Positions 1 to 64,000 of a stretch of 64,000 nucleotides of DNA are shown one piece after another; the stretch's first letter is position 1, and each line of letters starts with the position of its first letter. Position numbers and translations under genes: made by a program. The stretch is taken from assembly GCF_002019735.1 (NCBI RefSeq), contig NZ_KV917378.1, forward strand, positions 2,506,869 through 2,570,868, given 5' to 3'. Under the pieces are notes generated by a model that ran no database searches, was not told the DNA's origin, and worked only from the letters and a program-made list of their open reading frames with translations. Source of the DNA: Salipaludibacillus agaradhaerens (GTDB lineage: Bacteria; Bacillota; Bacilli; Bacillales; Salisediminibacteriaceae).

Positions 1-226
1 CCTCTGTTAACCGAGTAGGAGAAAGCTGGTCAGATTCAGGCTTTTCTGTTTGATAGTGGATATTTAATTCGAAATCCTTCGCTAGAAAAACAAGTTCATG
101 AAAATAGTCATTCTCTTGCTTTATATGTCTGTGATGTTGGATGGCTACGAAAATCATGAACATGACAATCATAACGCTCCCACATAGCAAAAACGTGTGT
201 GTTATCTCTTTGCTTCTATCCCTCAT
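1..226 (-). CDS. partial membrane-anchored protein, runs off left edge
   Basis: The reading frame is open from an ATG at 226 to the window edge, giving about 75 residues. That ATG overlaps the stop codon of the preceding gene, and an AAAGGAG ribosome binding site lies about 9 nt upstream, inside that gene. A short polar N-terminus is followed by one hydrophobic segment (about residues 12-28, rich in V, M, I, F) and then a hydrophilic region, so an N-terminal membrane anchor with the remainder outside is likely. It is the last visible member of the A/B membrane-protein series. I do not recognise the family; the overlap implies translational coupling with the upstream gene. Confidence 0.55.
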   Translation of the reverse strand, partial: MRDRSKEITHTFLLCGSVMIVMFMIFVAIQHHRHIKQENDYFHELVFLAKDFELNIHYQTEKPESDQLSPTRLTE

Positions 227-605
227 ATATGAATGCTCCTTTCATAAGTTTTTCACTTACTATAACGTAAATGCTAATAACAGAGGCACCCCCTCTTCTC
301 ACACAAAACGCCCCACGTAAGTTGATTAATTCCGTGATAGAAGCTGAAAGTCCTTCACGTTCTTCACCAATGTATACCTTTATGTTAGAAGTATTCCAGC
401 CTATTTTTCCTGCCAACACTGTGTATTCATCGTACTCTCTATAAAATACCCCGTTACTCATTGAATTTGGTAATCGTTCGCTCGATGATTCCTGCATTTC
501 CCACTCAAACCATGACTTTGATAGCGTCATGGCTCCAAGGTGGTCAAAACCCCTTTCAAAAATCACAATGGCAGACGATCCTTCATCTGACATTTTAATC
601 TCCAC
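216..605 (-). CDS. B-type protein, distal part (B4b), possibly frameshifted
   Basis: A 129-residue frame opens at a GTG at 605 that overlaps the end of the upstream frame by 11 bases and has only a weak ribosome binding site. The segment AIVIFERGFDHLGAM...WFEWEM matches the central motif of the B proteins downstream of the WXG100 cassette (ALAFYERGDWHAGIMEF...WFGWE), and the rest is collinear with their C-terminal half. No signal or membrane segment is present here, although the other B proteins all begin with one. I therefore think it is the C-terminal part of a B protein whose N-terminus is in the frame 595-861, either split by a frameshift or decoded as two coupled proteins. Confidence 0.5.
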   Translation of the reverse strand: MEIKMSDEGSSAIVIFERGFDHLGAMTLSKSWFEWEMQESSSERLPNSMSNGVFYREYDEYTVLAGKIGWNTSNIKVYIGEEREGLSASITELINLRGAFCVRRGGASVISIYVIVSEKLMKGAFIYEG

Positions 606-861
606 TATTCTTTTCCATTTCTGCTATACCAAACATTCTCAGGTTCATGTTGCCCCATTCATAAAAAACGATGGCATAATCATCTTCAATGAACGCCACA
701 TCGAGTACATTATAGATTGGCTCAGGGTATCTCAATGGTGTCAAGGCATTTTCTTCTAAATAGGCGCGATCGTCTACTGATACTAGGTTAATGATACCGA
801 CAAGTAGGATAATAACAATAATTACACCACTGACCAACGTCATTTTTCTTTTTATTGACAC
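595..861 (-). CDS. B-type protein, membrane-anchor part (B4a)
   Basis: This 88-residue frame starts at a GTG preceded by GAGAGGAG. Residues 7-28 form a hydrophobic segment typical of an uncleaved N-terminal anchor. Residues 50-75 (DVAFIEDDYAIVFYEWG) match the IAHIEIDGKYALAFYERG motif of the other B proteins. The frame then stops, and the neighbouring frame continues with B-like sequence. It follows A4 by 28 bases, keeping the A-then-B order of the locus. Either a frameshifted B gene or a natural split; sequence alone does not decide. Confidence 0.55.
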   Translation of the reverse strand: MSIKRKMTLVSGVIIVIILLVGIINLVSVDDRAYLEENALTPLRYPEPIYNVLDVAFIEDDYAIVFYEWGNMNLRMFGIAEMEKNSGD

Positions 862-889
862 TCTTTTTCTCCTCTCTGCATGTGAATAG

Positions 890-1363
890 TTATCTATCCA
901 ATCCTAACTTATCTTTTAGATCTTCATCCATACTTATATAGCTACCCGTTTCTATATAACTCATGATGATTCCAAAGCTAGGATTAGCCTCTCTAAACTC
1001 TTCCTCCCCCATTTTACTTTTATATTGTTTTCTAATACCATCATATGCTGCTATCACTTCACGCCAGTCGTTGCGTGCGATCGCCTCTTCTGGATACGAC
1101 AAAAACGGATACACTTCCGTAATCGCCTGCCACCGCTCAAGAAACTCTTCCGTACGATCTGTTGGTGAGAGTTCTACTTGGTAAGAGGAACCGTCACGAT
1201 AATAAGCAATATTTAGGTGATAAGACAAAGCCAGTGTATGTTTATAAGAATCGAATCCGCTATTGTCCTCTTGCTTGTTTACGACAAATACTATTGTCAT
1301 TGATACAGTTAATATAAATACTATTAATAGAATCGTGAGCCATTTTCGCTTAATTTTTTGCAT
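890..1363 (-). CDS. A-type membrane-anchored protein A4
   Basis: 157 residues with an N-terminal hydrophobic segment (about residues 9-28) after a basic start, then an external domain. The motif LERWQAITEVYPFLSYPEEA followed by NDW is the hallmark of the A family and is also found near the C-terminus of the large protein at 5434-6873. It is the most divergent of the four A copies (no DNLQQAF-type C-terminus). Start chosen at an ATG preceded by GAAAGGAA. Function unknown. By position (membrane-anchored, downstream of a putative T7SS effector, duplicated) an immunity or export-accessory role is conceivable; this is inference. Confidence 0.7.
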   Translation of the reverse strand: MQKIKRKWLTILLIVFILTVSMTIVFVVNKQEDNSGFDSYKHTLALSYHLNIAYYRDGSSYQVELSPTDRTEEFLERWQAITEVYPFLSYPEEAIARNDWREVIAAYDGIRKQYKSKMGEEEFREANPSFGIIMSYIETGSYISMDEDLKDKLGLDR

Positions 1364-1469
1364 AAATGTCTATTCCTTTCTACTTAATTAGATAAAGTTT
1401 GGCTTCTCAACGAAATAGTGAGCAGCCTATCCTGATGATGACGTCTTAAAAACACCTACTCATTCACAT

Positions 1470-1594
1470 ATAAAACGAACCTTCAATCAGGGGGAGTGAG
1501 TCAGGACATTCTCGGCCGTCTGCTCCGCCTAAATAGCATTACCTCTCCTCTCTATTTTGAGCTGGGAGGGTTACGGACGCTTATCTGTGATAAA
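1470..1594 (+). mobile_element. bcr1-like dispersed element, copy 1 (left hairpin partly lost)
   Basis: The segment begins ATAAAACGAACCTTCAATCA and ends ACGGACGCTTATCTGTGATAAA, the ends of the repeat that recurs through the window. The second hairpin (CCGCCTAAATAG ... CTATTTTGAGCTGGG) is recognisable, while the first is shortened. It sits between the B3 terminator and A4, directly beside the promoter block of A4. Confidence 0.75.
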
Positions 1595-1651
1595 GTCAAT
1601 GCCTACTATTATAAGGAAAAGAAGGGACCGTGGTAACAGGCAAAAGTCATG
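1592..1651 (-). promoter_or_regulatory. shared promoter block upstream of A4/B4
   Basis: On the minus strand the block reads CATGACTTTT, about 28 bases, then TTATAATAGTAGGCATTGAC. A TATAAT box lies at 1608-1613. The same block stands upstream of the WXG100 operon (8207-8266) and, more diverged, of A3 (2963-3021), so three units of this locus appear to share one promoter architecture. Confidence 0.6.
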
Positions 1652-1733
1652 TTCTGGGGAAAATGGAAGGAAGATAAGACAAGAAGGGTAGTTCTAAAGA
1701 CTCTCGTTAACTTTCTGATTCTATTAAAAGTCT

Positions 1734-1766
1734 AAAAAGCTACATTGGGAAAGTTCCAATGTAGCT
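1734..1766 (-). terminator. intrinsic terminator after B3
   Basis: A perfect 11-bp stem (AGCTACATTGG / CCAATGTAGCT) with a 7-base loop is followed on the minus strand by a run of T. Related AGCTACA hairpins follow B1 and B2, marking each A-B pair as a unit. Confidence 0.85.
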
Positions 1767-1793
1767 TAGTAACACTATAATCCTTTAGCTTGT

Positions 1794-2351
1794 TTACTCG
1801 ACTGTTCGATTGAGCCCCTCATTCGGTTCATCAGGCATCTTTACTTCATTTAGTTTGTCACCATTTTTATCGTACGTGGTGACGATCGCTCCTGCTAAAT
1901 CCTCTGTGTCGGAATAGTAAAACCAACGTCGATATGTATTTTCCCCTTTAACGATTGGTGCTGAGTATGACTCACCATTTTGAAGTTCCACAGTCACACT
2001 ATCCACACCTGAATAAACTGCTTGTTGGATAATTGAGAAATGCATTAGTTCGATAAATTGTGGATTTCTCTCAACATCTTCAGTGTTTGCACTTATAAAT
2101 TCCCAGCCAAACCACGTTTTCTTAAATTCCATGATCCCTGCATGCCAATCTCCCCGCTCATAAAAAGCTAATGCATACTTACCGTCTATTTCAATATGGG
2201 CTATATCTGGTATCGGCGTCCAGTAAAATTCATGTACCTTATCTTCTATCATTTGAGAATCATCTTTAATAACTAAATAGATAGAAAGGACTCCGATGAG
2301 CAGCACCATACCAACACATATAGCTAAACCCTTTTTAAATTTTTTGGACAT
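1794..2351 (-). CDS. B-type membrane-anchored protein B3
   Basis: About 185 residues starting at the ATG preceded by AGAGGTGGAACA; an ATG 24 bases earlier overlaps the A3 stop but lacks a good site, and B1 and B2 also begin MS-K. Residues 7-25 form one membrane segment. The external domain carries IAHIEIDGKYALAFYERG, HAGIMEF, WFGWEF and a C-terminal WFYYSDTEDL...TTYDK...P.EP motif. B3 is nearly identical over long stretches to B1, and A3 likewise to A1, so the A3-B3 pair is a recent duplicate of A1-B1. The last gene of its unit: the terminator begins 28 bases downstream. Function unknown. Confidence 0.75.
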   Translation of the reverse strand: MSKKFKKGLAICVGMVLLIGVLSIYLVIKDDSQMIEDKVHEFYWTPIPDIAHIEIDGKYALAFYERGDWHAGIMEFKKTWFGWEFISANTEDVERNPQFIELMHFSIIQQAVYSGVDSVTVELQNGESYSAPIVKGENTYRRWFYYSDTEDLAGAIVTTYDKNGDKLNEVKMPDEPNEGLNRTVE

Positions 2352-2374
2352 TGTTCCACCTCTATTTAATGACA

Positions 2375-2875
2375 TTACTGTGCTTCTTTCTCATAGTCTA
2401 TCCCCGCTTCTTCAAACGCTTGTTGTAAATTGTCTGAGACGGAATCATTATAAATAAAACCTCTTATTCCCCCTTGTTTATCAAGCTTTTCTCGTTCCTC
2501 TTTTTCTTTTGTATCACGATAATTCTCATATTCAGTCAAACATTCCCTTAATATGTCATAAGCCTCAAGCCACTTATTTTCTGATATTAAGTCTTCAGGG
2601 TACTCAATGACTGGTAACGCTTCGGCGGCGATCTTCCATCTATCAACAACAGTTTGTGTCTCTGCTGTCGGATAAAATGTTACTTCAATTGAGCCATCAT
2701 CTAAACGTTCATAATACGCACCTAGCCTGAAATTATTCACTACAATTTCATGCCGATCCCTCTCCCATACTTCTTCAAGCTTCTTTTCTTTTGCTTCATT
2801 ATACTTAATAATGCTAAAAATTATTGTCATTATAATAAGAACCGTGATGACTAGTTTTAGATGTCTTTTTGTCAT
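2375..2875 (-). CDS. A-type membrane-anchored protein A3
   Basis: 166 residues: a basic start, a hydrophobic segment (about residues 7-24), a charged coiled stretch, then the A-family motif DRWKIAAEALPVIEYPEDLI...NKW and a C-terminal DNLQQAFEEAGIDYE. The same motif order is present in A1, A2 and, without the anchor, at the C-terminus of the large protein 5434-6873. It precedes B3 and shares its unit. Its promoter block lies at 2963-3021. Not recognised as a named family. Confidence 0.75.
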   Translation of the reverse strand: MTKRHLKLVITVLIIMTIIFSIIKYNEAKEKKLEEVWERDRHEIVVNNFRLGAYYERLDDGSIEVTFYPTAETQTVVDRWKIAAEALPVIEYPEDLISENKWLEAYDILRECLTEYENYRDTKEKEEREKLDKQGGIRGFIYNDSVSDNLQQAFEEAGIDYEKEAQ

Positions 2876-2962
2876 ATTAAATTCAACCTCGCCTTACAAT
2901 ATAGTCATTACTAAATAATAGATTGATGCTTTGATGCTTGACACTGGTGTTACTCACCTATA

Positions 2963-3021
2963 AAGCCAACCTAATATTATATGGGGAAAAGAAAGACCTC
3001 TGTTAACACCCAAAAGTCATG
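2963..3021 (-). promoter_or_regulatory. shared promoter block upstream of A3/B3
   Basis: Minus-strand CATGACTTTT (3012-3021) is followed by TTAACA and, 19 bases on, by TATAAT (2976-2981), with a pyrimidine-rich TTTCTTTTCC spacer as in the blocks before A4 and the WXG100 operon. Confidence 0.55.
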
Positions 3022-3093
3022 GAGGAAATGAAAGTAAGATAAGAGGAAGGCATGTAGCACTAAAGATAGAAAGGAACTCGTTTAAAAACAAGC

Positions 3094-3127
3094 AAAAAGC
3101 TACATCAGCATCTTACCCAATGTAGCT
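3094..3127 (-). terminator. intrinsic terminator after B2
   Basis: AGCTACAT / ATGTAGCT arms around a 14-base loop, followed on the minus strand by five T. Same arm sequence as the terminators after B1 and B3. Confidence 0.75.
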
Positions 3128-3148
3128 CCACCTATAAATCAATAACTA

Positions 3149-3742
3149 TTAATAGTCATTATCGTTCTTATACTGTGTGACTACTCCTCCACTCGGTTCA
3201 TCAGGAATCTGTATTTCTTCCACTACTTGCCCGTCCTTATCATACGTGGTGACAGTGGCCTCTGCTAAATCCTCAGTGTCGGAATAGTAATACCAACGGT
3301 CGGGATTGATCGCATAAATCTCCTCACCCGTCCCATTTCCTTCCTTTAATAACGCCGGGTATGTATCACCATTTCTCAGCTTTACGTGCACCTCTTCTAT
3401 ATTAGGGCGATCTGAGTAATGAATAACAGAATAGTTTTCTAATTCAACAAATTGTAGACCGCCATATATCAATTCGCTTACTCCACTCGTCATTTTCCAC
3501 CCTAACAGCGTTCTTTCAAATTCTATGATACCTGCATGCTGATCATTTCCCCATACATAAATAGCTAACGCATAATCATCATCTATCATTTCGATATGAG
3601 CGATATGTGTTCTCCATTGATTTAACGAATAAATCTCTTGTTCTATTTGTTTATAGTCATCTTTTAAAAAGAAGAACCAACTGATAAATAGAAGTAACGA
3701 CACACCACATATAATAAGTGATATTTTTAGCTTTTTTGACAT
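3149..3742 (-). CDS. B-type membrane-anchored protein B2
   Basis: 197 residues. Residues 7-26 are a membrane segment; the external domain has IAHIEMIDDDYALAIYVWG, HAGIIEFERTLLGWK and the C-terminal WYYYSDTEDLAEATVTTYDK...P.EP motif. It is clearly B-type but more divergent than B1/B3. It follows A2 by about 50 bases and ends just before a terminator of the series. Start at an ATG after GGGATAGGGAA. Function unknown. Confidence 0.75.
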   Translation of the reverse strand: MSKKLKISLIICGVSLLLFISWFFFLKDDYKQIEQEIYSLNQWRTHIAHIEMIDDDYALAIYVWGNDQHAGIIEFERTLLGWKMTSGVSELIYGGLQFVELENYSVIHYSDRPNIEEVHVKLRNGDTYPALLKEGNGTGEEIYAINPDRWYYYSDTEDLAEATVTTYDKDGQVVEEIQIPDEPSGGVVTQYKNDNDY

Positions 3743-3793
3743 TTCCCTATCCCGCCTTACTCGATATTATGATTCACAAATGGTCGTGCTCGC

Positions 3794-4240
3794 TTACTCA
3801 TACTCAATTCCCGCCTTATTAAACTTTTGTTGTACGTGGTCTCTCACACTACCAGAATAAATAAACGCCATAATTTGTTCAAATTCATCACCTTTGTTTT
3901 CCACTCTCATTTCATGACGCCATTCTTCCATAATCGCATCCGCTTTTAACCAATCATTATTGTTGATGGCTTCTTCTGGATAGATCACTTCTTCATAAAT
4001 ATTAGCGATAATTTCCCACCTCTCCATGATCAATTCGGTAGTTGGGGTCGGATAAAACGCCACTTCAATAGGGTCTGTACTCGTAAAATAAATTCCTAAG
4101 GAGTTCTGACTTGCTACTTCCCAGTATTCTAGTAACTCTTCATTCTCCACCATATCCTGGATAGCTGTATGATAGATGATTAAGAAAGCTGATATCACCA
4201 TGATGGTCGGAATCAATATACTTTTCCAACGTTTTTTCAT
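3794..4240 (-). CDS. A-type membrane-anchored protein A2
   Basis: 148 residues from the ATG preceded by AAAGGTGAAAAA; a TTG 24 bases upstream would extend the frame but lies against the B1 terminator. A basic start and hydrophobic segment (about 6-24) are followed by FYPTPTTELIMERW, the A-family motif YPEEAI...NDW and a C-terminal DHVQQKFNKAGIEYE. There is no room for a promoter between this start and the B1 terminator, so A2-B2 probably depend on read-through. Confidence 0.72.
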   Translation of the reverse strand: MKKRWKSILIPTIMVISAFLIIYHTAIQDMVENEELLEYWEVASQNSLGIYFTSTDPIEVAFYPTPTTELIMERWEIIANIYEEVIYPEEAINNNDWLKADAIMEEWRHEMRVENKGDEFEQIMAFIYSGSVRDHVQQKFNKAGIEYE

Positions 4241-4265
4241 TTTTTCACCTTTTTCTTTTTTCAAT

Positions 4266-4300
4266 TAAAAAGCTACACCGGCTGATTGCCCAATGTAGCT
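4266..4300 (-). terminator. intrinsic terminator after B1
   Basis: AGCTACA / TGTAGCT arms with an imperfect inner stem, followed on the minus strand by a short T run that leads straight into the ribosome binding site of A2. It may be leaky. Confidence 0.65.
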
Positions 4301-4333
4301 GACTCCATATTTATTTACCTCGTTACCATCAAT

Positions 4334-4894
4334 CTAGTCCACTGTCCCACTCAACCCTTCATTCGGTTCAGCAGGCATCTTTACTTCATTTAGTTTGTCA
4401 CCATTTTTATCGTACGTGGTGACGATTGCACCTCCTAAATCCTCTGTGTCAGAATAATAAAACCAACGCCGGTATGTATTTTCGCTGTTTACTATTGGGG
4501 GTGAGTATGTCTCACCATTTTGAAGTTCCACAGTCACACTGTCCACATTTGGATAAATTGCTTGTTGGATAATAGAGAAATGCGTTAGCTCGATAAATTG
4601 TGGATTTAACTTGGCATCTTCAGTAGTTGCACTTAAAAGTTCCCAGCCAAACCATGTTTTTTTAAGCTCCATGACTCCCGCATGTGATTGCCAATCTCCT
4701 CGTTCGTAAAAGGCTAACGCATACTGACCATCTATTTCAATATGGGCTATATCTGGTGTTCTTGCATAATAAGACACGACCTCATCTTCTATCATTTGAT
4801 GATCATCTTTTATAACCAAATAGATAAAAATAGCTCCGATAAGCAGCCCCACACCACTACATATCGTCAGTACTTTTTTTAATTTATTGGACAT
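4334..4894 (-). CDS. B-type membrane-anchored protein B1
   Basis: 186 residues with a membrane segment at about 9-25, IAHIEIDGQYALAFYERG, HAGVMELKKTWFGWE and WFYYSDTEDLGGAIVTTYDK. It is the close twin of B3. ATG preceded by GAGGTGAAACA; 36 bases downstream of A1. The external part is about 150 residues and predicted to face outward because of the short basic N-terminus. Unknown function; the pairing with an A protein is kept in all four modules. Confidence 0.75.
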   Translation of the reverse strand: MSNKLKKVLTICSGVGLLIGAIFIYLVIKDDHQMIEDEVVSYYARTPDIAHIEIDGQYALAFYERGDWQSHAGVMELKKTWFGWELLSATTEDAKLNPQFIELTHFSIIQQAIYPNVDSVTVELQNGETYSPPIVNSENTYRRWFYYSDTEDLGGAIVTTYDKNGDKLNEVKMPAEPNEGLSGTVD

Positions 4895-4930
4895 TGTTTC
4901 ACCTCTATTATCATGACATTACCGTTCTTC

Positions 4931-5419
4931 TCACTCATAGTCTATTCCGGCCTCGTCAAAAGCTTGTTGTAAGTTGTCTGAGACGTCATTACTTCCAATA
5001 AATCCTTTAACATCATCTTTTAATACAAACGTTTTTTGTCCTTCTTCACTTTTACTTTCATAGTACTCATCATATTCAATTAAAAGGTCTCCTAACATGT
5101 CATAAGCTTCAACCCACTTATTTTCCGATATTAAGTCTTCTGGATACACAATGACTGGTAACACTTTTGCAGCTAACTCCCATCTGTCTACCTTGTCCTG
5201 TGTAGCTTTGGACGGGTAAAAATTCGTTTCAATTGACCCATCCTCCAATCGCTCATAATACGTACTTAGGTCGAAGAAGATTACTACATATTCATACAAG
5301 CTTACTTCCCTCGCTTCTTCCTGCTTTTCCTCTTTTGCTTCTTGACACTTGTTAATACTAAAGATCACAGCGCTTATGATGAGAACCATGATGGCTAGTT
5401 TTAGATGTCTTTTTTTCAT
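4931..5419 (-). CDS. A-type membrane-anchored protein A1
   Basis: 162 residues: MKKRHLKLAIMV start, one hydrophobic segment (7-22), then FYPSKATQDKVDRW, YPEDLI...NKW and a C-terminal DNLQQAFDEAGIDYE. It follows the large protein by only about 14 bases and is the first gene after it, so it is the module most tightly tied to the WXG100 operon. Near-twin of A3. The A domain is homologous to residues of about 385-479 of the upstream large protein. Confidence 0.75.
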   Translation of the reverse strand: MKKRHLKLAIMVLIISAVIFSINKCQEAKEEKQEEAREVSLYEYVVIFFDLSTYYERLEDGSIETNFYPSKATQDKVDRWELAAKVLPVIVYPEDLISENKWVEAYDMLGDLLIEYDEYYESKSEEGQKTFVLKDDVKGFIGSNDVSDNLQQAFDEAGIDYE

Positions 5420-5433
5420 ACTTTCACCTTTTC

Positions 5434-6873
5434 TTAATCGTCATCTTCTTGTTTTGTTGTAATCTCTTCAAGCGTTTTCCCATCCAGATCACCATCCAAT
5501 ATATAGTCGATCAGACCTATGTATAAATTACTTTCAGAAAATTCGGCTCTGACTTCCCCATAAACATCACCTACTTTATTCCAATCCTGATTGCGAACGG
5601 CTGCTTCAGGGAATGGTATATTAGGATTAACATGGTGAAGTTCTTCCCATCTGTCAATTCTCTCATACGACCTATCAGTAGTAAACAGCTGATACTGAGC
5701 ATCAGAATATTTGTTTGTAGTTACAACCATCACTTCCATCTCAAGTGCATCTGCATTAATTTCTAAACCTTTTCGGTCTATCCTTGTTTCAAGGTCTTTT
5801 TTTCCTTCATAAAAATCCCCAAATGTCGACATAGCATCTAAGCCAATACCAACTCTCGGAATTTCACTCAATATTCTACCCGGCATTTCTTTCATCCAAA
5901 AGTTTTGACTATATCCTTCATACTCTTTTACTAACTCTAATTTTTCATCTTTTCCTAACTCTGCACCAGCCAACCTTCCATTGTAAATATTAACAGTATA
6001 AGTGTCCGACCTCATATATTGGTCCATCAAGTAGTGGGTTCTTCCCGAATCATATGAATATTTATTCCCTACTCTAATTTCTCCTGTCATCATATATTTA
6101 TCTGGCTCATCCACAGATGCACTATCTAATTTTATCGTTATATCTAATTCTTCTAAATTGTCTTCCCTAGTTCTTAGCTTGGCAGTATTAATATAAGCTT
6201 TCGAATTTTTTAAAATGGCTAAGTACCCGTAAAGTAACTTATGGCCATTATCTGGTTCATAGTTACTTATTAATAAATAAGCTTGAAGTTCCGCAATATA
6301 CTGATCGAGATCTTCTTCTGACTTTAGCAACTGATTTAAACGTGCTTCTACTTCTTCAAAATTCTCACTTCTAATTAACTCTGAAATCTCTTCAAATTCT
6401 TCAATCTTTTCATCCGTTAGTACTTCATTTTGTATATACTGATACAATATCTCCCTTTCAGCATACGTTAAGCCTTCTTCTGTTAACATTTTCTCCATTA
6501 AACGGGCGCACAGGACATCATCTTTAAACATAGCGGATTGTAGCTTCTCTATATCTAAAGCACCTAAGTTCGCTCCACCTTTACCTAAGTCACCTTTGAA
6601 TGAATCTATCGTAGTAGAAAGTGCGATAAAGCCGTCTGTAGCTTGTTGAAAATTCGTTGCCGCTTCGCTATCCACTTCAACCATGTTCTCCCAGTAATTT
6701 GTTATTGCCGTGCGATTAAGTTTTGCAGCCTCATAATCTGCTTTTAAGTGTACGTCTTCATTTCCCCCTATGGCAACAAAGGCGTTTGTATAAGAAATAT
6801 ATTCTCCCATGACCAATGTATATTCAGTTAGCATGTCATTCAATTGTTGTCTATCTGCAATATAATTCCCCAT
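5434..6873 (-). CDS. large T7SS-associated effector-like protein with A-type C-terminal domain
   Basis: 479 residues from the ATG with GAGGTG six bases upstream (a GTG nine bases earlier is possible). The N-terminal 230 residues are strongly helical, as in LXG/WXG-type secretion modules, but I see no canonical LXG signature. The middle is mixed alpha/beta, with IRVGNKYSYDSGRTHYLMDQ and a moderately hydrophobic stretch. The C-terminal 95 residues carry LFTTDRSYERIDRWEEL...PFPEAA...QDW, the same motif as the downstream A proteins. Position: fourth in an operon after two WXG100-like genes and a coiled-coil gene, the layout of ywqHIJ-type polymorphic-toxin loci. No known toxin catalytic motif is visible. 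Effector function is inferred from context only. Confidence 0.65.
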   Translation of the reverse strand: MGNYIADRQQLNDMLTEYTLVMGEYISYTNAFVAIGGNEDVHLKADYEAAKLNRTAITNYWENMVEVDSEAATNFQQATDGFIALSTTIDSFKGDLGKGGANLGALDIEKLQSAMFKDDVLCARLMEKMLTEEGLTYAEREILYQYIQNEVLTDEKIEEFEEISELIRSENFEEVEARLNQLLKSEEDLDQYIAELQAYLLISNYEPDNGHKLLYGYLAILKNSKAYINTAKLRTREDNLEELDITIKLDSASVDEPDKYMMTGEIRVGNKYSYDSGRTHYLMDQYMRSDTYTVNIYNGRLAGAELGKDEKLELVKEYEGYSQNFWMKEMPGRILSEIPRVGIGLDAMSTFGDFYEGKKDLETRIDRKGLEINADALEMEVMVVTTNKYSDAQYQLFTTDRSYERIDRWEELHHVNPNIPFPEAAVRNQDWNKVGDVYGEVRAEFSESNLYIGLIDYILDGDLDGKTLEEITTKQEDDD

Positions 6874-6883
6874 ATGACTCACC

Positions 6884-7402
6884 TCACATTTGTAATGTTC
6901 TTAGTGTACTTCTAGAACTGGCTATTTCCGCTTTTAATGAATGTATCCGGCTTCGGTTACTCGCCATGAGTTGGTCTAACTGCATTAATTTCGCCCGTTG
7001 GTTCTCTATCTGTTGTTCAAGGTCCTTTGCTTTTAATTCTTTATTATTAATTCTATCAGCCATTGTCAAAAGCTTAGATTGCTGCTCTTGTTGAATATCT
7101 ACCAAACGGGCTTGCATTGCTTCAAATGCCTTGCTTTCTAAACGTCCGTGCTCAAAGAATTTGATTTTTTTCATCCGGGACCCTGCACCTTGTGTAAGCT
7201 CCTCAAGCTTTTCCAATTGTTGATCCATCTTCTTGATTTGTTCCAGTAATTTTTCTAATTCAACTTCAAGACTATGAATGACTCCCAACGTCTGATCATA
7301 AGCATTCTGATGAGATACATTCTGAGAATAAAGGGAGCTTAAACTATTTTCTCGAGAAGTAATTTGACCTTTGTACTTAGAAATTAACTGACTATTGTCC
7401 AT
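6884..7402 (-). CDS. coiled-coil protein of WXG100/LXG locus (DUF5082/YwqH-like)
   Basis: 172 residues from the ATG preceded by AAAGGGTG (frame open 12 bases further). Almost entirely predicted coiled coil, rich in Q, E, K and L, with no signal peptide or membrane segment. Small helical partners of this type (YwqH class) accompany LXG effectors in Bacillus and act as secretion partners or chaperones. It sits immediately before the large protein (about 10 bases between them), and after a strong hairpin at 7431-7464. Family assignment by resemblance in size, composition and position, not by a diagnostic motif. Confidence 0.6.
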   Translation of the reverse strand: MDNSQLISKYKGQITSRENSLSSLYSQNVSHQNAYDQTLGVIHSLEVELEKLLEQIKKMDQQLEKLEELTQGAGSRMKKIKFFEHGRLESKAFEAMQARLVDIQQEQQSKLLTMADRINNKELKAKDLEQQIENQRAKLMQLDQLMASNRSRIHSLKAEIASSRSTLRTLQM

Positions 7403-7430
7403 TACGGTTATCACCCTTTGATAAATCGTT

Positions 7431-7464
7431 AGGAAAATTTAAAGCAGCTTCTTTAAATTTTCCT
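7431..7464 (-). other. perfect hairpin between the WXG100 genes and the coiled-coil gene
   Basis: A 14-bp perfect stem (AGGAAAATTTAAAG / CTTTAAATTTTCCT) with a six-base loop and no T run after it on the minus strand. It may be an mRNA processing or stabilising structure separating abundant WXG100 transcripts from the rest. Confidence 0.6.
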
Positions 7465-7509
7465 GCTTTCATTCTTTTCATATAATGTCAAAGCCTTTCT
7501 TACATAACC

Positions 7510-7830
7510 TTATTGTCCTTCAACATAATTATTCACTCGTCTTTCAAAGCTAGTGCTAATTTCTGCATCTTTTTCTTCAAACTTTTCGATCGACGTATCT
7601 AATGTAGCCAATATTTCTGTCATAAGAGACTGTGTTTTTTCTAGTGTCTTAAAGACATTTACACGCATATCTTCGTGGGCTTTTTGCGCTTCTCCTTCCC
7701 ACGAAGCTGTGGCAACGTATAAATCATAAATTTTATCCTTCACATTATCCATACGTTCTGTCGGTACTTGTCTCGCTTTTCCTATTAAACTTTCAACAGC
7801 AGCTGGATCTACTTTTATTTGTAAAGTCAT
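7510..7830 (-). CDS. WXG100-family protein
   Basis: 106 residues, all helical. The central ATASWEGEAQKAHEDM carries the W-x-G turn between two helices that defines the WXG100 (ESAT-6-like) family, at the usual mid-protein position and usual length. Such proteins are exported as dimers by the type VII (Yuk/Ess) system or serve as partners of LXG toxins. No EssC, YukD or other translocon gene is in this window, so the secretion machinery must lie elsewhere. RBS GAGGTGATAGG. Confidence 0.85.
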   Translation of the reverse strand: MTLQIKVDPAAVESLIGKARQVPTERMDNVKDKIYDLYVATASWEGEAQKAHEDMRVNVFKTLEKTQSLMTEILATLDTSIEKFEEKDAEISTSFERRVNNYVEGQ

Positions 7831-7839
7831 CCTATCACC

Positions 7840-8160
7840 TCATATATTTAATTGATCAATGTCATTAAGTCTGCTTTGATACTGTTCCACTACTAACTTT
7901 ATCTCCTCAAAGGATAAGAGATATCTCGTTTCTAAATAGCTTCTTACTAATGTGCAATAAGTAGTGAACACTTCTGCTGATTGACCAGTAAAGGCTCCTT
8001 CACTCTCCATAATCTCAAGAGGCGTAAAAAAGTCATTTAACATGCTTTCCATTTCATCTTGAATTGCTTGGTATGTGGACAGTATTTCTTTAAGTTGGTC
8101 ATCTGATATTTTTATTTTCTCCGGTCCATTTAATTGTGCTATCGCTTTAAATTCTGCCAT
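7840..8160 (-). CDS. WXG100-like small helical protein, first gene of the cassette
   Basis: 106 residues, two predicted long helices with a central FTGQSAEVF where a WXG turn would be (F-x-G in place of W-x-G). The gene starts with GGGGGACTTTTCATG, ten bases before the canonical WXG100 gene, and is downstream of the shared promoter block. Paired unequal WXG100 genes commonly form heterodimers. Assigned to the superfamily by length, helical pattern and position. Confidence 0.7.
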   Translation of the reverse strand: MAEFKAIAQLNGPEKIKISDDQLKEILSTYQAIQDEMESMLNDFFTPLEIMESEGAFTGQSAEVFTTYCTLVRSYLETRYLLSFEEIKLVVEQYQSRLNDIDQLNI

Positions 8161-8206
8161 GAAAAGTCCCCCATAAATAGGTATTTATCTATATAATTTA
8201 CACACA

Positions 8207-8266
8207 AAGTCAATGCCTACTATTATAAGGTAAAAGAAGCAATCTAAGGAACATACGAAAGTCATG
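8207..8266 (-). promoter_or_regulatory. promoter block of the WXG100 operon
   Basis: Minus strand CATGACTTTC, then a TTCTTTTACC spacer, TATAAT (8222-8227) and AGTAGGCATTGACTTT. The last part is identical to the block before A4. Predicted start is about 55 bases before the first gene. Confidence 0.6.
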
Positions 8267-8957
8267 ATTCCATGAAAAAATTGGGTTGATAATAATAAAA
8301 GACGTAGGTCAAAAGTTGTTCAATTCATTACTATTTTATTGGGTAGCTGAAAAAGAACCGCTCTTCATATGAAAACCTTGCAGGGATGTTTCATATTGGC
8401 GTGCTGCTTTGGTTATGTGCCACGTGGGATATCATTAAGACCAGTCTTTCCCCACCCTGACTTACATCATCTGACGTGGGGTCATTCCCGTCAAAATCGG
8501 TTGAGTTTAACACGAAAACGTCTCATTATTGTCTATCCTATTAGCCTTGCACTGTTAATAGGCAAGAATAGGTCTAAAGTCCAATTTCCGCAGTGAGAGG
8601 CAACATAAGGAAATTAGCTGACTGATATATCCAGTCATATAAGACATAGAAATATAAAAAACGGAATATCTTTAATCCGCACCAGCAAAAGGATTTGTGT
8701 TAAAAAGTGGGGATCGCCACTACAGACAAAATCGTCCGGGAAATGATGGGACAAGTTGTATAAAAGACGACTGCGAAGAGACACTAAAGCAGGCATTCAC
8801 GACTATGGTGTGAGACTGGCGAAACATCATCTCAGTCATTTATCGTCTTTTTCCCGTGTAGGTCATGTGGATTAAACGTGGTATTAGGAACGTGTATTTA
8901 TGGTTCCTTCATATGTTTCAAACGTCATCTTTTCCGTTTCCTTCTATATTAATATAC
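8267..8957. other. about 690 bases without a recognisable gene
   Basis: I find no frame with a ribosome binding site or familiar protein. Several short imperfect inverted repeats occur (for example around 8400-8480 with CCACGTGGG and CTGACGTGGGG). It may be decayed sequence between the T7SS cassette and the fru operon. Confidence 0.4.
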
Positions 8958-8998
8958 AAAAAATCTGATGAACCCAATTATGAAGGGTTCATCAGATT
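8958..8998 (-). terminator. intrinsic terminator of the fru operon
   Basis: A perfect 14-bp stem (AATCTGATGAACCC / GGGTTCATCAGATT) with six T following on the minus strand, 40 bases after the aldolase stop. Confidence 0.9.
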
Positions 8999-9039
8999 GT
9001 ATGAGGGGTCAGTGCTATGAAGATTATCGTTGTGCTATG

Positions 9040-9909
9040 TTAGGCAAACAAAGGGGCAACGGTGTTTTCACTGCCAACTATCCGAATTTTTGTTTTCACC
9101 ATTTCTTTGGCCGCTTCTTTGGCTTTTTGCAAGTATGCCCGTGGATCTAGGCTGTCTGGATCGTGGGCAAAATGCTCACGGATCGCTTCGGAATAGATGT
9201 TTTTCAGTTCGGTAGATACGTTCACTTTCGCCATCCCCAACGCCACACAACGGCGAACATCTTCTTCTGGTACAGCTGATCCACCGTGAAGGACAAGGGG
9301 TACGTCCACCATTGTCGCTATTTCTGCAATCCGTTCAAAATCAATTTCCGGTTTGCCTTTGTAGATGCCATGAGCTGTGCCAATTGCTGGTGCCAGCGTC
9401 GGTACACCTGTGGCCTCAACAAATTGCCGACATTCTTCAGGGTCCGCTTTCTCAGCATCTGCTTCGTCCACGATGATGTCATCTTCCACACCGCCCACCT
9501 TGCCAAGTTCTGCTTCCACATTTACGCCTAAAGATGTGGCTAATTCTACTACTCGTTGAGTTCGGGCTACGTTTTCAGCAAATGGGTGCATGGAAGCGTC
9601 GATCATAACCGATGTGTAACCGGCCCGAATAGCGTCCTTAATAATGTCAAAGCCCGTACAATGATCTAAATGCAACCCTGTGGGCACTTGGTAATGTTCG
9701 GCTGCCGCTTTGGCACATTCCACGATATTTTTGGCGCCAAGGGATTGAATCGTGCCAACGGTCGTTTGCAAAATGACAGGGGACTTTAATTCAGCTGCTG
9801 CTTCAAGTACCCAGAAAATACTATCAAATGAATGAACATTAAATGCTACGATGCCATGTTTATTCGCTTTTGCTGTCTTCAGCATCAGTGTTGTAGAGTA
9901 TAAGTCCAT
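9040..9909 (-). CDS. fba: class II fructose/tagatose-bisphosphate aldolase
   Basis: 289 residues, usual length for the zinc-dependent class II aldolase (FbaA/GatY/KbaY) family, which cleaves ketose bisphosphates to dihydroxyacetone phosphate and glyceraldehyde 3-phosphate. Visible: HLDHC at 80-84 (catalytic Asp, first zinc His), GTAHGIYKG and LHGGSAVPEED with the other zinc histidines. The start overlaps the stop of the EIIA gene (TAATG), and it closes an operon of kinase, EIIBC, EIIA and aldolase, so the sugar is imported, phosphorylated twice and cleaved within one unit. Fructose versus tagatose 1,6-bisphosphate preference cannot be fixed from sequence. Confidence 0.9.
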   Translation of the reverse strand: MDLYSTTLMLKTAKANKHGIVAFNVHSFDSIFWVLEAAAELKSPVILQTTVGTIQSLGAKNIVECAKAAAEHYQVPTGLHLDHCTGFDIIKDAIRAGYTSVMIDASMHPFAENVARTQRVVELATSLGVNVEAELGKVGGVEDDIIVDEADAEKADPEECRQFVEATGVPTLAPAIGTAHGIYKGKPEIDFERIAEIATMVDVPLVLHGGSAVPEEDVRRCVALGMAKVNVSTELKNIYSEAIREHFAHDPDSLDPRAYLQKAKEAAKEMVKTKIRIVGSENTVAPLFA

Positions 9910-10367
9910 TATTCCCCATCTCCTTTAATAACTTTGTGGATGAGTGCGGCTATTTCCTTAGTAGATTGCGCCCGTAAAAGCGCTTGTCGCACCTTTTCAT
10001 CCATTAAGGCCCCTGATAGGGCTGATAATGCTTGTAAGTGAGTCGTGCCAGCTTCTGCCTCTGGGATGAGGAGTGAGATAAAAAAGAAAGCTGGTTGACC
10101 ATCAAACGCCTCCCATTCAATTTTCGTTTCCGTGCGAACGACGATGATCGCCGGTTGTGTGATCGCTTCTGACTTTGTATGAGGAATGGCAAATCCCTCT
10201 TGAAAGCCCGTTGTACTTTGGGATTCCCGTTGTTTTAGCCCCGCCGCTACGGGATTTGTATCAGTGGCAATCCCGTTTTGTACAGCTAACTCCGCAATCG
10301 TTTCAAACACACCCTCTTGGCTTGATACAGGTGATTGTATGACAACCTGATGTTCTGTAATCATCAT
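9909..10367 (-). CDS. PTS fructose-type EIIA
   Basis: About 153 residues from ATG-ATG preceded by AAGGGAGAG (10364 is equally possible). A longer frame back to 10439 overlaps the EIIBC gene without a ribosome binding site. The motif GFAIPHTKS contains the phosphoryl-accepting histidine (about residue 63) of the fructose/mannitol EIIA family (PTS EIIA type 2). It receives phosphate from HPr and passes it to the EIIB domain of the neighbour. Cytoplasmic. The separation of EIIA from EIIBC is an alternative to the fused FruA layout of B. subtilis. Confidence 0.88.
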   Translation of the reverse strand: MMITEHQVVIQSPVSSQEGVFETIAELAVQNGIATDTNPVAAGLKQRESQSTTGFQEGFAIPHTKSEAITQPAIIVVRTETKIEWEAFDGQPAFFFISLLIPEAEAGTTHLQALSALSGALMDEKVRQALLRAQSTKEIAALIHKVIKGDGE

Positions 10368-10389
10368 TTTCTCTCCCTTTTCGTGTGCT

Positions 10390-11808
10390 TTATCCTTTAA
10401 TAGGCTCGCTTCCCGCAATTTTTTTACGATAAAGGCCAAATATTAGGCCACCTATGATAGAGCCGGTGAAAATAGCTATGAGCCACTTTATTGCTCCTGT
10501 CACAACAGGTAAAACAAGGAATCCTCCGTGCGGCGCAGGCACTTGTACGCCAAAGTAATATGTCATAATGGCCGCAATGGAAGAGCCGAACATTAAGATT
10601 GGTAAGACGACAATCGGGTTTTTCGCAGCAAAGGGAATCGCCCCTTCGGTGATATGGGTTGAACCTAGAACAAAGTTAACCATGCCCGAGTTCCGTTCTT
10701 CCTTTGTAAAGTACTTTCCGTAAAAGAGAACAGCAAACGCGGTAATAAGAGGTGGTGCAATACACGCGGCTGATACACCTGCCATGAAATAAAGGTTACC
10801 TTGAGATAAGAGCACCGTGCCGGTTACATATGCGGCTTTGTTAACAGGTCCACCCATGTCAAAGGCACACATGGCTCCCACAATTAATCCCAATAAAAGA
10901 GGGCTGGACGTTTGCACAGATGATAAGAAGGTCATCATCCCTTCGTTTAACGCTGCAACGGGAGACATCAGCATATACATCACCCCGCCAATGAGGAAAA
11001 TACCGAGTACAGGGAAGATAAAAATCGTTTTCAGTCCATCTAACGCTTTCGGCAACTTTTTAAAGAGATATTGTAAGAGTACGATTAAATAACCTGCGGC
11101 AAATCCAGCAATGATACCGCCTAAAAATCCAGCGCCTGACTCCACAGCTAGCAAACCACCGATAAACCCAGCCACCATACCAGAACGTTTGCCAATGGCT
11201 TCAGCTATATAAGCTGCCAAAATTGGCACCATGACACTAAAGCTTAAGCCGCCAATTGTGTTAAGAAATCCGGCAAATGCGTTATATGATTCATGGTCTG
11301 GATCGGCTGAATAAATACCAAACAAGAACGAAATAGCAATGAGGACCCCGCCTCCTACAACGAAAGGCAACATATGGGAAACCCCGTTCATCAGCGACTT
11401 ATAAATGGACCGTCCAATATTCCCTTTTCCACCGGTAGATACGTCATCGCTGCTTGCACTTTCGCCGCCATCCTTCGCTTTGTATATAGGGGCTTTTTGG
11501 TCAATTATTTGCTGAATTAAATCTTCGGGATGGCGAAGAGCTTTCGCTACAGGGACATCCACGACCCGCTTCCCATGAAAACGTTCAGCATTGACATCTT
11601 TATCAGCTGCTACAATGACGCCATCGGCTTCTTCAATTTCCGATGCTGTTAAAGCGTTTTCAATTCCAACCTGACCATGTGTTTCTACTTTAATGTCAAC
11701 CTCCACATCCATTTCTTGTGCGGCTTTCTTCAATGCAGCCGCCGCCATAAATGTATGGGCAATACCTGTTGGACAACCTGTTGCAGCGACGATTTTCACT
11801 TTTGCCAT
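10390..11808 (-). CDS. fruA: PTS fructose-type EIIBC permease
   Basis: 472 residues. Residues 1-100 are the EIIB domain, with the phosphocysteine in AATGCPTGIAHTF (Cys12). A charged linker (about 105-130) leads to the EIIC membrane domain (about 130-465) with many hydrophobic segments and the family motifs AIPFAAKNP and PAPHGGF. It transports and phosphorylates fructose or a related ketose. The first 13 bases overlap the 3' end of the kinase gene, and the EIIA gene follows after 22 bases: one operon. Confidence 0.92.
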   Translation of the reverse strand: MAKVKIVAATGCPTGIAHTFMAAAALKKAAQEMDVEVDIKVETHGQVGIENALTASEIEEADGVIVAADKDVNAERFHGKRVVDVPVAKALRHPEDLIQQIIDQKAPIYKAKDGGESASSDDVSTGGKGNIGRSIYKSLMNGVSHMLPFVVGGGVLIAISFLFGIYSADPDHESYNAFAGFLNTIGGLSFSVMVPILAAYIAEAIGKRSGMVAGFIGGLLAVESGAGFLGGIIAGFAAGYLIVLLQYLFKKLPKALDGLKTIFIFPVLGIFLIGGVMYMLMSPVAALNEGMMTFLSSVQTSSPLLLGLIVGAMCAFDMGGPVNKAAYVTGTVLLSQGNLYFMAGVSAACIAPPLITAFAVLFYGKYFTKEERNSGMVNFVLGSTHITEGAIPFAAKNPIVVLPILMFGSSIAAIMTYYFGVQVPAPHGGFLVLPVVTGAIKWLIAIFTGSIIGGLIFGLYRKKIAGSEPIKG

Positions 11809-12728
11809 ATCGAACTCCTCCTTCTTATATGAATCTGTTTAAGTAATTCTGGCACATCATACAAATCACTAAGACCTTTTGAAAAAGCAGTGGAAGCACC
11901 CGTTGCCGTGGCATACATTAAAGATTCTTCTAAGTCCGCGCCACTTTTTTGATATCCGATGAACGTTGCCAGCAAGGCATCTCCAGCACACGCTGTATTA
12001 ATGACTGTGCCTATGGGGGAAGATGCCAGGAGACATGTGCTGTCATTTATGAAAATACTTCCTTCAGCCCCTCTGGAAATAAGCACTTGCTTTGCCCCTT
12101 GTTTAATAAGTTCTGATCCGTAATAAATTAACTCTTCTTCATTAAGGCGATGGGTAATGCCAAAAAAATCTGCCAACTCTTCTTCGTTCGGTTTCAATAA
12201 AAAGGGTTTGTGGCGCAAAATACCTGAAAGTGACTGGATACTTGTATCAAGCACAAAGGCAATACCTTTGTCTTCACAAATTGCTGCCATTTCTTCCAAT
12301 ATGGACTCAGGCACATTCTTTGGTAGGCTTCCTGATACGATCAACGTATCGCCTTGTTGAATCCTCCTGATTTTTTCTAGTAACTGGTGTTGCGCTTCTC
12401 GTGCAATAGTGGGGCCTTGGTTCACGATTTTGTATTCTGTATCAGCATTGATAAAGACATTAATGCGTGTCACCCCGTCTGCATAAACAAAATCAGTCAT
12501 GATCCCCATTTTACGTAATGACTCTTCAATGTAACGTCCCGTAAAACCAGCGATAAAACCCAATGCCACACTGTTAATCCCCTGTTTTTCAAGCATAATG
12601 GACACGTTGACACCTTTCCCATTTGGCTGATAATCTTCGTCCATCGTTCTATTGACCGTTTGAGGTTCCAACCTGTCAAGTTCAACATAGAGATCAATGG
12701 CGGTATTCATCGTACACGTATAAATCAT
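11796..12728 (-). CDS. fruK: PfkB-family sugar-phosphate kinase (1-phosphofructokinase type)
   Basis: 310 residues from the ATG at 12728, where the typical MIYTCTMNTAIDLYV start of 1-phosphofructokinase/tagatose-6-phosphate kinase begins; the frame is open 111 bases further without support. Conserved: NGKGVNVS (substrate loop), GSLPKNVP, LKPNEEEL and CAGDALLA, the C-terminal catalytic motif (usually GAGDS; the first Gly is Cys here). It makes the bisphosphate used by the downstream aldolase. First gene of the operon. Confidence 0.87.
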   Translation of the reverse strand: MIYTCTMNTAIDLYVELDRLEPQTVNRTMDEDYQPNGKGVNVSIMLEKQGINSVALGFIAGFTGRYIEESLRKMGIMTDFVYADGVTRINVFINADTEYKIVNQGPTIAREAQHQLLEKIRRIQQGDTLIVSGSLPKNVPESILEEMAAICEDKGIAFVLDTSIQSLSGILRHKPFLLKPNEEELADFFGITHRLNEEELIYYGSELIKQGAKQVLISRGAEGSIFINDSTCLLASSPIGTVINTACAGDALLATFIGYQKSGADLEESLMYATATGASTAFSKGLSDLYDVPELLKQIHIRRRSSIWQK

Positions 12729-12790
12729 GGCCTCACCAACTTTCTTAATGCCCTTTATTGTTGATGAGTTCATTATGGCATACGCTGTGA

Positions 12791-12804
12791 TGTAAATGTT
12801 TTCA
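12791..12804. promoter_or_regulatory. candidate cre (CcpA) site before the fru operon
   Basis: TGTAAATGTTTTCA differs from the cre consensus TGWAANCGNTNWCA at one position and lies 63 bases before the kinase start, where catabolite control of a PTS operon would be expected. Confidence 0.45.
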
Positions 12805-12859
12805 GTTTGTGAACATGAAAATAATCCCAAGACAAGCACATCCCTTGCTGTATATGAAA

Positions 12860-12891
12860 AAAACCGTCTTCAGCTCTCCTGAGACGGTTTT
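12860..12891 (-). terminator. terminator overlapping the 3' end of the rpiR gene
   Basis: AAAACCGTCT / AGACGGTTTT arms. The last eight codons of the regulator gene are inside the hairpin, and T residues follow on the minus strand. Confidence 0.8.
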
Positions 12892-13676
12892 ACATTTTCG
12901 TTTGTACGGATGACATAGGCATCAAGTAATACTCTGGCAATAACATTTAAGGCTAAGCGTGAACGGACTTCATATTCAGGGATCGCCGATTTGTCACTGC
13001 GGTAACCAAGGAGGGTGATGTCTGACAATCGGTTCAGGGAAGAATGAGCCTTTGTCGTTAATGTAATCGTCGTCACTTGACGAATGGTTAAGTTTTGGCA
13101 GGCTTCGACCAGCTCCCCTGTTTCGCCATTTAAGGAAATGAAAATCGCCAAATCAGTTTGATGGTTCATTTTTCGGGATTTGATACGAATAATATTTGGA
13201 TCATCATGCATTTCACATGTTTTATCAAGCACTTGCAATTTCACCGCCATCTCATGGGCTATCAATTGTGAAAAGCCCCGGGCGAAAATGTAAATCTTTT
13301 TGGCATCGTGCATTTTCTGCACAGCATCTTCAATTTGACCGATGCTTTGTAATTGAATCGTCCGCTGAACTTCTTCCTCATTCTTGTGAAGGGCTTGTTT
13401 AATAGCATGGTCTATCCCACTTAAACTCCCTTCCTTATCAATCATCTGTTTGTCTTGTTCAAGTCTGTACTTAAACGATGTATAACCTTTATAGCCGATT
13501 TTTTTCATCAAACGGACGATCGTCGCAGTCGATACTGCCGCCCGTTCACTTAATGTCACGATCGACATAGTCGCAATGTCATCCAAATGGTCATGAATAT
13601 ACGTCAACAAATACCGTTCTGTTTCACTTAATCGTTCAAACGTCTCGCGGGGAATATTAAACAAAAGCTGTTCCAT
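12870..13676 (-). CDS. MurR/RpiR-family transcription regulator
   Basis: 268 residues: an N-terminal helix-turn-helix (about 1-77; TLSERAAVSTATIVRLMKKI) and a SIS sugar-phosphate isomerase-like domain (about 110-240; ARGFSQLIAHEMAVKL). Members sense phosphosugars and control adjacent sugar genes; here it stands directly upstream of the fru-type operon in the same orientation and probably controls it. The terminator inside its 3' end indicates separate transcription. No operator sequence recognised. Confidence 0.88.
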   Translation of the reverse strand: MEQLLFNIPRETFERLSETERYLLTYIHDHLDDIATMSIVTLSERAAVSTATIVRLMKKIGYKGYTSFKYRLEQDKQMIDKEGSLSGIDHAIKQALHKNEEEVQRTIQLQSIGQIEDAVQKMHDAKKIYIFARGFSQLIAHEMAVKLQVLDKTCEMHDDPNIIRIKSRKMNHQTDLAIFISLNGETGELVEACQNLTIRQVTTITLTTKAHSSLNRLSDITLLGYRSDKSAIPEYEVRSRLALNVIARVLLDAYVIRTNENVKPSQES

Positions 13677-14020
13677 AAGAAATCCCTCTTTTATGGTCTA
13701 TTTGTTATGTATAAAAACTGCTAGTCATCAGGACGTATCCTACTACAGAAAATGCGCGCATAAGACTTTTTTATTATGATCTATTGCCTATTTTACTAGA
13801 TAATCAAGCTCATACCATAAAACTTTTTAACTTAAATGACAGGTGACCAGTTAAAAAGATTTAAGACGAAGGTGAAATATGGTTATATAGCAAGGCGATG
13901 ATGGCGGAACTGCGGGGGTAAATTCACCCGTACTTTTTACTTTACGCCAATGGTTGGTGTGTTCTATTATCATGCTAGCTTCTTTCGCCCCGTTTTTATT
14001 AACCGCCATGAATAAAGAGA

Positions 14021-14049
14021 TTGTTTCCAAATATCATCCATGTTATAAT
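14021..14049 (+). promoter_or_regulatory. sigma-A promoter of vmlR leader
   Basis: TTGTTT (14021-14026), 17 bases, TATAAT (14044-14049). The start would lie near 14056, giving a leader of about 225 bases before vmlR. Confidence 0.8.
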
Positions 14050-14075
14050 GACCGCAACATAACACGAAAGGACTG

Positions 14076-14117
14076 ATGGGTGGACAATGGATAACTAAGC
14101 CTATTTTTAAACGTTGA
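14076..14117 (+). CDS. 13-residue leader peptide of vmlR
   Basis: ATG to TGA encodes MGGQWITKPIFKR, preceded by AAAGGA at short spacing, inside the vmlR leader. ABC-F resistance genes of Firmicutes are commonly controlled by a short leader peptide whose stalled ribosome prevents termination. Assigned by position between promoter, antiterminator and terminator; the peptide itself has no diagnostic motif. Confidence 0.6.
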   Translation: MGGQWITKPIFKR

Positions 14118-14145
14118 ATCGCATTATTTCAACTGATAAAAAGTA

Positions 14146-14254
14146 GGATTAGTCTGCCCATTTTTACATGTAACCTATCTAGCCATTCGCTAAGTAGCTT
14201 ATTAAGTGCGGTAATCAATGACTAATCCTTCCAACATAATTGGGAGGATTTTTT
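14146..14254 (+). promoter_or_regulatory. transcription attenuator of vmlR
   Basis: Terminator: AATCCTTCC (14224-14232) pairs with GGGAGGATT (14242-14250), followed by T. Antiterminator: GGATTAGTC (14146-14154) is a perfect complement of GACTAATCC (14220-14228) and would sequester the 5' arm of the terminator. A ribosome stalled on the leader could choose between them. Mutually exclusive pairing is visible in the sequence; inducibility by ribosome-targeting antibiotics is inferred from vmlR biology. Confidence 0.8.
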
Positions 14255-14283
14255 AGTTCTCCCGGAAAAAGGAGAGGATCTGT

Positions 14284-15924
14284 TTGAAAGAATTATTACA
14301 GCTAAACAATGTCAGCTTCCATGTGAAAGATCACGTCCTGTTCCAAAAGGTCAGTACCCATGTGCAAGAAGGCGATATAATCGGACTCATTGGTAAAAAT
14401 GGGTCTGGGAAATCCACGTTTTTACACATGTTAAATGGTGATGTCTCTCCCACTACAGGGGAGATTAAATCAATAGTAAACGCCCTTAATATCGCGATGG
14501 TTGAGCAAGAAACGGTAGCGTATGTAAGTGGTGACATGACAAAAAAGGAGGTCACCTTATTAGAGAGTTGGCGTGTGCCTAACCGGCCCTATACACAATT
14601 AAGCGGGGGTGAAAAAGTGAAAGCACGTCTTGCAAAAGGGCTGGCATTAGACGCTGATATCCTCATGTTGGATGAACCGACGAATCACCTTGATGACGAC
14701 AGTACCGCCTTTTTAATCAATCAACTTAAGGCGTACCGCGGGACGGTTATCCTCGTCTCGCATGACCGTTATTTTTTGGATGCTGTCGCCACCAAAATAT
14801 GGTCACTGGAAAACGAGAGATTGATTGACCATAAAGGAAACTATACGAGCTACATGAAAGCTAGGAAACAAAAGCGTGAATCCCAGCAACGCCAATACGA
14901 TAACCAACAAAAAATGGTGGCACGTATAGAAGGTCAACTAAAGGAACTCACCTCATGGTCGCAAAAGGCCCATGCACAATCGACGAAAAAGGAAGGCTAT
15001 AAAGAGTATTACCGTTTGAAAGCCAAACGGATGGATGCTCAAGTAAAATCTAAGCAAAAGCGCTTGGAAAAAGAATTAGAAAAAATAAATGCGGCTCCTG
15101 TGGAACAAGACGATGACGTTCATTTTGCCATGACCGCCAATACAAAAGTAGGGAAACGGTTTTTAGAAGTAAAACAGCTGACAAAGTCGTTTGACGACCA
15201 CCCTCTTTTTAAAGAGGCCAGCTTTACGATTCAACACGGAGAAAAGGTCGCTCTTATCGGCCCAAATGGCAGTGGAAAAACAACCTTTTTGAACATACTG
15301 ATGGGTCACGAAACGGCTCAAGGGGATGTGTGGCTCTCACCCTCTGCCACGATCGGTTATTTAACACAAGACGTCTTTGACTTGCCACTGGATCAAACGC
15401 CTTCCCACTTGTTTGCACAAGACACTTATAAAGAGCGGGGCAAGGTTCAAAACTTAATGAAACATCTAGGATTTACTGCCTCCCAGTGGACACAACCTAT
15501 TCGACATATGAGTATGGGAGAGCGGGTGAAGTGTAAACTTATGACGTATATTCTCGAAGAAAAAGAGGTGCTCGTGTTAGATGAACCGACAAATCATCTC
15601 GACCTCCCCTCACGAGAACAGTTGGAAGAGACGTTATCACATTATAACGGTACCCTTCTCATCGTCTCACATGATCGCTACTTTATTGAAAAAACGACCA
15701 ACACGAGACTCGTTTTTTCCCAACAGCGGATTCAAAAGCAGCTTACTGACGACAAGCCCTCCCCTGAGCGTGACACGACAGCCGATAAACGGCTAGCTCT
15801 TGAAACAGAACGGCAGGACGTGTTAGGTAAATTGAGTCTGGCAAATCCCACAAGCCAAGACTACGCCGAGCTTGATCGGAAATTTAACGAATTGACGAGA
15901 CAGTTGAAAGAGTTGGATTCCTAA
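14284..15924 (+). CDS. vmlR: ABC-F ribosome-protection ATPase VmlR
   Basis: 546 residues (B. subtilis VmlR is about the same length), TTG start after GGAGAGG. Two ATP-binding domains: GKNGSGKST, LSGGEKVKARLAKGL and DEPTNHLD in the first; GPNGSGKTT, MSMGERVKCKLM and DEPTNHLD in the second. They are joined by a charged helical linker with SWSQKAHAQSTKKEGYKEY, the antibiotic-resistance arm. No membrane segment, as expected for ABC-F. VmlR binds the ribosome and displaces virginiamycin M, lincomycin or tiamulin. Sequence resemblance to VmlR is high along its length. Preceded by a leader attenuator and followed by a strong terminator. Confidence 0.92.
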   Translation: MKELLQLNNVSFHVKDHVLFQKVSTHVQEGDIIGLIGKNGSGKSTFLHMLNGDVSPTTGEIKSIVNALNIAMVEQETVAYVSGDMTKKEVTLLESWRVPNRPYTQLSGGEKVKARLAKGLALDADILMLDEPTNHLDDDSTAFLINQLKAYRGTVILVSHDRYFLDAVATKIWSLENERLIDHKGNYTSYMKARKQKRESQQRQYDNQQKMVARIEGQLKELTSWSQKAHAQSTKKEGYKEYYRLKAKRMDAQVKSKQKRLEKELEKINAAPVEQDDDVHFAMTANTKVGKRFLEVKQLTKSFDDHPLFKEASFTIQHGEKVALIGPNGSGKTTFLNILMGHETAQGDVWLSPSATIGYLTQDVFDLPLDQTPSHLFAQDTYKERGKVQNLMKHLGFTASQWTQPIRHMSMGERVKCKLMTYILEEKEVLVLDEPTNHLDLPSREQLEETLSHYNGTLLIVSHDRYFIEKTTNTRLVFSQQRIQKQLTDDKPSPERDTTADKRLALETERQDVLGKLSLANPTSQDYAELDRKFNELTRQLKELDS

Positions 15925-15931
15925 TAGTAAT

Positions 15932-15969
15932 AATCCCCCTTTAAGACGGCTTCGTCTTAAAGGGGGATT
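15932..15969 (+). terminator. intrinsic terminator of vmlR
   Basis: A perfect 17-bp stem (AATCCCCCTTTAAGACG and complement) with a four-base loop, 8 bases after the vmlR stop. Confidence 0.93.
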
Positions 15970-16067
15970 TAATGGTTTTGCTTGTTTCACCCTGTACGTG
16001 TAAGTAACAAATAGTCTTGACTATAGGGGGGAGTCGCCCCCCTATTGAATGCTGAAGTGTCGATTGT

Positions 16068-16119
16068 TTTGTAACAGATAACCGTCCGAAAAACTCCCGT
16101 TGATTGATGTTCGTTTTAT
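16068..16119 (-). mobile_element. short (about 52 bp) form of the bcr1-like element
   Basis: Reads ACAGATAACCGTCCG ... GATGTTCGTTTTAT, the two ends of the element in reverse orientation with the centre missing. A GC-rich hairpin (ATAGGGGGG / CCCCCCTAT, 16023-16045) lies just before it. No gene occupies 15970-16321. Confidence 0.65.
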
Positions 16120-16321
16120 CACATGCAAAGAAAGAGTCATCGTTGAGGTGGCCGTCTCACTGATAGAAGAAGGGATTTTTTTGACACCCCATTCCCCTGT
16201 GCTCGCTCTGTCTCATCATTTAAATAAAGAATCATTTTAATGGTATAGCTTACTAGAAAATTAATATAAAAAGATATTAAAGAGTCTTTATATCTCTAAT
16301 TAGTTCTAAAAAATAGCGGGT

Positions 16322-16720
16322 TCACATATAACCGCTATTTTTGGCAAGATCAGCTATTTTTTGCTCTTTCAAATAATCTTCCATGTTCTCTTCCGCCGAT
16401 ACCATCACCTTCTGAATCAAACATTCTGGTCCATGGTTCAAGTTGCAGTCAAACAATGAAGCTGTACCTTCAATTGCGTGAATGACATCAAGGAACGAAA
16501 TCTCTTCCCAATTCCGTTTTAATCTATAACCACCATTGGCACCTGAAACGGACTCAACCATTCCCGATTTGGCGAGTTTCGTCAGTATTTTCGATAAATA
16601 CGTAGGCGAAACCTTCTGCCGATCCGCCAGTTCCTGAACACCGACAAACTTATTTGGCGTCGCTACTGCAAGAAAAAGCATGGTATGTAGGGCATAGTCT
16701 GTCGCTTTCGAATACTTCAT
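16322..16720 (-). CDS. Rrf2-family transcription regulator
   Basis: 132 residues with the Rrf2 winged-helix start KYSKATDYALHTMLFLA and the recognition region VSPTYLSKILTKLAKSGMV. Only two cysteines are present in the FDCNLNHGPECLI region, where iron-sulfur Rrf2 members have three, so cluster binding is uncertain and the YwnA-like, redox- or thiol-sensing branch is more likely. It precedes (in opposite or same direction) yhfK-like oxidoreductase sequences, a common pairing. ATG without strong site; start follows family length. Confidence 0.85.
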   Translation of the reverse strand: MKYSKATDYALHTMLFLAVATPNKFVGVQELADRQKVSPTYLSKILTKLAKSGMVESVSGANGGYRLKRNWEEISFLDVIHAIEGTASLFDCNLNHGPECLIQKVMVSAEENMEDYLKEQKIADLAKNSGYM

Positions 16721-16909
16721 AATGCAGTGTTCACCTCTATTAAAGACTTTACATATCCATGATAACCCCCATATTAAGTAGCGTCAAGTTTTAGCTTATG
16801 CCTCGGCTCTTGTAAGTCTACCTTCTACATAATGACAGTGAGAGAAGGACGAAAACGCTCACTGATTGTAGATTCGTTTTATTGTAGGTCCACGTAGAAA
16901 AGGTGAAAA

Positions 16910-16941
16910 GGACTATCCAGCAAACATGCGCTGAATAGTCC
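16910..16941 (-). terminator. terminator of the truncated yhfK-like copy
   Basis: GGACTATCCAGC / GCTGAATAGTCC stem; the same hairpin follows the intact copy at 18083-18113, so the duplication included the terminator. Confidence 0.75.
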
Positions 16942-16967
16942 CGATTTTTCCCCCTAAAGATGTCTGC

Positions 16968-17310
16968 TCACGATAACGTGCTAACCGCTTCGTTAATTGG
17001 CACATCACCAGTTACCACTTGAAATGCCTTGCCAATGGTTGCATCGTTCTCTAAGCTGGCCACGATCACTTTTGCCACATCTTCCCGTCGTACCTCTCTT
17101 ATTTCTGATTCTTGATGTGTTTTTATCTGCCCAGTTCCTTCGTTATTCGTTAAAGCATCAGGATGGATGATCGTATAGTCTAAATCTGTGTCCTTTAACC
17201 ACTCATCTGCATAATGCTTTGCTGCTACGTACGGTGCAAATGACGATGGTGCTGCTTGAATGGCTTCTCGCCTCCCATTTAAGTCAACATCATAATGAAT
17301 GGCTTTACAA
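16968..17310 (-). pseudogene. 5'-truncated duplicate of the yhfK-like gene
   Basis: From the stop at 16968 to about 17290 the minus strand encodes about 110 residues nearly identical to the C-terminal half of the intact gene at 18140-18793 (for example YVAAKHYADEWLK, EDVAKVIVASLEN, GDVPINEAV). Homology fades near 17310, and no NAD-binding N-terminus or start region remains. Missense changes have accumulated (PGAL to PDAL, VPRED to VRRED), as expected of a decaying copy. The two copies flank the VanZ gene. Confidence 0.85.
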
Positions 17311-17471
17311 GATTAACTTTTAAACAATAAAAATATATTGAATATAATGGATAATAGTGTATAATAAATCCATCATTCCTGATTAATTACTAGATTACTA
17401 GAAGGAACGACCACACTATGTGTTTAAGGAGGGTATTATTAGTCCCCTCCTCTTTGAGAGGATGACCTTAA

Positions 17472-18026
17472 GTGATAGACAATAATTTTGTTCATGTGGT
17501 CGGTATCATTTTTCTTGCCATTATAATTATTGGTGACCTCATTATAAATCGACATAGCCAAAAACCCCTACTATGGCGCCTTGTTCTCTATAGTTTTTTA
17601 TACTATATAATGAGTGTCATTAATTTAACTATTTTCCCTATAGATCCTTATAACTTTGGATTTATAGTCGAGCCGCAGCTTATTCCTTTTTACTTCATTT
17701 ATGAGTCGATTCATTACGGTATCCAAAGTGCTTATGTGTACAACCTTATCATGCTGCTGCCTCTTGGAATATATATCCCATTGTTATTCCCAAAGATGAG
17801 AAATGTTATTAAGACCACACTAGTTGGGTTGTTTTTTTCCATAATAATAGAAATAACCCAATTAATAACAAATCGGACATTTGGAGCCATGCGGCAATTT
17901 AACGTTGATGATCTTATTTTGAACACATTAGGCACAGCTTTAGGCTTCTTTATTTTTTGTTTATTATGGAAAATATTAATAAAATATCGTATCCATGCTT
18001 ATCTCGATAGACAAGAAAAAGCTTAA
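17472..18026 (+). CDS. VanZ-family membrane protein
   Basis: 184 residues with about five hydrophobic segments. The VanZ motif region is present: NLTIFPID near residue 50, NLIMLLPLGIYIPLLFP at about 90-107, and IEITQLITNRTFGAMRQFNVDDLILNT (positions about 125-152) with the acidic E and D-D. VanZ-like proteins are linked to low-level glycopeptide or lipopeptide resistance, mechanism unclear. GTG start at 17472 after AGAGGATGACCTTAA. A GC-rich inverted repeat (AGGAGGG / CCCCTCCT, about 17427-17452) precedes it. Sits between two copies of a yhfK-like gene, suggesting insertion with or by the duplication. Confidence 0.85.
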   Translation: MIDNNFVHVVGIIFLAIIIIGDLIINRHSQKPLLWRLVLYSFLYYIMSVINLTIFPIDPYNFGFIVEPQLIPFYFIYESIHYGIQSAYVYNLIMLLPLGIYIPLLFPKMRNVIKTTLVGLFFSIIIEITQLITNRTFGAMRQFNVDDLILNTLGTALGFFIFCLLWKILIKYRIHAYLDRQEKA

Positions 18027-18082
18027 GAATACTTCTTTTGATAGGTTAGAAAGTAGACTTGACGTATATTTAAGGTGAAAAA

Positions 18083-18113
18083 GACTATTCAGCGTATAGG
18101 TCGCTGAATAGTC
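18083..18113 (-). terminator. terminator of the intact yhfK-like gene
   Basis: GACTATTCAGCG / CGCTGAATAGTC perfect arms, located between the convergent VanZ and yhfK-like genes, so it may serve both strands. Confidence 0.75.
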
Positions 18114-18139
18114 CCGTTTTTTCACCCTAAGATATCTGC

Positions 18140-18793
18140 TCACGATAACATGTTAACCGCTTCGTTAATTGGCACATCACCAGTCACCACTTGAAATGCC
18201 TTGCCAATGGTTGCATCGTTCTCTAAGCTGGCCACGATCACTTTTGCCACATCTTCCCGTGGTACCTCTCTTATTTCTGATTCTTGATGGGTTTTTATCT
18301 GCCCAGTTCCTTCGTCATTCGTTAAAGCACCAGGATGGATGATCGTATAGTCTAAATCCGTCCCTTTTAACCACTCATCTGCATAATGCTTTGCTGCTAC
18401 GTACGGTGCAAATGACGATGGTGCTGCTTGAATGGCTTCTCTGCTCGTATCAAAGGACGAAATCATAATGAACCGCTTGACACCAGCCACTTTGGCGGCT
18501 TCAATTGTTTTCACCGCTCCGTCCAAATCGATCAGGATCGTTTTATCCTTCCCTGTATGTGGGCCGGAACCTGCGGTAAAGACAATGGCATCAACACCTT
18601 CAGCCGCTTTAGCAATAGGCTCCACATCATCCTCTAAATCAACGATCGCCGTTTCGGCCCCTAATTTTTCAAAAAAGGGCGCCTGTTCCTCCTTACGAAT
18701 CATGGCTCTAGCTTCCAAGCCTTCACTCTCTTTAATGAAGGATACAAGATGTTTTCCAATTTGACCGTTCGCACCTACAACAAGAACTTTCAT
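18140..18793 (-). CDS. NAD(P)-binding atypical SDR, YhfK-like
   Basis: 217 residues from the second ATG (AAAGGA eight bases upstream; the ATG nine bases earlier is too close). N-terminal dinucleotide-binding GANGQIGKHL (about 7-16), IVFTAGSG, YVAAKHYAD with the Y-x3-K pair. It matches the B. subtilis YhfK type of NAD(P)H-binding SDR-like protein; the substrate is unknown. Cytoplasmic. A truncated second copy lies at 16968. Confidence 0.85.
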   Translation of the reverse strand: MKVLVVGANGQIGKHLVSFIKESEGLEARAMIRKEEQAPFFEKLGAETAIVDLEDDVEPIAKAAEGVDAIVFTAGSGPHTGKDKTILIDLDGAVKTIEAAKVAGVKRFIMISSFDTSREAIQAAPSSFAPYVAAKHYADEWLKGTDLDYTIIHPGALTNDEGTGQIKTHQESEIREVPREDVAKVIVASLENDATIGKAFQVVTGDVPINEAVNMLS

Positions 18794-18883
18794 GCCATAC
18801 ATCCTTTCAATTCATCTCATTAGTCTATTTACCTCTATATATTGGCGTAGCATTATTTCTACTATTTTAAAAAACTCTAGGTG

Positions 18884-19480
18884 CGCGACACTCACAGTCT
18901 TGCTCTCGCTTGAGTGGCGCTAGTCCAGCAGGTGAGCGACACTCACGGCCTTGTTCTCGCCTGAGTAGCGCTTATTCAGACAGTTCGCGACACTCACAAC
19001 CTTACTCTCAGCTGAGTGGCGCTTATCCAGACAGTTCGCGACACTCACAACCTTGCTCTCAGCTGAGTGGCTCTAATTCAGCCGATTCACGACACTCGCA
19101 GCCTTGCTCTCGCCTGAGTGGCGCTTGTTCAGCCGATTCGCGACACTCGCAGCCTTGCTCTCGCCTGAGTGGCGCTTATTCAGACAGTTCACGACACTCA
19201 CGGCCTTGTTCTCGCCTGAGTGGCTCTAATTCAGCCAGTTCGCGACACTCGCAGCCTTGTTCTCGCCTGAGTGGCGCTTATTCAGACAGTTCACGACACT
19301 CACGGCCTTGTTCTCGCCTGAGTGACCCTTATTCAGCCGGTTCGCGACACTCGCAGTCTTGCTCTCGCCTGAGTGGCTCTAATTCAGCCGATTCACGACA
19401 CTCGCAGCCTTGCTCTCGGCTGAGTGGCGCTTGTTCAGCTGATTCGCGACACTCGCAGCCTTGTTCTCGCCTGAGTGGCC
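18884..19480. repeat. 51-bp palindromic tandem repeat array, 12 units
   Basis: Twelve units each contain GCGACACTC, about 17 bases (GCAGCCTTGCTCTCGCC type), GAGTGGCGC and about 16 bases. The two conserved arms are an imperfect inverted repeat and could form a hairpin in every unit. Because 51 is divisible by three, several frames stay open (for example SRHSQPCSRLSG repeats); there is no plausible start or ribosome binding site, so I do not call a protein. A second array with the same arms but different inner sequence is at 37628-38392. Confidence 0.9.
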
Positions 19481-19676
19481 AGTTTTGTTACTTCCCCGCC
19501 ACTCTTGGCCTTTTTTCTAAAACGAAGATATTAAAAGGTAAATATTTACGCAACCTTAACACGATTAACTTCAATTAAATTTTACCGAGTGGAGGGTAAA
19601 CAAAGCAACCTAGACGACTCGCTTAACACGAACCCACTATATTATCTTTATAATACCTCGTACATATTGGCGATTC

Positions 19677-20663
19677 TTAGTCATCAATTGGCAACGGTGC
19701 CTCAGGAGAAACGAAACCTTTGTCACGCAACTCTTGCCAAAATGCGCTCGGTATCTCTTCATGTAATGCTGCGATATTTTGTTCAATCCGTTCTGGTCGG
19801 GTAGTTCCTGGGATAACGGCTGCTACAGCTGGATGAGCCGCTGAAAATTGAAGGGCCGCAGCAATCAAGTTTACATCATGTGCATTAGCTATTTCGTTTA
19901 ACTTGTCAACTCTTAAGCTGATCTCAGACGAAGCTTCACTGTATTCATAATGCGAACCTCCAGCAATAATGCCAGAACCGTATGGCGCACCGACGACAAT
20001 ATCTACTCCTTTTTCTTTTGCTAATGGCATAAGTCTTTTTAAAGCATGTTCATGATTTAGAAGTGTATACCTTGTCGCTTGAAGCGCAATGTCTGGCTTC
20101 GTTTCCTCCAATTCTAAGGCAAGCTCAATCGGCTCAGTTCGATTGACGCCTATTCCCCACGCTTTAATCACGCCTTCATCCCGAAGCCGTGTCAGTTCGC
20201 GAAAAGCCCCTGTTCTTGCCTCTTCAAATTTGGACAGCCACTCATCACCGTGAAAATCCGGTGAAATATCATGGACGTAAACAATATCAAGCCGGTCTGT
20301 CTGAAGTCTCTCTAAACTCTGCTCTATCGACTTGCGTGTCCCCTCCGCACTATAATCATCAACGACCTTATTCTGACGTCCATATTGAAACAAACCATCT
20401 TTCTTTTCTGTTTCATCAAGAACCACACGACCGACTTTCGTACTCAACACGTAGTCATCTCGCTCATAGTGTGACAGCACCTCGCCTAAACGCATCTCCG
20501 CAAGACCTGCGCCATAAAACGGTGCCGTGTCAAAATAACGGATGCCGTGTTCCCAAGCTGCTTTTATCGTCTCTTTTGCTTCCTCTTCTGGAATCACACG
20601 ATACATATTACCTAAAGGTGCTGTACCAAAGCCTAGTTTTCCTTCTTGTTTCAGATTGATCAT
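19677..20663 (-). CDS. aldo/keto reductase (D-threo-aldose/pyridoxal dehydrogenase-like)
   Basis: 328 residues. The AKR signature is present: GFGTAPLGNMY start, YFDTAPFYGAGLAEMRLGE with catalytic Asp and Tyr, STKVGR (catalytic Lys), VYVHDIS in place of the usual V-x-x-HD, and IPGTTRPERIEQN for NADP binding. The form resembles the branch that includes D-threo-aldose 1-dehydrogenase and pyridoxal 4-dehydrogenase. Cytoplasmic oxidoreductase. Start ATG with GGTGGTGACAGATT. Single-gene unit; no pathway context nearby. Confidence 0.85.
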   Translation of the reverse strand: MINLKQEGKLGFGTAPLGNMYRVIPEEEAKETIKAAWEHGIRYFDTAPFYGAGLAEMRLGEVLSHYERDDYVLSTKVGRVVLDETEKKDGLFQYGRQNKVVDDYSAEGTRKSIEQSLERLQTDRLDIVYVHDISPDFHGDEWLSKFEEARTGAFRELTRLRDEGVIKAWGIGVNRTEPIELALELEETKPDIALQATRYTLLNHEHALKRLMPLAKEKGVDIVVGAPYGSGIIAGGSHYEYSEASSEISLRVDKLNEIANAHDVNLIAAALQFSAAHPAVAAVIPGTTRPERIEQNIAALHEEIPSAFWQELRDKGFVSPEAPLPIDD

Positions 20664-20858
20664 AATCTGTCACCACCCATTGAAAATAGTTTATTAACTT
20701 CTACTTCTGTCACATAGCTCTAAGCTCTCACTTATTTCAAATAACCGGAAAAGCAGAACATTAAACATATTAAAGCCAAATAACTAACAAATTTAACCAC
20801 TATATAGGAAATAGGGCAAGACAGGAATTCACTAGGTACCCGCCTCTTCTTTGCGATC

Positions 20859-20909
20859 ATAAAGCGAACCTTCAATTTGTGGTAAGGTTGAACGTTTAGC
20901 TGTGATAAA
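20859..20909 (+). mobile_element. short form of the bcr1-like element
   Basis: ATAAAGCGAACCTTCAAT ... GAACGTTTAGCTGTGATAAA: both ends of the element in 51 bases, centre missing. It lies downstream of the small gene 21059-21229, next to its terminator. Confidence 0.65.
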
Positions 20910-20911
20910 AA

Positions 20912-20957
20912 GAAAAAACGGTTAAACATACGCGATACTTTCACGATGTCTAACCGT
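20912..20957 (-). terminator. terminator of the small gene at 21059
   Basis: Minus strand ACGGTTAGACA ... TGTTTAACCGT followed by TTTTTTC. Confidence 0.7.
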
Positions 20958-21058
20958 ATAAACAATAATGTGAATGTTTGATGATGTTTACCAAACTTTT
21001 TTAGCAACACTTAGTTATTAACCCATCATACTCTTTGTAAGCTAAAGCTAAACGCATA

Positions 21059-21229
21059 TCAATATTCTTCATATATATCATCAGCATGTTTGAAACGAAT
21101 GTCTTCAGAATTTAACGTCGCCATTTTATCGCTTCGATCTTCCCTATCACCTGGTAATGTACCTTCTGGAACTAAATCTTGGTTATCTTTAAAAACCGTC
21201 TTCTGTTGTTTCTTATTATCGCTGTTCAT
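21059..21229 (-). CDS. 56-residue hydrophilic protein
   Basis: ATG preceded by GGAGTGGTTAAA, a near-ideal site, then 56 codons to TGA and an intrinsic terminator 100 bases on. The product is very polar and acidic (MNSDNKKQQKTVF start, PEGTLPGDREDRSD centre, ADDIYEEY end), with no membrane segment or cysteine. Size and composition recall small Bacillus stress or spore proteins, but I do not recognise the family. Confidence 0.7.
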   Translation of the reverse strand: MNSDNKKQQKTVFKDNQDLVPEGTLPGDREDRSDKMATLNSEDIRFKHADDIYEEY

Positions 21230-21371
21230 TTTAACCACTCCTATCCATAAAGTGTCTGAATCGATATTATCCCCAAAGGTTTCTTTTTTAGACTAAGAAG
21301 CGGGTTAGAAAAGATTACGATGCTATAGCTCTTTAATTATTGGGTCACCAGTATGGCCGTTCAACTCTTCA

Positions 21372-21400
21372 TTGACAAAATGTTAGAATATGTATATACT
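21372..21400 (+). promoter_or_regulatory. sigma-A promoter of the mutS2-like leader
   Basis: Consensus TTGACA (21372-21377), 17 bases, TATACT (21395-21400). The predicted leader to the mutS2-like gene is about 305 bases. Confidence 0.88.
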
Positions 21401-21462
21401 TGGAACAATTACACAACCTTTATGTTGAATGCCTCATAGACGGGGCTGAAGGAGTTTGTTTT

Positions 21463-21486
21463 ATGAGTGTGAGTGTTCTTAACTAG
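21463..21486 (+). CDS. 7-residue leader peptide MSVSVLN
   Basis: AAGGAG eight bases before ATG, then seven codons and TAG. The last three codons (GTTCTTAAC, 21475-21483) form the 5' arm of the large leader stem, so ribosome position on this peptide would decide the fold. Coding this short is supported by the ideal ribosome binding site and the geometry rather than by homology. Confidence 0.7.
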   Translation: MSVSVLN

Positions 21487-21676
21487 TCCATAACCGGATA
21501 TGTACGAATAGTTTAAAACCGTCAACAATGTCGGTTTATTTGCGTTACCTATTCGTACACGTTAAGAACCAAGCAATCGATAAATCGATACAGCACCCGT
21601 CTGTTTTTTTTCAGACTGGGCCTGTTCAACGTAAAGGGCGGCTAAACGCCTCAAGCGACTGCTTGAGGCGTTTTTT
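21475..21676 (+). promoter_or_regulatory. leader-peptide attenuator of the mutS2-like gene
   Basis: Nested pairings: GTTCTTAAC (21475-21483) with GTTAAGAAC (21561-21569); TGTACGAATAG (21501-21511) with CTATTCGTACA (21549-21559); AAACCG (21516-21521) with CGGTTT (21532-21537). A second hairpin surrounds a T-run at 21597-21620. The final terminator is AACGCCTCAAGC / GCTTGAGGCGTT (21645-21672) plus six T, 36 bases before the start codon. This arrangement of uORF, long stem and terminator is that of ribosome-stalling attenuators of antibiotic resistance genes. Confidence 0.8.
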
Positions 21677-21711
21677 GTGTATATTTTTTTTAAGAAGGGA
21701 CGATCGACGTC

Positions 21712-23640
21712 ATGAATCATACATCATTAAAACAACTGGATTATCAACATATTTTAGATACTGTCGCCACATTCGCCCATACTGAGCGAGCTAAAGAAAC
21801 CATTCGCACGAGTGAACCGAAGTTTGTAAGGAAGCATATTGATCAAATGTTAAACGACGTTTGGGAAGCTTACCGCATTATCACGATTAGTTCAAGCATC
21901 CCCATTCACTCACTGGATGACATGTCAGCTTACCTTCAACAGGCAAAGAAAGGATTGTACTTACAACCTAGTCAATTACAACGCGTCCTCTCCTTCCTTG
22001 AGCATTGCCGCAAACTTAACACGTTTATGCGCGATAAAGTGCCTGTAGCGCCAAACGTTGCCAATTATGTGTTATCGATAAACGATATGAGTGATACTGA
22101 AAACGCCATCGCTGGCAGCCTTCGTCACGGTCAAATTGATGATCATGCTTCACCAGAACTGGCAAATATCCGTCGCCACCGTCGGATAAAGCAAGCAGAA
22201 ATAAAAGAGAAAGCAGAAGCAATATGCCGTTCAAAAAAATGGGCTCCGTATCTTCAAGACAGCCTCGTTGTTGAGAAGAACGACAGGTTAACCATTCCGG
22301 TAAAAAAACAATATCGTTCGAAAGTATCCGGCACTATGATTGACACGTCTTCATCTGGCGCTACTATCTTTGTGGAACCAAAAGAATTAGCCACTCTCTA
22401 TGAGCAATTAAATGACTTAACTATGGCGGAAACGTATGAAGTGGAAACGATTCTTTATACGTTAACTGCCAGCATATTAGACATAGAAAGCGACTTGCAT
22501 ATGGCCATGGACATTATGCATCACTATGACGTCCTCTTCGCCAAAGCGAAATATGGTCAATCCATCAACGCCGTTATTCCGAAGCTTAATGAAGACTACA
22601 TGATCCACCTTGATGCAGCACGCCATCCACTACTAGGAGAGCAAGCTGTCCCATTGTCCCTTAAACTAGGCATACGAGACCGTGCACTGGTGATTACCGG
22701 TCCAAATACAGGGGGAAAAACGGTGACGTTAAAGACTATCGGACTGCTTACGCTTATGGCACAAACGGGGCTGATGGTTCCGGCTGGCCCCAACACATCG
22801 CTTCACGTCTTTCAAAAACTATTTGTCGACATTGGTGACGGTCAAAGCATTGAACAAAATTTAAGTACCTTTAGTTCTCGCCTAACGAATATTATTGACA
22901 TTTTGGAAATAACTGATGATAAAACATTAGTCCTTATTGATGAACTAGGCTCAGGCACCGATCCGAACGAAGGCATGGCTCTCGCCCATATTATTCTTGA
23001 ACAATTATATGCTAAAGGGGCGACGATTGTAGCCACGACTCACTATCGCGAGTTAAAATCATTGGCACAGACACACGATGGATTTCTAAATGGCTCAATG
23101 ACCTTTGATGTGGACACATTGCAGCCCACTTATCGGCTTTTATTAGGGGAGACAGGGAATAGTCAGGCATTCGATATCGCCTTCAAACTAGGTCTTCACC
23201 CAACACTCATTCACCGGGCTCAACAATTATGCGGAAATCTGGTCGATGAGACATCCTATTCCATAGCAGACATCGACCAAACGCAAAAAAGGCGTTATGA
23301 CAAACAACTGGCCACAACGAACTATGTGAGGACACAACAGAAAAAGAAAAAAACAGCTATCCCTTTATTTAATCAGGGAGACAATGTCACAGTATCCCCC
23401 CATCAAGAAGTAGGCATTGTTTATAAAGGTCCTGATGAGAAAGGAGACTACATCGTTCAAATTAAAGGGGAAAAACACCGCATTAACCATAAGCGGCTGA
23501 CCCTTCACATTCCAGCAAGTGAGCTATACCCACCAGACTATGACTTCGATATTATTTTTAAATCGGTGGATTATCGCAAAACAAAACACCTGCTTGAACG
23601 AAAACACGTAGATGGCCTCGTCTTAGACGACGAAGAGTAA
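21712..23640 (+). CDS. MutS2-like ATPase lacking the Smr domain
   Basis: 642 residues against about 785 for MutS2. The core/lever region with SSSGATIFVEPKEL (about 212-226) matches MutS2; the ATPase has ITGPNTGGKTVTLKT (328-342), LVLIDELGSGTDP (406-418) and ATTHYRELKSL (445-451). A KOW-like segment (about 553-595, FNQGDNVTV...GIVYKG) follows, and the protein ends near residue 642 where MutS2 continues into the Smr nuclease domain. MutS2 in B. subtilis recognises collided ribosomes and splits them. This paralogue keeps ATPase and KOW, loses Smr, and is controlled by a translation-sensing leader, so a drug-induced ribosome-rescue role is my inference. Ends before a strong terminator. Confidence 0.85.
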   Translation: MNHTSLKQLDYQHILDTVATFAHTERAKETIRTSEPKFVRKHIDQMLNDVWEAYRIITISSSIPIHSLDDMSAYLQQAKKGLYLQPSQLQRVLSFLEHCRKLNTFMRDKVPVAPNVANYVLSINDMSDTENAIAGSLRHGQIDDHASPELANIRRHRRIKQAEIKEKAEAICRSKKWAPYLQDSLVVEKNDRLTIPVKKQYRSKVSGTMIDTSSSGATIFVEPKELATLYEQLNDLTMAETYEVETILYTLTASILDIESDLHMAMDIMHHYDVLFAKAKYGQSINAVIPKLNEDYMIHLDAARHPLLGEQAVPLSLKLGIRDRALVITGPNTGGKTVTLKTIGLLTLMAQTGLMVPAGPNTSLHVFQKLFVDIGDGQSIEQNLSTFSSRLTNIIDILEITDDKTLVLIDELGSGTDPNEGMALAHIILEQLYAKGATIVATTHYRELKSLAQTHDGFLNGSMTFDVDTLQPTYRLLLGETGNSQAFDIAFKLGLHPTLIHRAQQLCGNLVDETSYSIADIDQTQKRRYDKQLATTNYVRTQQKKKKTAIPLFNQGDNVTVSPHQEVGIVYKGPDEKGDYIVQIKGEKHRINHKRLTLHIPASELYPPDYDFDIIFKSVDYRKTKHLLERKHVDGLVLDDEE

Positions 23641-23659
23641 TAAGGGGTAAAAATGTTAG

Positions 23660-23695
23660 AAGGGACTGTATCGACGTTATGATACAGTCCCTTTT
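23660..23695 (+). terminator. terminator of the mutS2-like gene
   Basis: AAGGGACTGTATC / GATACAGTCCCTT with T run; it abuts the degenerate CRISPR repeat. Confidence 0.9.
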
Positions 23696-23787
23696 AAATC
23701 ATGCACTCATAAAGAGTGCGACAAAGCATCTATCAAGACCGAACTTTAATTACTTATTTCAATCCACGCACTCATAAAGAGTGCGAC
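23691..23787 (-). CRISPR. orphan type I-C mini-array: two repeats, one spacer
   Basis: Repeat 2 (23756-23787, 32 nt) read on the minus strand starts GTCGCACTCTTTATGAGTGC and ends GTGGATTGAAAT, the type I-C repeat of Bacillus (B. halodurans type) with small changes. A spacer of 33 nt (23723-23755) separates it from repeat 1 (23691-23722), whose inner 20 bases are identical and whose distal part is degenerate, as usual for the terminal repeat of an array. No cas gene is in the window. It is therefore a relic or an array served by Cas proteins encoded elsewhere. Confidence 0.85.
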
Positions 23788-23949
23788 AGCGAAAATCTCC
23801 CAATTTTCAGGAATTCACTTACCGTATTTCGAGATTTCTTTAAATTATGCCTTAAATGAGAGAGTTATTCCCTATCATTCAGGTTTTTCTTGGTGCGGGG
23901 CCTCTAGGGATTTTATGTGCGCTTATGGTTCGCACCAGTTTTAATCGGT

Positions 23950-23999
23950 GAACTTCAATCAGGACATTAGCGCCTCGTTATCTCCCACCTAATTAGTAT
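23950..23999 (+). mobile_element. left half of a bcr1-like element
   Basis: TGAACTTCAATCAGGACATTAGCG ... TATCTCCCACCTAATTAG matches the element up to the centre of the second hairpin (first hairpin deleted). The matching right half resumes at 24652. Confidence 0.6.
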
Positions 24000-24651
24000 A
24001 AAAAGAAGTGCTGCCGCTAGCAATTCAAAAAAGAGAAGTCATATACCCAATAGAAATCCAGAAGTATTTAAAGCTAAGTGGGAGGACGATGAAAAAAGTG
24101 CTTTCTCAACCAGTTGATAAAAAGCTAATTTCCTTCTGTCATCGTGAGGATGTCCCCTTATCGGTAGGGGATCAGATTAAGAAGCCAATATGAGAAATAG
24201 GCGGAAAAAATCCCCTTAAATAGTCATTTGCCATAACAATAGCTTGAATAGGCGGAGAGATTCCGCTAATGACTCGGAAAATCTGAAAAATGGATCGTTT
24301 TATTTTGCATAAACGGAAAACTTCCTCCTATCTTCCCAAAAATGAGCTCTCCCCTGCAGCTAACCGAAAAATCTCCGCTTATTTTACTCTCATAACTCAA
24401 TCAATTATTGATAAGCCGTCTTATCTAAAGGTAAAGACATTTATACCGAGGTTTTTTATTAATGACAAGCCTCAGGTGGTAACCCGTCTAAATCTGCCTT
24501 TAACCGGGTATTCCCTTCTTTATCTCTAAACAATTAGGATTATTAAACTGAAAATTATGACATTATTGATACAATGCTAGTGAAGTTAATTATATAAAAA
24601 TAATTCGAAATGTAAACCATCATTCCCCATTCGTGACCATAACTTTAAAAT
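24000..24651. other. about 650 bases between two half elements, no convincing gene
   Basis: A frame at 24008-24193 (+) contains GGGAGGACG before an internal ATG, but its product is unfamiliar and short. Otherwise I see AT-rich sequence and several GGCGGA motifs. The segment appears to separate the halves of one bcr1-like element, so it may be an insertion into the element's loop. Confidence 0.4.
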
Positions 24652-24700
24652 TGTCTCTATTTTGAGCCGGGCGTTTTACGAACGGGTTAGCTGTGATAAA
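24652..24700 (+). mobile_element. right half of a bcr1-like element
   Basis: CTCTATTTTGAGCCGGGCG ... TTAGCTGTGATAAA, the right end of the element. Confidence 0.6.
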
Positions 24701-24794
24701 TGTCGAAACACCCTAAGCACGAAAAACTCCCCCACCGTGACAGAGCTTATACCTGCCACCTATATATTGGGGAGCTTAACAAAGGCACCATTAT

Positions 24795-25979
24795 TCACTC
24801 CTGGACGACGATTTTTTTTCGATCGTAAACGACTACACCTAGTATGGCGACACTTAAAATGGCGCATACCATATACATCCTCGAGTAGGAAAGCATATCC
24901 GCTACCGGTCCCATAATGATACCGCCTAACGAGACACCTAGATCCGCCATGGCAATGAACAGCCCTAATAACACATTGCGACTCGCCTCAGGTAGAACAA
25001 AGCTTAAATAAGTGGTTAACGTCGGGTACAGCAGTGCTTGCGCGGTCCCTATCAAAACCGCCCCTATGTAAAAAAAGAAGGCGCCGCCGTAAATGGCTAT
25101 GCTAACACTCTGTGACCCTAACGCTAATAAAAGCATCGTCCCGATCATAAAAGGGGCATGCCACTTGCCATCGGAAGGTATTCTTTTCCTTAATGTAAAG
25201 CGAGCAAACACTACGGTAGCAGCCATAATCATAAGGAAAATCCCAGCGTTCCCCTTGTCCACTTGAACAGCATACAGAGGAATAAAAATAGTGGTAGCTC
25301 CAAATATAAGGGAACCGACTAACATGAAGGCACTACTTCGACATAAGTCTGGATTTTTAACTAACTGACTTAATGACTGAACTATGCTACCGCTTGAATG
25401 AGCTTGGTCAGTCATAGGTTTGGTTTTAGGAGTATCTACGTTAGCACTAAAACCAAACAAACCAGTCAACATGGCGATGGTGACCATAACGATGGCGAAG
25501 TATCCCATCCCGCCTTGCCAAATGCCTATTGCCAGCAGCGGCCCAATAATTCCTGGTATATATGAAAATAACGAATACAGGGAAATCCCTTGAGACCGGT
25601 CTTCTTCCGGTAAAGCATCGATAATCCCTATTTGTAATGCCATTGAAAAAAACGCTGTGGAAACCCCTTGCATCATGCGCGCAATCAGATAGCCACCCAA
25701 TCCTGTTATCGTATATAAGATTAAAGCCAAACCATTGAAAACGAGTATAAAACGTAATACTTTTAGCGGCCCATGCTTTTGAATAATTTGTCCTGCCCAC
25801 GGTCTAAAAAACATCGTCGTAAACAAGTAGGCTCCCATTATAATGCCAATGGTTGTATTCGTCGCTCCTAGTGCTTCCCCACGTAAAGGAATAAACACAT
25901 TTAAAATAGCATTGGCACTAAAATAAAAGAGTACCAATAGATACAAACGCAGAAAAGGCCATGACATGGCTCCATTCAC
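24795..25979 (-). CDS. cntE: MFS exporter, CntE-like (metallophore export)
   Basis: About 394 residues from a GTG with GGAGGGG six bases upstream (a TTG 15 bases earlier overlaps that site). Twelve hydrophobic segments, with MFS loop motif RPWAGQIIQKHGP between helices 2 and 3. It is the last gene of the cntKLMABCDF series in the order known from S. aureus, where CntE exports staphylopine. The assignment therefore rests on MFS family plus operon position. Separated from cntF by a bcr1-like element (26078-26214). Confidence 0.8.
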   Translation of the reverse strand: MNGAMSWPFLRLYLLVLFYFSANAILNVFIPLRGEALGATNTTIGIIMGAYLFTTMFFRPWAGQIIQKHGPLKVLRFILVFNGLALILYTITGLGGYLIARMMQGVSTAFFSMALQIGIIDALPEEDRSQGISLYSLFSYIPGIIGPLLAIGIWQGGMGYFAIVMVTIAMLTGLFGFSANVDTPKTKPMTDQAHSSGSIVQSLSQLVKNPDLCRSSAFMLVGSLIFGATTIFIPLYAVQVDKGNAGIFLMIMAATVVFARFTLRKRIPSDGKWHAPFMIGTMLLLALGSQSVSIAIYGGAFFFYIGAVLIGTAQALLYPTLTTYLSFVLPEASRNVLLGLFIAMADLGVSLGGIIMGPVADMLSYSRMYMVCAILSVAILGVVVYDRKKIVVQE

Positions 25980-26077
25980 ACTTTTCCCCTCCAAGCTGTA
26001 ACTATTCTCTCTAGCATTCGTTCAGACATTTGCTAGCGAACACCTCTCGTTTATTCAATAAAAAGCTTGTCTGACAT

Positions 26078-26214
26078 ATCGAACGAACCTTCAATAATTG
26101 GAGGTTTTCGCTCTTCCCCACTGATTGATAATTGCGTCAATCAGGACATTACCGCCCGTTATCTCTCCTCTCTATTTTGAACCGAAAGCTGTACGGACGG
26201 TTATCTGTGATAGA
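26078..26214 (+). mobile_element. bcr1-like element between cntF and cntE
   Basis: Starts ATCGAACGAACCTTCAAT and ends ACGGACGGTTATCTGTGATAGA; both hairpins recognisable (TTGGAG...; CTCTCTATTTTGAACC). Confidence 0.8.
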
Positions 26215-26236
26215 TCATCCTCTCTAGCGGTTGACG

Positions 26237-26980
26237 TTAAAACGTAATTAACGCCTTTAAGAGCCGCTTGGCATATGGTGAGGTGACATACTTCAATTGG
26301 TCAATTGCGATGATTTCCTCCACTTGACCCTCTTTGAAAATCAATACTCTATCACACATATAAGCAGCGGCTTGTATGTCATGAGTAATAAAAATATAGC
26401 TCATCTTATACGTCTTTTTTAACCCTTTTAAGAGCTCCAAAATCTGTAGTTGAATAGACATATCTAACGAGCTGATCGCTTCGTCTAATATCAGCCATTC
26501 AGGCTCTGTTGCAATCGCTCTTGCAATGCATACCCGTTGAACCTCCCCGCCGGATAATTCATGAGGGTATGTCGTTTTGTAGGAAAGACTTAACCCTACG
26601 TCATGTAATAATTGATCCACTTTCTGACGAGTGTTTATTTTGTTCTTACTCATCATGAGTGGTTCCATAATGGCGTCCTCAACTGTAAAAAAGGGGTTGA
26701 TAGACGATTGATAGTTTTGAAACACGGCACTCATGCAGCCTAATCTGACCTGTCTGTTGGTAACAATTTGTCCGTTTAACGTGATGTTTCCTTGATCCGG
26801 TTTTTCAACCCCTAACAGCATACGCCCTAATGTGGATTTGCCACTGCCACTCTCACCGATAATGCCTAGACATTCGCCAGCCTGACAGTCAAAACACACA
26901 TTATGCAGTACTTTCTGCTTTTTGGAAGAAAACATCCCGCCTTTTTTGTAGGACTTGGACACATGACTAACCTTCAGCAA
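26237..26980 (-). CDS. cntF: ABC transporter ATPase, CntF-like
   Basis: 247 residues, TTG start with AAGGAG nine bases upstream, overlapping the end of cntD by 14 bases. Walker A GESGSGKSTLG (about 40-50), signature LSGGEVQRVCIARA, Walker B region WLILDEAISSLD and switch His in FITHDI. Nickel/peptide (Opp/Nik) type, second ATPase of the importer. With CntD it powers uptake of the metal-opine complex. Confidence 0.88.
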   Translation of the reverse strand: MLKVSHVSKSYKKGGMFSSKKQKVLHNVCFDCQAGECLGIIGESGSGKSTLGRMLLGVEKPDQGNITLNGQIVTNRQVRLGCMSAVFQNYQSSINPFFTVEDAIMEPLMMSKNKINTRQKVDQLLHDVGLSLSYKTTYPHELSGGEVQRVCIARAIATEPEWLILDEAISSLDMSIQLQILELLKGLKKTYKMSYIFITHDIQAAAYMCDRVLIFKEGQVEEIIAIDQLKYVTSPYAKRLLKALITF

Positions 26981-27797
26981 CGATAGCGTCTCCTTCCATT
27001 ATTTTCTTAAAATGGTCACTTAACGCTAATCTAGTCGACACTAAATAGCGGGTATACGCATGCTCTGGGTCAGAAAAAACAGCTTGTGTCTGACCTCTTT
27101 CAACAATCTCACCATTCCTCATCACTAACACGTTGTCCGCTAGCTTTTTCACAATAGCTAAATCATGAGAAATAACTATCATAGAACAGCCCATCTTTTC
27201 CCGCAGCGCCATGAGCTGTTCTACCACTTCAAACTGTGAAATCGTATCAAGCGCGGTCGTTGGTTCATCAGCAAAAATGATATCAGGCTCTATCACAATA
27301 GCTAACGCAATCATCATTCGTTGGAGCATACCACCAGACAGTTGATGCGGATATTGCGTCATAATATGAGCTGGGTTTTTCAGCATGACACTTTCCATCG
27401 CTTTCATCATTCTTTCTTCCATCTCTTTTATACTCCAACGAAAATGCTGAGTGAGAATCCCTTTTACATAACGTCCGATCACACAAGAGGGATCAAATGC
27501 GCCCATGCCATTTTGTAAGATCATATACAGGTGTTTGCCTCTCAGTCTTCTCATTTTCTTTTCCGCAAGTGTATTAACGTTGTGACCGTTAAATAAAATC
27601 TCTCCTGATTGCCTTAACGGAACTTTATTCAACTTCATAAGCGCTCGGCACGTCACAGATTTACCGCTTCCGCTTTCTCCAACAATCGCCAGGCAGCTTC
27701 CTTGCTTTAAATCGAAAGAACTATTATGAATAATCGCTTGTCCTGTGTGGCTATTCCAGACTTTTAGATTGTTAACGTTTAAAAGTGTTGTCATCAT
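26967..27797 (-). CDS. cntD: ABC transporter ATPase, CntD-like
   Basis: 276 residues. Walker A GESGSGKSVTCRA, signature LSGGMLQRM, Walker B DIIFADEPTTALD and H-loop VISHDLAI. ATG (TGATG overlap with the cntC stop), GAGGTGATC site; the second ATG at 27794 is equally likely. Opp/Dpp/Nik class, paired with CntF. Confidence 0.88.
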   Translation of the reverse strand: MMTTLLNVNNLKVWNSHTGQAIIHNSSFDLKQGSCLAIVGESGSGKSVTCRALMKLNKVPLRQSGEILFNGHNVNTLAEKKMRRLRGKHLYMILQNGMGAFDPSCVIGRYVKGILTQHFRWSIKEMEERMMKAMESVMLKNPAHIMTQYPHQLSGGMLQRMMIALAIVIEPDIIFADEPTTALDTISQFEVVEQLMALREKMGCSMIVISHDLAIVKKLADNVLVMRNGEIVERGQTQAVFSDPEHAYTRYLVSTRLALSDHFKKIMEGDAIVAEG

Positions 27798-28690
27798 CAG
27801 ATCACCTCTTTTTCCTTGATCACAACTTTTGAGAGAGGTTTGCCGCCGACTTTACGTTGCTTAGCGTTGATTAATTTGGGATCTAACGCCACTTGAAGCG
27901 CATCAGATAAAAAATTAAAGGCTGACACGACAATGATAATGGCTAAGCCAGGTGCTAACATGACTTGTGGTTGCGTAAACATAATGTCTCTCGCCTCGTT
28001 TAGCATCATCCCCCACTCAGCATTAGGCGCTTGAATGCCTAAGCCTAAAAACGAGAAACCGGATATTTGCAAAATCATTGACCCGATAGCACTGCTTGAT
28101 ATGACCGCAATATCTAAAAACGTAACGGGTAACAAGTGTTTGTACATAATGGTCACATGACGCATGCCGATTGCCTTGGAAAAAGTCACATACTCCAATT
28201 CAGCGTATTGCATGACAGACGTTCTAATGACACGAGCAAACCAGACCCATTTCACTAAAATAAACGCGATTAATATATTTTCAAGACCGACGCCAAAAAT
28301 ACCGACGAAGGCTAATGTCATGACGTAACCGGGGAAAGAGAGCATCACATCACAGCACCTCATAATAACAGCATCCACTTTCCCTCTAAAATAACCGGCT
28401 AAAAACCCTAAAAGGGCACCGATTAGTACAGACACAATTAACGCTACGAGCACGGCCAATACACTGGGACGAATACCATATATCAGTCTGGACAACACGC
28501 ATCTCCCTAAGTGATCATTACCTAAAAGGTATGACCATGACGGTGAGGCATGTCTTAAAGCCATGTTCACGTCGTTAGGGGGATGAGGCGCACATAAAGG
28601 AGCAAAAATGCCGACAACAACCGTGATGACAATGATTATGAGAGAAATAGCGGCTAACTTGTCTTGACCTAGTTGTTTTAACAACTTCAT
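27797..28690 (-). CDS. cntC: ABC transporter permease, CntC-like
   Basis: 297 residues with an N-terminal membrane segment (about 14-33), then five more. The start of the permease domain has LLGNDHLGRCVLSRLIYGIRPSV, and the EAA-type loop is near GMRHVTIMYKHLLP. Dpp/Opp/Nik BC-permease family. Its ATG follows the cntB stop directly (TTTAAATG). Inner-membrane half of the importer. Confidence 0.88.
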   Translation of the reverse strand: MKLLKQLGQDKLAAISLIIIVITVVVGIFAPLCAPHPPNDVNMALRHASPSWSYLLGNDHLGRCVLSRLIYGIRPSVLAVLVALIVSVLIGALLGFLAGYFRGKVDAVIMRCCDVMLSFPGYVMTLAFVGIFGVGLENILIAFILVKWVWFARVIRTSVMQYAELEYVTFSKAIGMRHVTIMYKHLLPVTFLDIAVISSSAIGSMILQISGFSFLGLGIQAPNAEWGMMLNEARDIMFTQPQVMLAPGLAIIIVVSAFNFLSDALQVALDPKLINAKQRKVGGKPLSKVVIKEKEVI

Positions 28691-29623
28691 TTAAAGATCA
28701 TTCCTTATCTTCGGATTCATCGCCGCCGTTATAATGTCAGAAAGCGTATTAAATGCGATGAATGCCACTGCTAATATCAAAACATACGCTTGAATAATCG
28801 GGAAATCTCGGCTTAAGATCGCTCTCACCGTTAAACTTCCTAGCCCTGGCCAGGCAAAAACATTTTCTATCACCACGGTACTTCCCAATATAATCGGCAC
28901 TGCCATCCCAAAAATAGACATAGCCACTTGTAATGAATTTCTTAAAATGTGTATCGTGATTGTTTTTTCTGGTAACCCGCACGCTCTCCCATATAACACA
29001 TAATCTTCATTCAAGTTACTTATCATCGACGTTCTCACATTTCTAAAATAAATACCTGCATAACTTATGACGATGACCGTCACAGGGAGGATGTAGCTTT
29101 GATAAGACGTCATGCCATTTGTCGGTAATAAATCCAACTTAACAGACACAAACCATATCATCATGGATGCAAGCCAATAAGACGGGATCGCTGTAAGGAA
29201 AAAGGATACACCCCTGATCGACTTATCCATCACCCTTCCTTCCTGCAATGCGCAGATCACCCCTAATAAAATCGACAAAATGATGATGAAAAAAGAGGAC
29301 ACGATTGTTAATTTAAATGTATTGAGGAAAGCCGGCCCTAATAAGGACCAAACCGGTTTTCCCGTCACATAGGACGATCCAAAGTCCAGCTGTAAAGACG
29401 CTATAAGCCAATTAAAATATTGGACTATGAAAAGTCTATCCATGCCTAATTCTTCTTTCGTCTGCGCCATTAACTCATCTGTAATCGTCGGCACTCCTTG
29501 CGCTTTCAAAACCACTTCTGCTGGATCTAATGGCGCAAGATTAATGAATAAAAACGTTAAGAACGAGATGATTAACAGCATGGGGATGGCGATAACGACT
29601 CTTTTTACAATATACCTTCCCAT
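28691..29623 (-). CDS. cntB: ABC transporter permease, CntB-like
   Basis: 310 residues, AAGGAG before ATG. Typical OppB/NikB/CntB start MGRYIVKRV...IPMLLIISFLTF, PLDPAE, then the permease domain with five more segments and GRACGLPEKTITIHILRNSL (EAA loop). First permease of the importer; followed without gap by cntC. Confidence 0.88.
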   Translation of the reverse strand: MGRYIVKRVVIAIPMLLIISFLTFLFINLAPLDPAEVVLKAQGVPTITDELMAQTKEELGMDRLFIVQYFNWLIASLQLDFGSSYVTGKPVWSLLGPAFLNTFKLTIVSSFFIIILSILLGVICALQEGRVMDKSIRGVSFFLTAIPSYWLASMMIWFVSVKLDLLPTNGMTSYQSYILPVTVIVISYAGIYFRNVRTSMISNLNEDYVLYGRACGLPEKTITIHILRNSLQVAMSIFGMAVPIILGSTVVIENVFAWPGLGSLTVRAILSRDFPIIQAYVLILAVAFIAFNTLSDIITAAMNPKIRNDL

Positions 29624-29665
29624 AAAAATCTCCTTCCAAATTTAGCAGACAATCTCACTTTCTTT

Positions 29666-29810
29666 ATAAAACGCTCCTTTCATCAATGGCTGCTTTCGCC
29701 CTTCCTCCAGTCAAAGAGGACATTATCGGCCGTTAGCTCACGCCTAAATAGACCTCGCTTTTCTCTCTATTTTGAGGCGGGAGCTTTACGGACGTTATCT
29801 GTGGGAGAAA
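29666..29810 (+). mobile_element. bcr1-like element between cntA and cntB
   Basis: ATAAAACGCTCCTTTCATCAATGG ... second hairpin GCCTAAATAG ... CTATTTTGAGGCGGGAGC, right end partly changed (GTGGGAGAAA). Confidence 0.8.
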
Positions 29811-29815
29811 TTCTC

Positions 29816-31432
29816 CTATTTAAAGGACATGTGCTCAAATGGCAGCTCGAATTGTGTTTGCTTAAAAGAAACACCTTCTAGCTCTGCTGGCGCCACTACC
29901 GTGAGACTGCCATTTGAAATAGGAATAAACACAGCTTCGTCATGGACGATCGTCAAAATATCCCCGTAGAGATTTTGTCTCATGTCTTCATCCGTCGTCA
30001 CCATTACCTCTTCTATTTTTTGATAAAGTGTGTCGGCTTCCGCAATCCCACTTGTGGTATGAAGATATGAGGCTTCTGATGTAAACGCAGCGATCGTGCT
30101 TTGCGGATCATACGCCAACCCCCATGTTTGATTAAATAACAACTCATACTCTCCTGTTGACCGTCTATTAGCGATTGAAGTGGATTCTTCTCCGACAATC
30201 TCTAGTTGAACACCAGCTTCTATTAAAGTGGCCTGAATAAATTCAGCCTGTGTTTTTTGTGAAGAAGAGTGACTATCATAATAAAGCGTCATCGTTAATG
30301 TGTTCCCGTCCTTCATTCGCACGTTAGACCCATCCTCTAATAACCAACCTGCTTCATCTAAAATGTCCGTCGCTTTTTCTAAATCAAATGATCTTACGTC
30401 CAAATCCACATCAGCATACATGATATTAGAAGAAAAGAGGGTGTCCGCCACGGTTTCACTACCATCTAAAATCTCCTCCGCAATCGTTTCCCGATCAATG
30501 GCATGCCAAATCGCTTCTCGTACAGCTCGTTCACTCACTGGGCTCTCATCTTGACTACTATTGGCCACGATCATTTTCGTGTTCATGGCATCACTTCTAA
30601 TGAGTTGGTACGCCCCCGAAGCTACTAATTGATCAATCGCTTCCACATCCAGCGTGTCAACACCGCGATCATCCGTAAAAACAAAGTTTACTTCCCCTTT
30701 TTGTAAAGCTAAAAACGTCGTTTCTCCTGCTGGGAGCACTTTAGACGTAATCGTCTCTATGGCAGGCTCCCCTCCCCAATAAGCGTCATGGGCGGTGAAG
30801 GTGGCGTACTCATCGACTTTATGATCTGTTAACATGTATGGTCCGGTCCCATGAAACCCACTTACACCCTCTTTTGTTTCCCCATCTATAAAATCGTTTG
30901 GAGAGATAAAAACGTAAGGTCGCGTCATGGATAACTCAACTAACGTTGGATAATACGCTTCAGATAATGTCAGCTCAACCGTGTACTCATCAACGACACG
31001 GCAATCTTCTATTTGTGTAGATAATTTAATCCATGCATGCGTCTCCGCATTAGCTTGTACGGCCTCAATATTTTTCTTCACCGCCTCGGCATTAAACGGT
31101 TCCCCATCATGGAAGGTCACATCTTCCCTTAAATGAAATGTGTAGACGGTGCCGTCATCAGATATCTCCCAAGACTCCGCTAATAGCGGCTTAATACCCT
31201 CCTCTGTATTTTCAACGAGTGATTCATATATCATCCCTTGGGCTGGCATTGACCCTGTATACAGATGAGGATTCATATCATTGATATCTTGTGCCGTAGC
31301 ATAGACGATTTCCTCTTGAGCCTGGGTGCTTGCCTCTATGTCAGCATCCGACTCCTCTCCCCCTGCGCAAGCTATTAACACCCTTCCGATTAAAACTATA
31401 AAACTTACAAACATCATCTCTTTCACTCTCAA
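29816..31432 (-). CDS. cntA: opine-metallophore substrate-binding lipoprotein, CntA-like
   Basis: 538 residues, TTG start nine bases after AAGGAG. Signal sequence with lipobox VLIACAGG (Cys about 22) anchors it to the outer face of the membrane. SBP family 5 fold: YTFHLREDVTFHDGEPFNAE and AVREAIWHAIDRE-type segments. In S. aureus CntA binds staphylopine-metal complexes. Bcr1-like elements lie on both sides (29666-29810, 31618-31742), which may affect relative expression. Confidence 0.87.
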   Translation of the reverse strand: MRVKEMMFVSFIVLIGRVLIACAGGEESDADIEASTQAQEEIVYATAQDINDMNPHLYTGSMPAQGMIYESLVENTEEGIKPLLAESWEISDDGTVYTFHLREDVTFHDGEPFNAEAVKKNIEAVQANAETHAWIKLSTQIEDCRVVDEYTVELTLSEAYYPTLVELSMTRPYVFISPNDFIDGETKEGVSGFHGTGPYMLTDHKVDEYATFTAHDAYWGGEPAIETITSKVLPAGETTFLALQKGEVNFVFTDDRGVDTLDVEAIDQLVASGAYQLIRSDAMNTKMIVANSSQDESPVSERAVREAIWHAIDRETIAEEILDGSETVADTLFSSNIMYADVDLDVRSFDLEKATDILDEAGWLLEDGSNVRMKDGNTLTMTLYYDSHSSSQKTQAEFIQATLIEAGVQLEIVGEESTSIANRRSTGEYELLFNQTWGLAYDPQSTIAAFTSEASYLHTTSGIAEADTLYQKIEEVMVTTDEDMRQNLYGDILTIVHDEAVFIPISNGSLTVVAPAELEGVSFKQTQFELPFEHMSFK

Positions 31433-31617
31433 TGTACGTCGCTCCTTTACCTTGCGTTAAGTATGAACATTCTTGCATTCCTATCATTGAACATGTTGGG
31501 TAAAATCATGGCTCCCTTTTCCATTATGAAAAGGCCACTTTTACTATGTGAGGTCTGGCTGGCCTTCGTATTGGGCGTTCCGCTCGTTTTAAGAAAAACG
31601 AAACGTTTACTGTTTTC

Positions 31618-31742
31618 ATAAAAAACTTCAATTAGTCGCCGTTTTCGTCCTTCTCCTACTGTTAAAGGAGCGTCAATCAGGACATAGCGCCCGTCTTAAT
31701 AGATGTCGCTCTCCTCTCTATTTTGAACCGGCAGCTAGTATA
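31618..31742 (+). mobile_element. bcr1-like element between cntM and cntA
   Basis: ATAAAAAACTTCAATTAGTCG ... first hairpin CTCCTACTG ... GACATAGCGCCCGTC ... CTCTCTATTTTGAACCGGCAGC; the right end is degenerate. Confidence 0.72.
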
Positions 31743-31770
31743 TTTTAAAGGGACAGGTCATCTCTCTTTT

Positions 31771-33072
31771 TTAGGAAGTGACGGATTTTAAATTTCGGAC
31801 GATCATCGCCACATCATCATGAAACGTTTGAACACGGAAAGCATCAGATAAAGGCTTTCCATCGTGAGATTGTGCCGCATTACGAATGGCCTCTTCATAT
31901 GTTTGTATGAAGTGATCGATTGTGTCGCTTTTTACTTGTAAATGATGGGCAATTCCTTGGATGATCTTTAAACGGTAATAGTCTTCCTTAGGCATTCTTG
32001 GTATATCTAAATACCCTTCTCTGTTAACGAAAACGGGTCTTATAGGAACCGCAGAAAAATCAAAATAGCGGCCATCCTTATCCGGTTCGGAAAAAGGGTC
32101 AATCAGCAAAGATGTATAACGGATATACACTAAATACTCTTGATGGATTGGAGCTAACTGATTAAAATTTTCTATATCTTCCCGTGGTAAGCTTTCCGGT
32201 CTTACTGGGTAATTGTCCTCTGTCATAAACTTCAGCAAGTTGATGCCGTCAATGTTAAGCGCCTCTAAAATTCCCATGATTTCTTTCCATTGGGCCAACA
32301 TATGGCGAATTAAAGCGTACGTAATCGGGCCTTCTGGAAACATTTTGTATACGTATGTTTTCGTTTCTTGCTCTTCAAAAATGTGACGAAGTGAGAAATC
32401 ATTCATAAATAATGGCGGATGAACGTATAAGGAGATATTTCGCGATTCTGCCTCAATAGGTGATCTCATCACGTTTACATTCACCCCTAATGTGTCATAA
32501 AGGTCACATAATGTGTTAACATTTTCCGATTTACCATGCGTAGAACCGATAGAAAGGTTATGTTTGACCGCTGTCGTTAAAACACGATTAGACGGCGTAT
32601 CATCTCGCCATCTTGTATCCCCCAAGTACGTTGAAAAGCTGATAACCTCTATAGTGTCATCAAAAGCACTCATATAAGCGTCCACTAAACGATTGGAGCC
32701 GAACGTCGGGGAAATTAAGACGACACATTTGACTCCTTCTAAAACCGTTTTATCCAACTGCTTGAGTACATCTAGATAAGCATCTGTTGTGACTGTCAGA
32801 ATGAGCGTATCCCAATCACCTTTAACCGTTTCATAGCTTGTAAACACCTCGTCAACCGCGCAATCACCTGCCAGGTTGTCATTCTTGCTGTTTTGAGTGG
32901 TCACGTCTAGACGTTGATGCTGGTCTGTTAAAGCGTCAAAAAAAGCGTCGGAGCGAACAGATTTTCTTCCGGCGATACCAATTTCACACGTGAGATGACG
33001 TTTAATAATCACCGCAAGTTGAACCGCAACAGGTCCCGTCCCTAATAGTAAGACTCGCTTAAAAGCATTCAT
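31771..33072 (-). CDS. cntM: opine dehydrogenase, CntM-like
   Basis: 433 residues, AAGGAAGG before ATG. N-terminal Rossmann motif LLLGTGPVAVQLA (about 8-20) followed by AGRKS for NADP; the rest matches the staphylopine/pseudopaline dehydrogenase family in length and in features such as SFSTYLGDTRW, VHPPLFMNDFSL and the C-terminal helical region. It reductively condenses the CntL product with an alpha-keto acid (pyruvate or 2-oxoglutarate), giving the final opine. Which keto acid is used cannot be read from sequence. Confidence 0.88.
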   Translation of the reverse strand: MNAFKRVLLLGTGPVAVQLAVIIKRHLTCEIGIAGRKSVRSDAFFDALTDQHQRLDVTTQNSKNDNLAGDCAVDEVFTSYETVKGDWDTLILTVTTDAYLDVLKQLDKTVLEGVKCVVLISPTFGSNRLVDAYMSAFDDTIEVISFSTYLGDTRWRDDTPSNRVLTTAVKHNLSIGSTHGKSENVNTLCDLYDTLGVNVNVMRSPIEAESRNISLYVHPPLFMNDFSLRHIFEEQETKTYVYKMFPEGPITYALIRHMLAQWKEIMGILEALNIDGINLLKFMTEDNYPVRPESLPREDIENFNQLAPIHQEYLVYIRYTSLLIDPFSEPDKDGRYFDFSAVPIRPVFVNREGYLDIPRMPKEDYYRLKIIQGIAHHLQVKSDTIDHFIQTYEEAIRNAAQSHDGKPLSDAFRVQTFHDDVAMIVRNLKSVTS

Positions 33073-33101
33073 CTGATCCTTCCTTTCTCAGCATGTCTAA
33101 G

Positions 33102-33896
33102 CTATGCCTTTTGATACAAAATAATGTCAAATACATGCTCTGGACGTACGATTGTGTTGACTTTCCGCCATTTATGCTTATCTACCTCTCGGCTTGGGTA
33201 ATTAAATAACGATTTCAACTGGTCACCATAACGCATGGCCACCACTACGTCATTACGGGTTAATGGATGTAAGTGATCTAGTAGATCGTACTTTTGTTCA
33301 ACAGTGGAACTAAAAATAACATGAGAGACCGTTTTTAGCTTATCTATGTTTTCTATTGGTGACTGTTCTAACCTCACATTTAATCCTTTTCCTAGTTTTT
33401 CAACGACTTCTCTGCCAAGTTGTACCGCCTCGTCATCAATATCGATCCCAATCACATCTGCTCCTGTCCGCTTAGCAATTAGCAATAGTGTCATGGGGAA
33501 TGCACCTGAACCGACTAATAAGACCTTTGACTTCGCTGTGACATGAAAGCTACCAAACTCACTTTCTATACTTGACTCAATGTTTTTAAAATAGTCTGTC
33601 ATGCTTTCATGGTGATTTAATAGTTTTAATGCGCGGTATTTCTCCATAATTGCCACACAGCGCGCTGATTGTCTTCTTAAGTTCACCACAAGTTGTGCTA
33701 ACTGAGCATTGTCTTCATGTATGAGCTGTTCCCATACGTTTTTATTCGCCTCATGTGTAATGAATGTGGAATACTCATCGATTAACCTCTCTAACTCTGG
33801 ACTGTAAGTCATCGTATCATCATAGTTGCCTGCTAAATCATCAAATTTAGTTAAAAGCCTACTCAAATACCCTTGAAAGGTTGTTAACGTATTCAT
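33102..33896 (-). CDS. cntL: nicotianamine synthase-like aminobutyrate transferase, CntL-like
   Basis: 264 residues. A helical N-terminal half (1-120) and a Rossmann-like half with the SAM-binding loop VLLVGSGAFPMT (about 124-135) and IGIDIDDEAVQLG. Family members transfer an aminobutyrate group from S-adenosylmethionine to histidine. Placed between the racemase-like CntK and CntM, with 22-29 bases between genes. Site GGGGTGAAG before ATG. Confidence 0.88.
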   Translation of the reverse strand: MNTLTTFQGYLSRLLTKFDDLAGNYDDTMTYSPELERLIDEYSTFITHEANKNVWEQLIHEDNAQLAQLVVNLRRQSARCVAIMEKYRALKLLNHHESMTDYFKNIESSIESEFGSFHVTAKSKVLLVGSGAFPMTLLLIAKRTGADVIGIDIDDEAVQLGREVVEKLGKGLNVRLEQSPIENIDKLKTVSHVIFSSTVEQKYDLLDHLHPLTRNDVVVAMRYGDQLKSLFNYPSREVDKHKWRKVNTIVRPEHVFDIILYQKA

Positions 33897-33918
33897 TTCT
33901 TCACCCCAATATGCTTAG

Positions 33919-34752
33919 TTAAAGGTTTATGTAAGCTGTTCCTTTGGCAACGAGCTCAACACTTCCTTCAATGTTAAGATCGCGTATTTCTCCAGCTATA
34001 TAATCCCCTGACACCGTGATAGAGCCACCGGGCTGGCTAATATCCGCTACAGTCTTCCTTTTATTTTTCCAAGTGAGATAGGCTCCGATAGAAGCTGTCC
34101 CAGATCCACAACCTCTTTCCCAAATCATGCTATCGAGGTGTGGCACATAGATAAGTGGTGCCAATTCATTGGATATAGGGCTATACATTAAAATACCGAT
34201 TAGATGGGTGTTTAGAGTCCCTCCTAACAGCCTTGCTAACGACTCTGCTTTGTCCTTTAGTGAGTCATTGAAGGTGTCAGCCTCTATGATGAGATGAATC
34301 GCTTCTCTATAGGTGACGAACGTGACAGACAGCTCACTTCCTTCATAGTGTAAGGTCGTTTGCTCTAACGTTGTAGGAATAGGCATGTTCAGTTGACAGT
34401 AATACTTATGGGGCGTTCTCCTCACTTGGCACGTGATTAAGTGATCTGTGCCCGTAACTTCTAACACGATATCTAACGTTTCATTAAGTTCCAGCCCTTG
34501 TTCGACCGCCTTTAAAGTGCCTAATGCCATGCATGCATTACCACAAAACTCACCTCCTGCCATGCGAAGTAATGCGGACGCTTTTTTGTTTAAAGGTGTT
34601 TTAATAAACCCCACTTGTTCCCCATACACATTCTCGTAGGCCATTATTTTAGTGGCGATTTTTTCATAGTCTTGCACCACATTGCTATCATCAATTAGAA
34701 TTGTCATGTTTTGAGTCGGGTTAAATTTCACAAAATCTATCTCTCGCTTCAT
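33919..34752 (-). CDS. cntK: histidine racemase, CntK-like (DapF fold)
   Basis: 277 residues from the ATG nine bases after AGAGG (two GTG codons upstream overlap that site). Two DapF-type catalytic cysteines: GGEFCGNACMALG and ERGCGSGTASIG. In the cnt pathway this family converts L- to D-histidine; a diaminopimelate epimerase role is the alternative, but the operon makes CntK much more likely. First gene of a nine-gene operon under a Zur box. Confidence 0.87.
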   Translation of the reverse strand: MKREIDFVKFNPTQNMTILIDDSNVVQDYEKIATKIMAYENVYGEQVGFIKTPLNKKASALLRMAGGEFCGNACMALGTLKAVEQGLELNETLDIVLEVTGTDHLITCQVRRTPHKYYCQLNMPIPTTLEQTTLHYEGSELSVTFVTYREAIHLIIEADTFNDSLKDKAESLARLLGGTLNTHLIGILMYSPISNELAPLIYVPHLDSMIWERGCGSGTASIGAYLTWKNKRKTVADISQPGGSITVSGDYIAGEIRDLNIEGSVELVAKGTAYINL

Positions 34753-34807
34753 CTTCACCACCCTCTAAACGCCATTCATATGACTTATTAATAGGTTATT
34801 CGTTGAT

Positions 34808-34826
34808 AATCGTAATTATTACGATT
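34808..34826. promoter_or_regulatory. Zur box of the metallophore operon
   Basis: AATCGTAATTATTACGATT is a perfect 9-1-9 palindrome and matches the Bacillus Zur consensus TCGTAATNATTACGA. It lies between promoter and cntK, about 14 bases downstream of the -10 box, so zinc-loaded Zur would block transcription. Confidence 0.9.
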
Positions 34827-34840
34827 TGCTTTATAAAAGG

Positions 34841-34868
34841 ATTATAGCATAATATTGGCAGTCGTCAA
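34841..34868 (-). promoter_or_regulatory. sigma-A promoter of the metallophore operon
   Basis: Minus strand TTGACG (34863-34868), 16 bases, TATAAT (34841-34846). Confidence 0.85.
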
Positions 34869-35116
34869 CTTTTAATTTAAAAAAGTAAATCCATTTAATA
34901 ATAGAAAGAACACCTGTCAAAAGTGACTCATCCAGTGATCTTCTGATAGAGATGGGCGACTAAATGGGGCGATAAAATCTTTTCTTATAAGGGGAATTTT
35001 CAGACGTCACTGAGGCACTAGGAACCACCGTCATTTACTCCATCCCAGACGATTGATCATTGCCGCTTGTTAGTGTTGAACATTCGATTATGTCAGTTAT
35101 TCACGGTATATAACTG

Positions 35117-35152
35117 AAAAAGAAGGAATGCCTCAGTGGCATCCCTTCTTTT
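35117..35152. terminator. bidirectional terminator hairpin
   Basis: AAAGAAGGAATGCC / GGCATCCCTTCTTT with A run before and T run after. Probably ends the small minus-strand gene 35310-35522; no gene on the plus strand precedes it. The rest of 34870-35309 shows nothing recognisable. Confidence 0.75.
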
Positions 35153-35309
35153 AAAGAGCGTATTTAATCATTTAAGTACGGTGCTCTTATGGTTAGTTTA
35201 AGTCTTCCAGAGTCTACTCAATAATTTCTCTTTCGAAACTAAAGGGACCCTCGCTTTCAGCCAAAAATGGGTGTCATTGCAATATCGGCTCCACATTCGC
35301 TGACCTGTC

Positions 35310-35522
35310 TTAGTTCATAAAGAAAATACCGATAATAAGAGCCATACTCACTATCCCCCAAAACGTTGTTCCTACTATCCACAAGATGATAGGTGTATTA
35401 GCATTTTTATGATTATCAGCGTTTTCTTGTATAAAGGCGAGCTTTCTTTCCATTTTTCCCTTCATAGAAATGACAACAACAAATCCGATAATGATGAAAC
35501 TAACCGTTAGGAATAAAACCAT
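35310..35522 (-). CDS. small two-helix membrane protein
   Basis: 70 residues with hydrophobic segments at about 3-19 and 45-67 joined by a charged loop (KGKMERKLAFIQENADNHKN). AAGGGGGATAAAA precedes the ATG. Unknown family; likely integral membrane with the loop cytoplasmic by the positive-inside rule. Confidence 0.65.
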   Translation of the reverse strand: MVLFLTVSFIIIGFVVVISMKGKMERKLAFIQENADNHKNANTPIILWIVGTTFWGIVSMALIIGIFFMN

Positions 35523-35706
35523 TTTTATCCCCCTTTTTGTGACCTGCTCTTTGCATCTCCCCCTAGTTTAACATGTATGCACGTATGAATTCCCGTCAAT
35601 AGAACAATTATTTAAACTCTTTTTCTGTAAATGCTCTTGATTTTTTTCACACATTTTATAAACGCCCTAGTCAACACAGTCATAAATGAGCACAACTTGA
35701 AAACTA

Positions 35707-36330
35707 TTAAAAAATGATTTTGTATAACTGATAACCTATGAAGAGAGACACTCCCCAAATCATGATCGCAGATACTTTGTTAATCATTCTTACAATCTTT
35801 CCTTCTTTATCAATAGATCGTATGGTTTTACCAATGTATGCAAGGGCAAAAAAGGAGACCCAAGATACGAGAATACAGGCCGCTGCGAATGCTATTTTCT
35901 CTGGAATTGCGGTATACCTTATAGAGCTAGTTCCGATGACTCCCACTGTATCTAAAACAGCATGAGGGTTTAAAATCGAGACGGAAATAGCAAACATGGC
36001 TTGCTTTTTACCTGTCATGGCGGCATGTTTTTTGTTCACTTCAGATGTATTGCTATTCCAGATCGACCAGCCTATATAAATTAAAAAGAAAAAACCAATA
36101 GCAAAAAAGATTAACTGGAAGGCCGGTATTGTCATAACGATGACCGACACACCTAGAACTGCCAATATTATTAATAACGTATCACACAGAGACGCTGTGA
36201 TCACTGCAGGCAAAGCAAATTTGACTTTACTGTGGGCAGCGCCTTGATTAAATAGAAAGATATTTTGAGGGCCTAAAGGCAATATTAAGCCAAAAGATAA
36301 TATCATGCCGTGTAAAATTGCTCCTAACAT
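35707..36330 (-). CDS. LysE/ArgO-family amino-acid exporter
   Basis: 207 residues, about six hydrophobic segments. LysE-family features: GLILPLGPQNIFLFNQG near residues 14-30 and SILNPHAVLDTVGVIGT at about 118-134. Exports basic amino acids or related small molecules. It follows the desaturase gene after 24 bases in the same direction, so the two are probably cotranscribed. Confidence 0.87.
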   Translation of the reverse strand: MLGAILHGMILSFGLILPLGPQNIFLFNQGAAHSKVKFALPAVITASLCDTLLIILAVLGVSVIVMTIPAFQLIFFAIGFFFLIYIGWSIWNSNTSEVNKKHAAMTGKKQAMFAISVSILNPHAVLDTVGVIGTSSIRYTAIPEKIAFAAACILVSWVSFFALAYIGKTIRSIDKEGKIVRMINKVSAIMIWGVSLFIGYQLYKIIF

Positions 36331-36354
36331 TTAAAATCCCCTAACTCATCTATT

Positions 36355-37359
36355 TTATTTTTGCCGTTGATAACGGCTGATTTTTTTGGTTGCATCACTG
36401 CAAATATCTTCTATGACACTTTTAAATCCTGGTAGGAATGTTTTAAAAAAGCCTGTGCAATGATGGGCTTTTTTATAATCATAGTCTTCCATTAAAATTA
36501 AATGGACTTTCTTTAAATTGTAGTGTGGAACTGCCGGAAATAAATGATGAACTAAATGATAATTATCATGGTGTGGGTGCAAAAGAAAGATTTGAATAGG
36601 ATTGCCAAAAGTATTACGGCTGGCATATAACTCGTGGTCATTTTTTAGACCAGAATGTTCCGCCATTTCTGCCCAATATCTAATGACCTGAAAAGTCGTT
36701 AATAAAGGAACGAACCAGAACAAAATAATATGTAACCAAAAGTTAAAAATGATACTGCATGTTATTATAATACACCAAAATATGGGCTTTGCAACTTTTT
36801 CAGAAAGCGGCTCTTCTTTAGACATAACATTCACTTTTAAAGTCCCGTAAATATATTTTGGCACGTGAGTTAATGTTAATGGCTTAATGATGTGTTTAAA
36901 AATAAAAGTCTTAATACTTTTTTGTGGTTTATCCAATCCAATAAGCGAATACCTTTGAGTGTCTGGGTCCTTGTCAATATTCCAGAGATGTCTATGGTGA
37001 GCATGGTGAGAGTTGCAATAGGCTGTAAACGAAGTGAAAACAGGAAAGGCAACAAAAAAACACGTTATCCATTTGTTCATTATTTTATTTTTGAACAGAA
37101 GAACGTGGCTGGCTTCGTGCATTAAATTATCAAAAGCTCGCATTCTACTTCCGATAATCGTAATGGCTATCAAATAGGACCACCAGTTTGATAATAATAT
37201 GGCGCCATAAGCCGACGCTATTATGACTAGCCAATCAAATAAGATGGAAAATAGATTCGTATAATTATTACGTGTTTGAAGCGCTCTTACTTGATTTACA
37301 ATCTCTTTAGAGAATGTTGCTTTCTTTAATTTTTTGTCCTCACTCGTCATTACAGTCAT
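36355..37359 (-). CDS. membrane fatty-acid desaturase-family protein
   Basis: 334 residues, GGAGGGG before ATG. Three histidine boxes of di-iron membrane desaturases/hydroxylases: HEASH (about 81-85), HHAHHRH (about 117-123) and HDNYHLVHH (about 260-268). Several membrane segments between them. The substrate is unknown; the family includes acyl-lipid desaturases and hydroxylases of secondary-metabolite tails. Coupled to a LysE exporter and adjacent to the metallophore operon, which makes modification of a small molecule conceivable but unproven. Confidence 0.85.
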   Translation of the reverse strand: MTVMTSEDKKLKKATFSKEIVNQVRALQTRNNYTNLFSILFDWLVIIASAYGAILLSNWWSYLIAITIIGSRMRAFDNLMHEASHVLLFKNKIMNKWITCFFVAFPVFTSFTAYCNSHHAHHRHLWNIDKDPDTQRYSLIGLDKPQKSIKTFIFKHIIKPLTLTHVPKYIYGTLKVNVMSKEEPLSEKVAKPIFWCIIITCSIIFNFWLHIILFWFVPLLTTFQVIRYWAEMAEHSGLKNDHELYASRNTFGNPIQIFLLHPHHDNYHLVHHLFPAVPHYNLKKVHLILMEDYDYKKAHHCTGFFKTFLPGFKSVIEDICSDATKKISRYQRQK

Positions 37360-37627
37360 TGGTCAACCCCTCCATCATCATAGATTCTACCCAATCTTTA
37401 AATGGTTAATGTCTACATGTTCATCTATTTCACAGCAATGACCGCGCCTATACTTATCTTCTTCTCTAATGTTATCTGCCCTTTTTTCTCCTTTTAAAGT
37501 TCTATTAGGAGCATAAGTGTTATATTAATCAAATGTCACTATTTTAATAACTAGACATGTTCCAAGTTATTCATGATTCGGTTTTTACACGCCTTTTCTC
37601 TACTAAGTAGCAGGATTCTCTCTTGTT

Positions 37628-38392
37628 GCGACACTCAATGCCCTTCTTACGGCTGAGTGGCGCTGGTTCTCTCTTTTCGCGACACTCGATGCTCTTCTTT
37701 CGACTGAGTGGCATGGCTTCTCTCTTTTCGCGACACTCAGTGTGCTTCTTACGGCTGAGTGGCGCAGATTTTCCCTTTTCGCGACACTCAGTGTTCTTTT
37801 TACGGCTGAGTGGCGCTGGTTTTCCCCTTTCGCGACACTCAATGTTCTTTTTACGGCTGAGTGACGTGGTTTCTCTCTTTCCGTGACACTCGATGCTCTT
37901 CTTTCGGCTGAGTGGCGCTGGTTTTCCCTTTTAACGACACTCGATGCCCTTCTTTCGACTGAGTGGCGCTGGTTTCTCTCTTTCCGTGACACTCGATGCT
38001 CTTCTTTCGACTGAGTGGCGCAGGTTCTCCCTTTTCGCGACACTCAATGCTCTTCTTACGGCTGAGTGACGCAGGTTTTCCCTTTTCGCGACACTCGATG
38101 CTCTTTTTTCAACTGAGTGGCGCTGGTTTTCCCTTTTCGCGACACTCAATGTTCTTTTTCTGGCTGAGTGGCGCTGGTTTTCCCCTTTCGCGACACTCAA
38201 TGCTCTTCTTTCGACCGAGTGGCGTGGATTCTCTTTTTTCACGACACTCGATGCTCTTCTTTCGACTGAGTGGCGCAGGCTTTCCCTTTTCGCGACACTC
38301 AGTGTGCTTCTTACGGCTGAGTGGCGCAGATTTTCCCTTTTCGCGACACTCAGTGTTCTTTTTCTGGCTAAGTGGCGCCAATTCACACAAGT
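37628..38392. repeat. 51-bp palindromic tandem repeat array, 15 units
   Basis: Fifteen units of GCGACACTC, about 17 bases (AATGCTCTTCTTTCGAC type), TGAGTGGCGC and about 15 bases (TGGTTTTCCCTTTTC type). Unit length and the two palindromic arms equal those of the array at 18884-19480, but the inner sequences differ. Frames on both strands are open for hundreds of bases because 51 is divisible by three; none has a credible start. No gene occupies 37360-38607. Confidence 0.9.
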
Positions 38393-38607
38393 GACGATGA
38401 CTATAAAAGATTATATCCTACAAAATTATCCTAAATCAACCATAATTTATTAATTATTAGTAAATTTATTCTAAAGGTGTGTAATAAAGGAGCAAGCTGG
38501 TGAAGAGAGTATGTCGTGTCAACAGTGGGGGACTTCACTAAGTGAAATAATCAATAAACCATAGTAAAATTTAACTGACAGCACATTTAGAAAGGACGGG
38601 ATGTAGA

Positions 38608-39390
38608 GTGGGTATAAATTTTCATAGTGATAAGAATAGCACGACTTATACAACTCGCAAGGCTGACAAAACATGGGTGGAAGCTATAAGAAAACTCGTT
38701 CCTATTGAAGAAGTGTCTTATGCTGCAGATATTGGCTGTGGTGGTGGTATTTATTCTAAGGCGTTATCGGATATGGGAGTGGATGAAGTCACTGCCCTCG
38801 ATTTTTCTAAGTCCATCCTTAACGGAGCGAAAGAAAACTGTAAGGACTATCAAACTATTTCTTTTAAACATGGCAATGCTTTTGAAACAGGTTTAGCTAG
38901 TCACCATTATGAGTTAATCCTTGAGAGGGCTTTAATTCACCATATAGAGGATTTAAACGCTTGTTTTAATGAGGCATTTAGGTTGTTAAAAGATGGTGGT
39001 TACTATATTTTACAAGATCGTACGCCAGAGGATTGTTTAGTAAAGGGTGAGGACACTCATATTAGAGGGTATTTTTTTGAACTCTTTCCAAAGTTAGTTG
39101 AAGTAGAAACGAGCCGCAGACATCATAGTCAACATGTCATTGACATGCTAAAGAAAGTTGGATTTAAGGATGTTGAGGAAGTTAAGTTGTGGGAAACACG
39201 ACATGTTTATCATACTAAAGAGCCGTTACTAAATGATTTGTATGAAAGGACTGGACGAAGTATTTTACATGAATTAGAAGATGACGAGTTACATTTAGTA
39301 ATCGATCATATAGATCAATCATTACCTAAAAATACACCTATCGTTGAGAAAGATAAATGGACCATTTGGAAGGCAGTCAAGTCGGTTTAG
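38608..39390 (+). CDS. class I SAM-dependent methyltransferase
   Basis: 260 residues, GTG start after AAAGGACGGG. Motif I ADIGCGGGIYSKAL (about 40-53), motif II TALDFS, and ERALIHHIEDLNACFNEAFRLLKDGGYYIL typical of the Methyltransf_11/25 class (spans about 108-137). Cytoplasmic; substrate unknown. It stands alone between the 51-bp array and a convergent gene. Confidence 0.85.
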   Translation: MGINFHSDKNSTTYTTRKADKTWVEAIRKLVPIEEVSYAADIGCGGGIYSKALSDMGVDEVTALDFSKSILNGAKENCKDYQTISFKHGNAFETGLASHHYELILERALIHHIEDLNACFNEAFRLLKDGGYYILQDRTPEDCLVKGEDTHIRGYFFELFPKLVEVETSRRHHSQHVIDMLKKVGFKDVEEVKLWETRHVYHTKEPLLNDLYERTGRSILHELEDDELHLVIDHIDQSLPKNTPIVEKDKWTIWKAVKSV

Positions 39391-39440
39391 TAGTTTGAGC
39401 TATTCTTTTAAACAAAGGGTGTCATATCAGTATTGTCATA

Positions 39441-39467
39441 AAAAGCGAATAAGAAATATTCGCTTTT
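39441..39467. terminator. bidirectional terminator between convergent genes
   Basis: AAAAGCGAATA / TATTCGCTTTT with five-base loop; serves the methyltransferase gene and the DUF3139 gene. Confidence 0.85.
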
Positions 39468-39468
39468 C

Positions 39469-39783
39469 TTATTCGATTATATATTCTACTCCGTTTTCAT
39501 CCGTGTAAGATTCTAAAATTATGTCGTCATTTTTATCTTTATAATAAAAGTACGTATTGGTATCGTTTTCTATTTTTATGCTTACCATATAGTTTCTTAA
39601 TCCTGGTAAATTAGCTATAAAAGCTTCACTAGATTCTATACTCTCTGTTGGAATCTTCATTTCAACCATGACGTGTTCAATTACATCACTCTCTAGTTTA
39701 TTCTTTGCGTAGAAAATATACCCTGAAATACCGATCCCAATCATTAATATAATCGATATTATAATCCTAAATTTTCTTTTCAT
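39469..39783 (-). CDS. DUF3139-family membrane-anchored protein
   Basis: 104 residues from the ATG nine bases after AAAAGG (other in-frame starts up to 39810). One N-terminal membrane segment (about 6-24), then a small exported domain ending in a tyrosine-rich strand region, length and layout of DUF3139 proteins of Bacilli. Function unknown. Confidence 0.68.
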   Translation of the reverse strand: MKRKFRIIISIILMIGIGISGYIFYAKNKLESDVIEHVMVEMKIPTESIESSEAFIANLPGLRNYMVSIKIENDTNTYFYYKDKNDDIILESYTDENGVEYIIE

Positions 39784-39973
39784 TTTCATCATCCTTTTCG
39801 AAAATGGCACAATAGAGGTAATATCATGAAAAGATTTTTAATATTGTTTTCAACTTTCCCTTTAAAAATCGTCATGGTGTGCGTATTAAATATGTGTTTT
39901 TTAAGGAACACGTCTACTCTATTAAAATCATTATCTATTCCAATTGCTAAGGCGCCGTTAAATGCTAATTAGG

Positions 39974-40327
39974 TTAAACACGATTTAAATGTGTGTCTTT
40001 AAAATCAGTTGGGTATTTCAATCCCAATCCAACCGCCCTGTCCATACCAATATGAGCAGTCCATATTATCCCTATCGCTAAGACAGTTTGATTTGATAAC
40101 ACTAAGCCACATATGACAACGCCAATTGATAAAATGTATGTATGACATATGTTATAAATCACAGCACCCATCTTGTTATTAATCACATACCCTAGCATCG
40201 ATATATCTGGAACTAATAACAATAGCACAAATAACACCCAGCTCAACTGATTATACGAGTAAAAATAAAGACTGAGTGATAAGATCACAAGCCCTTCTAT
40301 GTGCAAAATTATTTTATTCACACCCAT
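39974..40327 (-). CDS. DUF4260-family membrane protein
   Basis: 117 residues, four hydrophobic segments, and the diagnostic C-terminal GLGLKYPTDFKDTHL with MDRAVG just before it. A small integral membrane protein; function unknown. The 200 bases after it (to 40532) hold no gene I can support. Confidence 0.8.
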   Translation of the reverse strand: MGVNKIILHIEGLVILSLSLYFYSYNQLSWVLFVLLLLVPDISMLGYVINNKMGAVIYNICHTYILSIGVVICGLVLSNQTVLAIGIIWTAHIGMDRAVGLGLKYPTDFKDTHLNRV

Positions 40328-40532
40328 TCCCCATTCCTTCTTTATTCATGAGTAAAAAGCGGTCTCTAGGAAACGATGGCTCTTTTTTAATGTTGTCATG
40401 TCGATTAATCATTTTAGAAAGCGACTGTACATCGATCTTCCACTACAGCATGATGCTTTCTCAAGGGCTCATCTTCAGCTTATTAATCACCAACGTTATC
40501 ATTCTTAACATGGTTAGACGTCCGCCATTTCA

Positions 40533-41214
40533 TCACGCTTCTTCCATGGTTAGATCTTCACCAAACGTACGCTTATCTAATTCGCCCAACAGCTTATCTC
40601 TATCCTTGCGTTTAACCTGCCCTAACGCAATGGCAAACGGAGCGAAATTCATAGCATCATTTAGTTTGTTCAACCATCTTGTTGTTTTCGTCATCTGAAG
40701 ACGGTATTTTTCTTCATCCTCTAACATAATTTCTAGTATTTTAGAGCCGTTGACTTTGATCAAGTTATATCCTCTTATATCCTGCCATGCAATAGGAATT
40801 GGATTCTTTGATGCAGCACTTGTGATTAATTCTTCCTTCGTTAAAATCAGATAAGGTTTTGAAGTCAGTTGTTGTTTAACTAACATTATGAATAAGAAGG
40901 CAAAAAATAAGCCTGTAACAGCCCCTAAAGCACTTATGACATAATCGCCATCATTAAAGGTAACGACACACATTAAAAACCCCAATGCTATAAAACGAAC
41001 CTTCAATCAGTGGGAGTTTTCGTTCTTCTCCCACTGATTGGTAGTTGAGTGAATCAGGACATTAGCGTCCGTTATCTCCCGCCTAAATAGATTTATCTCT
41101 CCTCTCTATTTTCAGGCGGGAGTTTTACGGACGGTTATCTGTGATAAATGCCAAACACAATAGCAGTAGTATGAAATTTTTACCCTTCGATGGATAAAAT
41201 TGTAGTTCTTCCAT
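40533..41214 (-). pseudogene. STM3941-like membrane protein gene interrupted by a bcr1-like element
   Basis: The original start is the ATG at 41214 (AGGGG upstream): MEELQFYPSKGKNFILLLLC, then the element begins and brings a stop (ITDNRP-stop). The rest resumes at 40989 and runs to 40533 with the second membrane segment and the STM3941-type domain (KPYLILTKEEL, IPIAWQDI, APFAIAL). Removing 154 bases plus treating ATAAA as the duplicated target restores one frame of 175 codons, joining ...LCLAF to IALGFLMC inside the first membrane segment. A TTG inside the element could start a truncated product (41006), but the first anchor is lost. Confidence 0.85.
40990..41148 (+). mobile_element. bcr1-like element inserted in a gene, with target duplication
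   Basis: Full-length copy: ATAAA at 40990-40994 and again at 41144-41148. First hairpin CAATCAGTGGGAG / CTCCCACTGATTG; second hairpin CCCGCCTAAATAGA / TCTATTTTCAGGCGGG with GTCCGT / ACGGAC below it. Ends: ATAAAACGAACC and CTGTGATAAA. Element of 154 bp plus the 5-bp repeat. Confidence 0.92.
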
Positions 41215-41254
41215 AATCCCCTTCAACCTCCAAATTCTCTATAAGTGACACTAT

Positions 41255-41284
41255 ATTATAACCAGTGCACACTATTTTTGACAA
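41255..41284 (-). promoter_or_regulatory. promoter of the interrupted STM3941-like gene
   Basis: Minus strand TTGTCA, 18 bases, TATAAT, about 40 bases before the original ATG. Confidence 0.65.
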
Positions 41285-41399
41285 CGGGATATCTGCAATT
41301 AACCAACGATGGGCATGTTGTTTAGTTACGCTACGCCATAGATTAGCAGATGAGAGATTGGGCCGCTAATGTGTTTATACCCATCACACTCACACTCTC

Positions 41400-42677
41400 T
41401 CATTCCGAACCTTTGTCTTTACGAGACCACACAACCACGGGTATAAGTGCTAAGGACAAAATCCCTCCAGCCAGTGATAGCATTTCAAAACTGGAACCAG
41501 CCACAACCATTCCTGACATGGCACCACCAGAAGCACCAGCTAATGCTATAAAAACGTCGACTGTCCCTTGGGTTTTAGCCCGTATTGAAGGGGCTGTTGA
41601 ATCGATAATCAGTGCTGTTCCGCTTATCAAACCAAAATTCCACCCTAAACCAAGTAAAGAAAGGGCCACTATTAAGAGAATCATAGAATCTCCTGGCGCA
41701 ATAGCTCCCACAATCCCAGCTAGCAGCAACGTAGCACCAGAAGCAATGGCCATCGTCGTTCGACCAAGTTTATCAACTAGAACGCCAGTAACGAGAGAAG
41801 GAAGGTACATCGCCCCTATATGAAAGCCAATTACAAGTCCTACTGCACTCAATGCATGGCCGTGGTGACTCATATGTATTGGAGTCATTGTCATAATAGC
41901 TACCATGACAATTTGAGTAAGGACCATCATAGTAGCCCCGACCACAATCCCGCGTTTATTTTCCATTTGCCCAGTATGTGCTGAGATCCCATTAACATTC
42001 TTTTCTTCTTTATCCCTTTCGATTGCCCTAGCTATAATTAAAGGATCTGGTCGAAGCATGATAAAAAATATAAGGCCAGCTATAAGAAATGCCGCAGCTG
42101 ATAAGATAAACGGGCCTGCTAGTGACGGTACACCAATTGAAAGAGCGACATCCCCCATGACATCTACTAAGTTTGGACCTGCCACTGCACCGAATGTAGT
42201 AGATACCATGGCTATACTCACTGCCGTGCCTCGTTGTTTGTTAGTTGCTAAGTCGGTACCAGCATAGCGAGCTTGTAAATTAGTCGCCGTACCTGCACCA
42301 TAAATGAATAGGGAGGCGAGTAATAGAAACACACTATTTAAAGTAGCAGCCAGTACAACCCCTACTGCTCCAAGTCCACCTGTTATAAATCCTGTTGCAA
42401 GCCCCATCCGTCTACCAAAACGGTTAGAAAGTCTTCCTACTGTTAACGCCGCTCCTGCTGAACCTAACGTAAATAACGCAGCTGGAAGGCCAGCAAATGC
42501 GTTTGTTCCAAGCATTTGTTCTGCAAGTAATGCGCCAACTGTTATGCCAGCAGCTAACCCTGCACCACCAAATATTTGTGAAATCACGACAATGATTAAC
42601 GTACGCTTATATAATTGTTTCTGTTTCTCTGGCTGATCGACATATATGTGTGCTGAATGAGTCAATTTATTCGACAT
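41400..42677 (-). CDS. MFS transporter
   Basis: 425 residues with twelve hydrophobic segments and the MFS loop motif GRLSNRFGRRMGLA (about 82-95) between helices 2 and 3, and DKLGRTTMAIA in the second half. Central loop about residues 205-245. The small/neutral residue-rich helices resemble drug-efflux MFS of Bacilli, but the substrate cannot be inferred. ATG without strong site; preceded by a partial bcr1-like element. Confidence 0.85.
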   Translation of the reverse strand: MSNKLTHSAHIYVDQPEKQKQLYKRTLIIVVISQIFGGAGLAAGITVGALLAEQMLGTNAFAGLPAALFTLGSAGAALTVGRLSNRFGRRMGLATGFITGGLGAVGVVLAATLNSVFLLLASLFIYGAGTATNLQARYAGTDLATNKQRGTAVSIAMVSTTFGAVAGPNLVDVMGDVALSIGVPSLAGPFILSAAAFLIAGLIFFIMLRPDPLIIARAIERDKEEKNVNGISAHTGQMENKRGIVVGATMMVLTQIVMVAIMTMTPIHMSHHGHALSAVGLVIGFHIGAMYLPSLVTGVLVDKLGRTTMAIASGATLLLAGIVGAIAPGDSMILLIVALSLLGLGWNFGLISGTALIIDSTAPSIRAKTQGTVDVFIALAGASGGAMSGMVVAGSSFEMLSLAGGILSLALIPVVVWSRKDKGSE

Positions 42678-42740
42678 GTTGAATACCTGCTTTTCCCTTA
42701 GTTTACTTATCCCTTAAAAGAAAGATCTCGTGTGAATTTA

Positions 42741-42774
42741 ACAGGCTTTACGGACGGTTATCTGTCATAAAGAA
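42741..42774 (+). mobile_element. right-end fragment of a bcr1-like element
   Basis: AGGCTTTACGGACGGTTATCTGTCATAAA only; the left part is missing. Confidence 0.6.
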
Positions 42775-42828
42775 ATCATTACCCTTGCTCATTGTTAACA
42801 CGTCATGCTTTCCTGTTAAAACGCCCTT

Positions 42829-43206
42829 CTACCTCTCTGGATTAACTCTAACAATTGTTCCAGAAGGGTCAGAAATCCAGTAACCTTTTGAATCCTCATG
42901 CACCTCTACTTCATCTCTTCTATTAATATTGTTCTGCTTCAAATACACGTCAGCTTCTTTCAGATCATTAGTCTGAATTTCTAACCATACGTCCTGTTGC
43001 GCATAATTGTCCATACAATCCAACCATAATGTAACATCACCAAATTGAAAAGCATGTGACTCCGAATTAAACCCTAAATATGGAAGCTTAATGACATCCT
43101 TGTAAAACTGAACGGTTTCTTCATATTTAAATTTAGGAATCTTCAAAGCAATGTTATGGCCGCCTTTAAATTGTAGCACGTCCTTTTCCAAATGGTTAAC
43201 CTCCAT
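42829..43206 (-). CDS. VOC-family (glyoxalase/bleomycin-resistance fold) protein
   Basis: 125 residues with a single-domain VOC pattern: ALKIPKFKYEETVQFYKDVIKLP near the N-terminus, GDVTLWLDCMDN in the middle, and a C-terminal YWISDPSGTIVRVN (strand with possible metal ligand). Function unknown; members include dioxygenases, glyoxalases and antibiotic-binding proteins. Start at an ATG about 125 codons from the stop, family length. Confidence 0.8.
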   Translation of the reverse strand: MEVNHLEKDVLQFKGGHNIALKIPKFKYEETVQFYKDVIKLPYLGFNSESHAFQFGDVTLWLDCMDNYAQQDVWLEIQTNDLKEADVYLKQNNINRRDEVEVHEDSKGYWISDPSGTIVRVNPER

Positions 43207-43682
43207 TTCGTTGGCATATTCTTTTATAGTATCATCATATGTTTTTCCTTAGCATCCCATTTCTTAGGGATTGTTCATTTTGGTAAGCTGTTTTTTAAAA
43301 GTCGGTCTTAGAATGCCAACTGACATGTTGCTTCACCTAACGCTGTAAAACACCTGACCTGCGCCTTCTTTTTTCCTGCTAATCACTTCTATTACGATAA
43401 CACGTCGGTATGGGCGAGAAGATGCTGGTGTAGACATGCGTAAGAGCGTGCCTGCACTATATATTATCATCCTCGTATTGAGGGAACTAATAGACTCATT
43501 TTTATTGACGGATTATCTTCTCAATTCATGAGGTCCACCTAAAGCAGTTTAAGTTTTTTGTTTTTTCAAAAAAAGAGTTGCCATGCCTCACCGCTTTAGA
43601 TATGTTTATTTAAGCAAAGGTATTTTAATGAAAAGAAGACGTGATTGACGTGAGATTATGATGAAAAAAAGGAGGTAACATC
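43207..43682. other. intergenic 476 bases between divergent genes
   Basis: It should contain the promoters of the VOC gene and the TPR lipoprotein gene; AT-rich stretches (43555-43575, 43600-43630) are candidates, but no clear box pair. No gene seen. Confidence 0.4.
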
Positions 43683-44657
43683 ATGAACAAACGATTTTGG
43701 CCTTTATTGATGTTTTCACTTATTATTCTTTCAGGTTGTCTCTTGAAGGGTCAAGCAGATCCTGACTTCTCAAGAGAAAAATATGATAGCTGGTATGAAA
43801 AAGACCAATATGAATTGGCTTTAGAAGATCTGAACGAACGATTAGAAGCATACCCTGAAGATCCATACCTGCATAATGAGAAAGGCTATGCTCTCCAATC
43901 TATTGGGCAGCATGAGGAAGCTTTAGAATCTCTAAAAAAAGCAACTGAACTTAATGACCAACTGGATGCCGCATTTAATAACAAAGCTTGGGCATTAAAT
44001 GAACTCGGTGAATATGAACAAGCGATTGTGGCTGCACAAAAAGCGATCGATATTAGTGATAAGGAGCCCGAACAATTTATTAACATGGGAAATGCTCACT
44101 TCTCGCTTGAAAGGTATGAAAAAGCGATAGAATATTATGATGAGGCTTTGGCAATTGATGATCGTACACCATTTGCTCTATATGGTAAAGGGATTTCGCT
44201 TTACTTCCTATTTGAAGATGAAGAGGCCCTTCCTTATTTAGAAACATTCATCGAAGGCAGCCCCGAAGATACTGACGGATTATGGTATCTTGTTTACACC
44301 CATGAGTCCTTAGGCGAATATCGTGATACGATTACTTACCTCAATAGAATTATTGAACTAGATGAAGAACAACGATTAAATGCTTTAGATTATAAAGGCT
44401 TCATGCTTACGTATGCAGGTGATTTTGAAGACGCTGAAGACATCTATAACGCTATTATCGAGGAATATCCAAATGAAGCCATAGGCTATTACGGAAAAGG
44501 TGTCGCCCTTGTACAACAAGGAGAGATCGATCAAGGACTAGAGGAATTAGCTAAATCAATTGACTTAGAAGATGCCTTCAAAGATACAGCCTACACTGAC
44601 CCGCTATTATCAACCATTTATGACGACGAGACGTTTATTGAGTTGACAGATTATTAA
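43683..44657 (+). CDS. TPR-repeat lipoprotein
   Basis: 324 residues with an AAGGAGG site. Signal peptide with lipobox LSGC (Cys19), so anchored to the outer membrane face. From about residue 35 on, at least seven tetratricopeptide repeats are visible (for example NKAWALNELGEYEQAIVAAQ, NMGNAHFSLERYEKAIEYYD). TPR lipoproteins mediate protein interaction at the cell surface; partner unknown. Followed by a terminator. Confidence 0.88.
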   Translation: MNKRFWPLLMFSLIILSGCLLKGQADPDFSREKYDSWYEKDQYELALEDLNERLEAYPEDPYLHNEKGYALQSIGQHEEALESLKKATELNDQLDAAFNNKAWALNELGEYEQAIVAAQKAIDISDKEPEQFINMGNAHFSLERYEKAIEYYDEALAIDDRTPFALYGKGISLYFLFEDEEALPYLETFIEGSPEDTDGLWYLVYTHESLGEYRDTITYLNRIIELDEEQRLNALDYKGFMLTYAGDFEDAEDIYNAIIEEYPNEAIGYYGKGVALVQQGEIDQGLEELAKSIDLEDAFKDTAYTDPLLSTIYDDETFIELTDY

Positions 44658-44779
44658 TGAGAGTAGAAGTGGCTTCCTTATACACTAAAGCTCTCGATTG
44701 CTCTTCTCCTATTCCATATGTCTCTTCGTTCAGTAGTTATGTACGATTGATTGCTTGACTTCACATAGGAATGTAATTC

Positions 44780-44818
44780 AAAGAAGCCACGGTAATTTAT
44801 GCTACCATGGCTTCTTCT
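44780..44818. terminator. bidirectional terminator between convergent genes
   Basis: AAAGAAGCCACGGTA / TACCATGGCTTCTT(T), loop of eight, between the TPR lipoprotein gene and the small membrane gene. Confidence 0.88.
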
Positions 44819-44821
44819 TTG

Positions 44822-45013
44822 CTACCTTTTTGGGTTTTTATCCCCAAACCCTATCAATGCGATTACGAACGGAATACTAAATGTCCAAACAGGTACAACA
44901 CGTCTTCCACTTAGCTCATTTATAAGGAGCCAATTTCTCATATATATATCAACTAAAATGATGAAAAGGACAAGAATTAAGGCTATGGTTAAGTAATTAA
45001 AATTATATTTCAT
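44822..45013 (-). CDS. small membrane protein (63 aa)
   Basis: From the ATG seven bases after AAAGGAAG; the frame is open back to 45064 but that part overlaps the upstream gene without a site. Two hydrophobic segments (about 6-24 and 40-56). Probably cotranscribed with the secreted protein before it. Unknown family. Confidence 0.6.
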   Translation of the reverse strand: MKYNFNYLTIALILVLFIILVDIYMRNWLLINELSGRRVVPVWTFSIPFVIALIGFGDKNPKR

Positions 45014-45035
45014 TGCTCTTCCTTTCTCTCTCTTA

Positions 45036-45782
45036 TTATGGTCGCGTCTTACTCGTTTTTGCATAGTAGACCCCGTCTAAATCCCCGTTGATACTTTTAG
45101 GTGCATAAGCATTTACATACTTTCTATCTTTATATTGACCAAGCCAATTATAGCGCTCAACATATCCCCACGTTCGATTCATATAAGGTGCCATTTCCCA
45201 CCATCCATATTCTTTTGGATTTAAATTCATCTTTCTTGAGGTAGAAATTGAGCGTTTATTATGCCATGTGAATCCTGCATTAGCTTGTACCTTCGAAGCT
45301 TCTGCCGATTTCAATGAAATGGAATACGTACGACTTTGTGTATTATTTATATCGTAAGTAAGTGACGTCTTATTACTTGTTCCATTGTAATCTACTGGAG
45401 ATACTCGTTTTCGCAAACTTGTTCTTAGCACACCTTTTGTATAGCCACTTCTTTTAAATTTGTAGGTATCCTTCGTCATGCCTCCTCCTGTATTCAGGAT
45501 ATCGACATTTCCAGAATTAACAGGAACAGATTCTGAGATTTCGTCTATTGCCTCATGTGCTTCTTCTGCAGCTTCCTCTACAATCTCCAAGTACTCATCA
45601 ACTGTAAGCTCTACCCATTCACCATCTCTCACTTCGTAAACAGCCTGTACTACGTCCCCATCAAGAAGAAACAGTCCATCTTCCTCTTCACTAAGCACTT
45701 CAATATTCTCTTCTGCAAAAGCGTTTCCTGTAAAAATAAGCGATGATATAAAAGCAACTACAACCAATAAGAATTTTTTCAT
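45036..45782 (-). CDS. secreted protein of unknown family
   Basis: 248 residues, AAAAGGAGGG site. A classical signal peptide ends at NAFAEEN (cleavage about residue 23). An acidic, helical stretch (25-85) is followed by a Gly-Gly turn, then a beta-rich basic domain with many Thr, Ser, Asn and Tyr (YGWWEMAPYMNRTWGYVERYN). The acidic part followed by basic part suggests a propeptide plus mature domain. No catalytic motif recognised. A small membrane gene follows. Confidence 0.7.
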   Translation of the reverse strand: MKKFLLVVVAFISSLIFTGNAFAEENIEVLSEEEDGLFLLDGDVVQAVYEVRDGEWVELTVDEYLEIVEEAAEEAHEAIDEISESVPVNSGNVDILNTGGGMTKDTYKFKRSGYTKGVLRTSLRKRVSPVDYNGTSNKTSLTYDINNTQSRTYSISLKSAEASKVQANAGFTWHNKRSISTSRKMNLNPKEYGWWEMAPYMNRTWGYVERYNWLGQYKDRKYVNAYAPKSINGDLDGVYYAKTSKTRP

Positions 45783-46015
45783 TCTTTCCCTCCTTTTCTA
45801 ATATATTGATTAATATTCAATTAGATTGTTAAAATTCCTTTATTCTGTTTAAATATAGTTATTAATACCTAGTAAAATAAATTATGATATCCCTATCTTT
45901 TTTTCATTTTCTCATCCCACGGTTATTTATGCTGACAGAAAGATTGCCTCTCCATCTTAATAAGTAATAAGATTGGGTAATCAAAAACACCTCAAAAAAC
46001 ATCTTTTGTGATAAT

Positions 46016-46053
46016 TAAAAAGAACCCGCTTGAACAAAGACTGCTCAAACAGG
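46016..46053 (-). terminator. probable terminator of lpdA
   Basis: Minus strand CCTGTTTGA / TCAAGCGGG (two G-T pairs) followed by TTCTTTTT. 70 bases after the lpdA stop. The remainder of 45783-46121 shows nothing else. Confidence 0.6.
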
Positions 46054-46121
46054 TGTTGATTACGGGTATTCCTATGTCTATTAAAGCATTCGAATATCCA
46101 TTAGGTTTTCAGATTATAACT

Positions 46122-47495
46122 TCACTGCCCCACCATAAGCTCTGCTGCCTCCATTGTCATCTCACTTAAAGTTGGGTGAGCATGAATCGTGAGAGCGATA
46201 TCTTCTGCCTTCATCCCAGCTTCAATCGCAACACCCATTTCAGCGATCGTATCAGCCGCATTAACCCCTACGATTTGAGCACCGATTAATAAGTCATCGT
46301 CTTTACGCGCAATCAGTTTCACAAACCCTTCCGTTGCATTTAAAACTAGGGCACGACCATTTCCTGCGATTGGATATTTCACTACTTTCACATCAATCCC
46401 TTCTGTTTTTGCTTGCTCCTCATTGTAACCAACAGTGGCGAGTTCAGGATCTGTGAAACATACAGCTGGGATAGCTAAGTAATCTACAATTGATTTTTCG
46501 CCAGCGATAGCTTCAGCAGCTACTTTACCTTCATACGAGGCTTTATGTGCCAGTTGTGGACCAGAGATGATATCTCCTATTGCATAAAAATTTGGTACTG
46601 ACGTACGGCATTGTTTGTCTACTTTTAGTAGCCCATTCTCTGTCAATTCGATGCCTGCGGCTTCCAGACCCAAGTTATCTGTATTTGGGCGTCGACCGAC
46701 AGTGACTAATGCATAGTTAGCTTCAACGGTTTTCTCTTCTCCCTCGGCTTCATAGGTTACAATCACACCCTTTTCCTTCTCTTCTACACCTTTAGCTGAT
46801 GCACCAACAACCACCTCTACACCTTTTTTCTTTAAGCTTTTTCTCACAAGTTGTGTCATGTGCTTGTCGAAGCCAGCTAAGATGTCGTTGCCCCCTTCAA
46901 TGATTGTGACGTGAGAGCCTAAGTTAGCATAAGCCGAGCCTAGCTCAGTCCCAATGTAACCCCCTCCGATGACGACTAATTTTTCTGGTATTTTCGGGAA
47001 AGAAAGGGCATCCGTTGAGTTGATAACACGCTCGGAAAATGTGAATGTTGACAGCTCAACCGGCCGGGAACCTGTTGCAAGGATGGCATTATTAAAGGTG
47101 TAAGTTTGTACGTTCGCACCGGCGATGACACGTACTGTGTTTGCATCTACGACGTATGCTTCGCCTTTCACAATGTTAATTTTGTTGTCGATTAATAAAT
47201 GCTCAACACCGTTTACTAATTTAGAAACGACCCGTCTTTTGAATTGTTGCACGTTTGTCCAGTCAAGTTTTGCCTCCTGTGTTAAAACACCCATATTATC
47301 TGAATGCGTTGTTTGCTCCAACCGGTGTCCTACTGAGATCAACACTTTTGACGGGATACAACCGACATTTGAACAAACTCCCCCTAAATACTCTCTTTCT
47401 ATAATCGTTACCTTTTGTCCCATTTGAGCAGCGCGAATAGCCGCCACATAACCTCCTGGACCTGCACCAATGACAAGCGTATCACTATGATTCAT
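46122..47495 (-). CDS. lpdA: dihydrolipoyl dehydrogenase
   Basis: 457 residues, AAGGAGG site. FAD-binding [17 protein letters not shown] (8-24), redox-active disulfide [13 protein letters not shown] (about 38-50), NAD-binding [11 protein letters not shown], second FAD motif YAIGDI and the C-terminal HAHPTLSEM catalytic His/Glu region. It oxidises dihydrolipoamide of 2-oxoacid dehydrogenase or glycine cleavage complexes. No other complex subunit is adjacent, so this is probably an extra, stand-alone copy. Confidence 0.92.
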
Positions 47496-47524
47496 CTATG
47501 TTATCCTCCTTAATTCTTTTGTTA

Positions 47525-47680
47525 ATACAAATCTTCAATCAGTGAGCGTTTTCGCTCTTCCTCCACTGATTGGTAGTTGAGTCAATCAGGACATTACCGA
47601 CCGTTTGCTCACCTCTATAATAGAGTTAGTTCTCCTCTCTATATTGACCTGGAGCTTTACGGACGGTTATCTGTGATAAA
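47525..47680 (+). mobile_element. bcr1-like element, first of a tandem pair
   Basis: Left end slightly changed (ATACAAATCTTCAATCAG), first hairpin CAATCAGTG...CCACTGATTG, right end ACGGACGGTTATCTGTGATAAA. Its last ATAAA is shared with the next copy. Confidence 0.88.
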
Positions 47681-47835
47681 ACGAACCTTCAATCAGTGGG
47701 ATTTTTCGCTCTTCTCCCACTGATTGGTAGTTGAGTCAATCAGGACATTACCGACCGTTTGCTCACCCCTAAAATAGAGTTAGCTCTCCTCCCTATTTTG
47801 ATTTGGGAGCTTTACGGACGGTTATCTGTGATAAA
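47676..47835 (+). mobile_element. bcr1-like element, second of a tandem pair
   Basis: ATAAAACGAACCTTCAATCAG through CTGTGATAAA. The two copies differ in both arms of the second hairpin (for example GCTCACCTC / GACCTGGAGC versus GCTCACCCC / GATTTGGGAGC), keeping pairing. Its right end supplies the last codons and stop of the hydrolase gene. Confidence 0.88.
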
Positions 47836-48669
47836 ACGAAAAATTTTCTCCCAAAAACTGTTATCTTTCACACAATTGTCATGGCCTTTCGTTTCAACTT
47901 TAATCACTTGTTTAAAATTGCTATGAGTTAATAAGACATTCACATTCGAAATCGGCACTTTCGTATCCTGAGTTCCGTGTATGGCAAGCGCTGGAGACTG
48001 TTGGTTATTCATTATTTTTTCTAGACGCCATTCTTTTCTAGCTTTTATAAAAACACCACCTCGTATTAAAAACCAGCTGATCAATAGCCAGCCAAATGGT
48101 CTATAAGGGAGCGTGATATTGCCCGCCATTGATTGACTAATATTTTTTAATGAGGTGGGCATTGAATCGGTAATAAGTGCTTGTATTCTCTCATCAGTGG
48201 CGTTTACAATACTTGCGGCCGTGCCTCCCATTGAATGCCCTAAAACATAGATGGCGTGACTATTAATATCTGTCCTTTCCTCCACATAATCAATCGTTGC
48301 CTTGATACTTTGGACAAATGATTTAATACTTACTTGCTTTTGTATTGCATCACTTTGTCCGTGACCAAGGACGTCCATCATAATAACGTCATAACCGCTA
48401 GCTATGAGGGGATCGACATACCGTAGCATGTTTGATTTATGAGAGCCCCACCCATGTACTAATAGAAAGCAACCTCTTACGCCTTCACTTTTAATAAACC
48501 AGCCTCGCATTGTCCCAATATCTAGCTCAACTTCAATGTTCTCGTAAGTTGAATTCGGATATGTTTGAGCTTCTTTCTTTTTCGGTGTGAAAACATGACG
48601 AATGATATAGCGTCTTAAAAATAAACTCATTCCTACCCCTACGAAAGCCATGAATAAGGCATATTTCAT
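47812..48669 (-). CDS. membrane-anchored alpha/beta hydrolase (YqkD-like)
   Basis: 285 residues, GGAGGGATTAGT site. An N-terminal hydrophobic segment (2-16), then an alpha/beta hydrolase: LLVHGWGSHK (oxyanion), LGHSMGG (nucleophile Ser), HGTQDTKVP (Asp) and ETKGHDN (His). Similar in size and anchor to YqkD-type hydrolases. The last six residues and stop (ITDNRP) lie within the bcr1-like element, so the C-terminus was probably altered by its insertion; the catalytic residues remain. Confidence 0.82.
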   Translation of the reverse strand: MKYALFMAFVGVGMSLFLRRYIIRHVFTPKKKEAQTYPNSTYENIEVELDIGTMRGWFIKSEGVRGCFLLVHGWGSHKSNMLRYVDPLIASGYDVIMMDVLGHGQSDAIQKQVSIKSFVQSIKATIDYVEERTDINSHAIYVLGHSMGGTAASIVNATDERIQALITDSMPTSLKNISQSMAGNITLPYRPFGWLLISWFLIRGGVFIKARKEWRLEKIMNNQQSPALAIHGTQDTKVPISNVNVLLTHSNFKQVIKVETKGHDNCVKDNSFWEKIFRFITDNRP

Positions 48670-48727
48670 ACTAATCCCTCCAAAAAGATACTTTACGGTC
48701 TCTTTTTTATTCTAAAAAAAGACGGCG

Positions 48728-49330
48728 TTATTGACGATCAGCCGCCATCATTGAAATAAACTGCTTCAAATGATTTATTATGATAGTTGTTAGGTGCTCT
48801 TCTTTCTTTAAACGGTCTAATACGAGTCCACCTTCAAGTGTTGACACAATATATATGGCACTGTCATATGGCTGTAAGGACTGCTTCAGCTCCTGACGTG
48901 TCATACCCTCTTCTATCATTGTCACCAACCCGTTTATCATCATGTCCATGGCCTCATGAATCGCTGGCAGTAACCCCCTAACATCCAAATCATCCATTTC
49001 TATAGCGGCGTTAAAAATAGGACACCCGCCTACTATCGGTTCCCCTTTAGTTAATTGTAAAAAAGCCTCCACAAATGCGAGTAATTTGTCCGTGGCATGC
49101 TCATGTTGTGAAACACTCGTCATTAAATGCGTCCGCATCATGTCGGTAGAAAAATGAAACGACTCGACCATCAGCTGCTCTTTATCTTTAAAGTGCCGAT
49201 AGATCCCCCCCTTTTGAATACTTGTTTCTTCAATAATGTCATTCATCGTCGTTGTCATGTAACCTTTTGTGTTAAAAACGGGAGCAGACTTTCGAATAAT
49301 GTGCCGCCTTGTTAATTCACCTTTTTTCAT
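48728..49330 (-). CDS. TetR-family transcription regulator
   Basis: 200 residues from the ATG six bases after GGAGG. N-terminal HTH: FNTKGYMTTTMNDIIEETSIQKGGIYRHFKDKEQL region (about 19-55). The C-terminal part with VGGCPIFNAAIEMDD resembles TetR_C_11-type YxaF/LmrA relatives, which react to small molecules and control efflux or hydrolase genes. It precedes the hydrolase gene in the same direction (58 bases), a likely target. Confidence 0.87.
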   Translation of the reverse strand: MKKGELTRRHIIRKSAPVFNTKGYMTTTMNDIIEETSIQKGGIYRHFKDKEQLMVESFHFSTDMMRTHLMTSVSQHEHATDKLLAFVEAFLQLTKGEPIVGGCPIFNAAIEMDDLDVRGLLPAIHEAMDMMINGLVTMIEEGMTRQELKQSLQPYDSAIYIVSTLEGGLVLDRLKKEEHLTTIIINHLKQFISMMAADRQ

Positions 49331-49341
49331 TGACACCCTCC

Positions 49342-49451
49342 ATAAAACAAACCTTCGATCAAAATATTAACGTCCGTAACCCCCACCTAAATGGATTTCG
49401 TTTTGCCCTCTATTCTGTGGCGGAAGTGAACGGGCGATTATCCGTGATAAA
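49342..49451 (+). mobile_element. bcr1-like element upstream of the TetR gene
   Basis: ATAAAACAAACCTTCGATCA ... GCGATTATCCGTGATAAA; first hairpin missing, second hairpin diverged (CCACCTAAATGG ... CTCTATTCTGTGGCGG). Confidence 0.75.
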
Positions 49452-49588
49452 AAGATACCATTTAGTCTTTTTTAATATATAGGAAACGGGATTTAAATGC
49501 AACAATTTATTTGCTGTGATTATTTAAAAGGTGTATCGAGACCACGAGTCCTTCAATTTCCCCTCCATAACGACTTATATATCCCTTC

Positions 49589-50188
49589 TTAAAACGTTTT
49601 TCTCTGATAAATAGTCGTAGTAATTCTCCAGGAAGCAACATAGAAAAACATAACAACTACAGCCGCCCCCGTATATATAACCGGAATAGATAAACTGTTA
49701 ATAAAATCCGTCATTGCTGTTAAATTCTCTGCCAAAAATATTACAACAGACGGTCCTATACCTGCTAATAGAAGAAAACTAACGAGAACAACGTAAAAAA
49801 TATAGCCTGGCTTAAAAATATAAAACAGTGGAAAAGTGAACGCCGAAAACAACAGGAATAAACCAATGGCAATATCCGTTATCGTATAAGAGGTATTCGA
49901 AACAAATAATGCTACACTTGCCACACCGATAGCTAAAACCATATAAATAATAGCCCCGATATAGCGTGATGCGATAATTTCCTTACGGGTATAAGGTAAG
50001 GAGTTTAACAAAATATTCGTCTCTGCTTTTTCGTCGTAAGCAAATGCATTAAACGGAATAAAAATACTGGCAACAAGAAAAGTTAAAGCCGGGTGAGATT
50101 CCATAATAACAAAAAACATGATAAAAGGGATGAAGATTAACAATTGTCGTTTCTGTAATATGACATCACGCCTGACCAAATTAAACAT
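49589..50188 (-). CDS. ABC-2-type permease (PF13346-like)
   Basis: 199 residues, six hydrophobic segments; MFNLVRRDVILQKRQLLIF start and FAYDEKAETNILLNSLPYTRKEII are features of the short ABC-2 permeases associated with YtrA-type GntR operons. Start overlaps the ATPase stop by eight bases (ACATGTTTAA). Forms an exporter with the ATPase; substrate unknown. Confidence 0.82.
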   Translation of the reverse strand: MFNLVRRDVILQKRQLLIFIPFIMFFVIMESHPALTFLVASIFIPFNAFAYDEKAETNILLNSLPYTRKEIIASRYIGAIIYMVLAIGVASVALFVSNTSYTITDIAIGLFLLFSAFTFPLFYIFKPGYIFYVVLVSFLLLAGIGPSVVIFLAENLTAMTDFINSLSIPVIYTGAAVVVMFFYVASWRITTTIYQRKTF

Positions 50189-51047
50189 GTTGTATACCTT
50201 CTTTCATATAATACATAATATCTTCCAATGATGCCTGCTCAATGACAACCGAATCTCCGAATATCTTTTTTACTGCTTGAATATTATCCGTTAATGCCTC
50301 AAAGCCTGTTGGCGCACGATGTACATAGAATAAAGCCTTTTCCGTGTCTCTATCCAAAAGATCCATACTTCCTTTAACAAGGGCATAGTTTTCTGTTGCC
50401 TCGTGAATGGACTGATGAAATATTAATTCGCCTCTATTTATAAAAGCAAGGTAATCTGCAATCCGATTTAAATCGGATGTGATATGGGTAGAAAAGAAAA
50501 TGGTCCGATTACCATCCACCATGATTTCCTGTAACAAATCAAGCAATTCCCTTCTAAAAATAGGATCAAGTCCCGCTGTCGGTTCGTCCATAATGATTAA
50601 CTCAGCATGATGTGACAGAGCGATAGCGAGTGATGCCTTCATTTGCATCCCTTTTGAGAACGTTTTTATTCGTTTGTTAAGCGGTAAGTCAAATTGTTTC
50701 ACATAGTGATAAAATAGTGTGTCATCCCATTGTTTGTAAGCTGGTCCAACAATACGCTTAATGTCTTTTAAGTTCAATCCTTCAAAAAAGACATTGCCAT
50801 CGTATACAAACCCGATACGTTCCTTAATCGCCTTTTCATGTGTCTTATAATCCAAACCAAACACCTTCACTCTTCCCACATCAGGCTTTAATAAATTCAT
50901 CATCATTTTTATCGTTGTCGACTTCCCCGCACCGTTTGCACCTATAAACCCTGTAACAAACCCCTGTTTCACTTGTAGATTAATGTTTTTAACAGAAAAA
51001 CCTTTGAAGTTTTTCGTGACATTTTCAATTTCAACCACATGCTCCAT
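50181..51047 (-). CDS. ABC transporter ATPase of GntR-linked exporter
   Basis: 288 residues from the ATG eight bases after GAGGAG. Walker A GANGAGKSTTI, signature FSKGMQMKASLAIAL, Walker B ELIIMDEPTAGLDP and H-loop FFSTHI. YtrB-like in length and neighbours. Four bases after the GntR gene, so tightly coupled. Confidence 0.88.
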   Translation of the reverse strand: MEHVVEIENVTKNFKGFSVKNINLQVKQGFVTGFIGANGAGKSTTIKMMMNLLKPDVGRVKVFGLDYKTHEKAIKERIGFVYDGNVFFEGLNLKDIKRIVGPAYKQWDDTLFYHYVKQFDLPLNKRIKTFSKGMQMKASLAIALSHHAELIIMDEPTAGLDPIFRRELLDLLQEIMVDGNRTIFFSTHITSDLNRIADYLAFINRGELIFHQSIHEATENYALVKGSMDLLDRDTEKALFYVHRAPTGFEALTDNIQAVKKIFGDSVVIEQASLEDIMYYMKEGIQHV

Positions 51048-51051
51048 CTTG

Positions 51052-51423
51052 TCACTCCTCATATAAAAGTTTCAGTAATTGTTGCAACTCATCTAAAGAT
51101 AATCCAATTTCCCTGCTGTTCGTGATAACTGCAGTAAGTTGCTCTTCAATGACTTTGAGCTTTTTCTCTTTTATAATCTCTAAATTTTGCTCTGCCACAA
51201 AAGACCCTTTTCCAACGATGGAATAAATAAATCCTGCTTTTTCTAATTCCTCATAAGCACGTTTCGTCGTTATTACACTAATTTGTAAATTTTTTGCCAA
51301 AACACGCATGGAAGGTAAAGGCGTCCCCTCTTGGAGTTCCCCTGCTAGAATAGACGATTTAATTTGATTCGTAATTTGCTCATAAATCGGCTCCTTTGAA
51401 CTGTTAGAAATAATGATTTGCAT
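51052..51423 (-). CDS. GntR-family regulator, YtrA subfamily
   Basis: 123 residues: winged HTH (QITNQIKSSILAGELQEGTPLPSMRVLAKNLQ region, about 17-48) and a short helical tail, the YtrA layout without effector domain. Such regulators repress their own ABC operon and respond to cell-wall-active compounds in several Bacilli. First gene of the three-gene operon. Confidence 0.88.
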   Translation of the reverse strand: MQIIISNSSKEPIYEQITNQIKSSILAGELQEGTPLPSMRVLAKNLQISVITTKRAYEELEKAGFIYSIVGKGSFVAEQNLEIIKEKKLKVIEEQLTAVITNSREIGLSLDELQQLLKLLYEE

Positions 51424-51540
51424 GCCAATCCCTCTTCTTTATTTTTATAATCACACTTGAGCAAACATCCTAGGCTACTGAATTAGTAAAGCCATAGTAA
51501 GTTACAATTTCTAACGTTGTTTTATAACCAACATTATATA

Positions 51541-51578
51541 ATGTATATATACTATATATATTATATACTCACTTAACC
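51541..51578. promoter_or_regulatory. AT-rich inverted repeats before the GntR operon
   Basis: GTATATATAC is palindromic and followed by further TATATA/TATATAC, about 120 bases before the GntR start. It could be the GntR operator and promoter, but boxes are ambiguous in this composition. Confidence 0.35.
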
Positions 51579-51640
51579 CTATCATGCAACCATTTGGAGG
51601 AATGCCATTTTTCAAAATAGATGTTACAATCCGAATTATG

Positions 51641-51720
51641 ACTGTGACCTTCACGTCAGACGGACGCTTTTCCGAGGGCTTGTCTTCAGCTACCTTTTTA
51701 TCATCCGTATGTTAAATAAA
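51641..51720. repeat. second dispersed repeat family, copy 1
   Basis: TTCACGTCAGACGGACGCTTTTCCGAGGGCTTGTCTTCAGCTACC matches 56187-56233 closely. The rest of 51424-51953 has no gene; AACTTTATT / AATAAAGTT arms at 51834-51878 may end mgtE transcription. Confidence 0.6.
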
Positions 51721-51953
51721 ATCACAAGATATTAGTCGTTTTACCACTCATGAAAAGGCTGAAAAAGTACTTTTTCTTCACAAAAAAGCATTTAGATACT
51801 CCTATCTAAATTAAAAACAATGGGAAAAATCCCAACTTTATTTCAAAGCTAAAGTTGTTGTTAAACGACAATAAAGTTTGGCTAATCCCCTTTGATAGTT
51901 GGATTAACAACACCTTTAATCAATCACGCCAAGCTAAGCATTCAGCCTGATTC

Positions 51954-53321
51954 CTATAAATAATGGATTAATGTCGTAGCGATGGAAAAGTAAACGAATA
52001 AACCGACTAAGTCATTGATTGTTGTAATGAAAGGACCAGACGCCACTGCTGGATCTATTTTAAATCGGTGGATAATAAGGGGGATGACTGTCCCTGTTAA
52101 CGTTGAGATGACAATCGTTATAAATAGGGACAGGCCGATAACACTTCCTAAAATTAAATTTGCCCCAGGGATAACAAGGGTTATGACGGATACTAATAGC
52201 CCACACACTATTCCCATTAGCCCTCCTGTTAATAATTCTCGTTTCAACAACTTAACAATCCCTTTGCGATCAAACTTCTCCAACGCCAGTCCTCGGACAA
52301 CGATCGCCAAGGATTGTGTCCCTGTATTTCCTGCCATATCAGCAATTAGTGGAATAAACACCGCTAAAATAGCAACTTCCGCCAACGTCCCTTCATACCT
52401 TCCAATCAAACCTGCTGTGAACATTCCCACGAATAATAATAGAACCAACCACGGCAGCCTTTTTTTCGTAGCCGTCAAGGCATTCACATTTAGGTCTAGC
52501 GCTCCTTTTACGGCTGCTAATTGGCCAATATCTTCTGTTGTTTCTTCTTCAATAACATCGATAATGTCATCGACCGTGACGATGCCTATCATTTTTCCAT
52601 CATTTGTGACTACCGGAACAGCTAATAAGTCATAGTCTTTAATAATGGTAGAAACCTCTTCTTGGTCTGTTAAAGGAGAGACAGAGATCACTTGTTCTTT
52701 CATTAAATTTTCAATGGTGTCATCGGCTACAGAAATAATCAATTCACGAAGGGAGACGATGCCAATCAACTTATCTTCGTCATTTGTGACGTATAAATAA
52801 TAAATTGTCTCAGCATCCATACCTTCTTCACGTAACCGCTCCATGACTGCCAACACTGTGTCCTTGGGAGCCAATGTAATAAACTCCGTAGTCATGATTG
52901 ATCCTGCTGTTTCTTCTTTATATGATAATAATTGCTTAATATTATTAGCTTCCTTTTTCCCCATTTTACTTAATAGAAATGAAGCGATACCATCTGGAAT
53001 TTGTCCAAAAAAGTCCGTAATATCATCTGCAGCAAGCTCGTTTAACATATTTAGGGCAAACGCATCTTCCAGCTCAGAAAACACTGTTTTTTGCTCGGCT
53101 AAGGCTAGACCTTGAAAAATGCCCGCAAATTCTATAGGTTCAAGGTAATCATACACACGCTTTCTTTTTTCCTCACTCATTTGTTTAAAAATATCAATTT
53201 GATCGGTAGGGTGAAGGTCTAAAAACTCCGTTCGAAAGCTTTCTTTTTCGTTTTTTTTCAAATACAAAAATAGATAGTAGGTAAATTCTTCTCTGTTCTT
53301 AATATTTAATGTTCTTTCCAT
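51954..53321 (-). CDS. mgtE: magnesium transporter MgtE
   Basis: 455 residues, AAAGGAGGAG site. N-terminal superhelical MgtE_N domain (about 20-125), two CBS domains (about 130-255; MTTEFITLAP, VTVDDIIDVIEEETTEDI), then five membrane segments with the family motif FIPLIADMAGNTGTQS. Channel for Mg2+ gated by cytosolic Mg2+ at the N and CBS domains. Follows mgtC after 23 bases; an M-box riboswitch lies upstream of the pair. Confidence 0.93.
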   Translation of the reverse strand: MERTLNIKNREEFTYYLFLYLKKNEKESFRTEFLDLHPTDQIDIFKQMSEEKRKRVYDYLEPIEFAGIFQGLALAEQKTVFSELEDAFALNMLNELAADDITDFFGQIPDGIASFLLSKMGKKEANNIKQLLSYKEETAGSIMTTEFITLAPKDTVLAVMERLREEGMDAETIYYLYVTNDEDKLIGIVSLRELIISVADDTIENLMKEQVISVSPLTDQEEVSTIIKDYDLLAVPVVTNDGKMIGIVTVDDIIDVIEEETTEDIGQLAAVKGALDLNVNALTATKKRLPWLVLLLFVGMFTAGLIGRYEGTLAEVAILAVFIPLIADMAGNTGTQSLAIVVRGLALEKFDRKGIVKLLKRELLTGGLMGIVCGLLVSVITLVIPGANLILGSVIGLSLFITIVISTLTGTVIPLIIHRFKIDPAVASGPFITTINDLVGLFVYFSIATTLIHYL

Positions 53322-53344
53322 CCTGTTCTCCTCCTTTCTAACCC

Positions 53345-54058
53345 TTATAGGTGTTCTACATTCACCGTTAATACGAAGTCAATTTTTTTAATGAGATAAT
53401 ATATTTCCGTTGTATACTGTTTTTCAGGGGCTGAGAGTCGTAAGTCAATTTGTTGATTGCCGTTATCTAAGTCTTTTAACTTAATATCTCGAATTCTAAT
53501 ATCACTTTTTTCATTTTGATTGAGTCCTTGCCCCTTTTGCTCTATCGTTTTAATCAGTTCCGTCATTTTATAATTTGGCTCCATAACTATTTTCACAGCC
53601 ACGTCTCTTTCCCGTAACGTAGCAGGACCGACGGATTTAATAATCAGTGGTAAGACATTAACTGCGATGATGAGCAAAATGACTGCAATCGTCGCTTCTG
53701 AGTAAAAACCCGCTCCCACGGTAATTCCTAACCCTGATGCTGCCCATATCATCGCAGCACTCGTTAATCCGGAAATCACATCATTGCTCCTCCGAAGAAT
53801 GACACCAGCACCAAGGAATCCGACACCACTGACAATTTGCGCTGCTAAACGCATCGGATCAATCGCATTGTACGTGGGTGATGCAAATTGATAAAATGAT
53901 TGTATCGACACGACCGTCACTAAACAGCTAGCAACACTAATGACCATACACGTTTTAAGGCCCAGTGGCTTATGTTTTAGCTGCCGGTCAATACCGATTA
54001 ACATACCAAAAAATAAGGCAAGAGATAGTTTAAATATCATTTCTAGTTCGAACGTCAT
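53345..54058 (-). CDS. mgtC: MgtC/SapB-family membrane protein
   Basis: 237 residues from the ATG after AAAGGAGGTACGACG (frame open 39 bases further). MgtC core: LFFGMLIGIDRQLKHKPLGLKT and GVGFLGAGVILR, with four or five membrane segments, then an ACT-like C-terminal domain (about 150-237). Members act in low-magnesium adaptation. First gene after the M-box leader, in operon with mgtE. The 500 bases between the riboswitch terminator and this start hold no gene I can support. Confidence 0.87.
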   Translation of the reverse strand: MTFELEMIFKLSLALFFGMLIGIDRQLKHKPLGLKTCMVISVASCLVTVVSIQSFYQFASPTYNAIDPMRLAAQIVSGVGFLGAGVILRRSNDVISGLTSAAMIWAASGLGITVGAGFYSEATIAVILLIIAVNVLPLIIKSVGPATLRERDVAVKIVMEPNYKMTELIKTIEQKGQGLNQNEKSDIRIRDIKLKDLDNGNQQIDLRLSAPEKQYTTEIYYLIKKIDFVLTVNVEHL

Positions 54059-54573
54059 CGTCGTACCTCCTTTCACAGACACGTTATAAAAAGCCACGCT
54101 TTAAACTTTTAAAAAACCATTTTTTCTATATACTTTTTTGAATAACACAGCCATTCTCCACAGTGATCATTATTTTATCAACCGAAGTCTAACAACGTTA
54201 TCCACTGACTAACCGGTTGATAGATATCAATAGTATTGAGCTAAATACAGCTTTAGTATTAAGAGCAAGCAAAACGCTAGAAGGTTTCTTTGCATCACCC
54301 GCTTGAATCATCCCTTCGAAGAATTTAGACCAAGCTTTACAATAAAACCATTCCCTCTGTAACCTATACTCCAATCGTTAGACACATGAAGCAATTGGCG
54401 GGGCCATACAGATACAAATGGAAAAGGGGACCGTGATTAACACAACCCCTTACCAGTGGAGGCAAAAATGGGCCATGTGTTTTCACCTAATGTTAATAAT
54501 GCATTGGATTGGTTATATCTCCTCGAATAGTGGGGACTACCCATATCTACTTCCCACCTCCTTTTATCAACAT

Positions 54574-54604
54574 AAAAACCATCTTCATACGAATGAAGAT
54601 GGTT
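54574..54604 (-). terminator. expression-platform terminator of the M-box riboswitch
   Basis: Minus strand AACCATCTTCAT / ATGAAGATGGTT followed by TTTTTATG. Confidence 0.8.
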
Positions 54605-54672
54605 TAGTCACAGTTAATCACATGGATTATGAGCACACTTAAAAAAAGCACACCTATCCTACTTAATCCTTC

Positions 54673-54827
54673 CTCCATTCGTAGAGCTTTAGCACTGTGC
54701 GGCATAGGACTATGTCCAGCTACATTAAAAACCACCTTATGTCGATAGTTTCTGTTGACCCATTGGCGTCTTTGGACATTTTTGGGCAGCAGCGTATCTC
54801 CTGCACAGGAGCCTCACCTAACGAGGA
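54673..54827 (-). promoter_or_regulatory. M-box (ykoK) magnesium riboswitch
   Basis: Minus strand CTCGTTAGGTGAGGCTCCTG, ACGCTGCTGCCCAAAAATGT, CAAAGACGCCAATGGGTCAA, ATAAGGTGGTTTTTAATG and CCTATGCC...GTGCTAAAGCTCTACG match the M-box consensus in order and spacing. High Mg2+ folds it to favour the terminator at 54574. It controls mgtC-mgtE. Confidence 0.95.
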
Positions 54828-54921
54828 TTATTAAATTAATTTCACAATGAACAGAGTACATCATGAGCAAATATCTGTCAACATTTTTTCATTTTTTTAC
54901 AATAAACATTATTGCTATTTC

Positions 54922-54974
54922 ATAAAAGGCCCCTTCAATCAGTGGGTGTTTTACGGACGGTTAACTATGATAAG
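54922..54974 (+). mobile_element. short form of the bcr1-like element
   Basis: ATAAAAGGCCCCTTCAATCAGTGGGTG joined directly to TTTTACGGACGGTTAACTATGATAAG: 53 bases, centre deleted. Confidence 0.75.
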
Positions 54975-55029
54975 AACCAACCTCGACTATACAAACTTCG
55001 CTTTTTTTAAAAAAATGAAGTCGTTTTGC

Positions 55030-55971
55030 CTATTTTACCAATGACCCATCATCAACTAAATCTGATGGTAATGGACGTGGTTGATACGGATTAATATGGA
55101 CGAACACTCTTTTAATATCACTGTGCTTTGTAAGTAATACCTTTTTCACTTCCTTTGAAATGGAATGACCTTTCTCTACACTAAGAGTGGGGTCTACACT
55201 CACTTTTATATCGATGACGATATAATGACCGTGTGTTCTAGCTAATAATTCGTCCACCCTTTTGACACCATTGATTTTCTTCACTGTCTCAATGAAAGGT
55301 CTCGTATTTTCTACATCAAGAACTTGCTCCATCACAATTAAACTAGATTCCCTCGCCAAAGAGTATCCAACTTTAATAACAATTAAAGACACGAGTACAC
55401 CGGCTAATGGATCTAAATACATTAAAAAAGGATAGTTAAAGTGCTGGCCCACTACCGCTCCCAGCACACCTATAAAGGCTGCGATTGACGAGAGAGCATC
55501 TGACCGATGGTGCCACGCTTCTGCTAATAAGGCTGAACTATTTATTTTTTTGGCCAGACGCGCTTTGTATTGAAAGAGTAACTCCTTAATTACAATTGAA
55601 ATGATAATGGCTACTAAGGCGATCCCTTTCGGTGCAACTGGTATCCCACCAAATAACGCTTTAGATGATGACAGAATAATTTCAACACCTACTATGATTA
55701 AAAGAATACCGACAATGATCGTTGCCACATTTTCCGCTTTTCCATGACCATATGGGTGATCTTTATCTGGGGGCTTTTGCGCCGTTCTTATGCCAGCAAG
55801 CACGGCAATGGACCCTGCCACGTCTGAAGCTGAATGAGCAGCATCTGCGATTAAAGCCCGGCTTCCAGCCAGCCATCCAACAATGCCTTTCATGATAGCT
55901 AATAGTCCATTTAGAATAATGCCTACCCATGTCGCTAATTCTGCTTGTTTTAAACGATTACTCAATTTCAA
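55030..55971 (-). CDS. cation diffusion facilitator (CDF) transporter
   Basis: 313 residues, TTG start after GGTGGTGATTGAAA region. Six membrane segments, metal-site motifs in helices 2 and 5 (DAAHSASD, about 43-50; HHRSD, about 155-159) and HPYGHGKAE between helices 2 and 3; cytoplasmic C-terminal domain from about 210 (HGHYIVIDIKVSVDP). The D-x3-D with H-x3-D pattern fits Mn or Zn/Fe export; relatives in B. subtilis are MneP/MneS. Monocistronic. Confidence 0.88.
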   Translation of the reverse strand: MKLSNRLKQAELATWVGIILNGLLAIMKGIVGWLAGSRALIADAAHSASDVAGSIAVLAGIRTAQKPPDKDHPYGHGKAENVATIIVGILLIIVGVEIILSSSKALFGGIPVAPKGIALVAIIISIVIKELLFQYKARLAKKINSSALLAEAWHHRSDALSSIAAFIGVLGAVVGQHFNYPFLMYLDPLAGVLVSLIVIKVGYSLARESSLIVMEQVLDVENTRPFIETVKKINGVKRVDELLARTHGHYIVIDIKVSVDPTLSVEKGHSISKEVKKVLLTKHSDIKRVFVHINPYQPRPLPSDLVDDGSLVK

Positions 55972-56179
55972 TCACCACCACACATGTTATCCATACCCAT
56001 TTAAACCCCTACCGCTATTACAAATTTATCCTATCAGACGACTACCATGTGGGTCTAGAGCAACGTTCTTGCGGTGGCTTAAGTAATATATATCTAGTCA
56101 AATAACTTTCACAACAATAATAGTTTTGCCTTAAGTAAAACTGGCATTAAGAACAACACGATTCGATTTCTACTAGAAT

Positions 56180-56324
56180 GAATGTGCCCTTCCCTTCAGA
56201 CGGACGCTTTCCCGAGGACTCGTCTTGCTACCTTTTGCGCGCGATAAACCTAACAAATGGACAGACTGCACTTAATCCTTAGGAAGTCGTCTGATGTTCT
56301 GTCCCTTTTACATTCGTATATTAA
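56180..56324. repeat. second dispersed repeat family, copy 2 (two segments)
   Basis: First part TTCAGACGGACGCTTTCCCGAGGACTCGTCTTGCTACC equals 51654-51694; second part ACTGCACTTAATCCTTAGGAAGTCGTCTGATGTTCTGTCC equals 58940-58980. It abuts a bcr1-like element. No gene is seen in 55972-56863. Confidence 0.6.
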
Positions 56325-56413
56325 ATAAAACGAACGTTCAATCAGGGCATTAGCGTCCGACATTACCACTCCTCTCTGAGGCGAGGGTTTTATGGACGCT
56401 TATCTGTGATAAA
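56325..56413 (+). mobile_element. bcr1-like element, internally deleted
   Basis: ATAAAACGAACGTTCAATCAGGGCATTAGCGTCC ... GGACGCTTATCTGTGATAAA, 89 bases. Confidence 0.78.
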
Positions 56414-56824
56414 GTTTGATTCATCTCCCCAACCTAAGGCATTTAAGTAGCAAACGTTCTATTGGACATAATGAGTAGCCCCCTCTTCCCTATATCTCTT
56501 ACCTCTACCAACACATTAAAGCCATGTGTCGTTCTACATCAATTCAGCCATTTAACTCTAGCCTATGATGGAGCCACTAATGTCAAACAGGCAAGAGCTC
56601 TAGTTGAAATGATACTAATTATGTTATTCGCACCGTTCGTTTGGACAGCTCTGACTATACCCCTCTTAATCAACAGATAAGAGCAAATATGAAGTTCCTA
56701 TGTATGTTTCTTACTATGTTGCAAACCTTGCGTTATTTTATTGACTCTCCAGATATCAACTTCTGCTTAATACTCTTGTTTATTTCCATTTGTTTTATTT
56801 TGACATGAAAAACGATTATTTATA

Positions 56825-56852
56825 TTGACGGTTACCGGTACTGTGGTAAAAT
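56825..56852 (+). promoter_or_regulatory. promoter of the fluoride-riboswitch operon
   Basis: TTGACG (56825-56830), 16 bases, TAAAAT (56847-56852), directly before the riboswitch. Confidence 0.8.
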
Positions 56853-56863
56853 AAAGTAATAAA

Positions 56864-56948
56864 TCGGCGATGGAGATCCGCCATTAACCGCTCAATTTTG
56901 AGATAATGACTCCTGCTAAGTAACCCTTAGCAGGAGTCTATTTTTTTT
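56864..56948 (+). promoter_or_regulatory. fluoride (crcB) riboswitch
   Basis: GGCGATGGAGATCCGCCATTAACCGC ... ATAATGACTCCTGCTAAG ... CTTAGCAGGAGTC plus eight T. The GGCGAUGG...CCGCC stem and UAAUGACUCCU...AGGAGUCUAUUUUUU end are the fluoride riboswitch consensus, with the terminator as expression platform. Confidence 0.96.
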
Positions 56949-56967
56949 CACCTAGAGGAGGGACATG

Positions 56968-58305
56968 ATGAATAGACTCAAAGAAAGAGATTTTATTCTA
57001 AATAGCTTTCATATCCAATCTTTATTTTTTTTAGGAAAATGGTTAATTATTAGTGGGATTATTGGGGTACTTGCGGGATCTGCTTCAGCCCTCTTTTTAA
57101 CTAGTCTAGATTGGGCAACAAATATGAGAAATAACACACCCATTTTAATACTCTTTTTACCGATTGCCGGTGTTATCGTTAGTTATATGTATATGAAATT
57201 TGGGGGCACAGCTGGTAAAGGAAATAACCTTATTTTAGAACAGATTCATAACAGCCAAGACGGTGTGCCACTCAGGATGGCACCTCTAGTTCTCTTTGGT
57301 ACCATTATGACACATCTGTTTGGAGGTTCTGCTGGTCGTGAAGGTACCGCTGTTCAGATGGGAAGCAGTTTAGCAGATGCAGTATGGAAATACTTAAAGT
57401 TACGTGCGACAGATCGTAACATCATATTGATTTGTGGAATTAGTGCAGGGTTTGGTTCTGTTTTTGGGACCCCTTTAGCTGGAGCGATTTTTGCATTGGA
57501 AGTATTGGCCTTTGGAGTCATTCGCTATCGAGCATTAATTCCTTGTTTTTTTGCCGCTTTAATAGGTGATAGAATTACTAGTGCTTGGGGCGTTCCGCAC
57601 ACCCATTATAGCCTTGGCGTCATCCCTGAATTTTCAGTAATCTTATTAATAAAAATTATCCTAGCGGGTATCATTTTCGGTTTAACAGCCCTATTATTTA
57701 GTAAATTGTCACAAGGGTTTAAATCACTGTTTTCGACTTATTTCAAAAACCCAATGATGAAAAGTTTTGTAGGTGGGGCTATCGTTGTCACTATTGTTCT
57801 AATATTAGGTACTAGAGATTATACTGGGTTAAGCCTTCCATTAATTCACGAATCATTTGAAGGAGACGTTTCACCGCTTGCATTCTTCTGGAAAATGTTA
57901 TTAACAACAATTACTCTTGGGGCAGGATTCCAAGGTGGTGAAGTTACCCCCCTGTTTACGATTGGTGCTACTCTAGGAAACACGCTATCTAGCTTTCTTG
58001 GTGTACCTACACCTTTACTTGCCGGATTAGGATTTATCGCTGTTTTCGCAGGAGCTACCAATACACCTTTGGCATGTTTTATTATGGGAATTGAGTTATT
58101 TGGAGCAGAGGCTGCGGTCTATCTATTCACGGCCTGTGCCATCAGTTATATGTTTTCTGGACATACAGGTATATACACCTCGCAACGAGTTGGAGTAGCT
58201 AAATGTCATTCTCTTGAACATCATGAAGAAAGTTCACTAGGTCATTTACCAAAATCGCCTAAGTTAAAGGAGGGTGTAGGATGGTCACGAAAATATACTT
58301 CTTAA
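56968..58305 (+). CDS. CLC-F type fluoride/proton antiporter
   Basis: 445 residues from the second ATG (GGAGG six bases upstream). About ten hydrophobic helices with the CLC selectivity region GGSAGREGTAVQMG (positions about 115-128), where CLC-F members have GREGT-V, and GAGFQGGEVTPLFTIG in the second half. Placed directly after a fluoride riboswitch, so fluoride export is much more likely than chloride transport. Cell membrane. Overlaps the next gene by 25 bases. Confidence 0.93.
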   Translation: MNRLKERDFILNSFHIQSLFFLGKWLIISGIIGVLAGSASALFLTSLDWATNMRNNTPILILFLPIAGVIVSYMYMKFGGTAGKGNNLILEQIHNSQDGVPLRMAPLVLFGTIMTHLFGGSAGREGTAVQMGSSLADAVWKYLKLRATDRNIILICGISAGFGSVFGTPLAGAIFALEVLAFGVIRYRALIPCFFAALIGDRITSAWGVPHTHYSLGVIPEFSVILLIKIILAGIIFGLTALLFSKLSQGFKSLFSTYFKNPMMKSFVGGAIVVTIVLILGTRDYTGLSLPLIHESFEGDVSPLAFFWKMLLTTITLGAGFQGGEVTPLFTIGATLGNTLSSFLGVPTPLLAGLGFIAVFAGATNTPLACFIMGIELFGAEAAVYLFTACAISYMFSGHTGIYTSQRVGVAKCHSLEHHEESSLGHLPKSPKLKEGVGWSRKYTS

Positions 58306-58706
58306 TTTCTGCATTTCTTTCTATTTCCCTTATATTTTTTTTCCTTAGGAAACCTATACTTATAGGAAAAGAACAAGGAGAGTCAACTTTAAAGGGACAG
58401 TTAAAAGGAAACTCTTCTATGCTATTACCTATTACAAAGACTGGAACTTATCATCTTGAGTTACAACTGATAAGTGGAGAGTTACTTCTCGCTCACAGCT
58501 CCTACAATATAGCTACAAATAGTTGGGTTATGATTTCAAAAAAGGAAGCCAAAACATGTATTAATAAAAGCAAAATACTCCGAATAGATTTTTCTATTGA
58601 AGAGTTCTCAGGTGAATTGGACAAAGTTGAATTTATTAATCCTAAGCTTTTTAAGCCTTGTAATTTCAAATACACTTGGAAACAGGAAAAATCAGTAGCA
58701 ACATAA
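58281..58706 (+). CDS. small membrane-anchored protein coupled to CLC-F
   Basis: 141 residues, AAGGAGGGTGTAGG before ATG, start inside the CLC-F gene. One N-terminal hydrophobic segment (5-23), then a soluble domain of predicted beta strands with two cysteines (CINKSK at about 94; PKLFKPCNFKY near the end), probably outside the cell. I do not recognise the family. Translational overlap and shared riboswitch suggest a role linked to fluoride resistance or to the antiporter; inference only. Confidence 0.75.
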   Translation: MVTKIYFLISAFLSISLIFFFLRKPILIGKEQGESTLKGQLKGNSSMLLPITKTGTYHLELQLISGELLLAHSSYNIATNSWVMISKKEAKTCINKSKILRIDFSIEEFSGELDKVEFINPKLFKPCNFKYTWKQEKSVAT

Positions 58707-58920
58707 AATTATGAAGAGCTATACATAAGATACATTCTTATTGTATAGCTTCGTTGTTTTTCTTCCCCTAAATCGTTAACCTGATCGACAGGAACTATAT
58801 ATATCACTAAAAGAAACAGAGAAGTTAAACTCACAAGATATTTGAGTATACTTGTTTGTTGAATGTTGAGTCTGATCATGAAAAGGCTCTCTGCAAACAT
58901 TGACCAAAGTTGCAATAATG

Positions 58921-58985
58921 GCTGTGACTTTCACTTCAGACTGCACTTAATCCTTAGGGAGTCGTCTTATGTTCTGTCCTTTTTT
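58921..58985. repeat. second dispersed repeat family, copy 3
   Basis: TTCAGACTGCACTTAATCCTTAGGGAGTCGTCTTATGTTCTGTCCTTTT, matching the second part of 56180-56324. The remaining sequence of 58707-59390 shows no supported gene. Confidence 0.6.
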
Positions 58986-59397
58986 ATCACAACTAACCGT
59001 CTTTAACCTCAGGCACAAAATAGAGATGAGAACGAAAGCCCCACTAATTATCACCCTCATACTAAAGAAAATTTATTCCAATTTATACGTGCTGTTGTAT
59101 TTTAAACATCATGATGAAATTGCCTCACTCAGTTACTACCAGATGTATGATGTCTTAATATGGCGCCTTGCCTGTTCAAGGTTCAGCGATATGTCAAAGC
59201 AAGTCTTACCACAGGCGCTCTCACCGTCAAAATAACCTCTAGCTTCCTGCCCACTCGCGTTGAAAGGACGATTCAAAGAAAGTCGTGCCATTTAAAGCGT
59301 TATGAGGATAACTCAATGTTTACTTTTAACTTTTTTAAAACCCTTTCATTTTTATGGAAGTTGATGTATTCTTGAAACAAATTCAATTGAAATAACT

Positions 59398-59489
59398 AGG
59401 GGAGTCCAATGAGTTGGGCTGAGACAGAAACGCGTTAAAGTTTCTTGACCCTTTGGACCTGATCTGGATCATACCAGCGTGGGGAAGTT
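59398..59489 (+). promoter_or_regulatory. TPP (THI-box) riboswitch
   Basis: GGGGAGTCCAATGAGTTGGGCTGAGA ... CCCTTTGGACCTGATCTGGATCATACCAGCGTGGGGAAGTTAG matches the thiamine pyrophosphate riboswitch core (CUGAGA, ACCUGAUCUGGAUAAUACCAGCGUAGGGAA). Upstream of thiC on the same strand. Confidence 0.97.
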
Positions 59490-59528
59490 AGAAAGCTCAT
59501 CTTTTTTTATGAATTAACTTCTACATAT

Positions 59529-59566
59529 AAAGCCGGGTCTACTTTTATGGATTCGGCTTTTTTATG
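59529..59566 (+). terminator. expression-platform terminator of the TPP riboswitch
   Basis: AAAGCCG ... CGGCTTT followed by TTTT, 80 bases before thiC. Confidence 0.8.
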
Positions 59567-59627
59567 TTGTTTTATGGCATGTCCCACTCGATATGTTCTT
59601 GGTCTCGTCCCTTACTACATTTTTTAA

Positions 59628-61430
<1,803 letters not shown>

Positions 61431-61551
61431 TTCATATGGGATGCCATTCTGTCGCTGCCGCAAAAGTTGAAGCAGACATGGCTCGAATAAAAATAGTTTG
61501 GTAAACTGTATGCGCCACAAATAACAAGATATGCCCATCAGTTTAAAGGTC

Positions 61552-61589
61552 AAAATTAAAAGCAGAGTTAGCTCTCTGCTTTTAATTTT
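61552..61589. terminator. bidirectional terminator between thiC and blaI
   Basis: A perfect 16-bp stem AAAATTAAAAGCAGAG / CTCTGCTTTTAATTTT with a six-base loop between the convergent genes. Confidence 0.9.
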
Positions 61590-61689
61590 GTTATTCATTA
61601 TCGCCACAAAAGTTATACCTAATGCCTGAGAAACTTATGAAAAAAATAGCAATTCGGTATAATGTAGAGGATTTATTGGAAGCATTGAT

Positions 61690-62073
61690 TTATTTCTCTT
61701 CTCGTTTACGCTCTAAAATGGACCGCAGTTCGTCCAGTTCTTCTTTCGAGAGAGATTCTTCTTCGATAAACTGAACCAGCATCGGTTTGAACGTCCCACC
61801 ATAGATTCTTTTAATGAAAGACTGTGCCTCTGCGCGTTTGCATTCATCTTCCGAGTATAACGGGAAAAAGGTATACACTTTTTGATCTTTGTTAACCCCT
61901 ACGACCTGTTTTTTCGTTAATCGATCGAGAAGCGTTCGAATTGTTTTTGGTTTCCAATCCGTTTGTTCTTGCATAGCCTGGATCACTTGATTGGCAGTCT
62001 GAGGGCTATTTTCCCAAAGGACTTTCATGATCTCCCACTCGGATTCAGAAATACTAGGCAGTCGATTAGACAT
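61690..62073 (-). CDS. blaI: BlaI/MecI-family repressor
   Basis: 127 residues from the ATG close to GGAGGAAGGAG (frame opens 21 bases earlier). Winged helix ISESEWEIMKVLWENSP...QTANQVIQAM and KPKTIRTLLDRL (recognition), dimerisation tail. In S. aureus BlaI/MecI the cleavage site after signalling is N-F; the aligned position here seems to be Q-F (MLVQFIEEESLS). It represses the bla promoter at the right edge and its own operon. It is 22 bases after blaR1. Confidence 0.92.
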   Translation of the reverse strand: MSNRLPSISESEWEIMKVLWENSPQTANQVIQAMQEQTDWKPKTIRTLLDRLTKKQVVGVNKDQKVYTFFPLYSEDECKRAEAQSFIKRIYGGTFKPMLVQFIEEESLSKEELDELRSILERKREEK

Positions 62074-62095
62074 CTCCTTCCTCCTTCTATTCACA

Positions 62096-63865
62096 TTATT
62101 TATAAATCCCTTTGCTACTTAATATGGCTTGCGTAATCTCAGCAGCTTTACTTCCATACGCATGATCTTGATGTTGGATATTCGTTGCAAAGAAATACGT
62201 ATCCGTTTCGGTTTCGACGAATCCTATAAACCAACCGTTTACAGCTCGATCATTCACAATCCCTGTACCGGTCTTTCCAAAAAGCGTGCCTTCTTGAGTT
62301 TCTTCTAACTTTATGGCCTCTTTAACTAATTGTACATTTTTTTCTTTAAAATGATATTCATTCATATAAAATGATTGAAGGAGTTCTACCTGTTCAATAG
62401 GCGAAATCTTTAAAGACGATTCTAGCCAATACTCGTCTAACCGTCCCGACAGATCTTTATTACCATAATCGAACATTTCCAAATAATATTGAATACGATC
62501 TCTTTGTATTTGTCGATCTAACTCTTGAAAGTACCAAGTGACCGAGTAGCTCATGGCGGTTCTTAAGTCGTGATTGGCATGCCATTCCTCATAATCATAC
62601 TGTAAGCCGTCCCACTCTAATAGTGAATCATCTCCTGTAATCACACCTTCCTCTAACGCCATTAACGCGGTGAACATTTTATAGGAAGAGTTAGGAGAGA
62701 CTCTCATGACACTTTTTTCTCGGTTATAAATTTGATATTCATCGTTGCTCGCACTGTATACTACAAAACTACCTTCATTCTCTCCAAAGTATCGACTCAA
62801 ATCTTCATATATCGCCCGCTGATCATCAAATAAATAGCGCTCACTAGAAGAAGCGGTTACCGATAAAAGAGGGAATTGAGCGATTAAAAACAGCGTGATA
62901 ACGATAAAAATAAACATACTTTTTAATTTTAATAGTTTCGATTCTTCAGTAAAAGAAGCAATATGGATCATCCGTCTTTTTATATGTTTTTCAGAACCTA
63001 ATAATGGCGTTGCTAAATTTAAAATAGCTGATTCCTTATTCCTCTCCACAAATCGAATGATCGTCTTTCCATACTTTTCAAAATCGCATCGATCTATTGA
63101 ATGTAGCACTTCCGTGTCGCAAGCCATTTCCCGATCAAGACGCATTATTTTAAAAGCTTTCCATACAAGCGGATGAAACCAATAAACAATCTGATATAGG
63201 ACAAATAAAAAATTTACTTTAATATGCTTGCTCTTATAATGGTGCAGTTCATGTAGCAAGACATAGTTTATTTCATCATCAGATAAATAGGATGCCATAT
63301 CCTTTGGCAGTAAAATATAGGTGTTAAACAAACCGAATGTCATCGGGGAACGTACACTCGAAGTCTCTAAAATCTTTGGACGCTTCTTTACCCCAAGCTT
63401 TCGTATACAGTCGCTATATAATTTTTTCACCTTTACATTTTTTATTTCTGTGGCAGCTGATATAAGACGTTGTAACTTTGCATAATGATACAATGCCAAA
63501 AGGAAGAAAAGGACCATACCTATAACCCAAATAATGATGAAAAATGATTGGACGAATGAATGGTCAAAACGGCTGACAGAAGTGCCAAAATCATTCACCC
63601 AATTTTCCGATTGATCCACTAAACGCCAACTATCCTGAGTCGAAGAAGACGGCTTTCCTTCACTCTCATGGATCAAAGACAAGCTTGGGATCTCTACAAG
63701 GTGAACGGGTATAAACGGGAAGGTTAAAGCAAAAATAAGCAAAAACCATAAATGATAGCGCCATTTTGCTGATAATTGTTTATAAAAAAATTTCCTTAGG
63801 AGTAGGATTACCGTGATGGTTACCGTTGATAACACAAGAAAAAGTACTATATGTGGCAATGTCAT
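62096..63865 (-). CDS. blaR1: beta-lactam sensor/signal transducer BlaR1
   Basis: 589 residues from an ATG with GGAG nine bases upstream (an in-frame ATG at 63880 is possible). Four membrane segments, a zinc-protease loop with LLHELHHYKSKHIK (HExxH, about 203-216) and DREMACDTEVL downstream, then an extracellular penicillin-binding sensor (about 345-589). In the sensor, S-S-Y-K in SPNSSYKMF is the acylation S-x-x-K motif (S-T-Y-K in well-studied BlaR1), with YSVTW and KTGTG as second and third motifs. Beta-lactam acylation activates the protease and removes BlaI. Confidence 0.93.
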   Translation of the reverse strand: MTLPHIVLFLVLSTVTITVILLLRKFFYKQLSAKWRYHLWFLLIFALTFPFIPVHLVEIPSLSLIHESEGKPSSSTQDSWRLVDQSENWVNDFGTSVSRFDHSFVQSFFIIIWVIGMVLFFLLALYHYAKLQRLISAATEIKNVKVKKLYSDCIRKLGVKKRPKILETSSVRSPMTFGLFNTYILLPKDMASYLSDDEINYVLLHELHHYKSKHIKVNFLFVLYQIVYWFHPLVWKAFKIMRLDREMACDTEVLHSIDRCDFEKYGKTIIRFVERNKESAILNLATPLLGSEKHIKRRMIHIASFTEESKLLKLKSMFIFIVITLFLIAQFPLLSVTASSSERYLFDDQRAIYEDLSRYFGENEGSFVVYSASNDEYQIYNREKSVMRVSPNSSYKMFTALMALEEGVITGDDSLLEWDGLQYDYEEWHANHDLRTAMSYSVTWYFQELDRQIQRDRIQYYLEMFDYGNKDLSGRLDEYWLESSLKISPIEQVELLQSFYMNEYHFKEKNVQLVKEAIKLEETQEGTLFGKTGTGIVNDRAVNGWFIGFVETETDTYFFATNIQHQDHAYGSKAAEITQAILSSKGIYK

Positions 63866-63955
63866 TTTTATTATCTCCATTTTTAGTCATTTTTCTTTCC
63901 CCTCTCACTAAAACAATAAAATTCTAACATTTAGATTTAAAGTTGTAAATTTCTG

Positions 63956-63983
63956 TTGACATTTTAGATTACATGCGTAATAT
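63956..63983 (+). promoter_or_regulatory. divergent bla promoter at the right edge
   Basis: TTGACA (63956-63961), 16 bases, TAATAT (63978-63983), pointing out of the window to a gene not included, presumably a beta-lactamase. Confidence 0.7.
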
Positions 63984-64000
63984 TAGATTACAGGTGTAGT
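63968..64000. promoter_or_regulatory. two BlaI operators
   Basis: ATTACATGCGTAAT (63968-63981) is a palindrome, and ATTACAGGTGTAGT (63987-64000) a close second copy, 19 bases centre to centre. They fit the TACA-n2-TGTA-like Bla boxes and cover the -10 region of the rightward promoter. Confidence 0.78.

Follow-up and report, generated by a model that had tools for sequence, protein, structure and literature searches.

A gene for a 642-residue ATPase of the MutS2 family, preceded by a regulatory leader, lies on the forward strand of the window, the 64,000-nucleotide stretch of Salipaludibacillus agaradhaerens DNA analysed here (Table 1). The consensus promoter, the short upstream open reading frame (uORF) with its Shine-Dalgarno sequence, the 5' arm and the intrinsic terminator before the gene, all of which had been reported in an earlier note on this DNA, are indeed present in the window. 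That note had the main parts of the leader right but left the pause-type hairpin with TTATTT and the antiterminator segment unnamed. It had also proposed a three-part stem whose 5' arm is formed by the last codons of the uORF; this arm was identified correctly, whereas the actual form is a 9-bp outer helix (P1) around other hairpins. The window leader folds with a z-score of -8.3, and 0 of 200 shuffles were equally stable.

Table 1 Parts of the leader and of the ATPase gene, with positions given in the window and residues given in the 642-aa protein
Feature	Position	Strand	Details
Sigma-70 promoter	21372-21400	+	TTGACA 21372-21377, 17-nt spacer, TATACT 21395-21400
Shine-Dalgarno sequence of the uORF	21449-21454	+	AAGGAG; kept in alignment A2
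uORF	21463-21486	+	MSVSVLN, 7 codons plus TAG
5' arm of anti-antiterminator stem P1	21475-21483	+	GTT CTT AAC, the final three sense codons of the uORF
Inner 11-bp helix, 5' side	21501-21511	+	Predicted by folding; partner 21549-21559
Pause-type hairpin	21516-21541	+	AAACCG...CGGTTT, then TTATTT (NusG TTNTTT pause signature)
3' arm of P1	21561-21569	+	GTTAAGAAC; perfect 9 bp
Antiterminator segment	21570-21579	+	CAAGCAATCG; partner 21656-21665, the terminator top
Intrinsic terminator	21644-21676	+	Stem AAACGCCTCAAGC/GCTTGAGGCGTTT, loop GACT, U tract
Main-gene ribosome binding site	21692-21699	+	
Smr-less MutS2-family ATPase gene (group A)	21712-23640	+	642 aa, ORF intact
Walker A	Residues 330-337		GPNTGGKT
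Walker B	Within the 642-aa ATPase		LVLIDELGSGTDP
Putative KOW-like segment	Residues about 555-600		
Conserved C-terminal tail	Residues about 604-616		ELYPxDYDFDIIF, where Smr would be

The protein scored 595 bits against the TIGR01069 mutS2 profile (cut-off 400), matching profile positions 2-551 of 790. Its core/lever, clamp and ABC ATPase regions align with MutS2 over about 540 residues, and its identity to canonical MutS2 is about 40%. A Pfam scan of the 642-aa protein detected MutS_V and no Smr domain, which bears out the description of a MutS2-like ATPase without Smr. As a positive control, the C-terminal part of the canonical MutS2 of the same genome returned Smr at 95 bits; an ordinary MutS2 is encoded in this genome as well as the Smr-less protein. 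The long coiled coil of MutS2 is absent as well, and the ATPase motifs are invariant across 46 aligned group A sequences. A KOW-like segment may follow the ATPase domain: it gave a weak match to the canonical KOW domain in hhalign (E 5e-4, probability 31%), and MSSS, the Pfam model for the MutS2 SH3 domain, was found in canonical MutS2 and not in the 642-aa protein. Q583 and K588, invariant in 46 of 46 aligned sequences, align to Q668 and K673 of the uS10 loop, both of which are changed in the KOW mutant of MutS2. The loop residues I671 and L672 are not retained, and a divergent member (L181) lacks Q583 as judged by eye. A phmmer search with the C-terminal 100 residues returned a single match that was not meaningful (E 1.4). 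Two other identities were rejected. KamC, the lysine 5,6-aminomutase reactivase (NF052383), is likewise a MutS-type ATPase, of about 550 aa, that covers the same profile region, but the cut-off of 300 bits was not reached by the group A protein (214 bits) and KamC forms a separate clade in the tree; for MutS1 (TIGR01070) the score was 122 bits against a cut-off of 642. A MutS-like frame of 883 aa lies elsewhere in the genome (G000:C1:322321).

Of 397 genomes sampled from the order, 129 carry the group A protein, three of them with a stop or truncation, and several MutS2-like copies behind leaders are broken. Among the best 80 of 153 relatives, picked for completeness, orthologue lengths ranged from 635 to 647 aa, and Pfam found MutS_V in 46 and Smr in none of the 46 orthologues scanned, which rules out that Smr was lost in one strain only. 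A quick tree without bootstrap separated group A, group B and canonical MutS2, each set apart by a branch with SH-aLRT 99-100, and so placed the Smr-less protein outside the canonical MutS2 clade. Group B is a second Smr-less clade, and its genes have a 7-codon uORF of their own in 22 of 22 cases examined. A conserved operon partner was rejected, as the commonest neighbour family occurred in only 19 of 81 loci (some with short flanks); an exception among the neighbours is L224, with a leader-MutS2-BpsA arrangement. Plasmid mobility was rejected too: among 72,556 plasmid records, only 4 gave a relative at E up to 1e-100, and none of these reached 60% identity.

The leader proved to be conserved, in line with the expectation that orthologues would share it: the same leader lies upstream of 128 of the 129 group A genes in the 397-genome order sample. 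The exception, G224 (group A, 44%), shows no match at threshold and just one of 19.7 bits below it. Besides the window, the uORF was present upstream in 79 of 80 orthologous loci fetched, the 80th having 244 nt upstream only. Its length is 7 codons in 79 of 80 sequences (6 codons in L046), with the consensus M-x-x-x-V-L-N, and codons 2-4 differ between clades. Among 65 target genes with 600 nt upstream, 58 are preceded by a uORF whose 9-nt arm is perfect, compared with 12 of 555 other ORFs at the same loci. Promoter-like sites within 130 nt 5' of the uORF, scored by the number of hexamer positions matched (maximum 12), with 0.5 added when the spacer is 17 nt, reached at least 10 in 87.5% of the 80 sequences and in 5% of shuffles. 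P1 pairs at all nine positions (G-U allowed) in 78 of 80 sequences. Its 3' arm is nearly invariant, double changes being seen at two pairs in one sequence each; in L007, the arm and the amino acid changed together (GTTTCTAAC with GTTAGGAAC). Of the 80 sequences, 59 have TTNTTT at a distance of 12-45 nt 5' of the 3' arm, against 18% of shuffles, and the other 21 lack it; where it is present, the hairpin immediately 5' of it averaged -7.5 kcal/mol (-3.4 in shuffles). In 80 of 80 sequences, the script placed a terminator hairpin downstream of the 3' arm and ahead of the gene.

At the level of sequence, antiterminator and terminator covary between clades. Duplexes between the flank of the 3' arm and its own terminator were stronger than swapped ones (-9.3 versus -6.8 kcal/mol over 52 distinct combinations, 0 of 5000 permutations). 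With 13 flank classes, 0 of 20000 permutations matched the pairing of flanks with their own terminators, the own terminator class ranking first in only 4 of the 13, first to third in 10 and sixth to twelfth in 3. The fold z-score, these duplex permutations and the enrichment of the uORF with its arm together rule out a chance origin of the stem and terminator. When the uORF was masked in minimum-free-energy folds, the mean number of antiterminator pairs rose from 0.6 to 7.5 and that of terminator pairs fell from 5.9 to 2.5, with P1 lost by construction; fewer than 4 antiterminator pairs with the chosen terminator were gained in 31 of 80 sequences. At equilibrium the full terminator would in most cases prevail, so the switch presumably has to be kinetic.

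A covariance model of the leader (R1), trained on MutS2-like leaders only, also detected leaders in front of genes for Tet(M)-family proteins, the polyamine synthase BpsA, a methyltransferase and a GNAT protein. Further leader matches lie in G644 and G694, and a weak one in G020. The suggestion that the leader has the form seen at drug-resistance genes is strongly supported, because a model built from MutS2-like leaders finds those of the Tet(M) family; the Tet(M) relatives with this leader are 64% identical to Tet(M). Near canonical MutS2, MutS1 and KamC genes, the best R1 match had an E of 2.5 across 13 loci, some with little upstream DNA. The Tet(M)/Tn916 leader resembles the window leader in its R1 match, in a 7-codon uORF (MRQGILK), the last codons of which pair with an arm farther 3', in a flank complementary to the terminator top and in a strong terminator 5' of the gene, but its effector is an EF-G-like GTPase. 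The leader peptide usually named is orf12, as it is for Tn916 in PMC9154091. Judged by eye, orf12 is the 28-codon frame downstream of the MRQGILK uORF. On this comparison, the tet(M) attenuator would include a 7-codon uORF that precedes orf12.

Other known systems share some of these elements. The leaders of vmlR and other ABC-F genes also carry a uORF in a stem and an intrinsic terminator, that of vmlR with an antiterminator and a NusG TTNTTT pause too, but their uORFs have 3 or 6 codons (MIN, MRI, MYLIFM) and their effectors are ABC-F proteins (PMC9226507, PMC10201436, PMC10314930). HflXr (lmo0762) of Listeria and the uORFC-6-1/hflX leader of Bacillales likewise combine a resistance copy of a splitting factor with uORF-dependent transcription attenuation; HflXr, however, is an HflX homologue with a 14-residue RLR uORF, and both protein and uORF are unrelated to those described here (PMC6310831, PMC8632094). 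In plants, MutS2A is an Smr-less MutS2 paralogue beside a full MutS2B, but it is plastid-targeted and stems from an ancient duplication in green plants, and the available part of that account describes no uORF leader (PMC12292046). The collision-splitting ATPase MutS2 of Bacillus subtilis has the same core/lever, clamp and ABC ATPase with intact motifs; the group A protein differs in lacking Smr and the long coiled coil, in its conserved tail, in its uORF attenuator and in forming a separate clade beside MutS2 in one genome. Stalled ribosomes are split by B. subtilis MutS2, and its Walker B mutant is erythromycin-sensitive, the KOW and SMR mutants only modestly so (PMC10897456). It does this without mRNA cleavage (PMC10897456), so that action without a nuclease, which the earlier note had inferred, is less distinctive than supposed. 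As a counterpoint, MutS2 is recruited to collisions by two domains, and one of these, Smr, is missing from the group A protein.

Taken together, leader conservation and covariation, intact ATPase motifs, the clade structure and a leader in common with Tet(M)-family genes point to a dedicated, inducible MutS2-family ATPase that acts on stalled ribosomes and is controlled by uORF transcription attenuation, which we consider probable. The regulatory part of this proposal is well supported by the leader sequences, while ribosome splitting or clearing, and resistance, are suggested by the protein family and its regulation. Without stress, the 7-codon uORF would be translated quickly, its last codons would pair as the 5' arm with the 3' arm, and with P1 formed the antiterminator would be masked or unused and transcription would end at the terminator(s). 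The hairpin and TTNTTT probably make RNA polymerase pause, which would give time for ribosome loading. A translation inhibitor would stall the ribosome on the uORF and so cover the 5' arm; the freed 3' arm and its flank could then pair with the terminator loop and upper stem, and polymerase would read into the gene. Tetracycline or another translation inhibitor partly lifts the attenuation in Tn916 (PMC9154091). The protein, which retains the core, clamp and ATPase of MutS2, probably along with a KOW-like domain, and has a short conserved tail in place of Smr, would most likely bind inhibited or collided ribosomes and use ATP to split or clear them, and the outcome would be tolerance to one or more ribosome-targeting drugs. 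HflXr provides a precedent for a resistance copy of a ribosome-splitting factor (PMC6310831). We infer pausing, stalling, antitermination in vivo and ribosome binding, and likewise the drug range of the leader/ATPase system.

Even with a real switch, the protein might be a DNA-structure or recombination ATPase, as in the older view of MutS2, that is induced by translation stress in a general response. MutS2 has been described as an anti-recombination protein (PMC3200294), the leader also controls BpsA, methyltransferase and GNAT genes, whose products have no direct ribosome link, and the support for a KOW domain is weak. We nevertheless regard this reading as unlikely: the protein lacks Smr, to which nucleic-acid cleavage is tied, B. 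subtilis MutS2 acts on ribosomes (PMC10897456), and Tet(M), the best-known carrier of the leader, is a ribosome factor. The link to Tet(M) also bears on another role, likewise unlikely, in which the protein protects the ribosome or dislodges the drug through its MutS2 clamp, in the manner of ABC-F proteins or Tet(M), without splitting. The leader is common to target-protection genes, namely Tet(M) and its relatives, and the coiled coil and Smr are absent, so the mechanism may differ from that of MutS2; yet the MutS2 core and ATPase have been kept.

As to the signal, it seems very unlikely that the attenuator senses scarce charged tRNA (Val, Leu, Asn) instead of a drug, like amino-acid leaders. 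Group A shows almost no variation in the Val-Leu-Asn codons that end the uORF, and the switch would respond to any slow ribosome, but these codons double as the 5' arm, and pairing therefore explains their constancy. Moreover, the joint change of arm and amino acid in L007 and the variation of codons 2-4 between clades speak against such sensing, as do the group B uORFs, which end in SK, TK, IN or VN, and the Tet(M) uORF, and single-codon runs are absent from the uORF.

Extending the proposal of an inducible, ribosome-acting ATPase beyond this locus, we see about an even chance that the Smr-free MutS2 ATPases of Bacilli comprise two or more clades and serve as dedicated, drug-inducible ribosome-rescue or resistance factors, and that one portable family of 7-codon-uORF attenuators also controls Tet(M)-type, BpsA polyamine synthase, methyltransferase and GNAT acetyltransferase genes. 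Our literature search found no published account of this leader combined with an Smr-less MutS2. If the extended proposal holds, MutS2-type ribosome splitting would be a new class of inducible antibiotic tolerance. To our knowledge, resistance by ribosome splitting rests so far on HflXr, and a second, unrelated family of splitting ATPases with resistance-type control, found in 129 of the 397 genomes sampled from the order, would widen the class beyond it. Smr-free MutS2 copies would thereby gain a role, and searches guided by the leader could expose more ribosome-stress genes, as one covariance model already joins MutS2-like, Tet(M)-type and BpsA genes.

The gene behind the leader encodes a 642-residue ATPase whose match to the TIGR01069 mutS2 profile covers positions 2-551 of its 790 and scores 595 bits, above the cut-off of 400; its closest solved structures were the MutS2 chains 7qv3 and 8qpp (aligned residues 5-546). 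On a Pfam scan, MutS_V alone scored above cut-off and the C-terminal 100 residues contained neither Smr nor MSSS (the MutS2-associated SH3 model), while the C-terminal part of the canonical MutS2 of the same genome gave 95 bits for Smr and 54 bits for MSSS. These results bear out the Smr-less MutS2-like ATPase described in the earlier note. The source genome (4.32 Mb, single contig) also encodes this canonical MutS2 (792-aa frame, 41% identity) and a MutS-like gene (883-aa frame). The KOW-like segment named in the earlier note is a tentative assignment. The orthologue clade of the window protein (group A) showed a weak hhalign match to canonical KOW (E 5e-4, probability 31), in which Q583 and K588, invariant in 46 group A sequences, align to Q668 and K673, two of the four residues altered in the B. 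subtilis MutS2 KOW mutant (passages of PMC10897456). On the other side, the remaining two residues are not kept in group A and the MSSS model found no match; Q583 is also not kept in the divergent relative L181 (by eye).

A search of genome contigs yielded 153 relatives, and the best 80 of these, taken for analysis, were 635-647 aa long. MutS_V was found in all 46 group A members scanned and Smr in none, so that an Smr loss confined to the source strain, a possibility raised in the earlier note, was ruled out. A quick tree was built from 48 proteins, with 25 rows for group A (the window protein among them), 7 for group B, a second Smr-less clade, 7 for canonical MutS2 and 8 for KamC. Each group fell on one side of a branch (SH-aLRT 98-100), the branching order among A, B and MutS2 being unresolved in this tree. 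Group B shows 35-38% identity to the window protein and shares with group A a C-terminus made of the KOW-like segment and a tail of about ELYPxxYDxDxxF (hhalign probability 99.5). At five loci (L096, L129, L132, L133 and L143) the MutS2-like genes behind leaders were split into frames or shortened; such broken copies suggest that the gene is accessory and frequently lost; errors of sequencing may also explain them.

Features of the window and genes behind related leaders
Feature	Location	Strand	Remarks
Smr-less MutS2-family ATPase gene	21712-23640	+	642 residues
Promoter	upstream of 21712	+	TTGACA-17-TATACT
Shine-Dalgarno of uORF		+	AAGGAG
uORF		+	ATG AGT GTG AGT GTT CTT AAC TAG
Further leader parts, in order		+	inner helix; small hairpin, then TTATTT; 3' arm GTTAAGAAC; terminator with U tract
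Antiterminator pairing	21570-21579 with 21656-21665	+	MFE folds, flank test
CRISPR-like repeat copies	23756-23787; 23703-23722		32-nt copy; 20-nt core; just 3' of MutS2-like gene
ABC-F gene, ribosomal-protection type	14284-15924	+	NF000355, 476 bits (cut-off 380)
Rfam RF02452 'ncr1575 sRNA'	14054-14255	+	directly 5' of ABC-F gene
3-codon uORF (MDN)	14087-14098	+	ATG GAT AAC TAA; inside RF02452 span
222-codon open frame	18910-19578	+	repeats of type SRHSQPCSRLSG
M-box riboswitch	54666-54832	-	
Fluoride riboswitch	56857-56922	+	
TPP riboswitch	59388-59502	+	
Group B leaders with second arm copy	L137, L139, L140, L191, L193, L194, L198, L199, L202, L205		upstream regions
Tet(M) behind leader-model matches	L220-L223, L236		64% identical relatives: L237, L238, L240
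BpsA-type genes behind leader	L225, L227, L228, L229, L230; L224		L224: downstream of MutS2-like gene; remnant L128:1697-1930
Methyltransferase behind leader	L130, L131		class I SAM methyltransferase
GNAT acetyltransferase behind leader	L134:8617-9445, L135		second leader copy in genome

The promoter, the 7-codon uORF with its Shine-Dalgarno sequence, the stem on the last uORF codons and the terminator were all present in the window leader, as the earlier note had read them. Its fold was unusually stable (z = -8.3; 0/200 shuffles equally stable), and the first ~40 nt also pair with later leader segments. The window and 79 of the 80 relatives have an upstream uORF whose last residues are V/I-L-N (V-S-N in L007); at the remaining locus, L051, the 244 nt available upstream are too short to judge. 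In these 80 sequences (79 loci and the window) the uORF has seven codons in 79/80 (six in L046), and its last nine sense nucleotides pair 9/9 (G-U allowed) with the downstream arm in 78/80. This stem, P1, is nearly invariant, with double changes at 2/9 pairs in one sequence each (44 aligned). Promoter-like sites scoring at least 10 occurred in 87.5% of the 80 sequences versus 5% of shuffles, and uORF plus arm preceded 58/65 target genes (those of 81 having 600 nt upstream) versus 12/555 other ORFs of the same loci. A TTNTTT motif lay 12-45 nt 5' of the 3' arm in 59/80 (18% of shuffles), with a hairpin just 5' of it in those 59 (-7.5 versus -3.4 kcal/mol in shuffles); the vmlR leader, a demonstrated case of NusG pausing, carries the motif as TTATTT 3' of a hairpin (passages of PMC9226507). 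Additional terminator-like hairpins were present in many of the loci.

The flank, the antiterminator segment 3' of the arm, varies by clade (AATGG, ACGTT, AAGCA, CAAGC, AGGCAT), and the terminator top varies along with it. Duplexes of flanks with their own terminators averaged -9.3 kcal/mol versus -6.8 (sd 0.3) when swapped (52 distinct combinations, 0/5000 permutations); where two terminators were present, the script may have picked the upstream one. For 13 flank classes, with kinship among classes ignored, the values were -8.9 versus -6.4 (sd 0.5; 0/20000), the own terminator class ranking 1st in only four, 1st-3rd in ten, and 6th, 11th and 12th in the rest. We also computed MFE folds of 80 transcripts, cut once the polymerase is 7 nt past the terminator loop, with the ribosome footprint masked or unmasked. 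On masking, the mean number of antiterminator pairs rose from 0.6 to 7.5, that of terminator pairs fell from 5.9 to 2.5, and P1 pairs fell from 8.8 to 0 by construction; at least four antiterminator pairs were gained in 49/80 sequences and not in 31/80.

A covariance model (R1) spanning uORF to 3' arm, trained on 44 MutS2-like leaders only, was searched through whole genomes in samples of the family, order, class and phylum. In the family sample, R1 matched 12/35 genomes; all 11 genomes carrying group A had a match (in G029 the gene lies in two frames), and the twelfth, G020, had a 43.8-bit match with no relative behind it. In the order sample, 134/397 genomes gave 137 matches, and group A was matched in 129/397 (at least 41% identity), with a stop in G134 and G339 and partial genes in G339 and G151. 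Of these genes, 128/129 had an R1 match 142-741 nt before them in the same orientation, at a median distance of 224 nt; the exception, G224, scored 19.7 bits 0.3 kb upstream. Together with the uORF counts, this affirms the conservation in orthologues on which the earlier note had made its reading depend. Behind the nine remaining matches were frame-broken copies (G338, G137, G044), a methyltransferase (G035, G081), a GNAT acetyltransferase after second leaders (G208, G233) and a decayed BpsA remnant (G041; 78 residues, 62% identity), and G216 was an antisense duplicate. An exact pattern of both arms, which misses the window itself (its uORF ends in TAG), hit 112/397 genomes and its reversed control 0/397. 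In 13 loci of canonical MutS2, MutS1 and KamC, R1 gave nothing better than E 2.5.

The same leader also precedes other genes. The class sample gave 31 R1 matches in 29/180 genomes, of which 16 loci were fetched and 13 assigned by coordinates, adjoining MutS2-family matches on their upstream side (G644 and G694 were left out). At seven fetched loci the gene is MutS2-like and 35-38% identical to the window protein (these genes were outside the tree set; Smr was absent in 4/4 scanned). Five loci carry BpsA-type branched-chain polyamine synthases, of which one was recognised by Pfam (140 bits) and four by 60-66% identity to that one. Four carry Tet(M); one of these scored 1514 bits on the NCBIfam model (cut-off 1420), and the other three show 97-100% identity. 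L224 has the order leader, MutS2-like gene, BpsA. In the phylum sample, nine of 149 genomes matched, four with MutS2-like genes (three of these genomes also in the class set), four with Tet(M)-family genes (99.8% or 64% identity over ~450 residues) and one left unassigned. The uORFs before BpsA-type genes end in VLN, and a polyamine response to ribosome stress is possible. Three of the four methyltransferase and acetyltransferase leaders have the uORF MKVVVLN; L135 departs (by eye).

In the Tet(M) leader of L220, the end of the uORF MRQGILK pairs 9/9 plus five further pairs with the downstream arm, and the flank is complementary to the terminator top. This 7-codon uORF stands in all four Tet(M) leaders read (L220-L223), upstream of a frame that is presumably orf12. 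The leader peptide named for tetM is orf12, and tetracycline or other inhibitors of translation relieve the attenuation of Tn916 in part (passages of PMC9154091). A literature search for the peptide MRQGILK found no paper.

In group B, all 22 upstream regions have a 7-codon uORF (MSAVGSK, MSAVGTK, MSGVVSK, MSVVGIN, MSIAGVN); because the script accepted only 7-codon frames with a final K or N, the length and the last residue are in part built in, unlike the codons that the uORFs share. In 21/22 a hairpin resembling a terminator followed (script threshold). R1 scored only 16.5-26 bits in 5/7 group B loci and found nothing in 2/7. Ten of the 22 leaders carry a second, exact copy of the uORF arm, GTAGGTATCT, ~50 nt before the main start, which could add translational control.

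Elsewhere in the 64-kb window, no further copies of the CRISPR-like repeat were found, and the 222-codon frame seems to be a DNA repeat and not a gene. Because the MDN uORF equals a named variant of the VmlR leader (passages of PMC9226507), the RF02452 'sRNA' may represent a family of attenuator leaders of ABC-F genes.

Among the matches listed by title and abstract start in the full-text literature (subscription papers and preprints lie outside it), none described Smr-less MutS2 proteins as a clade in bacteria, or a uORF leader before such genes. Plants are known to have an Smr-less MutS2A (PMC12292046), hflX genes of Bacillales are known to carry uORF leaders (PMC8632094), and HflXr is a precedent for a splitting factor under attenuator control (PMC6310831), each in the passages available of these sources. 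Judging from sequence, we consider it fairly probable that a translation-inhibited ribosome would stall on the uORF, that this would cause transcriptional readthrough into the MutS2-like gene, and that the expressed Smr-free ATPase would then act on stalled ribosomes, as the earlier note had proposed; our confidence is very slightly lower because the Pfam SH3 model was not matched. No macrolide +x+ motif was seen in the uORFs inspected and codons 2-4 vary, and the expected inducers would therefore be inhibitors that stall ribosomes early and require little of the sequence, or tetracyclines, as the Tet(M) analogy suggests. MutS2 of B. subtilis splits ribosomes and leaves the mRNA uncleaved; erythromycin tolerance there depends more on its ATPase than on KOW or SMR (passages of PMC10897456); by this indirect analogy, the window protein may be an effector acting on ribosomes.
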